A stretch of DNA of 38,647 nucleotides, taken from positions 1 to 38,647 of the forward strand of contig JAGWRZ010000137.1 of NCBI GenBank assembly GCA_028876365.1, given 5' to 3'. The notes beneath the pieces are model-generated. The model ran no database searches, was not told where the DNA came from, and saw only the letters and a list, made by a program, of their open reading frames with translations. A program made the translations under genes and the position numbers. Positions 1-38,647 of this stretch are shown here, piece after piece (position 1 is the first letter of the stretch; the number at the start of each line of letters is the position of its first letter). Source of the stretch: Acidobacteriota bacterium. GTDB taxonomy: Bacteria > Actinomycetota > Thermoleophilia > Gaiellales > Gaiellaceae.

Positions 1-644
1 CCCGCCTCGCGGATGTGGTAGCCGGAGATCGAGATCGTGTTCCAGCGCGGGATGCGCTCGGCGCAGTAGGCGAAGAGATCGGTCGTGAGCCGCATCGACG
101 GCCTCGGCGGGAAGATGTAGTTCCCGCGCGCGATGTACTCCTTGAGAATGTCGTTCTGCACCGTGCCGCGGAGCGCGGCCGGAGCGACGCCCTGTTCCTC
201 CGCGACGAGCTCGTACAGGAGGAGGAGCAGCGAGGCCGGCGCGTTGATCGTCATCGACGTCGACACCTCGCCGAGCGGGATGCCGCCGAGGAGGATCTCC
301 ATGTCGGCGATCGAGTCGATCGCGACGCCGGTGCGACCGACCTCTCCCGACGAGCGCGGGTCGTCCGAGTCGTAGCCGAGCTGCGTCGGCAGGTCGAAGG
401 CGATCGACAGCCCCGTCTGCCCGCGCTCGAGCAGATACCGGTAGCGCGCGTTCGACTCCTCCGCCGACGCGAACCCGGCGTACTGGCGGATCGTCCACGG
501 GCGCCCCCGGTACATGTCGGGGTACGGCCCGCGCGTGAACGGGTACTCGCCCGGCTGCTCCAGCCCGGCCGGAGCGTCGGCGGCGGTGTACACCGGCTTC
601 ACCGGGATCCCCGACTCCGTCTTGCGATCGTCGGTCGCCGCCAT
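1..644 (-). CDS. methylmalonyl-CoA mutase large subunit, N-terminal part (cut by window edge)
   Basis: Only the first 214 codons are inside the window; the 3' part lies beyond base 1. The product isomerises methylmalonyl-CoA and succinyl-CoA with adenosylcobalamin. Motifs seen: [10 protein letters not shown] near the start, [51 protein letters not shown] (substrate-binding barrel), [17 protein letters not shown] and [13 protein letters not shown]. These are typical of the catalytic TIM-barrel domain of the mutase alpha chain. ATG at 644 fits the family N-terminus and has a TACGAT box seven bases upstream, so the mRNA is probably leaderless. Whether the B12-binding domain is fused or separate cannot be seen. 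It is divergent from the next ORF with only 17 bases between them. Confidence 0.93.
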
Positions 645-651
645 CGTCAGA

Positions 652-657
652 ATCGTA
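652..657 (-). promoter_or_regulatory. -10 element of the mutase gene
   Basis: TACGAT on the minus strand, then a 7-base spacer, then ATG at 644. It matches the TANNNT pattern seen before several other genes here and implies a leaderless transcript. No convincing -35 is visible. Confidence 0.5.
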
Positions 658-661
658 GGCG

Positions 662-1450
662 GTGGTCGCCTGCACGCCGCATCCCGGGCTCGGAACGGTC
701 GTCTACCGGCACCAGCAGGTCGACCTTGCGACCTGCCGGAGGTTGAAGGCTCCGCCGGCTCCCGCGCAGGGGCCTCGCGTCGTGGCGCAGCGGACGATCG
801 TCTTCCACGGGAAGGTCGTCGTGCAGGCTCGGGTCGGCGATTCGATCGGACTCGACGGAACGACGAGCGACGGGAGGTGGCTCTTCTACGCGATCGACCG
901 GTTCGCGTCCGCGTCGCTCGCGGCGGACGGCCTCCCCGTCCGCGCGATCGGCGCAGGCGGCGGGCGCTCGTACCCGGTCGCGACCGGCCTCGTGTACGCG
1001 AGCTATCGCAGCTGGTGCGACGGGAGGCTCGTGATGACGGCAGGCTTCGACCGAACGTCGACGACGAACAAGTGGCTCGTGACCTCGTCCCCGCCGGCGT
1101 GGAGGACGCGCGTCCTCGTCCGCAGCCCGCGGCGCGCGTTCGGGTCGCTCACCTGCACGCCGGACGGCGTCGTCGTCCAGTCCACGAGCGCCTCACCCGA
1201 GGCGTACCGCTCGCCGCACTGGTCGCTCTGGCAGGTCGGGTGGAACGGCAAGACGCGACGGCTGACGTCGCCTCCCGCGGATATCTCGGACGAGAGCCCG
1301 CAGTACGCCGGGGGCGTCCTCTACTTCGTCCGGGCCGGCTCGCTCTACGCGCTGCGCGGCGGCCGGCTCGTCGGGCCGCTGCTCACGGTGGCGCGGACGG
1401 CGCCCACGTACTTCGGCCACACCGACTGGGCCTACGCGATCACGCACTGA
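662..1450 (+). CDS. hypothetical protein, possible beta-propeller-like fragment
   Basis: 262 residues that I do not recognise. The text is rich in short beta-strand-like segments ending in G-R-W, G-R-L or G-G-V turns ([39 protein letters not shown]), which recalls TolB/WD40-like propeller blades. That is a fold guess only. There is no signal peptide or membrane segment. The frame is closed by TAG at 656-658, so GTG 662 is the only reasonable start. A propeller of this sort would usually be longer and secreted, so the N-terminus may have been lost. It is divergent from the mutase and convergent with the ABC transporter gene. Confidence 0.6.
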
Positions 1451-1490
1451 GGCCGGGCCCCGCGTACGAAGTCCGTGACGCCGCCGTCGG

Positions 1491-1509
1491 GGTACCTGGT
1501 ACCGGCCTG
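1491..1509 (+). repeat. GTACCTGsTACCGG palindromic repeat, copy A
   Basis: GGTACCTGGTACCGGCCTG, a near-perfect palindrome, 41 bases after the stop of the 662 ORF in a convergent intergenic region. The copy at 1538 differs at one core base and shares the GGCCTG tail. Confidence 0.6.
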
Positions 1510-1535
1510 CCGCGCACGCGATGAAAAGCCGAAGA

Positions 1536-1556
1536 CCGGTACCTGCTACCGGCCTG
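1536..1556 (+). repeat. GTACCTGsTACCGG palindromic repeat, copy B
   Basis: From 1537 it reads CCGGTA-CCTGC-TACCGG, a 6-bp stem with a 5-base loop, followed by CCTG. It is a direct repeat of copy A, 47 bases away, and lies about 30 bases past the stop of the ABC transporter gene on the opposite strand. It could act as a REP-like element or a weak bidirectional terminator. Confidence 0.6.
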
Positions 1557-1586
1557 AAAGGCTCGCGACTTCGTCGCGTGCCGGGG

Positions 1587-3401
1587 TCACGCGCTGAGCT
1601 CGAGCTCGGCGTCGCGGCTGACGAGCGCGGCGTACCGTCCGCCGGCTGCGACGAGCTCCTCGTGGCGACCGATCTCGACGACCCGGCCACGGTCGAGGAC
1701 GACGATCTGGTCGGCGTCGCGGATGGTCGACAGCCGGTGCGCGATCGCGATCGTCGTCCGCCCTTCGGACAGGCGGTCGAGCGCGTCCTGCACGAGCCGT
1801 TCGGTCTCGGTGTCGAGCGAGCTCGTCGCCTCGTCGAGGACGAGGATCGGCGGATTGCGCAGAACCGTGCGCGCGATCGCGATCCGCTGCTTCTCGCCCC
1901 CGGAGAAGCGGTAGCCACGCTCGCCGACCATCGTGTCGTAGCCCTCCGGAAGCGCGGCGATGACGTGGTGGATGCGCGCCGCCCTCGCCGCGTCCTCCAC
2001 CTCCTCGTCGGTCGCGTCCGGCTTTGCGAAGCGGAGGTTCTCGCGCACGCTCGCGTGGAAGAGATACGTCTCCTGAGAGACGACGCCGACGAGATCCGAC
2101 AATGCCTGGAAGCCGAGGTCGCGCACGTCGACACCGCCGATCGTCACGCTGCCGGAGGTGACGTCGTACAGGCGAGCCGCCAGGTAGCCGAGCGTCGTCT
2201 TGCCCGACCCGGTCTCGCCGACGATCGCGGTCGTCGTCCCTGCCGGGACGGCGAAGGAGACGTCCTCGAGCGCCAGGCCGCCGCCGTAGCTGAACGAGAC
2301 GTCGTCGTACACGACGTCGCCGGGTATCCCCTCGAGGACCGCGTCCGGCTTCTCGTCGATGTCGACCGGCTGGTCGAGGTACTCGAAGATGCGGTCGAAG
2401 AGCGCGAGCGAGGTCTGCACGTCGAGGCCGACGCCGAGCAGCGACCCGACCGGGAAGAAGAGCCGCGTCTGCAGCGTCGTGAACGCGATGATCGTGGGGA
2501 TCGAGACGAGGTGCGTGAAGCCGCCAAGCCAGTAGACGGCGGCCGGCATCACCGAGAAGCTCGTCTGGATCGAGGCCATCACCCAGCGGCCGGCCATCCT
2601 CTGGCGCACCTCGAGGTCGGCGAGGTTGAGCGACTCAGACTCGAAGCGGTCGGCGAGCTCGCGCGTGCGCCCCATCGTCTTGCCGAGCAGGATCCCGCTG
2701 ACCGACAGCGACTCCTGCACGAGGCTGGAGATGTCGGCGAGCGACTCCTGGGTCGTCTTCGCGATCTTGCGCCGCTCGTTTCCGACGCGCCGTGTCAGGA
2801 CCGCGAAGAGCGGGATGAGCGCGAACGCGAAGAGCGAGAGCTGCCAGCTCAGCAGCAGCATGCCCACCATCGTCGCGATGACGGTCGTGCCGCTCTGCGT
2901 GATGTTCGTCGCCGTCGTCGTGACGACGTTCTGGACTCCGCCGATGTCGTTGTTGATGCGCGACTGCACCTCGCCCGTCCTCGTTCGCGTGAAGAAGGCG
3001 AGCGACAGCCGCTGGAGATGGCGGAACACGGCGGCGCGCAGGTCGTGCATGACGCGCTGGCCGACCTGGTTCGAGAGCAGCGTCTGGACGACGCCGAGGA
3101 CGCCGGTGAAGATCGCGATCGCGATCATCGCGCCCGCGTTGTACGAGATGGCCCCCTTGTCGTGATGGCCGATCGCGATCAGCAGCCTCCGGAGGAGGAA
3201 CGCCGGGAGCACGCCGACCCCGGCGGTGACGACGATCAGGCCGAGCAGGACCGAGAGCCTGCGCCAGTACGGCGTGAACAGGGGCCCGATCCGATGCAGG
3301 TTGGCGCGCCGGACGGCCGGGTCAGCGGGCCGCTCCGGCGCCTCGTGCGCGGAGTGGAAGAACATCCCCATCGCCGACCAGGTTACGTCGTCGTGCATCA
3401 T
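1587..3401 (-). CDS. ABC exporter half-transporter, fused permease and ATPase
   Basis: 604 residues from ATG 3401 (ATG 3398 is the alternative). Residues ~45-335 form a six-helix exporter membrane domain. The ATPase domain has Walker A GETGSGKTT (395-403), Q-loop VSQE (441-444), signature FSGGE (499-503), Walker B ending LVLDEA (to 525) and H-loop His555 in AIAHRLS. It is a homo- or heterodimeric type IV exporter of unknown substrate, in the MsbA/MDR-like group. Upstream open frame (to 3569) is antisense to moaX and not family-like, so it is excluded. The start lies 7 bases from the divergent moaX start. All catalytic motifs are intact. Confidence 0.92.
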   Translation of the reverse strand: MMHDDVTWSAMGMFFHSAHEAPERPADPAVRRANLHRIGPLFTPYWRRLSVLLGLIVVTAGVGVLPAFLLRRLLIAIGHHDKGAISYNAGAMIAIAIFTGVLGVVQTLLSNQVGQRVMHDLRAAVFRHLQRLSLAFFTRTRTGEVQSRINNDIGGVQNVVTTTATNITQSGTTVIATMVGMLLLSWQLSLFAFALIPLFAVLTRRVGNERRKIAKTTQESLADISSLVQESLSVSGILLGKTMGRTRELADRFESESLNLADLEVRQRMAGRWVMASIQTSFSVMPAAVYWLGGFTHLVSIPTIIAFTTLQTRLFFPVGSLLGVGLDVQTSLALFDRIFEYLDQPVDIDEKPDAVLEGIPGDVVYDDVSFSYGGGLALEDVSFAVPAGTTTAIVGETGSGKTTLGYLAARLYDVTSGSVTIGGVDVRDLGFQALSDLVGVVSQETYLFHASVRENLRFAKPDATDEEVEDAARAARIHHVIAALPEGYDTMVGERGYRFSGGEKQRIAIARTVLRNPPILVLDEATSSLDTETERLVQDALDRLSEGRTTIAIAHRLSTIRDADQIVVLDRGRVVEIGRHEELVAAGGRYAALVSRDAELELSA

Positions 3402-3408
3402 CGAGGAT

Positions 3409-4041
3409 GTGCGCGTCACGGTTCGACTCTTCGCCGGCCTGCGCGAGCGCGCGGGCACCGGTCGACTGGAGGTCGACGGCGTCGAGCGGGCCGGCGACGT
3501 CTGGAGCCGGCTCGGGCTCGGCCCCGAGCCGGGCGGGCTGATGTACGCGGTGAACCGCGCGTACGTCACGCGGGATCACGCGGTCGCCGACGGGGACGAG
3601 GTCGCGCTCATCCCGCCGGTCTCGGGGGGCGCCTTCGTCCTCAGCCGCGAGCCGCTCGACGTCGCCCGCGTCACGGGCGAAGCGGCGAGCGACGAAGCGG
3701 GCGCGATCGCGACCTTCGTGGGGACCGTCCGGCGGCATTCGCGCGGCCGCGAGGTCGTACGGCTCGAGTACGAGGCGTTCGAGGAGATGGCCGAACCGAT
3801 GCTGCGCGGGCTCGCCGGGGAGCTGAAGGCGAGGCACGGATTGTGCGAGGTCGCGATCCACCATCGCATCGGCGCCGTCGACATCCGCGAGCCGAGCGTC
3901 GTCATCGCCGTGTCGGCGCCGCACCGCAAAGCGGCGCTCGAGGCATGCCAGGAGGCGATCGACACGCTGAAGGAGACGATCCCGCTCTGGAAGAAGGAGA
4001 TCTACGCCGACGGCGAGGAGTGGATCGGGAGGGGATCGTGA
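3409..4041 (+). CDS. moaX: MoaD-MoaE fusion, molybdopterin synthase
   Basis: 210 residues. Residues 1-74 are a MoaD ubiquitin-like sulfur carrier ending in Gly73-Gly74 (PPVSGG). Residues ~75-210 are MoaE, with AGAIATFVGTVR, YEAF, the HHRIG loop and the Lys-rich IPLWKKE near the C-terminus. Together the domains convert cyclic pyranopterin monophosphate to molybdopterin. The order MoaD then MoaE in one chain matches mycobacterial MoaX, where, as I recall, cleavage after the diglycine frees the sulfur-carrying tail. GTG 3409 gives a proper MoaD N-terminus (VRVTVRLFAGLRERAG). Its last bases overlap the start of the M50 protease gene (GTGA). Confidence 0.9.
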   Translation: MRVTVRLFAGLRERAGTGRLEVDGVERAGDVWSRLGLGPEPGGLMYAVNRAYVTRDHAVADGDEVALIPPVSGGAFVLSREPLDVARVTGEAASDEAGAIATFVGTVRRHSRGREVVRLEYEAFEEMAEPMLRGLAGELKARHGLCEVAIHHRIGAVDIREPSVVIAVSAPHRKAALEACQEAIDTLKETIPLWKKEIYADGEEWIGRGS

Positions 4042-4679
4042 AGCGGACGCTGGAACGCTTGCTGGGCGGAGCGGTCGTGATCGGTGGGACGGCGCTGAAG
4101 TGGGGATTCCTCTTCGCGAAGTTCTTCGGGTTCTTCATCTCCGCCGCGGCGTACTCGTTCTGGTTTCACAGCTGGACGTTCGGCGTCGGCCTCGCGGTGC
4201 TGATCCTCGTGCACGAGATCGGCCACGTCGTCGAGGCGCGGAGACAGGGACTGCACGTGTCGTGGCCGATGTTCATCCCGTTCCTCGGCGCGTACGTGAC
4301 GATCAGCCGCGCCGGGCTGACTCCGCTGCGCAGCGGGCTCATCTCCCTCGCGGGGCCCTTCGTCGGGTCGCTCGGCGCCGCGGCCGTCTGGGCGGCGAGC
4401 GGCGTTCAGGGCTCGAACAAGCTCGAGGTGCTCGCCAATCTCGGGTTCCTCCTGAACGCGTTCAACCTGCTCCCGATCGGCTTCCTCGACGGCGGTCACG
4501 TCGTCGGCTCGATCCGCGAGGCGTGGCGCATGCCCGTCATCCGTTTCGAAGGCGGCGTCCCGATGCAGGCGTTCGCTCCCGACCGCGCACGCGCCGTGCA
4601 GCTCTTCTCACTCTACGCCGGACTGGCGGCGGCGATCGTCCTCTGCCTCCTCGCGACCCGACCGAACGGAGCCCTGTGA
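4038..4679 (+). CDS. M50 (site-2 protease family) membrane metalloprotease
   Basis: 213 residues, several membrane helices. Zinc motif HEIGH at 59-63 lies in a helix, and the second motif NLLPIGFLDGGH (143-154) supplies Asp151. Both are the standard signature of S2P/SpoIVFB-type intramembrane proteases. There is no PDZ or CBS domain, so it is a minimal member. GTG 4038 overlaps the moaX stop and is preceded by a GGGAGGGGA ribosome site. It overlaps the next gene too, so moaX, this gene and the LOG gene are translationally coupled. The substrate is unknown. S2P enzymes often release membrane-bound regulators, which is of interest given the tethered sigma factor near 15 kb, but no link is shown. 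Confidence 0.88.
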   Translation: MKRTLERLLGGAVVIGGTALKWGFLFAKFFGFFISAAAYSFWFHSWTFGVGLAVLILVHEIGHVVEARRQGLHVSWPMFIPFLGAYVTISRAGLTPLRSGLISLAGPFVGSLGAAAVWAASGVQGSNKLEVLANLGFLLNAFNLLPIGFLDGGHVVGSIREAWRMPVIRFEGGVPMQAFAPDRARAVQLFSLYAGLAAAIVLCLLATRPNGAL

Positions 4680-5344
4680 GCACCGCCGACAAGAAGATGC
4701 TGCAGGCGCACTGGTCGCATGCAGAGGAGCTCGAGCACGCGAAGCGGATCGGCGAGGAGTTCCTCATGGGCTTCGAGGCGGTCGACCGGATCGATCGGCC
4801 GGCCGTGTCGATCTTCGGCTCGGCCCGCGTACACGAAGGATCGCTCGCCTACGACGAGGCGCGTGCCACCGCGAAGCTCTTCGCGCAGGCGGGCTGGGCG
4901 GTCGTCACCGGCGGCGGGCCCGGCGTGATGGAGGCCGCAAACCGCGGCTGCCGGGAGGGCGGCGGGCTCTCGATCGGCTTCAACATCGAGCTGCCGCACG
5001 AGCAGGGGCTGAACGGATACGTCGACGTCGGTTTGACCTTCCACCACTTCTACGCGCGCAAGACGATGTTCGTGAAGGCGGCGGAGGGGTTCGTCGTCTT
5101 CCCCGGGGGCTTCGGAACAGCCGACGAGCTGTTCGAGGCGCTGACGCTCATCCAGACGGGCAAGGTGGAGCACTTCCCCGTCGTCCTGTTCGGGGCCGGC
5201 TACTGGTCACCGCTCCTCGAATGGGCTCGCGACCGGGCGTTGCCCGCCGGGACGGTCTCGCCCGTGGATCTCGAGCTCCTGACGGTGACCGACGATCCGG
5301 CCGTGGCGGTCAAGACGGTCCTCGACCGTTTCGCGGCGCAGTAA
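4676..5344 (+). CDS. LOG-family (TIGR00730-type) Rossmann protein
   Basis: 222 residues. Diagnostic motifs are GGGPGVMEAAN (79-89), the Arg-Lys pair at 128-129 and PGGFGTADE (143-151), the active-site set of cytokinin riboside 5'-monophosphate phosphoribohydrolases. Bacterial relatives hydrolyse nucleoside 5'-monophosphates at the N-glycosidic bond; many are still annotated as lysine decarboxylase, which is wrong. GTG 4676 overlaps the M50 stop codon. An N-terminal helix (~1-40) precedes the Rossmann core. The stop TAA at 5342-5344 is also part of the likely -10 box of selA. Confidence 0.88.
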   Translation: MSTADKKMLQAHWSHAEELEHAKRIGEEFLMGFEAVDRIDRPAVSIFGSARVHEGSLAYDEARATAKLFAQAGWAVVTGGGPGVMEAANRGCREGGGLSIGFNIELPHEQGLNGYVDVGLTFHHFYARKTMFVKAAEGFVVFPGGFGTADELFEALTLIQTGKVEHFPVVLFGAGYWSPLLEWARDRALPAGTVSPVDLELLTVTDDPAVAVKTVLDRFAAQ

Positions 5345-5347
5345 CGT
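5342..5347 (+). promoter_or_regulatory. -10 element of selA
   Basis: TAACGT, then 7 bases, then ATG 5355. The box overlaps the stop codon of the LOG-family gene. It is consistent with a leaderless selA mRNA, although cotranscription from upstream is also possible. Confidence 0.45.
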
Positions 5348-5354
5348 TTCTCGC

Positions 5355-6626
5355 ATGGAGCTGCGCGACCTGCCCTCGGTGGACGAGCTCGCACGGGACG
5401 CCGGCGACCCGCTCGCTGTCGACGCCGCCCGCGCCGTCCTCGCGCGCGCGCGTGAAGAGATAAAGCTGGGCGTCGACCCCGGCGACCTCGCCGCGCGCCT
5501 CCGGGCGGAGCTCGAGACGGTGCGCGCGCCGAGCCTGCGCCGTGTCCTCAACGCGACCGGCGTCATCGTCCACACCAATCTCGGCCGCGCGCCGCTCGCG
5601 CCCGAGGCGCTCGCGCGCGTGAACGACGCTGCGCGCGGGTACTCAAATCTCGAGCTCGATCTCGACGACGGGGTGCGGGGCTCGCGGCAGGACCATCTCG
5701 CCGCCCTCCTGCGCCGCATGACCGGCGCGGAGGCGGCGCTCGTCGTCAACAACAACGCCGCCGCCGTGCTCCTGGCGCTCGCGGCGCTCGCGGAGGGCCG
5801 CGAGGTCGTCGTCTCGCGCGGCGAGCTCCTCGAGATCGGCGACGGCTTCCGCATCCCCGACGTGCTCGCACGCTCGGGCGCGCGACTCGTCGAGGTCGGC
5901 ACGACGAACCGTACGCGCGCGGCGGACTACGCGAACGCGATCCGGCCCGAGACGGCGCTTCTCCTCCGCGTGCACCAGTCGAACTTCCGCGTCGTCGGCT
6001 TCGCCGAACTCCCGCGCCTCGAGGAGCTCGCCGCAGTCGCGCGCGCGCACGACCTGCCGCTCGTCGACGATCTCGGTTCGGGGGTGCTCGGCGAGCTCGC
6101 GGGCGAGCCGTCGGTGCGTGCGTCGCTCGCGGCCGGAGCCGACCTCGTGTGCTTCTCGGGCGACAAGCTGCTCGGCGGGCCGCAGGCCGGGATCGTCGCC
6201 GGCCGCGCCGACCTGGTCGAGAAGCTGCGGCGACATCCTCTCCAGCGCGCCGTTCGGGTCGACAAGCTCACGCTCGCCGCTCTCGAGGGGACGCTCCTCC
6301 TCCACCTCGACGCGCCGGAGCGGATTCCGGTGCTGCGGATGCTCGGCGAGGAAGCGGCCGTCGTGCGCATGCGGGCGTCGCGGCTCGCGGAGCTGACCGG
6401 CGGCACGGTCGAGGAGACGGTGGCCCGGGTCGGCGGCGGCGCGCTCCCGCTCGCGGAGCTGCCGAGCTTCGCGTGCGCGCTCGACGAGTCGCTCGCGGCA
6501 CCGCTGCGGGACGGAGAGCCGCCGGTGATCGCCATCGTCCGCGACGGGAAGCTCCTGCTCGACTGCCGCACGCTCGCCGACTGCGAGCTCGACGACGTGG
6601 CGTCCGCTGTATCCCGATGCCGCTGA
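5355..6626 (+). CDS. selA: L-seryl-tRNA(Sec) selenium transferase
   Basis: 423 residues. This PLP enzyme converts Ser-tRNA(Sec) to Sec-tRNA(Sec) using selenophosphate. Motifs: LRRVLNATGVIVHTNLGRAPL (62-82), NNNAAAVLLAL (132-142), the SRGELLEIG loop, VDDLGSG, and the PLP lysine Lys271 in SGDKLLGGPQAG. The length is somewhat short of the E. coli protein, mostly at the N-terminus, but the core is complete. The last 10 bases overlap selB. Together with selC at 13.9 kb this is a full insertion machinery apart from selD, which is not in the window. Confidence 0.96.
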   Translation: MELRDLPSVDELARDAGDPLAVDAARAVLARAREEIKLGVDPGDLAARLRAELETVRAPSLRRVLNATGVIVHTNLGRAPLAPEALARVNDAARGYSNLELDLDDGVRGSRQDHLAALLRRMTGAEAALVVNNNAAAVLLALAALAEGREVVVSRGELLEIGDGFRIPDVLARSGARLVEVGTTNRTRAADYANAIRPETALLLRVHQSNFRVVGFAELPRLEELAAVARAHDLPLVDDLGSGVLGELAGEPSVRASLAAGADLVCFSGDKLLGGPQAGIVAGRADLVEKLRRHPLQRAVRVDKLTLAALEGTLLLHLDAPERIPVLRMLGEEAAVVRMRASRLAELTGGTVEETVARVGGGALPLAELPSFACALDESLAAPLRDGEPPVIAIVRDGKLLLDCRTLADCELDDVASAVSRCR

Positions 6627-8200
6627 CGGTCGCGACCGCAGGTCACATCGACCACGGCAAGACGACGCTCGTCGAGGCGCTGACGGGCAAGAACACCGAC
6701 CGTCTGCCGGAGGAGCGGGCACGCGGGATCTCCATCGACCTCGGCTACGCGCCGCTCGATCTGCCGGACGGCTCGCGCATGTCCGTCGTCGACGTCCCCG
6801 GGCACGAGCGCTTCGTGCGCACGATGGTCGCCGGCGCGGCCGGCGTCGACCTGTTCCTGCTCGTCATCGACGCGAACGAGGGTGCGCGGCCACAGACGCA
6901 CGAGCACCTGGCCGTCCTCCGCCTCCTCGGCGTCGACCGCGGTGTCGTCGCGCTGACGAAGTCCGACCTCGCCGACGAGGAGACGCTCGAGCTGGCGCGT
7001 GCCGAGGCGGAGGAGCTCGTCCCCGGAGCCGCCGTCGTCGCGGTGAGCGCGAAAACCGGCGCAGGGCTCGACGAGCTGCGCGGCGCACTCGCCAACATCG
7101 CGACCGGCCGGTTGCGCGAGGACGCGCCGACGCGCCTGTACGTCGACCGGTCGTTCTCGCTCCGCGGCATCGGCACGGTCGTCACGGGCACCTTGTGGTC
7201 GGGATCGATCGGCGAAGGCGACGAGCTTCGCGTCGAGCCGCGCCGGCGGGCGGTGCGCGTGCGGAGTGTGCAGGTGCACGACCGCCCGGTCGCGCGCGCG
7301 GAGGCGGGGCAGCGCGTCGCGGTCGCTCTCCCTGGAGTGGAGCGAAGCGACGTGCAGCGCGGAGACGCGCTCGTCGCGGCGGGCGCGTTTCGGCCGAGCT
7401 ACCGGCTGGACGTCGCGCTCGAGGAGATCACCGACGTTCCGGCGCGCGTGCACGTGCATCACGGCACCGCAGACGTGCCGGCGCGCGTCGCGCGGGTCGG
7501 GGACCGGTACGCGCAGCTGCGGCTCGCGAGACCCGTGGTCGCGGCGCGCGGCGATCGCGTCGTGCTGCGCGCGGGAACGACGGTCGGCGGCGGCGTCGTG
7601 CTCGATGCGGGCCCGCCGAGGCACGCGAATCTCGCGCGCATGGAGGCGGTCGAGCGCGGCGAGACGTTCGTCCACGCGCCGGTGGAGGCGGGCGGCGACT
7701 GGGCGTGGTCGCCGGAGTGGCTCGAAGAGATGCGCGGGGAGCTCGAGCGTGCGATCGACGCCGCAGATCCACTCGACCCGGGCGTCCCCGTTCCCGCGGA
7801 GCCGTGGGCGAGAGCGGTCGTCCCGCATCTCGGCCTCGAGCTGCGGGGGGCGAAGCTCTACCGGCCGGGTGCGGTCGCGGAGCTCGGAGCGCGGGCGGAG
7901 GCGGCGGCCGTGCTCGAGGCGCAGCTCGGGCTCGAGCCGGTGAAGGTGGACGACGCGGCGCTCGCGCGCTTCCTCGAGGATCGTGGCCGGCTCGTCCGCG
8001 TCGGCGACGGCTACGCGATCTCGCCGGCGGCCTACGAGCGGGCGCGAAGCGTCCTCGTCGACGGGATCACGCTCGCACAGCTCCGCGACGCACTCGGCGT
8101 CGGCCGAAAGACGGCGCAGATGCTCCTCGAGCGCTTCGACGCCGACGGGATCACGCGGCGCGTCGGCGACACCCGTGTCCTCCGCCGCCGCGGCCGATAG
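6617..8200 (+). CDS. selB: selenocysteine-specific translation elongation factor
   Basis: 527 residues. It delivers Sec-tRNA(Sec) to UGA codons marked by a SECIS hairpin. GTPase motifs: GHIDHGKT (9-16), DVPGH (59-63), TKSD (114-117), SAK (144-146). These are followed by beta-barrel domains and C-terminal winged-helix repeats; the last one reads [17 protein letters not shown] then ITRRVGD, the usual SelB ending that binds the mRNA hairpin. ATG 6617 lies inside the end of selA, so the two genes are coupled. It is shorter than E. coli SelB, suggesting compact winged-helix repeats. A palindromic repeat starts 11 bases after the stop. Confidence 0.96.
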
Positions 8201-8211
8201 AGGCACGACTT

Positions 8212-8225
8212 GGTACCAGCTACGG
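8212..8225 (-). repeat. GTACCTGsTACCGG repeat, degenerate copy
   Basis: GGTACCAGCTACGG on the plus strand, opposite in orientation to the copy at 8342. The 162-base selB-nitrilase gap is framed by these two inverted elements and holds nothing else I can identify. Confidence 0.4.
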
Positions 8226-8341
8226 ATACGAGGTGTCCACGCATTCCCGACGAAGCCGCAGTGGGAGTGGCGCTGCTTGCTGCAAGAAACGACGAAGAGG
8301 CACCACATCGGCCGTGACCGCTCCGTTACCCCGACGTATGC

Positions 8342-8360
8342 GTACCTGGTACCGGTCTGG
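8342..8360 (+). repeat. GTACCTGsTACCGG palindromic repeat, copy C
   Basis: GTACCTGGTACCGGTCTGG, sharing 17 of 18 bases with copy A (one T for C in the tail). It starts two bases beyond the stop codon of the nitrilase gene, the same 3'-end position as the other intergenic copies. Confidence 0.6.
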
Positions 8361-8362
8361 CG

Positions 8363-9304
8363 TTATCTCGGCGTCTCGCCGGCCGCACGCACGGTCGGAT
8401 TGACGCCGAGGCGCAGCACGTCCGGGCGGTGGTAGTGGCCGACCGGGTCGAAGCGCTGCCGCTCCGCGAGCAGCCGCGCCGGATCGAGCTCCGCGTACAG
8501 AATCCCTTCCTCGTCGTACAGCGGGCCCGCGAGGTAGGCGCCGCCCGGCGCGAGGATCGCGCTGCCGCCACGGCCGAGCACGCCCGCGCCGTCGAGCTCC
8601 GCGCGCAGCGGGAAGTCATCGGGATACGAAGACGCACGCTGGAACGCGCACGGCGACACGACGTATGCACGGCTCTCCCGCGCGAGATGCACGAGAGTCG
8701 CCTGCCACTCGTCGCCGTCGTCGGCCGTCGACGCGACGTAGATCTCGACCCCCGACTCGTACAGCGCGAACCGCGCGAGGGGCATGTAGTTCTCCCAGCA
8801 GACGAGCCCGCCGAGGCGCCCGAAGCCCGTCTCGACCGCGTGCAGACCGCGACCGTCGCCTTGCCCCCACACGAGCCGCTCGTGGTTCGTCGGGACGAGC
8901 TTGCGATGGTGCAGCGCGAGCGACCCGTCGGGGGCGTGATAGAGGAGAGCGTTGTAGATCGTCCCGGACCGCTCGGCATCGACCTCGTTGACGCCGGTGA
9001 CGAGCCAGATGCCGAGCTCGCGCGCGCATGCGCCGAGGCGCTGCTCTGCCGCGGACCCGACCGCGACGGAGTTCTGCGCGAGCCGCGCGAAGGTCTCCTT
9101 CACGCCCTCGTCCTGCCAGCCGGCGAACGCCTTCGCCCAGCGCGAGGACGGGTACACGGGCACGAACGTCTCCGGGAAGACGACGAGCTCGGCTCCCGTC
9201 CCCGCCGCCTCGGCCGCGACCTCCTCCAGCCGGTCGAGCGTGCGCTCGCGGTCGAGGATGACCGGCTCCACCTGAGCGCAGGCGACCGTGACGGCGCGAT
9301 CCAT
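8363..9304 (-). CDS. nitrilase (carbon-nitrogen hydrolase superfamily)
   Basis: 313 residues. The catalytic triad is readable: Glu45 in VVFPETF, Lys135 in HHRKLVPTNHERLVWG, Cys169 in GGLVCWENYMPL. WENYMPLAR and the NHERLVWGQGDG block are those of true nitrilases (branch 1, nitrile to acid plus ammonia) rather than amidases. Substrate unknown; aliphatic or arylacetonitriles are typical. ATG 9304 has TAAGGT six bases upstream on its strand. It starts 12 bases from a divergent membrane-protein gene and ends at a palindromic repeat. Its proximity to hyuA/hyuB suggests an amide or nitrile catabolic neighbourhood, which is inference. Confidence 0.92.
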   Translation of the reverse strand: MDRAVTVACAQVEPVILDRERTLDRLEEVAAEAAGTGAELVVFPETFVPVYPSSRWAKAFAGWQDEGVKETFARLAQNSVAVGSAAEQRLGACARELGIWLVTGVNEVDAERSGTIYNALLYHAPDGSLALHHRKLVPTNHERLVWGQGDGRGLHAVETGFGRLGGLVCWENYMPLARFALYESGVEIYVASTADDGDEWQATLVHLARESRAYVVSPCAFQRASSYPDDFPLRAELDGAGVLGRGGSAILAPGGAYLAGPLYDEEGILYAELDPARLLAERQRFDPVGHYHRPDVLRLGVNPTVRAAGETPR

Positions 9305-9310
9305 ACTTGA

Positions 9311-9316
9311 ACCTTA
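9311..9316 (-). promoter_or_regulatory. -10 element of the nitrilase gene
   Basis: TAAGGT on the minus strand, 6-base spacer, ATG at 9304. The box directly abuts the GTG of the divergent gene at 9317, so the two starts share one tiny control region. Confidence 0.45.
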
Positions 9317-10126
9317 GTGGTCCTCGCGCTGAAACTCGTGCTCACGCCCGCCGTGATGATCGGCGCGACCCTGACGGGCCGGCGCTTCGGAAACGCCGTC
9401 TCCGGCTGGCTCATCGGGCTGCCGCTCACGTCGGGGCCGCTCGTGCTCGTCCTCGCGCTCGAGCACGGCCGGGGGTTCGCCGCGCGGAGCGCGACGGGAT
9501 CGCTCTCGGGGGCGATCGCCGAGGCCGCGTTCTGCGTCGGGTGGGCGTTCGGCGGACGCGCGCCCTTGCTCGCCGCGTCGATCGGCTTCGCCGCAGCCGC
9601 TGCCGCGGCGCACGGGCTTCCGCTGCTCGCGCTCGTCGCCGCCGCTCCCGTGGCGCTCGCCGTCGCGCTCCGCCTCCTCCCGCCGTTCCCGCCGCGCACC
9701 GAGGCGCCGCGAACGCCTCCCTGGGATCTCCCTGCGCGCGCCGTCGTCGCCGTCCTCATCGTCGTCTCGCTCTCGGCGGCGGCAACGACGATCGGCGCGC
9801 GGCTCACCGGGCTCCTCGCGGTCTACCCCGCGTACTCCGCCGTGCTCGCGTCCTTCGCTCGCCGCCTCGAGGGACGCCCCGCCGCGGTCGGCCTCCTGCG
9901 CGGCCTCCTCGTCGGACTCTTCTCGTTCGCCGCCTTCTACTCCGTGCTCGCGTTCGCGCTTCCCCGCCTCGGCACGGGCGCCGCCTTCGCTGCGGCGATC
10001 GCGGCGGCGCTCATCGTGCAGGCGGCGTCGCTGCTCCGAATCCTCCGCCTCCCGGGGTCTCGATCCGAAGGAGGTCTCCCGCTCGCAGCGCCGCCGTCAG
10101 CTTCGCTGCCCGCTCCTCCCCGTTGA
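9317..10126 (+). CDS. integral membrane protein of unknown function
   Basis: 269 residues, mostly Ala/Leu/Val helices; about seven or eight membrane segments can be picked out between residues 1 and 245. I do not recognise the family. LKLVLTPAVMIGATLTGRRFGNAVSGWLIGLPLTSGP at the N-terminus and LAVYPAYSAVLASFARRLEG in the middle are the most distinctive parts. GTG 9317 is the only close start. The last ~39 codons run antisense into hyuB and are low complexity (Pro/Ala/Ser), so the ancestral stop may have been lost or the end is simply disordered. Confidence 0.7.
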   Translation: MVLALKLVLTPAVMIGATLTGRRFGNAVSGWLIGLPLTSGPLVLVLALEHGRGFAARSATGSLSGAIAEAAFCVGWAFGGRAPLLAASIGFAAAAAAAHGLPLLALVAAAPVALAVALRLLPPFPPRTEAPRTPPWDLPARAVVAVLIVVSLSAAATTIGARLTGLLAVYPAYSAVLASFARRLEGRPAAVGLLRGLLVGLFSFAAFYSVLAFALPRLGTGAAFAAAIAAALIVQAASLLRILRLPGSRSEGGLPLAAPPSASLPAPPR

Positions 10127-11477
10127 CGAGCGTGCGGCCGGGAGCGCCGCCGTCGCCGCCTGCCGCCCCGCGCGGGCCGCGCGCACGCCGCTCCGCGAGC
10201 ACCGACAGACGGCAGTCCTCGAGAACGCGCAGCTCGCGGACGACGCCGTCGCCGCCTCGATGCGCACCCGCCCCGCCGGACCGCTCGCGCAGCGCCCAGG
10301 CCTCGACCCGGATCGGGTACGCGAGCTCCAGCGCCTCGACCGGCGTGATCAGCGTGTTCGACATCGTGACGTGCACGGCGCTCGGTCCGTCCGCGTCCGC
10401 GCATGCGCCCTGACCACCGCCGATCGTCTCGTAGTACGTGAAGCGATCGTTGCCGAGCGCGACGTTGTTCATCGTCCCCTGGCCCTGCGCGTACTCGCCG
10501 AAGGCCGCGAAGACGACGTCGACGATCCGCGACGACGTCTCGGTGTTGCCCGCGACGACCGCGGCGGGCCGGCGCGCGTTCACGAGGCAGCCTTCGGGCG
10601 CGGTCACCCGCACCGGCGCGAACGCACCGCCCGACGCCGGCAGGTCGGGCTCGGTCAGGCAGCGGACGACGAAGTAGCACGCGGACTTCGTGACCGCGAG
10701 AGGGCAGTTGAGATTGTGCGCATCCTGCGGGTCGGTGCCGGCGAAGTCGATGTGGATCTCGTCGCCGTCTACCGTGACGGTCGCGCGGATCGTCAGCTCG
10801 CCGTCGACCGCCTCGACGACGTCCTCCGCCGATCGCGTCCCGTCGGGAAGTCGCTCGATCGCGGCGCGCACCATCCGCTCCGAGTACGCGTACAGCTCGT
10901 CCATCGCGGCGGCGACGCGATCGCGGCCACGTCGCGCGCACAGCTCGTCGACGCGGGCGGCCGCGAGACGATGCGCCGCGATCTGCGCGCGGAGGTCGCC
11001 GCGGCGCTCGTCCGGGTTGCGGGCGTTCGCGACAAAGAGCGACACGACCTCGTCGGTGAGCGGCGTCGGCGGGATGACGAGCCCCTCCTGGTACAGCTCG
11101 CGCGAGAACGCGGGCAGGCTCGCCGGCTCCATGCCGCCGACGTCCGCGTGATGTGCACGCGAGACTGCGTATCCGAGGGCGGTGCGGGACACGACCGTGA
11201 CGTCGGGGAGGTGCGTGCCGCCGGTATACGGGTCGTTGAGGATCCATTGCTCGCCGGGGAGCGTCATGACCGCTGCGACCGCGTCCGGCATCGCGCCGAG
11301 GTGCACGGGAATGTGTTCGGCCTGCACGACCATGCGGCCGCCCTCGTCGAAGAGCGCGGTCGAGCAGTCGCGGCGCTCCTTGATGTTCGCCGAGAAGGCC
11401 GAGCGGACGAGGACGGCGCCCATCTCCTCCGCGATCGCGCGCAGCGAGCTGCCGATGACCTGCAGCTCGACGTTCAC
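10011..11477 (-). CDS. hyuB: hydantoinase B / oxoprolinase small-subunit family protein
   Basis: 488 residues. Family marks: SALREIAEE-like start (SSLRAIAEEMGAVLVRSAFS), ERRDCSTALFD, NDPYTGGTHLPDV (81-93), SRAHHADVGG, and the terminal Gly-rich TPGGGGFG. It partners HyuA for ATP-dependent opening of hydantoins, 5-oxoproline or related N-heterocycles; the true substrate cannot be told. It is a little shorter than common HyuB proteins. GTG 11477 overlaps the hyuA stop (GTGA), so hyuA and hyuB are coupled. Because hyuA is frameshifted, HyuB may be left without a functional partner unless the frameshift is a sequencing error. Confidence 0.9.
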   Translation of the reverse strand: MNVELQVIGSSLRAIAEEMGAVLVRSAFSANIKERRDCSTALFDEGGRMVVQAEHIPVHLGAMPDAVAAVMTLPGEQWILNDPYTGGTHLPDVTVVSRTALGYAVSRAHHADVGGMEPASLPAFSRELYQEGLVIPPTPLTDEVVSLFVANARNPDERRGDLRAQIAAHRLAAARVDELCARRGRDRVAAAMDELYAYSERMVRAAIERLPDGTRSAEDVVEAVDGELTIRATVTVDGDEIHIDFAGTDPQDAHNLNCPLAVTKSACYFVVRCLTEPDLPASGGAFAPVRVTAPEGCLVNARRPAAVVAGNTETSSRIVDVVFAAFGEYAQGQGTMNNVALGNDRFTYYETIGGGQGACADADGPSAVHVTMSNTLITPVEALELAYPIRVEAWALRERSGGAGAHRGGDGVVRELRVLEDCRLSVLAERRARGPRGAAGGDGGAPGRTLVNGEERAAKLTAALRAGDLLRIETPGGGGFGAATPPAR

Positions 11478-11567
11478 CGGCTCAGCACCAGCGTGCCGTC
11501 GTCGTTCGTCTCCCCGCTCCAGCCCTCGGGGATCCAGACGGTGGCCCCGTCCAGATCGACACGCCCC

Positions 11568-11584
11568 GGTACCAGGTACCTGGG
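11568..11584 (-). repeat. GTACCTGsTACCGG palindromic repeat inside hyuA
   Basis: GGTACCAGGTACCTGGG on the plus strand; the reverse complement carries GTACCTGGTACCGG exactly. It lies in the hyuA C-terminal frame and encodes RYLVPG in place of the usual variable linker. It is the only copy inside a coding region. Confidence 0.6.
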
Positions 11585-13202
11585 TGTGCCTCGCAGGGAC
11601 ACGTCAGGCCCGGCGACGACGTCGGCGGTGCGAACGGCGACGAGCTCGATCTCGCGCGCGTCGTCCGCGTACCCGTACCGCTCCGCGTGCGCGCGGTGGA
11701 ACGCAGCGGCGAGATCGGGCTGCAACGGGACGGTGAGCTCGAACGACTGCCCCCGGTAGCGGAGATCGGCCTCGCCCTCGCGCGGCAGCACGGCGACCTC
11801 CGCGAGCGGCGCACGTGCGACTCGACGCGGTCGCGCCGCCTCTCGCTCGCGACGAGCCCGAGGGCCGAGAGCACGCCCGCCGCCTCGGGGACGAGCACGT
11901 GCCCGATGCCGAGGTCCTCCGCGAGGGCGCACGCGTGCAGCGGGCCGGCGCCGCCGAACGCGACGAGCGCGAAGTCGCGGGGATCGTGACCGCGCTCGAC
12001 CGAGACGACGCGCAGCGCGCGCAGCATCTCCGCGTTCACCACGTCGATCACCGCGGCCGGGTCGACGCCGCCGAGCGCGGCGGCCGCGGCGTCGCGGTCG
12101 AGGACGAGCCCGCCGGGAAGCTCTGCCGGCAGTCGCCCGAGCAGGAGGTTCGCGTCCGTCACGGTCGCCCCGCCGCCCGCGCCGTAGCACGCGGGCCCGG
12201 GATGCGCGCCCGCGCTCTCCGGCCCGACGCGGATCGCGCCGCCCGCGTCGACGCGCACGAGCGAGCCGCCGCCCGCGCCGACCGTGTGCAGGTCGACGGT
12301 CGGCAGCCGGATCGGCAGGCCGCCCAGGTCGCGCTCGGCGACCCGCGCCGCGCGGCCGCCGGGGAGAAGGCAGACGTCGGTCGACGTTCCGCCCATGTCG
12401 AACGCGATCGCATCGGCGTAGCCCGCGCGGCGCGCGACGATGCCGGCGCCGACGACGCCCGCGGCGGGGCCGGAGACGAGGATCGTCGCCGGGTGCGCCG
12501 CCGCCTCGGCGACCGAGGCGACGCCGCCGGAGGAGAGCATGACGAGCGGCTCCGGCAGGCCGGCGGCGCGGGCCGCCTCGGCGAGCGCGCCGAGGTAGCG
12601 CGCCGTGACCGGCGCGAGATACGCATCGGCCGCCGTCGTCGAGGCGCGCTCGTACTCGCGGAACTCGGGGGCGACCTCGTGCGACGCGACGACGTGCACG
12701 CCGGGGTGGCGGCGACGCAGCTCGGCCGCGACCGTCCGCTCGTGCGACGGATCGCGAAACGAGAACAGCAGGCACACGGCGACGGCGTCGACGTCGCCGA
12801 CGTCCGGGATCTCGCCGAGCGGCTCCAGCTCGCCGCCGGGGCCGAGGCGGCCCCGCACGCCGTGGCAGCGCTCGAGCGGGACGAGCGGCTCCGGGTGCTG
12901 CGCGCACAGGCGATAGAGCTGCGCGCGCGTCTGCCGGCGCAGGTGGAGGAGGTGCTCGAAGCCCGCGTTGCCGACGTACGCGGTACGCGCGCCGCGCCGC
13001 TCGAGGAGCGCGTTCGTCGCCGTCGTCGTTCCGTGCGCGAACCGCTCGACCGTCTTCGCTCCGACGGCGCGCGCCGCCGCGACCACCGATTCCTCCTGCC
13101 GCTCCGCGGTCGGCACCTTCGCGGTGCGTACGCGCCCGCCGTCGAGGAGCACCGCGTCCGTGAACGTGCCGCCCACGTCGACGCCCAGGATCGCCACGCG
13201 CG

Positions 13203-13208
13203 TACTCT
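13203..13208 (+). promoter_or_regulatory. -10 element of the HAD hydrolase gene
   Basis: TACTCT, 8-base spacer, GTG 13217. It lies within the first codons of the divergent hyuA gene. Confidence 0.45.
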
Positions 13209-13216
13209 GCATCGCC

Positions 13217-13879
13217 GTGCCGATCCGCGCATTCCTCTTCGACTTCGACGGCCTCATCCTCGACACCGAGACGGCGTCGCGCGCCGGCTGGGCGTGGCTC
13301 TACCGCGAGCACGGCTTCGAGCTGCCGGAGGAGAAGTGGGCGACCCTCATCGGGACGATCGGCGCGCCGTGGGAGCCGATGCGCCACCTGCAGGAGCTCG
13401 TCGGCTCGCAGCTCGACGCCGACGCGCTGAACGAGCGCCGCCGCGCGCACGAGCTCTCGCTGCTCGAGACGGAGGAGCTCCGTCCCGGGATCCTCGAGTA
13501 CATCGAGGAGGCGAACGCACGGGGACTGAAGACCGCGATCGTCTCGAGCTCGTCGAACCGCTGGATCGACATGCACCTCTCCCGGCTCGAGCACGCGCAT
13601 CGGTGGGACGCGATCGTCGCCGCGAACCACGATGTCGCGCGCGCGAAGCCGCGCCCCGACCTCTACCTCGAGGCCTGCGAGCTCATAGGCGTGTCTCCTG
13701 CCGAGGCGATCGCGTTCGAGGACTCGCCGAACGGCGTTCGCGCCGCTCGGGCGGCGGGCATCTTCTGCGTCGCGATCCCGAACGACGTGACGCGCGACCT
13801 CGGGCTCGAGGAGGCCGATCTCGTGCTCGACTCGCTCGCCGATCTCCCGCCGGCCGAGTTGCTCGGCCGCTTCGCGTGA
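13217..13879 (+). CDS. HAD-superfamily hydrolase, beta-phosphoglucomutase-like
   Basis: 220 residues. HAD motif I FDFDGLILDTE (8-18, nucleophile Asp9, acid Asp11), motif II Ser in IVSSSSNRW, motif III Lys in ARAKPRPDLYLEA, motif IV EDSPNGVRAARAAG. The helical C1 cap between residues ~16 and 85 is that of the pgmB/gph subfamily. Substrates are usually small sugar phosphates or related phosphomonoesters, not defined here. GTG 13217 gives the exact family N-terminus. It ends 58 bases before the tRNA-Sec gene. Confidence 0.93.
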   Translation: MPIRAFLFDFDGLILDTETASRAGWAWLYREHGFELPEEKWATLIGTIGAPWEPMRHLQELVGSQLDADALNERRRAHELSLLETEELRPGILEYIEEANARGLKTAIVSSSSNRWIDMHLSRLEHAHRWDAIVAANHDVARAKPRPDLYLEACELIGVSPAEAIAFEDSPNGVRAARAAGIFCVAIPNDVTRDLGLEEADLVLDSLADLPPAELLGRFA

Positions 13880-13937
13880 GCGAGCGGGCCGCCCTCGGGC
13901 CGGGACACCGGCTCTCTCGAGGGCTAGCCTTCGCGCC

Positions 13938-14029
13938 GGAGCGGCCGGGCCCGGTGGCCCAGCCGGTCTTCAAAACCGGTGAGGCGGCGTAACCCGTCGC
14001 TGGGTAGGTTCGACTCCTGCGCCGCTCCG
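13938..14029 (+). tRNA. selC: tRNA-Sec (anticodon TCA)
   Basis: 92 bases with the special selenocysteine tRNA architecture. The 8-bp acceptor stem is GGAGCGGC/GCCGCTCC (13938-13945 and 14021-14028). The D-stem is GGGCC/GGCCC with a short loop. The anticodon stem CCGGT/ACCGG encloses loop CTTCAAA with TCA at 13970-13972. A long variable arm has about 7 pairs (13983-13989 with 13995-14001). The T-stem is GTAGG/CCTGC around TTCGACT. The 8+5 acceptor/T arrangement is bacterial. CCA is not encoded. It completes the set with selA and selB 5.7 kb upstream. Confidence 0.96.
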
Positions 14030-14121
14030 TCCCGCAAAAGGAGGACCGCAAGTTTTCCGCGCCGTTTCACTCTTCTGAGGGCATCCATCGAACCGCCCTC
14101 GACCGAAATGAGGTACCAGAG

Positions 14122-14943
14122 ATGAAGCAGCTCATCGTCGTGGCCGCTGCGGCCGGCGCGCTCGCCGCGTCGCCGTCGGCATTCGCCTCGCCCGCGCGGG
14201 CGGCGGCGGACACCGTGATCGCGAAGACGACCGGCGGGGTCCTCGTCGCGAACGCGCGCGGCTCGGTCTCCCTCGTCCACGCCCACGCCCGGGTCGGCGA
14301 CCGCATCGTGAAGCTCGGCTCCCGCGTGTGGGTCGTCGGTCTCGCGCACACTGCGCGCATCCGCGGCATCGCCGTCGCGACCCGGGGGAACATGCTCGTG
14401 CTCACCGCCGCGGACAGGCTCTTCACGGTCGGGCTCGGCGTGCGGAGGCTCGCGTCCGACTCGCAGGGGTCGGCGCCGCAGACGGGTGATGTCGTCGGCG
14501 CCGTCGTCTCGATCGACGCGAACGGGAACATCACGGCGACCTCGACGGAGGACGACGGCCCCGCCGCGACCTCGCAGACACAGGCGACGATCACCGCGGT
14601 GAGCGCCACGACGGTGACACTCGACGTGAACGGCAGCTCGGTGACGCTGCAGCTCCCGGCCGGCACGCCGATCCCGGCCACCTCCGTCGGCACGCAGGTC
14701 ACGCTCACCCTCACGTTCTCCGGGGGATCGACAACGGCCACCGAGGACGACCAGGGCGAGGACCAGCCCTCGACGCAGGGCTCCGGCGAGGACGGCGGCC
14801 AAAGCGGGACCACGGGCACCTCGGGGTCGACCAGCTCGTCGCAGGACGACGGAGGCGCGAGCAGCGACAACAGCGGCACGAGCAGCAGCAACAGCGGCAC
14901 GAGCAGCGACGGCGGCTCCGGAAGCGGGGGCGGCGACGACTAG
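14122..14943 (+). CDS. secreted two-repeat beta protein (DUF5666-like) with acidic Ser/Gly tail
   Basis: 273 residues. Signal peptide ~1-29 (hydrophobic AAAAGALAASPSAFAS then ARA). Two similar beta-barrel-like units follow: VIAKTTGGVLVANARGSVSLVHA...GSRVWVVG and ATITAVSATTVTLDVNGSSVTLQLP...GTQVTLTL, resembling DUF5666-type domains. Residues ~205-273 are a low-complexity Ser/Gly/Thr/Asp/Gln tail. Function unknown. It is the first gene of a locus with a membrane-tethered sigma factor and an HtrA-like protease, so a surface or sensor role is plausible. ATG 14122 is the only start preceding the signal peptide; upstream ATG 14108 hits a stop. The leader contains GGTACCAG, a half copy of the palindromic repeat. 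Confidence 0.75.
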   Translation: MKQLIVVAAAAGALAASPSAFASPARAAADTVIAKTTGGVLVANARGSVSLVHAHARVGDRIVKLGSRVWVVGLAHTARIRGIAVATRGNMLVLTAADRLFTVGLGVRRLASDSQGSAPQTGDVVGAVVSIDANGNITATSTEDDGPAATSQTQATITAVSATTVTLDVNGSSVTLQLPAGTPIPATSVGTQVTLTLTFSGGSTTATEDDQGEDQPSTQGSGEDGGQSGTTGTSGSTSSSQDDGGASSDNSGTSSSNSGTSSDGGSGSGGGDD

Positions 14944-16111
14944 CGCTCCCGACTCCCTCCCCGCGAGCCGCCTCCCGCCGGAGGCGGCTCGCGCGCGGAC
15001 CGAGGAGCTCTTCCTCCGTCACGGCCGCCTCGTCGCGGGGCTCTGCCGTGGCCTGCTGCGCAACACGCACGAGGCCGAGGACGCCGCGCAGCAGGCGTTT
15101 CTCTCCGTCCACGCGGCGTTCATGCGAGGCGCAGAGCCCGACGACCCTGCCCGCTGGCTCGCGGCGATCGCGCGGAACGAATGCCTGACGCGCATCCGCG
15201 AGCGCATGCGCAACCCGCTGCCCGTGGCGGACGCCGGCGAGGCAGCGTCGATGGCCGACCCGGTCGCGGATGCAGCGCGCCGCGCGGACATCGGCGCGCT
15301 CTGGCGCGCCGTCGACACACTCGCCCCGCAGCAGCGCGAGGCGCTCCTCCTGCGCGAGTTCGGCGGCATGTCCTACGAGGAGCTCGCTCTCGCGCTCGGC
15401 GTGACGGTGCCGGCGGTCGAATCGCTCCTCTTCCGCGCACGGACGCGTCTGCGCGCCGAGCTGCGGGCGGTCGCCTCCGCCCTCGCCGGCTTCCTGCCGC
15501 GCCTCTTCGCGGGCGGCGGCGTCGCGAAGGTCGCCTCCGTCACCGTGACGGCCGGCCTGCTCACGGGCGGCGTCGTCGCCGGCGAGCACGTTCTCCGGGC
15601 CGGCCGCGTGGCTCCCCGCCATGCCGCCCCCGCGGTCAGGCTCGTCTCGCCGCTCTCGGACCTGCCGCCGGAGCACGCCCCCGCGCCGCCGGCGCACCGG
15701 ACGGCCACGGCGCCGCGCCGCTCCACGCCCGCGCCCTCCCCGCCGACCGTCTTCGCGCCGTCGACCCCGGCACCCGTCCTCGTCTCCGAGTCGAGGCCCT
15801 CGCCCGGGCACGATGCATCCTCCGGCGACACGTCCGGACAGACGGAGACTCCGGACACGCCGGACGCACCCGTGCCCGTGCGCGAGGCCGACGACGCCTC
15901 GACCCCGCCGCCGGCGGCGGCGACGGAGCCGCAGTCGGGCGACACGACGACGACGCCCGCCTCCGCGGATGACGGCGCGACGACGACGACCGCCGCCGCC
16001 ACCACCACCACGACGACGACGACGCCGACGCCCGCACAGGACTCCGCCGATACGGGCACCGACGGGGCCTCCGGCGCCGACGGGGCCGCGAGCACCGACG
16101 GCGGCTCTTAA
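14942..16111 (+). CDS. ECF-like RNA polymerase sigma factor with C-terminal membrane segment and extracytoplasmic tail; start not canonical
   Basis: Region 2 is recognisable from base ~14,999 (TEELFLRHGRLVAGLC, EAEDAAQQAFLSVHAAF, RWLAAIARNECLTRIRER). Region 4 follows (LAPQQREALLLREFGGMSYE, AVESLLFRARTRLRAEL). After ~ATG+130 codons comes a hydrophobic segment (VASVTVTAGLLTGGVVAG), then ~170 residues rich in Pro, Thr, Ala and Asp including a poly-Thr run. The first ATG (15122) falls inside region 2 and would destroy it. The frame is open back to TGA 14642 but contains no ATG, GTG or TTG, so the true start is unknown; 14942 marks only the frame after the upstream stop. A 14-bp perfect hairpin lies in this segment. 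Confidence 0.75.
   Translation, partial: SAPDSLPASRLPPEAARARTEELFLRHGRLVAGLCRGLLRNTHEAEDAAQQAFLSVHAAFMRGAEPDDPARWLAAIARNECLTRIRERMRNPLPVADAGEAASMADPVADAARRADIGALWRAVDTLAPQQREALLLREFGGMSYEELALALGVTVPAVESLLFRARTRLRAELRAVASALAGFLPRLFAGGGVAKVASVTVTAGLLTGGVVAGEHVLRAGRVAPRHAAPAVRLVSPLSDLPPEHAPAPPAHRTATAPRRSTPAPSPPTVFAPSTPAPVLVSESRPSPGHDASSGDTSGQTETPDTPDAPVPVREADDASTPPPAAATEPQSGDTTTTPASADDGATTTTAAATTTTTTTTPTPAQDSADTGTDGASGADGAASTDGGS
14962..14993 (+). terminator. perfect 14-bp GC hairpin between secreted-protein stop and sigma region 2
   Basis: Arms 14962-14975 (CGCGAGCCGCCTCC) and 14980-14993 are exact reverse complements around a 4-base CGCC loop. No T-run follows. It may be a terminator, an attenuator, or an mRNA structure controlling the sigma gene. 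Confidence 0.55.
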
Positions 16112-16145
16112 CGCGCTCTCAGTCGCTCCGGGTACAACGAGGGGG

Positions 16146-17132
16146 ATGAAGCGCATCGCCCTTCTCCTCGCCGCCGTCGCGGCCGCCGTCGTCGGCGCCC
16201 GCGCCGCTCTCGCGCACACGGCGCGCGCGACCGTCCAGGCGGGCGTCGTCATCGTGAACACGAACCTCGCCTTCCACAACGGGGCCGCCGCCGGGACGGG
16301 GATCGTCCTCACCTCCTCCGGGGAGGTCGTGACGAACAACCACGTCATCCGCGGGGCGTCGCGGATCACCGTCGTCGACCCGCGGACGCACAGGCGCTAT
16401 GCGGCGCGAATCGTCGGCTACGACGTCGCCGACGACATCGCCGTCCTCCAGCTGCGGCACGCCACGGGTCTCGCGACGGTCGCGCTCGGCAGCTCGGCGG
16501 GCCTGAAGGTCGGCCAGCCGGTGACCGCCGTCGGGAACGCCGGCGGCACCGGGTCGCTCACGGTCACGACCGGAACGATCACCGGGCTCGCGCGGGCGAT
16601 CACCGTCGCCGACGAGTCGGGCGCCGAAGCGCTCGCCGGGCTCGTCGAGACCGACGCGCAGCTGCAGCCGGGCGACTCGGGCGGCCCGCTCCTCGACTCC
16701 GGCGGCCGCGTGATCGGCATCGACACCGCCGCCTCCTCCGGCTTCAGCTTCCGCAATGCGAACGACGGCTACGCCATCCCGATCGACAAGGTCGTGACGG
16801 TGGCGAGGCAGGTCGTCGCCGGCCACGGCTCCGCGTCGGTCCACGTCGGCCGGACGGCGTTCCTCGGCGTCTCCGTCCAGTCCGCCGACGCCTACGGCGG
16901 CGGCGGGATCCTCGTCGGCGGCGTCATCGCCGGCGGCCCCGCCGCGAAGGGCGGGCTCGGCACGGGCGACATCATCACGAGCGTAGACCGGCGCGCCGTC
17001 GCCTCGCAGAACGCGCTCGTCGCCGCGCTCCTCCTGCACCATCCCGGCGACCGCGTCACCGTCGCGTGGACCGACCGCATCGGCGACGACCACGCTGCGA
17101 CGGTCACGCTCGCGAGCGGGCCGCCGCAGTAG
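16146..17132 (+). CDS. secreted HtrA/DegP-like serine protease (S1C) with C-terminal PDZ
   Basis: 328 residues. N-terminal signal peptide or anchor (1-23), then a trypsin-like domain with His66 (TNNHVI), Asp97 (ADDIAVL) and Ser178 (QPGDSGGPL). A PDZ domain starts at ~237 (FLGVSVQ...GGVIAGGPAAKGGLGTGDIITSV). ATG 16146 is preceded by a GAGGGGG ribosome site. Exported proteases of this type handle misfolded or stress-marked proteins, and some cut regulators at site 1. It lies 34 bases after the tethered sigma gene whose tail would be exposed outside the membrane; cleavage of that tail is a testable guess. Confidence 0.92.
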   Translation: MKRIALLLAAVAAAVVGARAALAHTARATVQAGVVIVNTNLAFHNGAAAGTGIVLTSSGEVVTNNHVIRGASRITVVDPRTHRRYAARIVGYDVADDIAVLQLRHATGLATVALGSSAGLKVGQPVTAVGNAGGTGSLTVTTGTITGLARAITVADESGAEALAGLVETDAQLQPGDSGGPLLDSGGRVIGIDTAASSGFSFRNANDGYAIPIDKVVTVARQVVAGHGSASVHVGRTAFLGVSVQSADAYGGGGILVGGVIAGGPAAKGGLGTGDIITSVDRRAVASQNALVAALLLHHPGDRVTVAWTDRIGDDHAATVTLASGPPQ

Positions 17133-17217
17133 GGAAAGGGGCCCGAGGCAGGCGAAGGCTGCGGCTCCCTCGCCACATCCCCGGACCCCGCGACGAGACT
17201 ACCCGCCTTTACACGGA

Positions 17218-17238
17218 GGCGACGCCTCAGGCGTCGCC
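17218..17238. terminator. 9-bp perfect hairpin at convergent gene ends
   Basis: GGCGACGCC-TCA-GGCGTCGCC. The TCA loop is the reverse-strand stop codon (TGA) of the small membrane-protein gene. It also lies 86 bases past the protease stop, so it may terminate both. Confidence 0.5.
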
Positions 17239-17469
17239 GCCGCGCATCTCGTCGAGCGCGGACCGGGCCTGCTCGTGGACGGCACGGCGGCGCGCGTCGG
17301 GGCCGTCCGGCTCGACCTCGTCCGCGCGCGACTCCGCGAGCTTCGCCCGCAACTGCGCGGCGGGATCCTCGACGGCGCCGGGCGAGGGCTCGGGCTTCCG
17401 CCGCGTGGCCGCCCGGTATGCGGCGAGACCGCCTGCCGCCCCGGCGACCCACGTGAGCAGCCGTTTCAC
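17227..17469 (-). CDS. small membrane-anchored hypothetical protein
   Basis: 80 residues. An N-terminal hydrophobic helix (LLTWVAGAAGGLAAYRAA, ~3-21) is followed by a basic stretch (TRRKPEP) and a charged, probably helical cytoplasmic part ending ARSALDEMRGGDA. Function unknown; similar short proteins are common in actinobacteria. GTG 17469 has TAGCAT exactly seven bases upstream, supporting a leaderless transcript. It is divergent from rpsF. Confidence 0.65.
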   Translation of the reverse strand: MKRLLTWVAGAAGGLAAYRAATRRKPEPSPGAVEDPAAQLRAKLAESRADEVEPDGPDARRRAVHEQARSALDEMRGGDA

Positions 17470-17476
17470 GTGCTCG

Positions 17477-17482
17477 ATGCTA
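17477..17482 (-). promoter_or_regulatory. -10 element of the small membrane-protein gene
   Basis: TAGCAT on the minus strand, 7-base spacer, GTG 17469. Confidence 0.45.
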
Positions 17483-17580
17483 CAGTGGTCGCCGCTTCCT
17501 GCTCCGTCAGCGTGCCGTTCGGTCCCGAGCGTCACCGGCAGTCGGAGCCGACTCAGACCGTGGGAAGGAGACATCGGGGC

Positions 17581-17976
17581 GTGACGACATACGAGATCTT
17601 GCTGCTGCTCGATCCCGAGCAGGCCGAGGCCCATCAGGAGGAGCTGATCGCACGCGTGCGCTCGCTCGTCGAGGCCGCGGCCGGCACGTGGCGAAGCCAC
17701 GACGCGTGGGGCCGCCGGCGGCTCGCGTACCCGATCGCGAAGAAGGCCGAGGGCGTCTACCACCTCGTCGTCTTCGAGAGCACGCCGGAGACGCTGGACG
17801 AGATCGTCCGCGTCCTGAAGATCGACGACGCGGTCCTCCGCCAGATGGCGACGAAGCACATCGAGGGCTCGCGGACGAGCGCGCCCCGCGAGGAGCCGGC
17901 GCCGGCCGCGGCCGCCGCTGCCGTCCCGACCCCCGGCTACGCTGAGGCGAACACACGTTCGGACGAGGAGGAGTAG
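17581..17976 (+). CDS. rpsF: 30S ribosomal protein S6
   Basis: 131 residues. The S6 fold is clear: TTYEILLLLDPEQ at the start, WGRRRLAYPIAKKAEGVYHLVVFE in the middle and LKIDDAVLRQMATK at the end of the core. An Ala/Pro/Glu-rich tail of ~30 residues (APREEPAPAAAAAAVPTP) follows. It pairs with S18 on the 30S platform. GTG 17581 has an AAGGAG site at 17565-17570, one of the few clear Shine-Dalgarno sites in the window. It is first in the rpsF-ssb-rpsR-rplI operon. Confidence 0.96.
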   Translation: MTTYEILLLLDPEQAEAHQEELIARVRSLVEAAAGTWRSHDAWGRRRLAYPIAKKAEGVYHLVVFESTPETLDEIVRVLKIDDAVLRQMATKHIEGSRTSAPREEPAPAAAAAAVPTPGYAEANTRSDEEE

Positions 17977-17980
17977 CACC

Positions 17981-18412
17981 ATGGCGAACATCAACCGCGT
18001 CGTGCTCGTCGGGAACCTGACGAAGGACCCGGAGCTCCGGCATACGCCCAGCGGAACGGCCGTGTGCAGCCTGCGCATCGCCGTCAACAGCCGGCGCCGC
18101 GACGAGTCCGGCCAGTGGGTCGACAAGCCCAACTACTTCGACGTGTCGATCTTCGGCAACCAGGCCGAGTCGAGCGCGCAGTACCTGAGCAAGGGTCGCC
18201 CCGTCGGCATCGACGGACGCCTCGACTGGCGCGAATGGGATGCGCAGGACGGGTCGAAGCGCCAGGCGGTGCAGATCATCGCCGAGAGCGTCCAGTTCCT
18301 CGGCGGACGCGGCGACGCGCCCGAGGGAGGCAACCAGTTCGTGCCTGCGGGCGCGGCGTCCGAATCCGCTGCCGACTTCCCGCAGACCGCCGACGACGAC
18401 ATCCCCTTCTAG
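17981..18412 (+). CDS. ssb: single-stranded DNA-binding protein
   Basis: 143 residues. OB-fold start MANINRVVLVGNLTKDPELR, then YFDVSIFGNQAE and GIDGRLDWREW. The C-terminal tip DDDIPF recruits replication and repair proteins. The linker is short. It is four bases after rpsF and in the standard order before rpsR. Confidence 0.97.
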   Translation: MANINRVVLVGNLTKDPELRHTPSGTAVCSLRIAVNSRRRDESGQWVDKPNYFDVSIFGNQAESSAQYLSKGRPVGIDGRLDWREWDAQDGSKRQAVQIIAESVQFLGGRGDAPEGGNQFVPAGAASESAADFPQTADDDIPF

Positions 18413-18421
18413 GAGCGAGAC

Positions 18422-18751
18422 GTGGCGAGAGAGAGAACGCAGCAGCAGCAAGGTCGCAAGCGCCCCGGCGGGCCGGCGACCGCGATCAAGCGGCGCAACT
18501 GTTACTTCTGCAAGGAGAAGATCGCGGAGATCGACTACAAGAACGTCAACCAGCTCCGCCGGTACATCTCCGAGAAGGGCAAGATCCGCAGCCGCCGCAT
18601 CACCGGCGCATGCCGCCGGCACCAGGTGCAGATCGCACAGGCGGTGAAGCGCGCCCGCGAGATGGCGCTGCTGCCGTACGTCGCCGAGGGTCCCGAGGAG
18701 AGGGAGCGGGGCGGCCGGCGCGACCGTGGCGACCGGGATCGGGACCGCTGA
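18422..18751 (+). CDS. rpsR: 30S ribosomal protein S18, zinc-binding type
   Basis: 109 residues, longer than usual because of a basic/acidic tail ([18 protein letters not shown]). Core: [30 protein letters not shown] split over 26-55, then [12 protein letters not shown]. Cys27, Cys30, Cys64 and His67 form a probable zinc site, so this is the C+ paralogue type. GTG 18422 follows ssb closely. The stop overlaps the rplI start (TGATG). Confidence 0.95.
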
Positions 18752-19383
18752 TGGACGTCATCCTCCTCGAGGACGTCGACAAGGTCGGGCTTCGCGGGGA
18801 CGTCGTCTCCGTCGCGCGCGGCTATGCGCGCAACTTCCTGCTCCCGCGCCGGCTCGCCGAGGAGGCGAGCGAGGCGCGCGTCGCCGAGCTGCGCAAGCGC
18901 GAGGGGCAGCGCGCACGGCACGAGGCGTCGAACAGCGAGCAGGCGGAGTCGATCGCGAAGACGCTCCGGGAGACGGTCCTCCGCTTCGAGATGAAGGCAG
19001 GGCCGACCGGCGCGCTCTTCGGATCGGTGACGCCGACGAACATCGCCGACGAGATCTGGCGCATGCGCAAGATCCGCGTCGACCGGCGCAAGATCGGCCT
19101 CCAGAACATCAAGCGCATCGGCCGGTACGGCGTACCGATCGATGTCTTCCAGGACGTCCGCGTCGAGGTGGAGACGCTCGTCGTCCCCGAAGGCGGCGAG
19201 CTGCCCTCCGAGGAGGAGCTCCGGGCGATGGAGCAGGCCGAGATCGCGGAGCAGAAGGCGACGGCCGAGCCCACCGCGGCCGACGAGGCGTTCGAGCCCG
19301 GCCCGGCGGAGATCGCGATCGAGTCCGAGTCGGACGACTTCGACGAGGCCGTCGAGGTCGCCGCCGAAGAGCAAGAGCTCTAG
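18751..19383 (+). CDS. rplI: 50S ribosomal protein L9 with acidic C-terminal extension
   Basis: 210 residues versus about 150 normally. The N-domain [19 protein letters not shown] and GYARNFLLPRRLA, the long connecting helix and the C-domain (TGALFGSVTPTNIAD, VDRRKIGLQNIKRIGRYGVPID) are all present. The last ~60 residues are a Glu/Asp/Ala-rich tail not found in the standard protein. ATG 18751 overlaps the rpsR stop. A GC hairpin follows seven bases after the stop. Confidence 0.95.
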   Translation: MDVILLEDVDKVGLRGDVVSVARGYARNFLLPRRLAEEASEARVAELRKREGQRARHEASNSEQAESIAKTLRETVLRFEMKAGPTGALFGSVTPTNIADEIWRMRKIRVDRRKIGLQNIKRIGRYGVPIDVFQDVRVEVETLVVPEGGELPSEEELRAMEQAEIAEQKATAEPTAADEAFEPGPAEIAIESESDDFDEAVEVAAEEQEL

Positions 19384-19389
19384 GCCGGC

Positions 19390-19414
19390 GGAGCGGACGC
19401 GTCGCGTTCGCTCC
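19390..19414 (+). terminator. hairpin after rplI
   Basis: GGAGCG-G-ACG and CGT-T-CGCTCC arms pair over 10 positions (one G.T) around a CGTCG loop. It is probably the end of the rpsF-ssb-rpsR-rplI transcript. No T-run is present. The rest of the 148-base gap before dnaB has a second imperfect inverted repeat near 19,440-19,461. Confidence 0.5.
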
Positions 19415-19531
19415 GTCCACACCCGCTGTGGACGCCTCGGGAATCTCCCGGGAAGTTCCCGCATGCAGCGGTGAATCCATCCACAGCCGCACCGTCCGAC
19501 GCCGGTGCGACGATGCGCGATTCCCCTGCAA

Positions 19532-20962
19532 ATGGCACAGAAAGACATGTTCACAACGGACTCCCCCACACCTGGCGACGGGCCCGTGAGCCTGCTGGAA
19601 TCGGGACGCATGGCTCAGCTGGCCCCGGTCGCGACTGCGGCCCCCGTCCCTCCGCAGAACCTCGAGGCCGAAGAATCGGTGCTCGGGGCGATGATGATCT
19701 CCCCCGGGGCGATCGGGGCCGTCTCCGAGATCGTCGACGCGGGCGACTTCTACCGCGAGTCGCACGCGAAGATCTATCGCGCAGCGCTCGCGCTGTACGC
19801 AAAGGGAGAGCCGGTCGACGCGATCACGCTCACCGACGAGCTCGAGGAGCGCGGCGAGCTCGACGCGGTCGGCGGGCGTGTGCGCCTGCACGAGCTGGCA
19901 GCCCTCGTCCCGGCGACGGCGAACTCCGCGCACTATGCGCGCATCGTCCACGAGACGGCGACGCTGCGCGGGCTCATCCGCGCCGGCGGCGAGATCGCGC
20001 GGCTCGGCTGGGAACGGCCCGGCGAGACCGGCGACCTCGTCGACCAGGCCGAGCAGATCCTGTACGACCTCTCGCAGCAGCGCGTCACCGGCGAGTGGTC
20101 GGAGATCGAGTCGCTGCTGAAGGAGAGCTTCGAGCGGATCACGGCGCTGTACGAGTCCGGCGTCGACCTCACGGGCACACCGTCGGGCTTCCGCGACCTC
20201 GACCGGCTCACGTCCGGCTTCCAGCCCGGGAACCTCGTCATCGTCGCCGCGCGGCCGTCGATGGGGAAGTCGGCGCTCGCGCTCTGCATCGCCGCGAACA
20301 TGGGCGTGCGTCACAACATCCCGGTCGGCCTCTTCACGCTCGAGATGTCGAAATCGGAGGTGACGCAGCGGCTCATGTGCAGCGAGGCGAAGGTGGAGTC
20401 GCAACGGCTCCGCAACGGCAAGCTCGCGCAGGACGACTGGCCACGCCTCACCGCCGCGTGCGACAAGCTCGCGAAGGCGCCGATCTACGTCGACGACACC
20501 GGCCTGCTGAACATGATGGAGGTGCGCTCGAAGGCGCGGCGACTGAAGGCGCGGCACCCGAATCTCGGCCTCATCATCGTCGACTACCTCCAGCTGCTCA
20601 CGCCCTCGCACCGGCGCGAGAGCGACGGCCGCGTGCAGGAAGTCTCGGAGATGTCGCGAAGCCTGAAGATCTTGGCACGCGATCTCGACGTCCCCATCGT
20701 CGCGCTCTCGCAGCTGTCGCGCGCGGTCGAGCAGCGCACCGACAAGCGCCCGATCCTCTCGGACCTGCGCGAGAGCGGATCGATCGAGCAGGACGCGGAC
20801 CTGGTCGCGTTCGTCTACCGCGACGAGTACTACAACGAGGACTCGGACCAGCAGGGCATCGCGGAGGTGATCCTCGCGAAGCACCGCAACGGCCCGACCG
20901 ACTCGATCAAGCTCACCTTCCTCAAGCGGTACGCGAAGTTCTCCGACCTCGCCGCTGCATGA
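19532..20962 (+). CDS. dnaB: replicative DNA helicase
   Basis: 476 residues from ATG 19532; ATG 19547 or 19610 are also possible because conserved sequence begins only at PPQNLEAEESVLGAMM (~40). The N-terminal primase-interaction domain is followed by the RecA-like motor with Walker A ARPSMGKSA (240-248), EMSKSEVTQRL, Walker B LGLIIVDYLQLL (345-356) and the arginine-finger region RDEYYNEDS. No intein is present, although dnaB is a common intein site in this phylum. It encodes the hexameric fork helicase. The stop overlaps the next gene (ATGA). Confidence 0.95.
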   Translation: MAQKDMFTTDSPTPGDGPVSLLESGRMAQLAPVATAAPVPPQNLEAEESVLGAMMISPGAIGAVSEIVDAGDFYRESHAKIYRAALALYAKGEPVDAITLTDELEERGELDAVGGRVRLHELAALVPATANSAHYARIVHETATLRGLIRAGGEIARLGWERPGETGDLVDQAEQILYDLSQQRVTGEWSEIESLLKESFERITALYESGVDLTGTPSGFRDLDRLTSGFQPGNLVIVAARPSMGKSALALCIAANMGVRHNIPVGLFTLEMSKSEVTQRLMCSEAKVESQRLRNGKLAQDDWPRLTAACDKLAKAPIYVDDTGLLNMMEVRSKARRLKARHPNLGLIIVDYLQLLTPSHRRESDGRVQEVSEMSRSLKILARDLDVPIVALSQLSRAVEQRTDKRPILSDLRESGSIEQDADLVAFVYRDEYYNEDSDQQGIAEVILAKHRNGPTDSIKLTFLKRYAKFSDLAAA

Positions 20963-21189
20963 GCGAGCCGGTCCAGGTCGTCGCGATCTCCGCGACCTCG
21001 ACGGCCTTCACCGCCGTCTGCGAGATCTGCCTCGGCATCGACACCGCCGTCGGGCTGACCGCCTCCACCTTCGCCGGGCGGCTCGACCTCGATCTCCCCG
21101 AGGGGGTCTTCCTCTGCCGCCGCGGACACCAGGTGACGGTCGCACGCGTCGAGACCGCCGCCGAGCCCGCGAGGACCGCCGCCGCCTGA
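20959..21189 (+). CDS. small zinc-ribbon-like protein coupled to dnaB
   Basis: 76 residues. Cys21-x2-Cys24 (CEIC) and Cys53-x3-His57 (CRRGH) form a plausible treble-clef or ribbon zinc site. The rest is Ala/Thr-rich. Function unknown. ATG 20959 overlaps the dnaB stop by four bases, so translation is probably coupled and the product may act with replication proteins; that is inference from position only. Confidence 0.7.
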   Translation: MSEPVQVVAISATSTAFTAVCEICLGIDTAVGLTASTFAGRLDLDLPEGVFLCRRGHQVTVARVETAAEPARTAAA

Positions 21190-21240
21190 ATCCGATGGGG
21201 CGCTGCCCGCGTACGGACGGCATGCGCGAGCTCTTCGATG

Positions 21241-21294
21241 CTTCCGGCGCAGCCGGGAGCTAGCTGGGGCTGACCCATCGCGGGGGCACGCCCC
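21241..21294 (+). other. two short hairpins in the dnaB-permease gap
   Basis: CTTCCGG/CCGGGAG (21241-21247 and 21253-21259, one T.G pair) and GGGG-CACG-CCCC (21283-21294). With the larger hairpin at 21298-21331 they make three consecutive stem-loops in 91 bases. I see no riboswitch or known RNA consensus. Confidence 0.35.
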
Positions 21295-21297
21295 ACC

Positions 21298-21331
21298 GAG
21301 CCGGGAAGTTCCCACCGGGGCTTCCCGGCTC
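21298..21331 (+). terminator. perfect 11-bp hairpin before the permease
   Basis: GAGCCGGGAAG (21298-21308) pairs exactly with CTTCCCGGCTC (21321-21331) around a 12-base loop. It may end the dnaB transcript. The permease reading frame continues straight through it. Confidence 0.5.
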
Positions 21332-21336
21332 ACGTT

Positions 21337-22446
21337 CTGCTCGGCTTCGCGATCGCGTCGATCGGCGGGCCGCTCGCGCTCCTCTCGTTCCTGCCCGGCG
21401 CCGCCGGCGACGGAGCCCGCTCGGCCGGCCTCGTCGTCGCTCTCGCCCTCGTCGTCTTCGCGGCGCCGCTCGCGATCTGGCTCGCGTTCTCGAGGAGAGT
21501 GGTCTCCGGGGGCGGGTTGAGCGCGTTCGTCGAGGCGGCCGCAGGACGGCCCGCCGCCGTCGCGCACGCGTGGATCTGGGCGTTCGCCTACTTCCTCTAC
21601 CTCCCGTACACGATCACGTTCGTCGTGTACGAAGCGCTCCCGCCCGTCTTCCCGGGCGTGCACGCGTATCGCCCCGCGCTCGAGCTCGTCATTCCGGCCC
21701 TGATCGTCGCGCTCGTCTTCCTGCCCGTCCGCCCCCTGCTCGTCGCCCTCGGCGCGCTCGGCGTCGCGCAGGTGATCGCCCTCCTCGTCCTCGCCGGCGT
21801 CCTGTACCGCCACGTCGGCGCGCACGTCGCCTCGCATCCGGGGCTCGACGCGACGGGCCGCGCCACCGGCGGCGCGGCGCTCCTGTTCGTGTGCGCGAGC
21901 CTTCCGCTGTACTTCGGCGCGGAGGTCCGCGGCGGCGCTGCGGCCGTGCGGCGCACGGTCGCCGTCGCCGTCGCCGTCGTCGGCGCGGCCTTCCTCGTCT
22001 CCGCCATCCCGCTCGGCGGCGTCCCGCGCGAGCTCCTCGGCAGTGCCGTCCCCGCGGCGGCCATGGCGCGCGCCTACGCGGGGCGGAGCCTCGAGATCGC
22101 CGTCGGCCTCTTGACCGCGGGCGGCACGCTCGCGCTCGTCGTCGCCGAGTATCTCGCGCTCGCACGTCTCCTGCGCTGGTTGAACGGTGTGCCGCTTCGC
22201 ACCTCGTACGCATGGATCGCGGTGCCCTTTCTCGGGCTCGACGCGATCTCGCTCGTCTCTCCGGGCCGCTTCTACGACGACCTGCTGAAGCCGTCTCTCG
22301 GTGCGCTCTTCGTCTCGCAGCTCGCCGTCTTCCTCGTCTTCCCGCTCTGGCGCCGAAGCGTCCCGGCGCTCGTCGCGGCGGCGGTCGGCTCGGGCCTCGC
22401 CGCCTGGGGCCTCTACACGCTCGTCGCCGGATCGACCGCCACATAG
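21337..22446 (+). CDS. APC-superfamily-like permease, start uncertain
   Basis: 370 residues if read from CTG 21337. About ten membrane helices are readable. The first is LLGFAIASIGGPLALLSFLP, which looks like APC helix 1, so the annotatable GTG 21499 would delete the first two helices. Between TGA 21271 and GTG 21499 the frame has no ATG, GTG or TTG. Either translation starts at CTG 21337 or the 5' end has been lost. Mid-protein features are AWIWAFAYFLYLPYTITFVVYE and LVVAEYLALARLLRWLNG. The substrate is probably an amino acid or amine. It ends 15 bases before purA. Confidence 0.6.
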   Translation: MLGFAIASIGGPLALLSFLPGAAGDGARSAGLVVALALVVFAAPLAIWLAFSRRVVSGGGLSAFVEAAAGRPAAVAHAWIWAFAYFLYLPYTITFVVYEALPPVFPGVHAYRPALELVIPALIVALVFLPVRPLLVALGALGVAQVIALLVLAGVLYRHVGAHVASHPGLDATGRATGGAALLFVCASLPLYFGAEVRGGAAAVRRTVAVAVAVVGAAFLVSAIPLGGVPRELLGSAVPAAAMARAYAGRSLEIAVGLLTAGGTLALVVAEYLALARLLRWLNGVPLRTSYAWIAVPFLGLDAISLVSPGRFYDDLLKPSLGALFVSQLAVFLVFPLWRRSVPALVAAAVGSGLAAWGLYTLVAGSTAT

Positions 22447-22448
22447 GG

Positions 22449-22454
22449 CACACT
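22449..22454 (+). promoter_or_regulatory. possible -10 element of purA
   Basis: CACACT, 7-base spacer, GTG 22462. It matches only positions 2 and 6 of TANNNT, so it is weaker than the others, but the spacing is the same. Confidence 0.3.
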
Positions 22455-22461
22455 TCGGCTC

Positions 22462-23736
22462 GTGCCCGCGACCGTCGTCGTCGGGGCGCAGTGGGGCGAC
22501 GAGGGGAAGGGAAAGATCGTCGACCTGCTCGCCCAGGAGTCGCATCTCGTGTGCCGCTATCAAGGCGGCCCGAACACGGGGCATACGATCGTCGTCGGCG
22601 ACGAGACGTTCAAGATCCGCCAGATCCCGACGGGGATCATCAACCGCAAGCCGTGCGTCATCGGCAACGGCTGCGTCATCGACCCGGAGGTGCTGATCGG
22701 CGAGCTCGACCGCTTCATCGAGCTCGGCTACCCCGTCGACGACGTGTTCGTCTCCGGGAACGCCCACCTGATCATGCCGTGGCACGTGGCGATCGACCAG
22801 GCGAGCGAGCGGCGGCTCGGACGGCTCCAGATCGGGACGACGAAGCGCGGCGTCGGCCCCGCATACGCGGACAAGGCATCGCGCATCGGCATCCGCGTGC
22901 AGGACGTGCTCGATCCGAAGATCCTCCGACAGAAGATCGAGGTCGCGCTGGCCGAGAAGAACCTCTGGCTCGAGCGCATCTACGACGTCGAGGCGTTCGA
23001 CCTGGAGCAGGTGGCGAGCACGTACGAGGTGTACGCGAGCCGGCTCAGGCCCCACGTCGCCGACACGTCGCTCATCGTCGACGAGGCGCTGCGCGCGGGA
23101 AAGGACGTGCTGTTCGAAGGCGCGCAGGCGACGCTGCTCGATCTCGATCACGGCACGTATCCGTTCGTCACCTCGTCCAACCCGACGGCCGCCGGCGCGG
23201 CGACCGGGACGGGCATCGGCCCGACCCGCATCGACACCGTGATCGGCGTCGCGAAGGCCTACGTCACGCGCGTCGGCGAAGGGCCGTTCCCGTCGGAGAT
23301 CGAAGGGCCCGAGCAGGAGCGCGTGCGCGAGCTCGGCGGCGAGTACGGGACCGTGACGGGCCGCGGACGCCGCTGCGGCTGGCTCGACCTCGTTGCGCTG
23401 CGCTACGCCGTGCGCGTGAACGGGCTCGACCGGCTCGCGCTGACGAAGCTGGACGTGCTCTCGCACTTCGCGGAGATTCCCGTGTGCGTCCGCTACCGCC
23501 TGCCCGACGGCACGGAGACCGAGCACTTCCCCGCGCACCAGAGCGACTTCCACGCGGCGCGCCCGGTGTACGAGACGCTCACCGGCTGGGGCGAGGATCT
23601 CGACCAGTGCGCGTCGGCCGGCGAGCTGCCCGAGGCGGCGGGCGCCTACGTCGACTTCGTCGAGCGCGAGCTCGGCGTCGCGGTCACGCTCGTCGGCACG
23701 GGCGCCGAGCGCGAGAGCGTGCTCACGCGCGCGTGA
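22462..23736 (+). CDS. purA: adenylosuccinate synthetase
   Basis: 424 residues. It makes adenylosuccinate from IMP, aspartate and GTP. P-loop-like GAQWGDEGKGK (8-18), then QGGPNTGHTIV, GTTKRGVGPAYADKASR, FEGAQATLLDLDHGTYPFVTSSNP, and the C-terminal NGLDRLALTKLDVL. Full length with every catalytic segment intact. GTG 22462 matches the family start. The 3' end overlaps a convergent methyltransferase gene by 14 bases. Confidence 0.97.
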   Translation: MPATVVVGAQWGDEGKGKIVDLLAQESHLVCRYQGGPNTGHTIVVGDETFKIRQIPTGIINRKPCVIGNGCVIDPEVLIGELDRFIELGYPVDDVFVSGNAHLIMPWHVAIDQASERRLGRLQIGTTKRGVGPAYADKASRIGIRVQDVLDPKILRQKIEVALAEKNLWLERIYDVEAFDLEQVASTYEVYASRLRPHVADTSLIVDEALRAGKDVLFEGAQATLLDLDHGTYPFVTSSNPTAAGAATGTGIGPTRIDTVIGVAKAYVTRVGEGPFPSEIEGPEQERVRELGGEYGTVTGRGRRCGWLDLVALRYAVRVNGLDRLALTKLDVLSHFAEIPVCVRYRLPDGTETEHFPAHQSDFHAARPVYETLTGWGEDLDQCASAGELPEAAGAYVDFVERELGVAVTLVGTGAERESVLTRA

Positions 23737-24448
23737 GCTTCGCCGCCCAGGCGCGGCCGGTGAGCGTGAACGGGCCGTCGGGCTCGCCGAGCTGACGGAA
23801 GAGCTCGGCGCGGGCGACCGCGCGCTGCTCGTCGTCGAGCGACGACACCCACACGCCTGCGGGGCCGGCTCCGCCGGCGACCGCGTTCCAGAAATCCTCG
23901 AAGTCGCCGTAGTCCTCGTCGACCTCGAGCAGGTCGATCGCCGCCCCCTCGCCGAGCAGCTGCCCGATCTCCGCACGCGTGCGATACATGGCGTCCTCGC
24001 CGGGATCGTCGCCGAGCGCCTCGCGCGTCCGCTTGATCGCGGAGAGCATCTCCATCCCCTCGATGTCCCACATGCAGACGGCGACCGACCGGGCGACCCG
24101 GAGCATCTCGCGGACACCCGCCGGCGCGTCGCGCATGAACGAGACGACGAGCTGGGCGAGCGCGACGTCGAACGAGTCGTCTCGCCATGGGAGCTCCTCG
24201 GCCGCGCCCTCCCGCACGTCGACGGCGGGGAAGCGCCGCCGCAGCGCGGCGACGAACTGTGGTGACGGCTCGATCGCCGCCGACGCGACGTCGCGCCGCA
24301 CGAGCTCGGCGGTGAGCGCGCCCGTCCCGGCTCCGACATCGAGCACGCGCATGTCGCGCTCGATTCCCGCGAAGTCGGCGAAAACGGGGGCGAGCTTCCG
24401 GGAGAAGCGTCCCATGAAGCGGTCGTATGCCTCGTCAGACGTCCACAT
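23723..24448 (-). CDS. class I SAM-dependent methyltransferase
   Basis: 241 residues. SAM-binding motif I VLDVGAGTGALTAEL (35-49), motif II Glu in AAIEPSPQFV, and motif IV-like DDSFDVALAQLVVSFM. It resembles UbiE/methyltransferase-11 proteins; the substrate is unknown. ATG 24448 lies 14 bases inside the end of mobA, making it the third gene of an fdhD-mobA-methyltransferase operon. Its role in molybdoenzyme biology, if any, is not evident. Confidence 0.85.
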   Translation of the reverse strand: MWTSDEAYDRFMGRFSRKLAPVFADFAGIERDMRVLDVGAGTGALTAELVRRDVASAAIEPSPQFVAALRRRFPAVDVREGAAEELPWRDDSFDVALAQLVVSFMRDAPAGVREMLRVARSVAVCMWDIEGMEMLSAIKRTREALGDDPGEDAMYRTRAEIGQLLGEGAAIDLLEVDEDYGDFEDFWNAVAGGAGPAGVWVSSLDDEQRAVARAELFRQLGEPDGPFTLTGRAWAAKLTRA

Positions 24449-24932
24449 CGGTCGCAGTATTCACGTTGCGGAGGAGGCTGTCGTCGAGATGCAGCACGGT
24501 GACGTCGAGACCGTCGATCGCGCGGCGGATCGAGAGCTCGCCCGACGTGAGCGCCGGGAGCGCGGTCTTGCGATACGCGCCGGGCAGCGGCCCCGTCTGC
24601 GGGATGGCCGCGTCACGGCACGCGTCCGCGAGCGCGCGCAGCGCGTCGGCGGTCATGTTCGGCATGTCGACCGGAAGGACGACGCACACGGCGGTGTCCG
24701 CCGCGCGCAGGCCGGCGACGAGCCCGTGGATGGCGGCGCGCTCGGCGACCCCGTCCGCGAGCACGGGGAAGGGCAGCTTCTCGTCGCCCTTGCCGACCGC
24801 GATGCGCGCGTCGCACGCCTCGCCGAGAACGCGCCACGCCCGTTCGGCGAGCGTCTCGTCGCCGATGCGCGCGAGCGCCTTCGGCGACCCGAAGCGCGTG
24901 CTCGCCCCGCCGACGAGCAGCAGACCCGTCAA
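24435..24932 (-). CDS. mobA: molybdenum cofactor guanylyltransferase-like protein
   Basis: 165 residues. The nucleotidyltransferase loop LLLVGGASTRFGSPKAL (4-20) and LPVDMPNM (86-93) are MobA marks. It attaches GMP to molybdopterin to form the cofactor used by formate dehydrogenase and other DMSO-reductase-family enzymes. It is slightly short and divergent for MobA, so a related nucleotidyltransferase cannot be ruled out. TTG 24932 gives the MTGLLLVGG-like family start and overlaps the fdhD stop (TTGA); GTG 24944 is the alternative. Confidence 0.8.
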   Translation of the reverse strand: MTGLLLVGGASTRFGSPKALARIGDETLAERAWRVLGEACDARIAVGKGDEKLPFPVLADGVAERAAIHGLVAGLRAADTAVCVVLPVDMPNMTADALRALADACRDAAIPQTGPLPGAYRKTALPALTSGELSIRRAIDGLDVTVLHLDDSLLRNVNTATDVDV

Positions 24933-25705
24933 CCGATCCGCCACGTCTCGGTGTAGGCGTTGACCGATCCGCCGCGGACGAAGCCGCAGAGCGTGATGCC
25001 GCGGTCGGCGGCGAGATCGACGGCGAGGCTCGACGGGGCGCCGACGGCGACGAGAACCGGGCAGCCGGCCACCGCCGCCTTCTGCACGAGCTCGAACGAC
25101 AGCCGGCCGCTCACGCACACGATGGAGCCGGACAGCGGGAGCCTGCCCTCGAGGAACGCCCAGCCGACGACCTTGTCCAGCGCGTTGTGGCGACCGACGT
25201 CCTCGCGCACGCACAGGAGCGTCCCGTCCGCATCGAAGAGCCCGCTCGCATGCAGCCCGCCGGTCGCCGCGAATGCCGCCTGGCCCTCGCGCAGCCGGTC
25301 CGGAAGGGATGCGATCGTCGCGAGCGGCACGCGCAGGTCGGCCACGACCCGCGCCGCCTCGACCGCGACCGCTTCGAGTGCGCCCTTGCCGCACACCCCG
25401 CACGACGACGACGTGTAGAAGCTGCGCCGCAGCCGATCGAGGTCGAAGCCGTCCGCGACGACCTCGATCGTGTTCGCGGCGAGGTCGTCGGTCATCTCCG
25501 CGCGCTCGGGCCGCAGCCCCTCGGAGAGGCAGAAGCCGAGCGCGAGCTCCTCGTCGTTTCCCGGCGTCCGCATCGTCACCGCGACCGGAGAGCCGCCGAT
25601 GCGGATCTCGAGCGGCTCCTCGACGGCGACGTGGTCGCGCTCGCGCACGCCGGCCGGCAGGCGCACGACATCGACCTCGGCCGCCGAGTACGGCGGAGCG
25701 TCCAC
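24929..25705 (-). CDS. fdhD: formate dehydrogenase accessory sulfurtransferase
   Basis: 258 residues. It sulfurates the molybdenum cofactor for formate dehydrogenase. Motifs: Cys102/Cys105 in SSSCGVCGKGALE (catalytic loop), VEEPLEIRIGG, TPGNDEELALGFCLSEGL, CVREDVGRHNALDKVVGWA and SGRLSFELVQKA. GTG 25705 fits, with TAGAGT eight bases upstream. The promoter is back to back with that of purD. With selA, selB, selC, mobA and moaX in the window, a molybdenum formate dehydrogenase, possibly a selenoprotein, is expected elsewhere in the genome. Confidence 0.95.
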   Translation of the reverse strand: MDAPPYSAAEVDVVRLPAGVRERDHVAVEEPLEIRIGGSPVAVTMRTPGNDEELALGFCLSEGLRPERAEMTDDLAANTIEVVADGFDLDRLRRSFYTSSSCGVCGKGALEAVAVEAARVVADLRVPLATIASLPDRLREGQAAFAATGGLHASGLFDADGTLLCVREDVGRHNALDKVVGWAFLEGRLPLSGSIVCVSGRLSFELVQKAAVAGCPVLVAVGAPSSLAVDLAADRGITLCGFVRGGSVNAYTETWRIG

Positions 25706-25713
25706 GTCCGGGG

Positions 25714-25719
25714 ACTCTA
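25714..25719 (-). promoter_or_regulatory. -10 element of fdhD
   Basis: TAGAGT on the minus strand, 8-base spacer, GTG 25705. Two bases separate it from the purD -10 box on the other strand. Confidence 0.45.
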
Positions 25720-25721
25720 CG

Positions 25722-25727
25722 TAGGAT
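25722..25727 (+). promoter_or_regulatory. -10 element of purD
   Basis: TAGGAT, 6-base spacer, GTG 25734. The 28-base fdhD-purD gap holds both promoters. Confidence 0.45.
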
Positions 25728-25733
25728 CGCGCC

Positions 25734-26924
25734 GTGAAGGTGCTCGTCGTCGGGTCTGGCGGTCGCGAGCACGCGCTCGTCTGGTCGCTTGCGCGCACGG
25801 ACGCCGTCGAGCTGCACGCTGCGCCGGGCAACCCGGGCATCGCCGCCCTCGCGAGCTGCCATCCCGCGCGCGCGGAGGATCCCGCCGCGATCGTCCCGCT
25901 CGCCGCCGAGCTCGGCGTCGACCTCGTCGTCGTCGGCCCGGAGGCCCCCCTCGTCGTCGGCCTCGCCGACGCGCTCCGGCGGCGCGGCATCGCCGTCTTC
26001 GGGCCGAGCGCGGAGGCCGCCCGCATCGAGGGCTCGAAGGCGTTCGCGAAGGAGGTGATGGCTGCGGCCGGCGTCCCGACGGCCGGCACGCTCGCGGTCG
26101 CGCGCCCGCCCTGCGTCGTCAAGGCGGACGGGCTCGCGGCCGGCAAGGGCGTCTGGGTGTGCCGCGACGAGGCCTCACTCGATGCCGCGCTGCGTGCGGC
26201 GCAGGCGCTCGGACAGCCGTTCCACGTCGAGGAGCTGCTCGAGGGGCCCGAGCTGTCCGTCTTCGCGATCGCCGACGCCGGGGAGGCGGTCGTCCTCCCC
26301 GCCTCGCGCGACTACAAGCGCATCGGCGACGGCGACATCGGGCCGAACACGGGCGGCATGGGATCGTTCAGCCCGGTCGCCGACGCGCCGCCCGTCGACG
26401 AGATCGTCGAGACCGTCCACCGGCCGGTCCTGCGCGAGCTCATGCGGCGCGGAACGCCGTTCACCGGCTGCCTGTACGCCGGGCTCATGCTCACCGAGCG
26501 CGGCCCGCGGGTGATCGAGTTCAACTGCCGCTTCGGCGACCCGGAGACGCAGTCGCTCCTGCCTCGGCTCGAGGGGAGCGTGCTCGAGCTCCTCGCCGCG
26601 GCCGCGGCCGGCGAGCTTTCCGGCGTCGCTCCTCCGGCGTGCGGCGGCGCCGCGGTCACGGTCGTCGCCGCGTCGCGCGACTATCCCGACCGGGGCGAGT
26701 CGGGGACGACCATCGCGGGCCTCGACGAGGCGGCGGCGACCGGCGCGCTCGTCTTCCACGCGGGCACCGCGCTCCAGGACGGCCGCGTCGTCACGAACGG
26801 CGGCCGCATCATCGACGTCGTCGGGACGGGCGAGACGGTGGAGGCTGCGCGTACTGCGGCGTACGCGGGCCTCGCATGCGTAGATTTCGCGGGGATGCGT
26901 TACCGGAGCGACATCGGTGGCTGA
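25734..26924 (+). CDS. purD: phosphoribosylamine-glycine ligase (GAR synthetase)
   Basis: 396 residues, a little short of the usual ~420. ATP-grasp enzyme of purine step 2. Motifs: MKVLVVGSGGREHAL, VGPEAPLVVGLAD, FGPSAEAARIEGSKAFAKEVM, PCVVKADGLAAGKGVWV, ASRDYKRIGDGDIGPNTGGMGSF and VIEFNCRFGDPETQ, all intact. GTG 25734 is the exact family start. The last 8 bases overlap purE. Confidence 0.97.
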   Translation: MKVLVVGSGGREHALVWSLARTDAVELHAAPGNPGIAALASCHPARAEDPAAIVPLAAELGVDLVVVGPEAPLVVGLADALRRRGIAVFGPSAEAARIEGSKAFAKEVMAAAGVPTAGTLAVARPPCVVKADGLAAGKGVWVCRDEASLDAALRAAQALGQPFHVEELLEGPELSVFAIADAGEAVVLPASRDYKRIGDGDIGPNTGGMGSFSPVADAPPVDEIVETVHRPVLRELMRRGTPFTGCLYAGLMLTERGPRVIEFNCRFGDPETQSLLPRLEGSVLELLAAAAAGELSGVAPPACGGAAVTVVAASRDYPDRGESGTTIAGLDEAAATGALVFHAGTALQDGRVVTNGGRIIDVVGTGETVEAARTAAYAGLACVDFAGMRYRSDIGG

Positions 26925-27324
26925 GGTCGGGATCCTCGTCGGGTCGGAGTCCGACCGCGAGCGCATGCAGCCCGCGCTCGACGTGCTCGAGGAGCGCGGC
27001 GTCGCCTACGAGTTCGACGTCCGATCGGCCCACCGTACGCCGGACGCCGTCGCCGAGTACGCGCGCACGGCGCGCGAGCGGGGAATCCGCGTGCTCATCT
27101 GCGGCGCAGGACTGTCGGCTGCGCTCCCCGGCGTCGTCGCCGCGCATACCGATCTCCCCGTGATCGGCGTGCCCTTCCGCTCGAGCCTCAGCGTTCTCGA
27201 CGGCCTCGATGCGCTGCTCGCGATCGCCCAGATGCCGCCGGGCGTGCCGGTCGCCGCGGTGGGCGTCGACAACGCGCGCAACGCCGCGGCGCTCGCGCTG
27301 CGGATCCTCAACCGAACGACATGA
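26917..27324 (+). CDS. purE: N5-carboxyaminoimidazole ribonucleotide mutase family protein
   Basis: 135 residues. GSESDRERM, RSAHRTPD and VPVAAVGVDNARNAAALAL are PurE marks, and QMPPGVPVA is typical. The usual GAGGAAHLPGM loop of class I enzymes reads GAGLSAALPGV, so its His is replaced by Ala. It is also shorter than the common ~160 residues. purK, which supplies the N5-CAIR substrate, is not in the window. It could therefore be a variant mutase or use CO2 directly; this cannot be settled from sequence. GTG 26917 overlaps purD. It is convergent with the next gene by 17 bases. Confidence 0.9.
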   Translation: MAEVGILVGSESDRERMQPALDVLEERGVAYEFDVRSAHRTPDAVAEYARTARERGIRVLICGAGLSAALPGVVAAHTDLPVIGVPFRSSLSVLDGLDALLAIAQMPPGVPVAAVGVDNARNAAALALRILNRTT

Positions 27325-28408
27325 TGTTCGTGTACGCGGCCGGCACGCTCGCGGGAGCCGTGCCGTGCCCCTGCACCGCGAGCTGGCGGACGAGCATCCG
27401 ATGCGCATCCGTCGGCTTGACGCCGTGGTTGGCCGAGGTGCGCTCGGTCATCACGCCCGCGAACTTGACGGGACGGTGGTAGCGCTTCTTCGCGACCTGC
27501 GCGAGCGCCGCCCATTCCTGCGCCATCGTCTGGTTGTAGATCTCCGGGATCGCACGGGCGTAGCGCATGCCGCCCGTGACATAGAACGCCTGGTGCGCGT
27601 TCCAGACGCCACTGACGATCCCGCCGTCGAGCGAGCCGTAGTTGTAGAGCGCGTATCCGACCCGCGAGTCCGCGTAGCCCCGGTAGAAGTCGCGTGTCCG
27701 CCAGAAGCTCGGGTCCCACGCCGGCTCGACGTCGTCCGCCGCCGCGGCGGTGACGTGGGCGGCGAAGTTCGCGGCGCGAAGGCTGCGCTGGAGGTTCATC
27801 ACCTCGCTCGCCCACCTGCGGCCGGCCTGATAGACGCTCGGGACGCTCGGGTGGTAGTTGCTCGTCCCACGCGCGAGCTCGATGCGGTCGCGCGAGCCTT
27901 TCGGCAGGCAGCGGACGTAACCGGTGGCGTACGCACCCATCGCGTGCGTGATGTCGCGGTTCCCGGCGAACGCGCCGGAGAAGAGGATCGTCCCGTAGGT
28001 GCGGCCGTCGTACGAGGGCTTGCCGAAGTCGAGGATGACGACGCCGGTCGCGCCGCGCTGCGCCGCGTTGCATCCCTGCCGGCGGAGAACGCCGGGGCTC
28101 GTCGAGCTCTCGTACAGGGAGATGGTCGCCTTCGACGCCGTCGTCGGCTTCGGATCGTGCTTGCGCCGGACCGCGCGCTCCTGCAGCCTGGCGTCCTTCA
28201 CGACCTTCTCCGCCGCTCGCGGGAGCGGGGCGAGACCGGTGAGGAGGGACACGGGCCGTGCACCGGCCCCGGACGGCGGAGTCGGGACGGGCTCGGGCGC
28301 GCCCGTGAGGATGACCGTGGCGAGCGAGCCGAACGCGAAGCTCGCGGCGCACGCGAGGACGGCAGGGCCTCGCTTGAAAAGTAGGTTCCTACAGGTTTCA
28401 ATGGACAT
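27308..28408 (-). CDS. secreted or membrane-anchored protein of unknown function
   Basis: 366 residues. N-terminal hydrophobic segment ~14-35 (AVLACAASFAFGSLATVIL), then a Pro/Ala-rich linker, then a large extracytoplasmic domain with GVVILDFGKPSYDGRTYGT, GNRDITHAMGAYATGYV, SNYHPSVPSVYQAGRRW, WRTRDFYRGYADSRVGYALYNYGSLDGG split across residues ~235-260, and FAGVMTERTS. The Asp- and Glu-bearing strand ends recall a TIM-barrel glycosidase-like fold, which is a guess; I do not recognise the family. ATG 28408 is supported by TAGGTT nine bases upstream. The first codons contain a strong inverted repeat. Confidence 0.7.
   Translation of the reverse strand: MSIETCRNLLFKRGPAVLACAASFAFGSLATVILTGAPEPVPTPPSGAGARPVSLLTGLAPLPRAAEKVVKDARLQERAVRRKHDPKPTTASKATISLYESSTSPGVLRRQGCNAAQRGATGVVILDFGKPSYDGRTYGTILFSGAFAGNRDITHAMGAYATGYVRCLPKGSRDRIELARGTSNYHPSVPSVYQAGRRWASEVMNLQRSLRAANFAAHVTAAAADDVEPAWDPSFWRTRDFYRGYADSRVGYALYNYGSLDGGIVSGVWNAHQAFYVTGGMRYARAIPEIYNQTMAQEWAALAQVAKKRYHRPVKFAGVMTERTSANHGVKPTDAHRMLVRQLAVQGHGTAPASVPAAYTNIMSFG
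28374..28401. repeat. AT-richer inverted repeat in the first codons of the 28408 gene
   Basis: Outer arms TTGAAA/TTTCAA and inner arms GTAGG/CCTAC are arranged as a nested palindrome with a TT centre. It could be an operator or an mRNA hairpin over codons 3-12. It contrasts with the GC-rich surroundings. Confidence 0.45.
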
Positions 28409-28417
28409 ATGCCGGTC

Positions 28418-28423
28418 AACCTA
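28418..28423 (-). promoter_or_regulatory. -10 element of the 28408 gene
   Basis: TAGGTT on the minus strand, nine bases before ATG 28408. It implies a leader of about two bases. Confidence 0.35.
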
Positions 28424-28476
28424 CCGAGGCCTTCGGCTGACCGCCCTCCCCCGACCGAGGGATCGGACGCGCCCTC

Positions 28477-28482
28477 TAGACT
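28477..28482 (+). promoter_or_regulatory. -10 element of purB
   Basis: TAGACT, 7-base spacer, GTG 28490. The same hexamer at the same distance precedes the inferred purL start at 37767. Confidence 0.5.
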
Positions 28483-28489
28483 GGGTGCG

Positions 28490-29785
28490 GTGATCGCCCG
28501 CTACTCCCGCCCGGCCATGGCCGCGATCTGGTCGGAGGAGGGCAAGCTGGCGACCTGGCTGGCGGTCGAGCTCGCGGCCACGGCCGCCTGGGCCGAGCTC
28601 GGGGTCGTGCCGCCGGAGGCGGCGGAGCTGATCGCCGGGGCCGCGCCGCCACCGGTCGAGCGGGTGGCCGAGCTCGAGGCCGTCCTCCACCACGACACGG
28701 CCGCCTTCGTCGACGCCGTCTCGGAGACGCTCGGCGCCGAGGGCCGGTGGTTCCACTACGGCCTGACCTCCTCGGATGTCGTCGACACGGCGCTCGCCGT
28801 CCAGATCCGGGCGGCCGGACGGCTGATCCTTGAGGGGATCGAGCGCGCCCACGCGGCCGTCGTCGCGCGCGCCGAGGAGCACCGCCTGACGCTTCAGATG
28901 GGCCGGACGCACGGCGTCCACGCCGAGCCGACGACGTTCGGCCTCAAGCTCGCCGGCTGGGCGTTCGAGCTCGACCGCGGCCGCGGCCGCGTCGCCCGCG
29001 CGCTCGAGGGCATGCGCGTCGGCAAGCTCAGCGGCGCAGTCGGGACGTACGCGGCGACCGACCCCGAGCTCGAGCGAATCGCGTGCGAGCGCCTCGGCCT
29101 CGAGCCGGCGCCGACGTCCACGCAGATCCTCCAGCGCGACCGGCACGCGGAGCTCCTGTGCGCGCTCGCCGTCGTCGCCTCGTCGCTCGACACGTTCGCG
29201 CTCGAGATCCGGCACCTCGCGCGCACCGAGGTGGCGGAGGTCCAGGAGCCGTTCGGGAAGGGCCAAAAAGGATCATCGGCAATGCCGCACAAGCGCAACC
29301 CCGTCGTGGCGGAGCGCATCTGCGGCCTCGCGCGCGTCGTCCGCGGGACCGCGCTCGTCGGGCTCGAGAACGTGGCGCTCTGGCACGAGCGGGACATCTC
29401 CCACTCGTCGGCCGAGCGGGTCGTCGTTCCCGACGCCTTTCTCGCGCTCGACTACATGCTCGACCGCTTCGCGTGGCTCGTCGAGGGGCTCGTCGTGCGC
29501 CCGGAGCGGATGCGCCGCAACCTCGAGGCGAGCCATTACCTCTTCTTCAGCCAGCGCGTCCTGCTCGCGCTCGTCGAGTCGGGCCTCGCGCGAGACGACG
29601 CGTACCGGCTCGTCCAGCGCAATGCGATGCGCGCGTGGGACGAGGAGCTCGACTTCCGCGAGCTCGCGCGCGCCGACCAGGAGATCGCATCGCGCGTCGA
29701 GCTCGACGCCGTCTTCGACCTCGACGCATACACCAAGCACGTCGACACCGTGTTCAACCGCCTGAAGGAGCCAGCCAATGTCTGA
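28490..29785 (+). CDS. purB: adenylosuccinate lyase
   Basis: 431 residues. It catalyses the SAICAR to AICAR and adenylosuccinate to AMP cleavages. Motifs: TSSDVVDTALA (93-103), RTHGVHAEPTTFG (139-151, His141), and the fumarase/aspartase signature KGSSAMPHKRNP (260-271). GTG 28490 begins VIARYSRPAMAAIWSEE, the exact family start; the ATG at 28409 only adds unrelated Pro-rich residues. The 3' end overlaps purC by 8 bases. Confidence 0.97.
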   Translation: MIARYSRPAMAAIWSEEGKLATWLAVELAATAAWAELGVVPPEAAELIAGAAPPPVERVAELEAVLHHDTAAFVDAVSETLGAEGRWFHYGLTSSDVVDTALAVQIRAAGRLILEGIERAHAAVVARAEEHRLTLQMGRTHGVHAEPTTFGLKLAGWAFELDRGRGRVARALEGMRVGKLSGAVGTYAATDPELERIACERLGLEPAPTSTQILQRDRHAELLCALAVVASSLDTFALEIRHLARTEVAEVQEPFGKGQKGSSAMPHKRNPVVAERICGLARVVRGTALVGLENVALWHERDISHSSAERVVVPDAFLALDYMLDRFAWLVEGLVVRPERMRRNLEASHYLFFSQRVLLALVESGLARDDAYRLVQRNAMRAWDEELDFRELARADQEIASRVELDAVFDLDAYTKHVDTVFNRLKEPANV

Positions 29786-30638
29786 AGCCGTCCACGTCGG
29801 CTCGGGGAAGGTCCGCGAGCTCTACGCCCTCGACGACGATCGCCTGCTGCTCGTCGCCAGCGACCGCATCTCGACCTTCGACGTCGTCCTGCCGACCGAG
29901 ATCCCCGACAAGGGCCGCGTGCTGACGGGCCTCTCCGGCTTCTGGTTCACGCTGCTGAAGGCGATCGTTCCGAACCACATGCTCGCCATCCGCGCGGACG
30001 GGCGCTCGATGGAATGCCGGAAGCTGAACATGCTCCCGATCGAGTGCGTCGTGCGCGGCTACCTCGCCGGCTCCGGCTGGAAGGACTACAAGGCGACGGG
30101 CGCGACGTCCGGCCACGCGCTTCCCGAGGGCCTGAGCGAGTCCGACCGGCTGCCCGCCCCGATCTTCACGCCGGCGACGAAGGCGCAGACCGGGCACGAC
30201 GAGAACATCTCCCGCGACCAGGCGGCCGACCTCGTCGGGCACGCACGGCTGCGCGAGGTGGAGGAGGTCGCGATCGAGCTCTACCGGGTCGCGGCCGAGC
30301 ACGCGTGGGGCGCCGGAATCATCATCGCCGACACGAAGTTCGAGTTCGGGGTCGACGAGCACGGCCGCCTCGTCCTCGGGGACGAGGCGTTGACCCCGGA
30401 CTCGTCGCGCTTCTGGCCCGGAGAGTCGTACGCTCCGGGACGCGCGCAGGACAGCTTCGACAAGCAGTTCGTTCGCGACTTCTGCGAGACGACCGGCTGG
30501 GACAAGACGTACCCGGGCCCCGAGCTCCCCGCGGAGGTCGTTCAGGGCACGCGCGCGAAGTACGTCGAGGCGTTCGAGCGGCTGACGACGATCCCCTTCG
30601 ACGCGTATCTCGAGAGCCCGTCGGTCGTGCTCGGGTGA
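29778..30638 (+). CDS. purC: SAICAR synthetase
   Basis: 286 residues. It joins CAIR and aspartate with ATP. Motifs: GSGKVRELYALDDDRLLLVA (8-27), SDRISTFDVVLPTEIPDKG, VVRGYLAGSGWKDY (91-104), and ADTKFEFGVDEHG. ATG 29778 lies in the end of purB. The stop overlaps the purS start (GTGA). It is the long form of ~290 residues, similar to fungal and some actinobacterial enzymes. Confidence 0.97.
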   Translation: MSEAVHVGSGKVRELYALDDDRLLLVASDRISTFDVVLPTEIPDKGRVLTGLSGFWFTLLKAIVPNHMLAIRADGRSMECRKLNMLPIECVVRGYLAGSGWKDYKATGATSGHALPEGLSESDRLPAPIFTPATKAQTGHDENISRDQAADLVGHARLREVEEVAIELYRVAAEHAWGAGIIIADTKFEFGVDEHGRLVLGDEALTPDSSRFWPGESYAPGRAQDSFDKQFVRDFCETTGWDKTYPGPELPAEVVQGTRAKYVEAFERLTTIPFDAYLESPSVVLG

Positions 30639-30874
30639 AGGCCACCGTCCTCGTTCGGCCGAAGGCGGGCATCCTCGATCCGCAGGGCGATGCAGTCGAG
30701 CGCGCGCTCGGCCATCTCGGCTTCGCCGTCTCGGACGCGCGCGTGGGCAAGGTCGTCGACCTCGAGGTGAATGCAGAAGACGAAGCAGCGGCCCGCGCGC
30801 AGGTCGAGAAGATGTGCGAGCAGCTTCTCGCGAACCCGCTGATCGAGTCGTACGAGATCGAGCTCGGTGGCTAG
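30635..30874 (+). CDS. purS: phosphoribosylformylglycinamidine synthase subunit PurS
   Basis: 79 residues. The typical PurS pattern is present: VLVRPKAGILDPQGDAVERAL, VGKVVDLEV and NPLIESYEIEL. It bridges PurQ and PurL in the FGAM synthase complex. GTG 30635 overlaps the purC stop, and its end overlaps the purQ start by 8 bases. Confidence 0.95.
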   Translation: MKATVLVRPKAGILDPQGDAVERALGHLGFAVSDARVGKVVDLEVNAEDEAAARAQVEKMCEQLLANPLIESYEIELGG

Positions 30875-31547
30875 TCCTCAGCCGCGCATCGGCGTCGTCA
30901 CGTATCCCGGGTCGCAGGACGACCGCGACGCGCTCTGGGCGCTCGCCGCGCTCGACGCGGAGGCGGTGCCCGTCTGGCACGAGGAGGCCGAGCTGCCCGC
31001 GCTCGACGCCGTCGTCTTGCCGGGGGGCTTCTCGTACGGCGACTATCTCCGCTGCGGCGCGATCGCGCGCTTCTCGCCGGCGACGGCCGCGGTTCGCGCG
31101 TTCGCAGAACGCGGCGGCCTCGTCCTCGGGATCTGCAACGGCTTCCAGATCCTGTGCGAGGCGGGCCTGCTGCCGGGCTCGCTCCTCCGCAACGCCTCGC
31201 TTCGCTTCGTCTGCAGGGACGTACGGCTCCGTGTCGAGCGCGCCGACACGCCGTTCACCTCACGGTGCGAGCAGGGCCAGACCGTCGTCATCCCGGTGAA
31301 GCACGGCGACGGCCGCTACGTGCCGCCGCCCGACCTCGATCCCGCGCAGGTCGTGCTCCGCTACCGCGACAACCCGAACGGGTCGGTCGAGGACATCGCC
31401 GGCGTCTGCAACGAGGCCGGGAACGTCTTCGGGCTCATGCCGCACCCCGAGCACGCCGTCGACCCCTTGCTGGGGTCGGCGGACGGTGCTCTGCTTCTGG
31501 CCTCGCTCGTCGAGGCCGCGCGCGATCGCGCTCTCGCGGCGGCCTAG
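30867..31547 (+). CDS. purQ: FGAM synthase glutaminase subunit PurQ
   Basis: 226 residues. Class I glutamine amidotransferase with Cys90 (GICNGFQIL), His193 and Glu195 (PHPEH), and the oxyanion region LPGGFSYGDYLR. It supplies ammonia to PurL. GTG 30867 overlaps purS. purL does not follow directly as in most small-subunit systems; it resumes 6.2 kb downstream. The stop codon overlaps a convergent gene stop (31544-31546). Confidence 0.97.
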   Translation: MASPQPRIGVVTYPGSQDDRDALWALAALDAEAVPVWHEEAELPALDAVVLPGGFSYGDYLRCGAIARFSPATAAVRAFAERGGLVLGICNGFQILCEAGLLPGSLLRNASLRFVCRDVRLRVERADTPFTSRCEQGQTVVIPVKHGDGRYVPPPDLDPAQVVLRYRDNPNGSVEDIAGVCNEAGNVFGLMPHPEHAVDPLLGSADGALLLASLVEAARDRALAAA

Positions 31548-32140
31548 CCTGCGTTCCGGCTGAGCCAGGGATCGACGAAGACGTCGTCGACCTGCCACGT
31601 CCCGCTCGAGCCCGTGTTCGTCAGGCGGAGCTGGGCCGAGACGGTCGCGAGGGGAAGCGACAGGAGGGACGGCACGTCGGCGGTCGGCTCCCAGGCGGCG
31701 TAGCCGGCGGGGCCGAAGCTCGTGACGTTCAGGATCCCCGTGACGTTTCCGAGCAGCCCGTAGAAGACGATCTGCGCGCGCAGCGAGCCGTTCGCGCCGT
31801 TCGCCTTGGCGAACATCCGCCAGTCGGGCGCGAGCAGAGCCGTGCACACGCGCGGGCTCGAGGCGGTGCCGCCCGGCCCGATCGAGAGGGAGCTGGAGCC
31901 GGAGCCGTTGACCCCCCACGGCTCGTTGCCGGTCACGACGGTCGAGCCCGAGACGCTCCACCCGCTCGTCCCGTTCTCGAAGCCGTTGTTGGCGAAGCCG
32001 AAATAGTCGTTGTAGTCGCCGAACTGGGCGAACGGCTGCTGGTTCGCCGGACAGGTGAGAAGCCCCGCGCTACCGGCCGGCGCCGATACCGCCGCGACAC
32101 AGGCGCCCAGTGCAAATGCGAGAGCCAGCCGCTTGATCAT
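31544..32140 (-). CDS. secreted jelly-roll (carbohydrate-binding-like) protein
   Basis: 198 residues from ATG 32140. Signal peptide ~1-25 (MIKRLALAFALGACVAAVSA). NNGFENGTSGWSVSGSTVV is the typical opening of CBM4/CBM22-like beta-sandwiches, and the end (SAQLRLTNTGSSGTWQVDDV) closes the fold. No catalytic domain is attached, so it is probably a single binding module or a surface protein; the ligand is unknown. The upstream extension to 32371 is not conserved-looking. An AGGAGG ribosome site lies upstream. Confidence 0.7.
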   Translation of the reverse strand: MIKRLALAFALGACVAAVSAPAGSAGLLTCPANQQPFAQFGDYNDYFGFANNGFENGTSGWSVSGSTVVTGNEPWGVNGSGSSSLSIGPGGTASSPRVCTALLAPDWRMFAKANGANGSLRAQIVFYGLLGNVTGILNVTSFGPAGYAAWEPTADVPSLLSLPLATVSAQLRLTNTGSSGTWQVDDVFVDPWLSRNAG

Positions 32141-32215
32141 GGTCGCCACCCCGACCTCCTGAGAACGCCGCAGAACTTGGACAGGCCGCACTCTCCCCGC
32201 GGTCGGTCGCCCCCG

Positions 32216-32235
32216 CGATCCCTCTTCGAGGGGAT
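32216..32235. other. hairpin in the divergent gap before the HD-GYP gene
   Basis: GATCCCTC pairs with GAGGGGATC (one bulged G) around TTC. The 141-base gap between the divergent genes shows no clear -10 boxes. Confidence 0.3.
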
Positions 32236-32281
32236 CTTGCGCAGAGTCCCTCGACCGAGGTACGTGGAGAGGCATTTCCCG

Positions 32282-33619
32282 ATGGACAATCTCACTGTGG
32301 AAGCCGCTGCGGCCGGCACTCTTTCCCACGACCTGTTCGCGACCGAGCTGGTCGAACGCGCGCGCTCGCAATCGGGCCGCGCGCTCGGCAACCGTGCGCT
32401 CGCGTACCTCCTGGCCGCCGGGTTCCTCGCGGCCGCGATCGCGACGGCCGCGCTCGCGCCGCCGCTTCGCGGCTTCTCACCCGTCGCGGCGGTCGTCGCG
32501 GTCATCGCGTACGCCGCCGTCTCGCGCGTCACCTTCGAGGTGGGCAACGGCCTCGTCGTCGCGACGCAGCTCGTCCTCGTCCCGATGCTGTTCGCGCTCC
32601 CTGCGCGCGACGTGCCGCTTCTCATCGCCGCCGGCTACCTCGCCGGCCAGCTGCCCGAGTTCGCCCGCGGCCGGGTACCCGTCGACCAGTGGCCGATCTT
32701 CGTCTTCGGCTCGTCATACTCCCTCGGCCCAGCGCTCGTCCTCGCCCTCGCGCACGCGCGTGCGCCGAGGTGGCAGGATGCGGCTGTCTACCTCGGCGCC
32801 TTCGCCGCCCAGTGGACGGCGGACTTCGTCCCGAACGCGCTCTGGTCGCGGCACTGCTGGGGCATCCCGCTGCGCGAGCAGGCGAGCGCGATGCGCGTGT
32901 CGCTGCTCGTCGACGGGTCCCTCGCACCGATCGGGCTCGTCGTCGCATTCGCCTCCAGGGGCACGATCTGGGGCTTGTTCGCGGCCATGCCGCTCGTCGT
33001 CCTCCTGCACGTCTTCGCGCGGGAGCGCCAGCGCCGGCTCGACCACGCCCTCGAGCTCTCGGGCGCGTACAAGGGAACGGCGCTGCTTCTCGGCGAGATG
33101 ATCGAGGCCGACGACGCCTACACGGGCAGCCACAGCCGCGACGTCGTCGATCTCGTGCTCGCCGTGTCGGACACCCTGGGCCTCGATCCGCAGACGCGGC
33201 GGCACGCGGAGTTCGCGGCCCTCCTGCACGACGTCGGCAAGGTGAAGATCCCGTCCGAGATCATCAACAAGCCGGGCCCGCTCGACGCGGACGAATGGGC
33301 GCTCATGAGCACGCACACGGTGCTCGGCGAGGAGATGCTCGGCCAGGTGGGCGGGCTCCTCGGCGCCGTCGGCCACGTCGTCCGGTCCTCGCACGAGCGC
33401 TGGGACGGCGGCGGCTATCCCGACGGCCTCGCGGGCGAGCAGATCCCGATCGCCGCGCGGATCGTGTCCGCCTGCGATGCCTGGAGCGCGATGACGACCG
33501 ACCGCGCCTACCGCACGCGGCTCTCGCACCGCGAGGCCGTCGCAGAGCTGCGCCGGTGCGCCGGGTCGCAGTTCGACGAGCGCGTCGTCGATGCGCTCCT
33601 CTCTGTTCTCCACGGGTAG
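32282..33619 (+). CDS. membrane HD-GYP cyclic-di-GMP phosphodiesterase
   Basis: 445 residues. An N-terminal membrane region of about six or seven helices (~38-247) is followed by an HD-GYP domain with GEMIEADDAYTGSHSRDV, His316-Asp317 in LLHDVGKVKIP and the GYP signature at 378-380 (GGGYPDGL), then SACDAWSAMTTDRAYR. These residues support c-di-GMP hydrolysis to pGpG/GMP. The membrane part looks like a MASE-type sensor; the ligand is unknown. ATG 32282 has a GGAGAGG site. It stops immediately before a convergent gene. Confidence 0.92.
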   Translation: MDNLTVEAAAAGTLSHDLFATELVERARSQSGRALGNRALAYLLAAGFLAAAIATAALAPPLRGFSPVAAVVAVIAYAAVSRVTFEVGNGLVVATQLVLVPMLFALPARDVPLLIAAGYLAGQLPEFARGRVPVDQWPIFVFGSSYSLGPALVLALAHARAPRWQDAAVYLGAFAAQWTADFVPNALWSRHCWGIPLREQASAMRVSLLVDGSLAPIGLVVAFASRGTIWGLFAAMPLVVLLHVFARERQRRLDHALELSGAYKGTALLLGEMIEADDAYTGSHSRDVVDLVLAVSDTLGLDPQTRRHAEFAALLHDVGKVKIPSEIINKPGPLDADEWALMSTHTVLGEEMLGQVGGLLGAVGHVVRSSHERWDGGGYPDGLAGEQIPIAARIVSACDAWSAMTTDRAYRTRLSHREAVAELRRCAGSQFDERVVDALLSVLHG

Positions 33620-33883
33620 CTACATCCCGAGCGCCTCCGCGAGCGCTGGATGGTGCGACAGCCGCTCGTGCAGTCGCGCAAGGTCGCGCGCCCGGAGCGT
33701 GACCGGCCCGCGCCGCGCCCGTCCGTCCGTCGTGTACGCGAACCGCACGAGCCGCTCGCCGCTCGCCGTCTCGAGCAGCTCCACTCTCGTCGAGAAGCGG
33801 CGCTCGCCGGCCTGCTGCCGCACCGACACGTGCTCCACGAGGTCCGCTCCGCCCCACGGGGTCGCCGCCTTCGAAGTCGCCAT
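33620..33883 (-). CDS. small hypothetical protein
   Basis: 87 residues, soluble: EHVSVRQQAGERRFSTRVEL, GERLVRFAYTTDGRARRGPVTL split over ~43-63, and LHERLSHHPALAEALGM. I do not recognise it, although short beta-rich proteins of this kind occur widely in the phylum. ATG 33883 has TACGTT six bases upstream. Its stop directly abuts the HD-GYP stop on the other strand. Confidence 0.65.
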   Translation of the reverse strand: MATSKAATPWGGADLVEHVSVRQQAGERRFSTRVELLETASGERLVRFAYTTDGRARRGPVTLRARDLARLHERLSHHPALAEALGM

Positions 33884-33889
33884 GGACGG

Positions 33890-33895
33890 AACGTA
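33890..33895 (-). promoter_or_regulatory. -10 element of the 33883 gene
   Basis: TACGTT on the minus strand, 6-base spacer, ATG 33883. Confidence 0.4.
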
Positions 33896-33936
33896 TGCAG
33901 CGAGGTGTGACCCGGGTGTGACGCCTTCCCGCCGCG

Positions 33937-34410
33937 TCAGGCGGGTCGCTCGTCGCCTCGGGGCGGCTCTTGCAGCTCGAGGAGCAGGGTGCGGAGAAGG
34001 GCGAAGCGTTCCGGTCCGAGCTGCCGCTCCCAGGCGGCTTCCATCTCGGCGACCGCGTCGCGGATCACGCCGACCGCGTCGAGGCCTCGTCGCGTGAGGG
34101 CGATCCTCTTGGAGCGGAGGTCGTCGGGGTGGCGCTCGCGCTCGAGGTAGCCGAGGCGCTCGAGCTCGCGCAGGAGGTAGTTCAGCGCCTGCTTGCTGAT
34201 CCCGAGCCGGGCGGCGACGTCGGTCGGCCTCGCCCCCTGCGGCCCCGGGTAGCGGAAGACGGTGAAATAGGCCCGGTCGAAGTCCTCGAAGCCGCGCTCG
34301 CGCAGCCGATCGAGCATGTGCTGCTGGACCGCCTCCCACGGCATGCGCAGGAGGGCGCCGATCAGCGGGGGCCCGAACGGCGCCGTCTCGTCGATCTCGG
34401 ACGAATTCAT
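33937..34410 (-). CDS. MarR-family winged-helix transcriptional regulator
   Basis: 157 residues. Winged helix: PTDVAARLGISKQALNYLLRELERLGYLER (~66-95) gives the recognition helix, and RSKRIALTRRGLDAV is the wing plus dimer helix. ATG 34410 is the first start after the control region. It diverges from a cupin operon, and the palindrome GGTAAAGCAACTTTACC plus a degenerate copy lie between the two, so it probably represses that operon and itself. The inducer is unknown; MarR proteins often sense aromatic or reactive compounds. Confidence 0.9.
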   Translation of the reverse strand: MNSSEIDETAPFGPPLIGALLRMPWEAVQQHMLDRLRERGFEDFDRAYFTVFRYPGPQGARPTDVAARLGISKQALNYLLRELERLGYLERERHPDDLRSKRIALTRRGLDAVGVIRDAVAEMEAAWERQLGPERFALLRTLLLELQEPPRGDERPA

Positions 34411-34420
34411 AAAGCGACTT
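34410..34420. promoter_or_regulatory. second, degenerate MarR operator
   Basis: TAAAGCGACTT, matching TAAAGCAACTT of the main site at all but one position. It covers the marR start codon and the first two bases of the -35 box. Centre to centre, the two sites are 38 bases apart. Confidence 0.5.
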
Positions 34421-34448
34421 GACAAATAGCTCCCACCGCCTCTATGGT
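34419..34448 (+). promoter_or_regulatory. sigma-70-type promoter of the cupin operon
   Basis: -35 TTGACA (34419-34424), 18-base spacer, -10 TATGGT (34443-34448). This is the best full promoter in the window, and both boxes are touched by the putative operators. Confidence 0.7.
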
Positions 34449-34462
34449 AAAGCAACTTTACC
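34446..34462. promoter_or_regulatory. main MarR operator
   Basis: GGTAAAG-CAA-CTTTACC, a perfect 7-bp inverted repeat overlapping the end of the -10 box and the expected transcription start of the cupin operon. Confidence 0.65.
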
Positions 34463-34482
34463 GGACACGGAAGAGAGGGGCG

Positions 34483-34923
34483 ATGACGACGAGCACGCAC
34501 GACGAGATCAGGGTGGGAGCGATCGCGATCCGGTTCCTGCTCGAGGGCGCCCAGTCGAACGGCTCGGTGGCGGCGTTCGAGTTCGCCGTCCCGGCCGGCT
34601 CCAGGGTCCCGGCGGCGCACAGCCACGACGGCTACGAGGAGACGATCTACGGGCTCGAGGGCACGCTCGTCTGGACGGTCGAAGGCGAGGTGCACGAGAT
34701 CGGCACCGGCGAGGTGATCTGCATCCCCCGCAGCGTCGTCCACCAGTTCGCGAATCTCGGCGAGCTCGACGCCAGGGCCCTCGCGATCGTGACTCCCGGC
34801 ATCCTTCGCGCCGACTACTTCCGCGAGGCCGCCGCCGTCATCGACGCCGCCGCCGGCGCGCCGCCCGACCCGGCGGCGATCGCCGCCGTGATGCGACGGC
34901 ACGGGCTCACCCCCGCGCCATGA
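34483..34923 (+). CDS. cupin-domain protein
   Basis: 146 residues. One cupin barrel with metal ligands His46, His48, Glu52/53 and His87 (AAHSHDGYEETIYGLEG; SVVHQF). It resembles quercetin-dioxygenase-like cupins, but no activity can be assigned. ATG 34483 has an AGAGAGGGG site. The start of the upstream frame (ATG 34444) lies in the promoter and is rejected. First gene of a four-gene operon under the MarR operator; the stop overlaps the next start (ATGA). Confidence 0.88.
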   Translation: MTTSTHDEIRVGAIAIRFLLEGAQSNGSVAAFEFAVPAGSRVPAAHSHDGYEETIYGLEGTLVWTVEGEVHEIGTGEVICIPRSVVHQFANLGELDARALAIVTPGILRADYFREAAAVIDAAAGAPPDPAAIAAVMRRHGLTPAP

Positions 34924-35159
34924 GCCCGACGGCGACGATTCACCGCGGGCCGCTCCACGACCGGCTCCCGCTGCCCTCGGCGCAGCGAGGCGACGAGCAA
35001 CACGTCCTCATGGTCGAGTTCGCGGCGCCGGACGGACGGAGGTGGCAGGCGATCGGCGGGGGCGACAGCCTCGCCGACGCCATCGCCTTCGCCCGGGACA
35101 GCTGCCCCGCCGGCGCGACCTGGCGACCCTCCGGCTGGAGCGAGCTCTATGGCGACTGA
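34920..35159 (+). CDS. small hypothetical protein of the cupin operon
   Basis: 79 residues. LPLPSAQRGDEQHVLMVEFAAPDGRRWQAIGGGD and SLADAIAFARDSCPAGATW cover most of it, read as residues ~16-68. One beta-hairpin and one helix are likely. No recognised family. ATG 34920 overlaps the first cupin gene, and its end overlaps the second cupin gene by 11 bases, so it is clearly cotranslated with them. Confidence 0.65.
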   Translation: MSPTATIHRGPLHDRLPLPSAQRGDEQHVLMVEFAAPDGRRWQAIGGGDSLADAIAFARDSCPAGATWRPSGWSELYGD

Positions 35160-35580
35160 GGCCGCCGCCGCGACGACGATCAGCGTCCTCGTCGCCCAGG
35201 AGAGCGTCAGCCTCACCTACGCCGGTCGCGGGGCGGGCGAGCGCGTCGCCGGTCTCCATATCCACCGGCACGCCGAGGCGTTCTACGTCCTCGAAGGCGC
35301 GCTCACGTTCGAGGTCGGAGCCGAGCGGGAGACGATCACGATCGGCTCGGGCGGCTTCGTCGCGGTTCCTCCCGGCCTCGCGCACGGGTACCGCACCGCC
35401 CGCGGCCACCCGGCACGCTGGCTCATCGTCCACGCCCGCGACGGCGGGTTCGCCGCGTTCATGCGCGGCATGCGCGACGGCGTCGAGGTCGACTGGGACG
35501 TCGCACCGGTCCCCGCCGACGGCGGCCTGCCGGCGGACCGTGCGATCGTCGCCCGCCCGTGCCCTACGATCACGCGATGA
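35149..35580 (+). CDS. second cupin-domain protein
   Basis: 143 residues. A single cupin with His37, His39, Glu43 (LHIHRHAEAFYVLEG) and His79 (PPGLAHGYRT), i.e. a full metal site. The cupin family is distinct from the first one in the operon. ATG 35149 lies inside the preceding gene, and its stop overlaps the glyoxalase start (ATGA). Confidence 0.88.
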   Translation: MATEAAAATTISVLVAQESVSLTYAGRGAGERVAGLHIHRHAEAFYVLEGALTFEVGAERETITIGSGGFVAVPPGLAHGYRTARGHPARWLIVHARDGGFAAFMRGMRDGVEVDWDVAPVPADGGLPADRAIVARPCPTITR

Positions 35581-35969
35581 GCCGTTACCTGCACACGATG
35601 ATCAGGGTCACCGATCCCGAGAGAAGCCGGGCGTTCTACGAGGCGCTCGGCATGGAGTTTCGTCGCGAGATGGACATCGTCCGCGAGGGCGTCACGGAGG
35701 CGACGAACTACTTCTTCGGCTATCCCGGCCAGGACGAGGAGTTGGAGCTCACCGTCAACCACGACGGTCGCACCTACGAGATCGGCACCGGCTACGGGCA
35801 CATCGCGATCGGCGTGGAGGATCTCGACGCGACCCTCGCATCGCTCGAGCGGCAGGGGATCCGGCCCGAGCGCGAGCCCTACCGCGTTCGCGAAGGCGGC
35901 AGCCGTCTCTGCTTCGTCCGGGATCCCGACGGATATCGCGTGGAGGTGCTCGAGAAAGCCGGTTCCTGA
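35577..35969 (+). CDS. glyoxalase I-like VOC-superfamily protein
   Basis: 130 residues. It aligns by eye to GloA: HTMIRVTDPERSRAFYEALGM at the start, and FVRDPDGYRVEVLE at the end. The four GloA metal ligands are kept: His6, Glu57 (ELTVNH), His75 (GYGHIAIGV) and Glu123. It probably isomerises methylglyoxal-thiol adducts to lactoylthiols, with glutathione or an actinobacterial thiol. It is last in the MarR-controlled operon, which supports an electrophile-detoxification role. Confidence 0.88.
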   Translation: MSRYLHTMIRVTDPERSRAFYEALGMEFRREMDIVREGVTEATNYFFGYPGQDEELELTVNHDGRTYEIGTGYGHIAIGVEDLDATLASLERQGIRPEREPYRVREGGSRLCFVRDPDGYRVEVLEKAGS

Positions 35970-35991
35970 GCCGTCCGCCCTGCGGCGGACG

Positions 35992-36324
35992 CTACGGCGC
36001 CCGCGGATCGGTCTCGCGCGCGAGCCGCCCGGCCTCCCCTTGCTTGCGCACGAGCTGGTATCCCCCTCCGCGGTGGACGACCTTCTCGATCTCCGGCAGC
36101 TCATGACCGAACGCGAGGACGAAGACGGCCGGATCCTGCCGGGCGCGGTCGTACTCGGCGAGCGGCATCGTCACCGTCAGCGTGCAGTCGACGTTCGAGC
36201 ACTCGCACACGAACGCGTACATGTGGTTGTCGACGCCGTGACCGACGGCCGCGGCCTCGATCCGCTCGTTCACCTCCCGGAAGAGGCGCTCGTTCTCGGC
36301 CAATCTGCGCTCGCGCTCGTCCAC
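35992..36324 (-). CDS. Cys-rich small conserved protein
   Basis: 110 residues. An N-terminal helix (DERERRLAENERLFREVNER) is followed by CECSNVDC (Cys40, Cys42, Cys47) and GHELPEIEKVVHRGGGYQLV, ending in ETDPRAP. This layout is one I associate with a widespread actinobacterial protein of unknown function. The Cys cluster may bind metal. GTG 36324. It lies 33 bases after the GNAT gene on the same strand. Confidence 0.75.
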   Translation of the reverse strand: MDERERRLAENERLFREVNERIEAAAVGHGVDNHMYAFVCECSNVDCTLTVTMPLAEYDRARQDPAVFVLAFGHELPEIEKVVHRGGGYQLVRKQGEAGRLARETDPRAP

Positions 36325-36329
36325 GCCAG

Positions 36330-36361
36330 CTGAAACGGCGAACCCGAGTTTTTCGTTTCAG
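36330..36361. repeat. 8-bp inverted repeat between GNAT and Cys-rich genes
   Basis: CTGAAACG (36330-36337) and CGTTTCAG (36354-36361) are exact reverse complements around a 16-base loop containing a run of five T. It includes the GNAT stop codon. It could be a weak terminator or an operator for the 36324 gene. Confidence 0.45.
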
Positions 36362-36864
36362 GCAGGCAGCTCGTCCTCGAGCATCGCGTAGAGCACCGCG
36401 TCCTGCCACTCGCCGTTCTTGCGATACGCCTTCCGCTTCACACCCTCGCGCACGTAGCCGACCCGCTCGGCGTGCGCGAGAGCGCGCTCGTTGAAGCCGT
36501 AGATCTGGATCTCGAGGCGGTGGAAGCCGAGCTCGCGGAGGACGAGGCGCTGAAAGGCCCGCGCGAGGTCGTCTCCGAGCCTGCGCCCGCGGAAGCGCGG
36601 ATGGACGGCGAGACGCCCGCCTTCGACGATGCCGTTGCGCTCGTTCGCCACGCGGTAGGAGGCGGAGCCGATCCGCTCGCCGTCCGCCTCGGCGACGAGC
36701 CAGCCGAACGACTCCGGCTCTTGCTCCGACCGCTCGATGTCGGCGAGCACTTCCTCGAGCGAGGCGGGCGCGCGGCCGAGGAACGCCCGCGTCTCCTCGC
36801 CGGTCACGAGCTCGAGGAGGAACTGCGCATCAGAGCGGCTGGCGCGCCGCAGCTCGACGGACAC
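36358..36864 (-). CDS. GNAT-family N-acetyltransferase
   Basis: 168 residues. The acetyl-CoA pyrophosphate loop is RFRGRRLGD (90-98), preceded by GGRLAVHP and followed by LRELGFHRLEIQIYGFNERALAHAERVGY read in two parts. This is the RimJ/RimL-like subgroup that acetylates amino groups of proteins or small molecules; the substrate is unknown. GTG 36864 lies 35 bases inside the EamA gene, so the two form an operon. Confidence 0.9.
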   Translation of the reverse strand: MSVELRRASRSDAQFLLELVTGEETRAFLGRAPASLEEVLADIERSEQEPESFGWLVAEADGERIGSASYRVANERNGIVEGGRLAVHPRFRGRRLGDDLARAFQRLVLRELGFHRLEIQIYGFNERALAHAERVGYVREGVKRKAYRKNGEWQDAVLYAMLEDELPA

Positions 36865-37732
36865 GCCGCGACGCTACCGAAACGGCGCCGGAGCCGAGCG
36901 CGACGCCGGCCGAGATGAGCACGAGCCCGGCGAGCTTCTGGATCGACACGCCCTCGCCGAGGAAGACGGCGCCGTAGACGAGGGCGAAGGCCGGCAGCAT
37001 GTAGGCGACGAGCACCGAGCGCGACGAGCCGTACAGGCGGATCATCCGGTAGGAGAGGATCTGGGCGAGCGCGGTCCCGAGCAGGCCGAGCACGGCCCCG
37101 GACCCGACCGACTTCCATCCCGGCGCATGCGAGGGCAGCGTCGCGAGCGCGAGCGGGAGGAGCAGGACGAACGCCCCGGCCATCGACACCGCCGCGAGGA
37201 CGGGGCCGCCGACGCTCATCCGCCGGCCGGCATAGAGGTTCGCGGCCGCATAGGAGACGGATGCGACGACGATGGCGCCCACCCCGGCCGCCCCGCGCAA
37301 GCCTCCCTGCGGGTGCACGCCCGCGAGGATGGCGACGCCGACGAGGCCGAGGAGGACGCCCGCGAGCCGCCAGCCGGTCGAGCGCTCGCTCGGGACGAAG
37401 AAGACGGCGAGGAGCGCGACGAAGATCGGCACGGACGAGTTCGCCACCGCCGCCGTCCCCGAGTCGACCGACTTCTCGCCCCATGCGATGAGGGTGAACG
37501 GCACGGCCGCGTTCAGCACCGCGAGCACGAGCCCCGGCCGCCACGCGCGCGCGAGCGCCCGCCCGCCGTAGCGGCGCCGGGCGAACGCGAGAAGGACGGG
37601 GGCCGCGCAGAGCAGGCGGATCTCGATGAGCGCCGCCGGCGAGAGGTCGCGGACGCCGACCTTGATGAACAGGTACGACGACCCCCATATCGCCCCGAGG
37701 ACGACGAGGAGGAACGCGTACCGGCGGCTCAC
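36830..37732 (-). CDS. EamA/DMT-family transporter
   Basis: 300 residues, ten helices in two five-helix repeats. Repeat 1 opens [20 protein letters not shown] (7-26); repeat 2 opens near [22 protein letters not shown] read across ~150-171. Such proteins export amino acids or small metabolites. GTG 37732 matches the family start. It is divergent from purL with 34 bases between the two starts. Confidence 0.92.
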
Positions 37733-37753
37733 GAGGTCATCGTCGAGGGAGGC

Positions 37754-37759
37754 TAGACT
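37754..37759 (+). promoter_or_regulatory. -10 element of purL
   Basis: TAGACT, 7-base spacer, CTG 37767. Hexamer and spacing are identical to the purB promoter. Confidence 0.5.
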
Positions 37760-37766
37760 GAATCAC

Positions 37767-38647
37767 CTGACGCAGGTAGCGGAACAGCCGCTCCATCGCG
37801 CCCTCGGTCTCACCGACTGGGAGGCGGATCGAATCCGGGAGCTACTCGGCCGCGACCCGAACCACTTCGAGCTCGCCGTCTTCTCGCTTCTCTGGTCGGA
37901 GCATTGCGGCTACAAGCACTCCGCGCCGCTCCTGCGCCGCCTCCCATCCTCGGGCGAGCGCGTCCTGCAGGGCCCCGGCGAGAACGCGGGCGTCCTCGAT
38001 CTCGGAGACGGGATCGCAGTCGCGTTCAAGGTCGAGTCGCACAACCATCCCTCCGCGGTCGAGCCGTTCCAGGGCGCCGCAACCGGGATCGGCGGGATCC
38101 TCCGCGACATCGTCGCCATGGGCGCGCGGCCGATCGCGCTCCTCGACGGCCTGTGGTTCGGGGCGCCAGACCACGACTTCGACCGGGCCGTCGCCGGGAT
38201 CGGCCATTACGGCAACTGCGTCGGTGTCCCGAACGTCGGCGGGCAGACGGTCTGGGACGACGCCTACCGCGGCAACTGCCTCGTGAACGCGATGTGCGTC
38301 GGCCTCCTGGACGCGCGGCGCCTGCAGACGGCGAAGGCGCAGGGGCCGGGCAACCTCGTCGTCCTCTTCGGCGCGACGACCGGACGCGACGGCATCGGCG
38401 GCGCCTCCGTCCTCGCGAGCCAGGAGCTCGGGGAGGACGACGCGGGCAAGCGGCCGTCGGTGCAGGTCGGCGACCCGTTCACCGGCAAGAAGCTGATCGA
38501 GGTCTCCGTCGAGCTCGTCGAGTCGGGCCTCGTCGAGTCGCTGCAGGACTGCGGTGCGGCCGGCCTCGCCTCGGCGCTCTCCGAGATGGCCGGGGACGGC
38601 GCCGGCCTCGACGTCCACCTCGACCGCGTGCCGCTGCGCGAGGCGGA
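37767..38647 (+). CDS. purL: FGAM synthase large subunit PurL, N-terminal part (cut by window edge); probable CTG start
   Basis: About 293 codons are visible. Marks of the small-type Pur[37 protein letters not shown] (catalytic His), [52 protein letters not shown], and [12 protein letters not shown]. There is no ATG, GTG or TTG in frame between the EamA region and [12 protein letters not shown] 37767 (reading [14 protein letters not shown]) lies exactly 7 bases after TAGACT, as GTG does in purB, so a leaderless CTG start is the best reading. The gene is separated from purQ by an accessory block. Confidence 0.93.

Follow-up and report, generated by a model that had tools for sequence, protein, structure and literature searches.

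A likely self-anchored ECF sigma factor inherited with a secreted beta-rich protein in uncultured soil actinobacteria of the Thermoleophilia

Introduction

Knowledge of how ECF sigma factors are controlled rests mostly on separate or zinc-finger anti-sigma factors. In the SigE/RseA-DegS-RseP and RsiW-type pathways, the protein that is cleaved is a separate anti-sigma factor, whereas the locus described here contains neither such a gene nor a conserved adjacent protease and shares two-step proteolysis with these pathways as a working model only. Fusions of a sigma factor to its own anchor are already known, in ECF48, ECF52, and ECF53 as well as in IutY (PMC8999054, PMC5826349, PMC5411451). In the ECF52 protein SCO4117 of Streptomyces coelicolor, the sigma domain continues C-terminally into a transmembrane region and an extended tail rich in proline (PMC5826349), while ECF48 and ECF53 carry a C-terminally fused membrane extension and are predicted to be activated by proteolysis (PMC8999054). 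In IutY of Pseudomonas putida (ECF243), sigma factor, membrane segment, and periplasmic part form one chain, from which the sigma factor is freed by Prc and RseP (PMC5411451).

The sigma factor studied here is encoded in a stretch of 38,647 nucleotides (hereafter, the window), which corresponds to contig C95 in a draft genome of 2.6 Mb; its named relatives are metagenome genomes of the Thermoleophilia/Actinomycetota. Like ECF52, which is actinobacterial, the window protein combines a sigma factor with a long tail, joined in this case by a putative membrane anchor; however, Pfam showed in it neither the zinc finger nor the carbohydrate-binding module of ECF52, and its conserved partner is a secreted protein, the product of gene1. 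ECF48 and ECF53 are set apart by their description, which includes a ZAS-type zinc finger that the window sigma factor does not have. As in IutY, a sigma factor, a membrane segment, and an outer part are proposed to lie in one chain, but in IutY the periplasmic part serves as an anti-sigma domain of the kind used in iron-carrier signalling and is connected to an outer-membrane receptor, whereas the putatively external part of the window protein is of low complexity. Pfam gave no match to a FecR domain in the window sigma factor, and no TonB receptor was found beside it, its neighbours being gene1, a tRNA-SeC gene, and an HtrA protease gene. On these features, membership of either ECF52 or the IutY type is not supported, although the protein may work in a similar way. 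What is new here is a zinc-finger-less fusion of sigma factor and putative anchor, together with a newly recognised secreted partner.

Results

A previous reading of the window, made from the sequence alone (hereafter, the sequence-only reading), had described three genes on the same strand, coding for a secreted protein, a sigma factor, and a protease. The corresponding open reading frames were all found on the forward strand, with gene1 at 14122–14943, the sigma gene at 14936–16111, and the protease gene at 16146–17132. The sigma-70-like nature of the second product was confirmed by adjacent Pfam matches, both above cut-off, to region 2 (Sigma70_r2, PF04542, 15008–15211; 1.2e-12) and region 4 (Sigma70_r4_2, PF08281, 15296–15451; 3.9e-17), and the protein scored 75.2 bits against TIGR02937. 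It has regions 2 and 4 only, with no region 3, which places it among the ECF (group 4) sigma factors; the Pfam search returned nothing beyond these two regions. The absence of an anti-sigma gene alongside was also borne out, as no separate gene of this kind adjoins the sigma gene.

The sigma frame is open from stop to stop from 14645, and in the window ATG, GTG, and TTG are absent from every frame from about 14860 to 15046. Since no standard start precedes 15122, the first ATG of the sigma frame, and this codon lies within region 2, automatic annotation would give a truncated sigma factor. Relatives in which the two genes are paired mostly use GTG or ATG at the equivalent place or a few codons from it, with N-termini resembling M-T-(T)-S-A-P; in the window and in G055 this place is taken by ACG, and in G010 by CTG overlapping the gene1 stop. 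The window sigma factor thus likely begins at a non-AUG codon coupled to the gene1 stop, the best candidate being ACG at 14936, which overlaps that stop. A sequencing error is an unlikely cause of the missing start, because a canonical one is absent in three genomes and because, in the window, the absence from about 14860 to 15046 extends to all frames. A programmed frameshift from gene1 into the sigma gene was rejected, as the relation between the two frames varies from genome to genome and a sigma factor preceded by a signal peptide would make no sense.

Beyond region 4, the sigma chain comprises a hydrophobic segment, VAKVASVTVTAGLLTGGVVAG (15521–15583, forward strand), which contains a conserved Lys and is a putative membrane anchor, followed by a low-complexity tail of 175 residues (15584–16108, forward strand). 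This tail, rich in Pro, Thr, Ser, and Asp, and made up for about half of Pro, Ser, Thr, and Gly, is putatively extracellular. The sequence-only reading had placed a tether within the sigma chain, with a long Pro/Thr/Asp-rich stretch behind it; the tail was found as described, and the combination of hydrophobic segment and tail recurred among homologues. One hydrophobic peak after region 4 was present in all 42 family members measured (KD of 1.45–2.21, median 1.80), at a median distance of 28 residues past region 4, or of 72 residues when a zinc finger intervened. Within the clade of the window sigma factor, the Lys and one Gly of the segment are invariant.

The hydrophobic segment is therefore a real, conserved feature, which likely spans the membrane in the family and may do so in the window protein. 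As to the membrane segment claimed earlier, the conserved hydrophobic stretch stood, whereas the values for the window protein itself were less clear-cut. Its KD of 1.59 (p = 0.010 against shuffled versions of the extension following region 4) falls within the range of soluble proteins, those encoded in the window reaching up to 1.87, versus 2.24–2.49 for true membrane proteins encoded there. No inside-positive charge bias was found in the flanks of the segment, and AlphaFold, run with a 27-sequence alignment, predicted no helix there (pLDDT 34–43). These three results are those expected if the segment were no anchor and the extension were a cytoplasmic low-complexity regulatory tail, acting through auto-inhibition, protein binding, or phase separation. 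This explanation is unlikely, however, given that the segment is clustered and conserved at one place in the 42 homologues, with KD values up to 2.21, that paralogues have it behind zf-HC2, an arrangement seen in fused membrane anti-sigma factors, and that the sigma tail is similar to the tail exported as part of the gene1 product.

No zf-HC2 (ZAS) domain was matched by Pfam in the window sigma factor, and the zinc finger was absent from every member of its clade (clade support 97/99). A paralogue in the same genome (L092) is arranged as region 2, region 4, zf-HC2, hydrophobic segment, and tail, and zf-HC2 likewise separates region 4 from the hydrophobic segment in L017 and L088; this layout is ECF52-like and is that of a fused membrane anti-sigma factor. 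The sigma tree requires at least two changes between the layouts with and without a zinc finger, corresponding to either loss or gain of the finger. Paralogous ECFs of the zf-HC2 type were observed in tandem with a zinc-finger-less copy in G012 and G024. For five ECFs from another family that have no extension (L008, L009, L012, L014, and L019), we saw no anti-sigma neighbour, and they are thus uninformative as a test of the fusion.

The gene1 product (273 aa) was characterized by a signal peptide, two small beta repeats, and an acidic Ser/Gly tail starting at about 14740, in agreement with the secreted two-repeat protein described by the sequence-only reading. The repeats are distantly DUF5666- or OB-like. 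The window protein gave no match to DUF5666 (PF18914), a homologue from G013 (L089) passed at 3.8e-9, and secreted DUF5666 proteins are tied to the window gene1 solely via its homologues. Fold searches returned OB-like matches at non-significant levels only (best E 4.8e-3, TM about 0.2). The gene is rare, being present in 25 of the 129 genomes, mostly as a single copy. At one locus (G109, L122 5676–6090), the place of gene1 was taken by an exported protein consisting nearly entirely of an Asp/Glu-rich tail, with the promoter-like element described below being kept.

At E ≤ 1e-30, a search for sigma homologues across the order yielded 24 further matches, spread over 22 other genomes. Gene1 adjoined the sigma gene in 11 genomes, including that of the window, and the two open reading frames overlapped or abutted in nine of these. 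It was located directly upstream of the sigma gene in G010, G064, G056, G055, G053, G091, G085, and G087, and directly downstream in G011 and G014. The pair usually occupies a site other than that of the window, in the order holB-gene1-sigma-sigma2-rpoD: holB, gene1, sigma, and sigma2 were found in succession in G064, G056, G055, and G010, with rpoD beyond them in G064 and G010. On the holB contig of the window genome (C49, L093), sigma2 comes right after holB and the gene1-sigma pair is missing. Most simply, the pair and its promoter would have relocated as a unit. The proposal that the secreted protein is a partner of the sigma factor is thus upheld by adjacency in 11 genomes and by the occurrence of the pair at different sites. 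The sigma2 gene codes for a second hydrophobic-tail ECF paralogue beside holB (L093, L083, L084, and L118), and is adjoined by rpoD in G010, G013, and G064.

A promoter-like element, CGCAAGTTTT-N13-CTCTTAG, with a 17-bp spacer from CGCAAG to CTCTTA, was identified upstream of gene1 in the window and in G010. The window copy (14047–14076, forward strand) ends in CTCTTct and has two mismatches to the family consensus, with the 17-bp spacer between hexamers. We scored 27 gene1-type loci, two of which had served to define the motif, and report raw counts that ignore kinship: the element was present in 11 of the 11 loci whose genomes carry the sigma clade, 56–102 bp upstream and with at most 4 mismatches, and in none of the 14 loci whose genomes lack it (at least 5 mismatches). 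The loci of G088 and G122, which have only distant sigma relatives, also showed at least 5 mismatches. The element was absent at sigma genes without gene1, and still present in G013, where gene1 is unlinked to its sigma gene. It therefore tracks gene1 and co-occurs with the sigma factor, as expected of a target promoter.

Such a distribution would also suit a gene1 that is merely a target of the sigma factor, with no regulatory role, the pairing reflecting autoregulation alone; indeed, the element stays with gene1 when the sigma gene is elsewhere (G013) or upstream (G011 and G014). We regard this as a serious possibility, albeit one with somewhat less than even odds, as the overlapping reading frames and the co-relocation suggest a tighter coupling, and an exported acidic-tail protein is retained in place of gene1 in G109. 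Genome-wide, the motif gave 18 hits versus about 13 for a reversed control, so that matches alone define no regulon; a copy at L092 was discarded because it lies inside the sigma open reading frame. Copies with 1–2 mismatches to CGCAAGTTTT-N13-CYCTTAG were observed in genomes without the window sigma clade, at L213, L218, and L224, 5–9 bp ahead of genes that encode exported or Tad-pilus-like proteins.

The third gene encodes an S1C protease with one PDZ, as had been proposed, on the basis of matches to Trypsin_2 (PF13365, 8.7e-30) and PDZ_2 (PF13180, 9.3e-12) and of an H-D-S triad found in NNHV, YDVADD, and GDSGG. The sequence-only reading had included this protease in the module. HtrA-family proteases can serve as site-1 proteases, as DegS does, and a dedicated three-part module in which the adjacent HtrA plays this part could be suggested from the shared strand of the three genes and the gap of 34 bp between sigma and protease. 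In the closest genome (G015; dnaB 94% and rpsR 96% identical), however, the order is HAD, tRNA-SeC, protease (66%), rpsF, ssb, rpsR, rplI, and dnaB, with about 47 bp separating tRNA-SeC from the protease, and gene1 and the sigma gene are absent. Alignment of the borders showed that the extra block in the window extends from the 3′ end of the tRNA-SeC gene (13938–14029, forward strand; identified by ARAGORN) to the sigma stop codon (about 14030–16106); the pair was either lost in G015 or gained at tRNA-SeC in the window lineage. Moreover, a sigma gene of the window type was found near none of the other protease orthologues (0 of 16 loci), and the protease near none of the sigma orthologues (0 of 23 loci), some contigs ending nearby. 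We therefore rejected HtrA as a dedicated protease and consider the three-part module highly improbable: the protease is a positional neighbour outside the conserved unit and lies beside the sigma gene by chance of position. With regard to conservation in relatives, neighbours were thus random for the protease but kept for the secreted protein. Near the protease, G056 has an unrelated short ECF at a distance of about 0.9 kb, and G013 a weak ECF match at about 3 kb.

The site-2-type protease mentioned in the sequence-only reading is a real gene, an M50 metalloprotease at 4038–4679 on the forward strand (family match 6.8e-17), but no link to the sigma factor was found. Immediately 5′ of it, at about 3400–4041, MoaD-like and MoaE-like domains appeared by eye to be fused in one open reading frame. 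The window also holds selenocysteine machinery of the lineage, with a selA-like open reading frame (5355–6626) and the tRNA-SeC gene.

Discussion

Our main reading, to which we give a probability of about 0.5, is that of an autoregulated, self-tethered ECF sigma factor that would be freed by general intramembrane proteolysis, with gene1 as an effector or feedback partner. Gene1 and the sigma gene, linked in 11 genomes, would form a translationally coupled two-gene operon. The C-terminal hydrophobic segment would hold the sigma factor on the cytoplasmic side of the membrane, while the disordered tail would lie outside. A signal from the envelope would lead to trimming of the tail and to intramembrane cleavage by the cell's general proteases, the adjacent HtrA not being dedicated to this system, and cleavage would free the part containing regions 2 and 4 for RNA polymerase. 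Proteolytic release has a precedent in IutY (PMC5411451) and has been modelled for ECF48, ECF52, and ECF53 (PMC8999054). The freed sigma factor would then read the element before gene1, resulting in self-amplification and in production of the gene1 protein, which, being exported, beta-rich, and acidic, could act outside as an effector or as a feedback partner of the tail.

We identified no cleavage site in the sigma chain, and counted against this self-tethered model that, without a zinc-finger anti-sigma domain, nothing obvious masks the sigma factor; tethering alone may leave it unsilenced. An anchored sigma factor could also be active uncleaved and bring in RNA polymerase from its tethered position, in the manner of regulators of the ToxR/CadC type, which is compatible with the lack of an inhibitory zinc-finger domain and of a conserved partner protease. 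Such activity seems quite unlikely, however, as a tether would hinder the promoter search and as IutY, the sole fused sigma factor whose activation has been experimentally characterised, is freed by proteolysis (PMC8999054, PMC5411451).

Self-tethering with release by proteolysis remains our preferred account. Going beyond it, we tentatively propose, while regarding the idea as rather doubtful, that the window protein belongs to a minimal class of membrane sensor sigma factors spread through one Thermoleophilia family. Each would be a single chain with no anti-sigma domain, silenced solely by a membrane anchor of marginal stability and tuned from outside by a secreted, beta-rich acidic protein translated together with it, and the class would have its own promoter code (CGCAAGTTTT-N13-CTCTTAG) and, in some members, non-AUG starts. 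The locus also illustrates how genes that look like an appealing "module" may have become neighbours only recently, since one sister genome suffices to drop the protease from it.

Overall, the unit, which comes from uncultured soil actinobacteria (Thermoleophilia), is likely a self-anchored sigma factor inherited together with a secreted beta-rich protein. A family that has an anchor and a tail but no anti-sigma domain raises the question of whether a tether by itself is enough to silence a sigma factor, and the gene1-sigma pair, with its predicted promoter, makes this question testable in a heterologous host.
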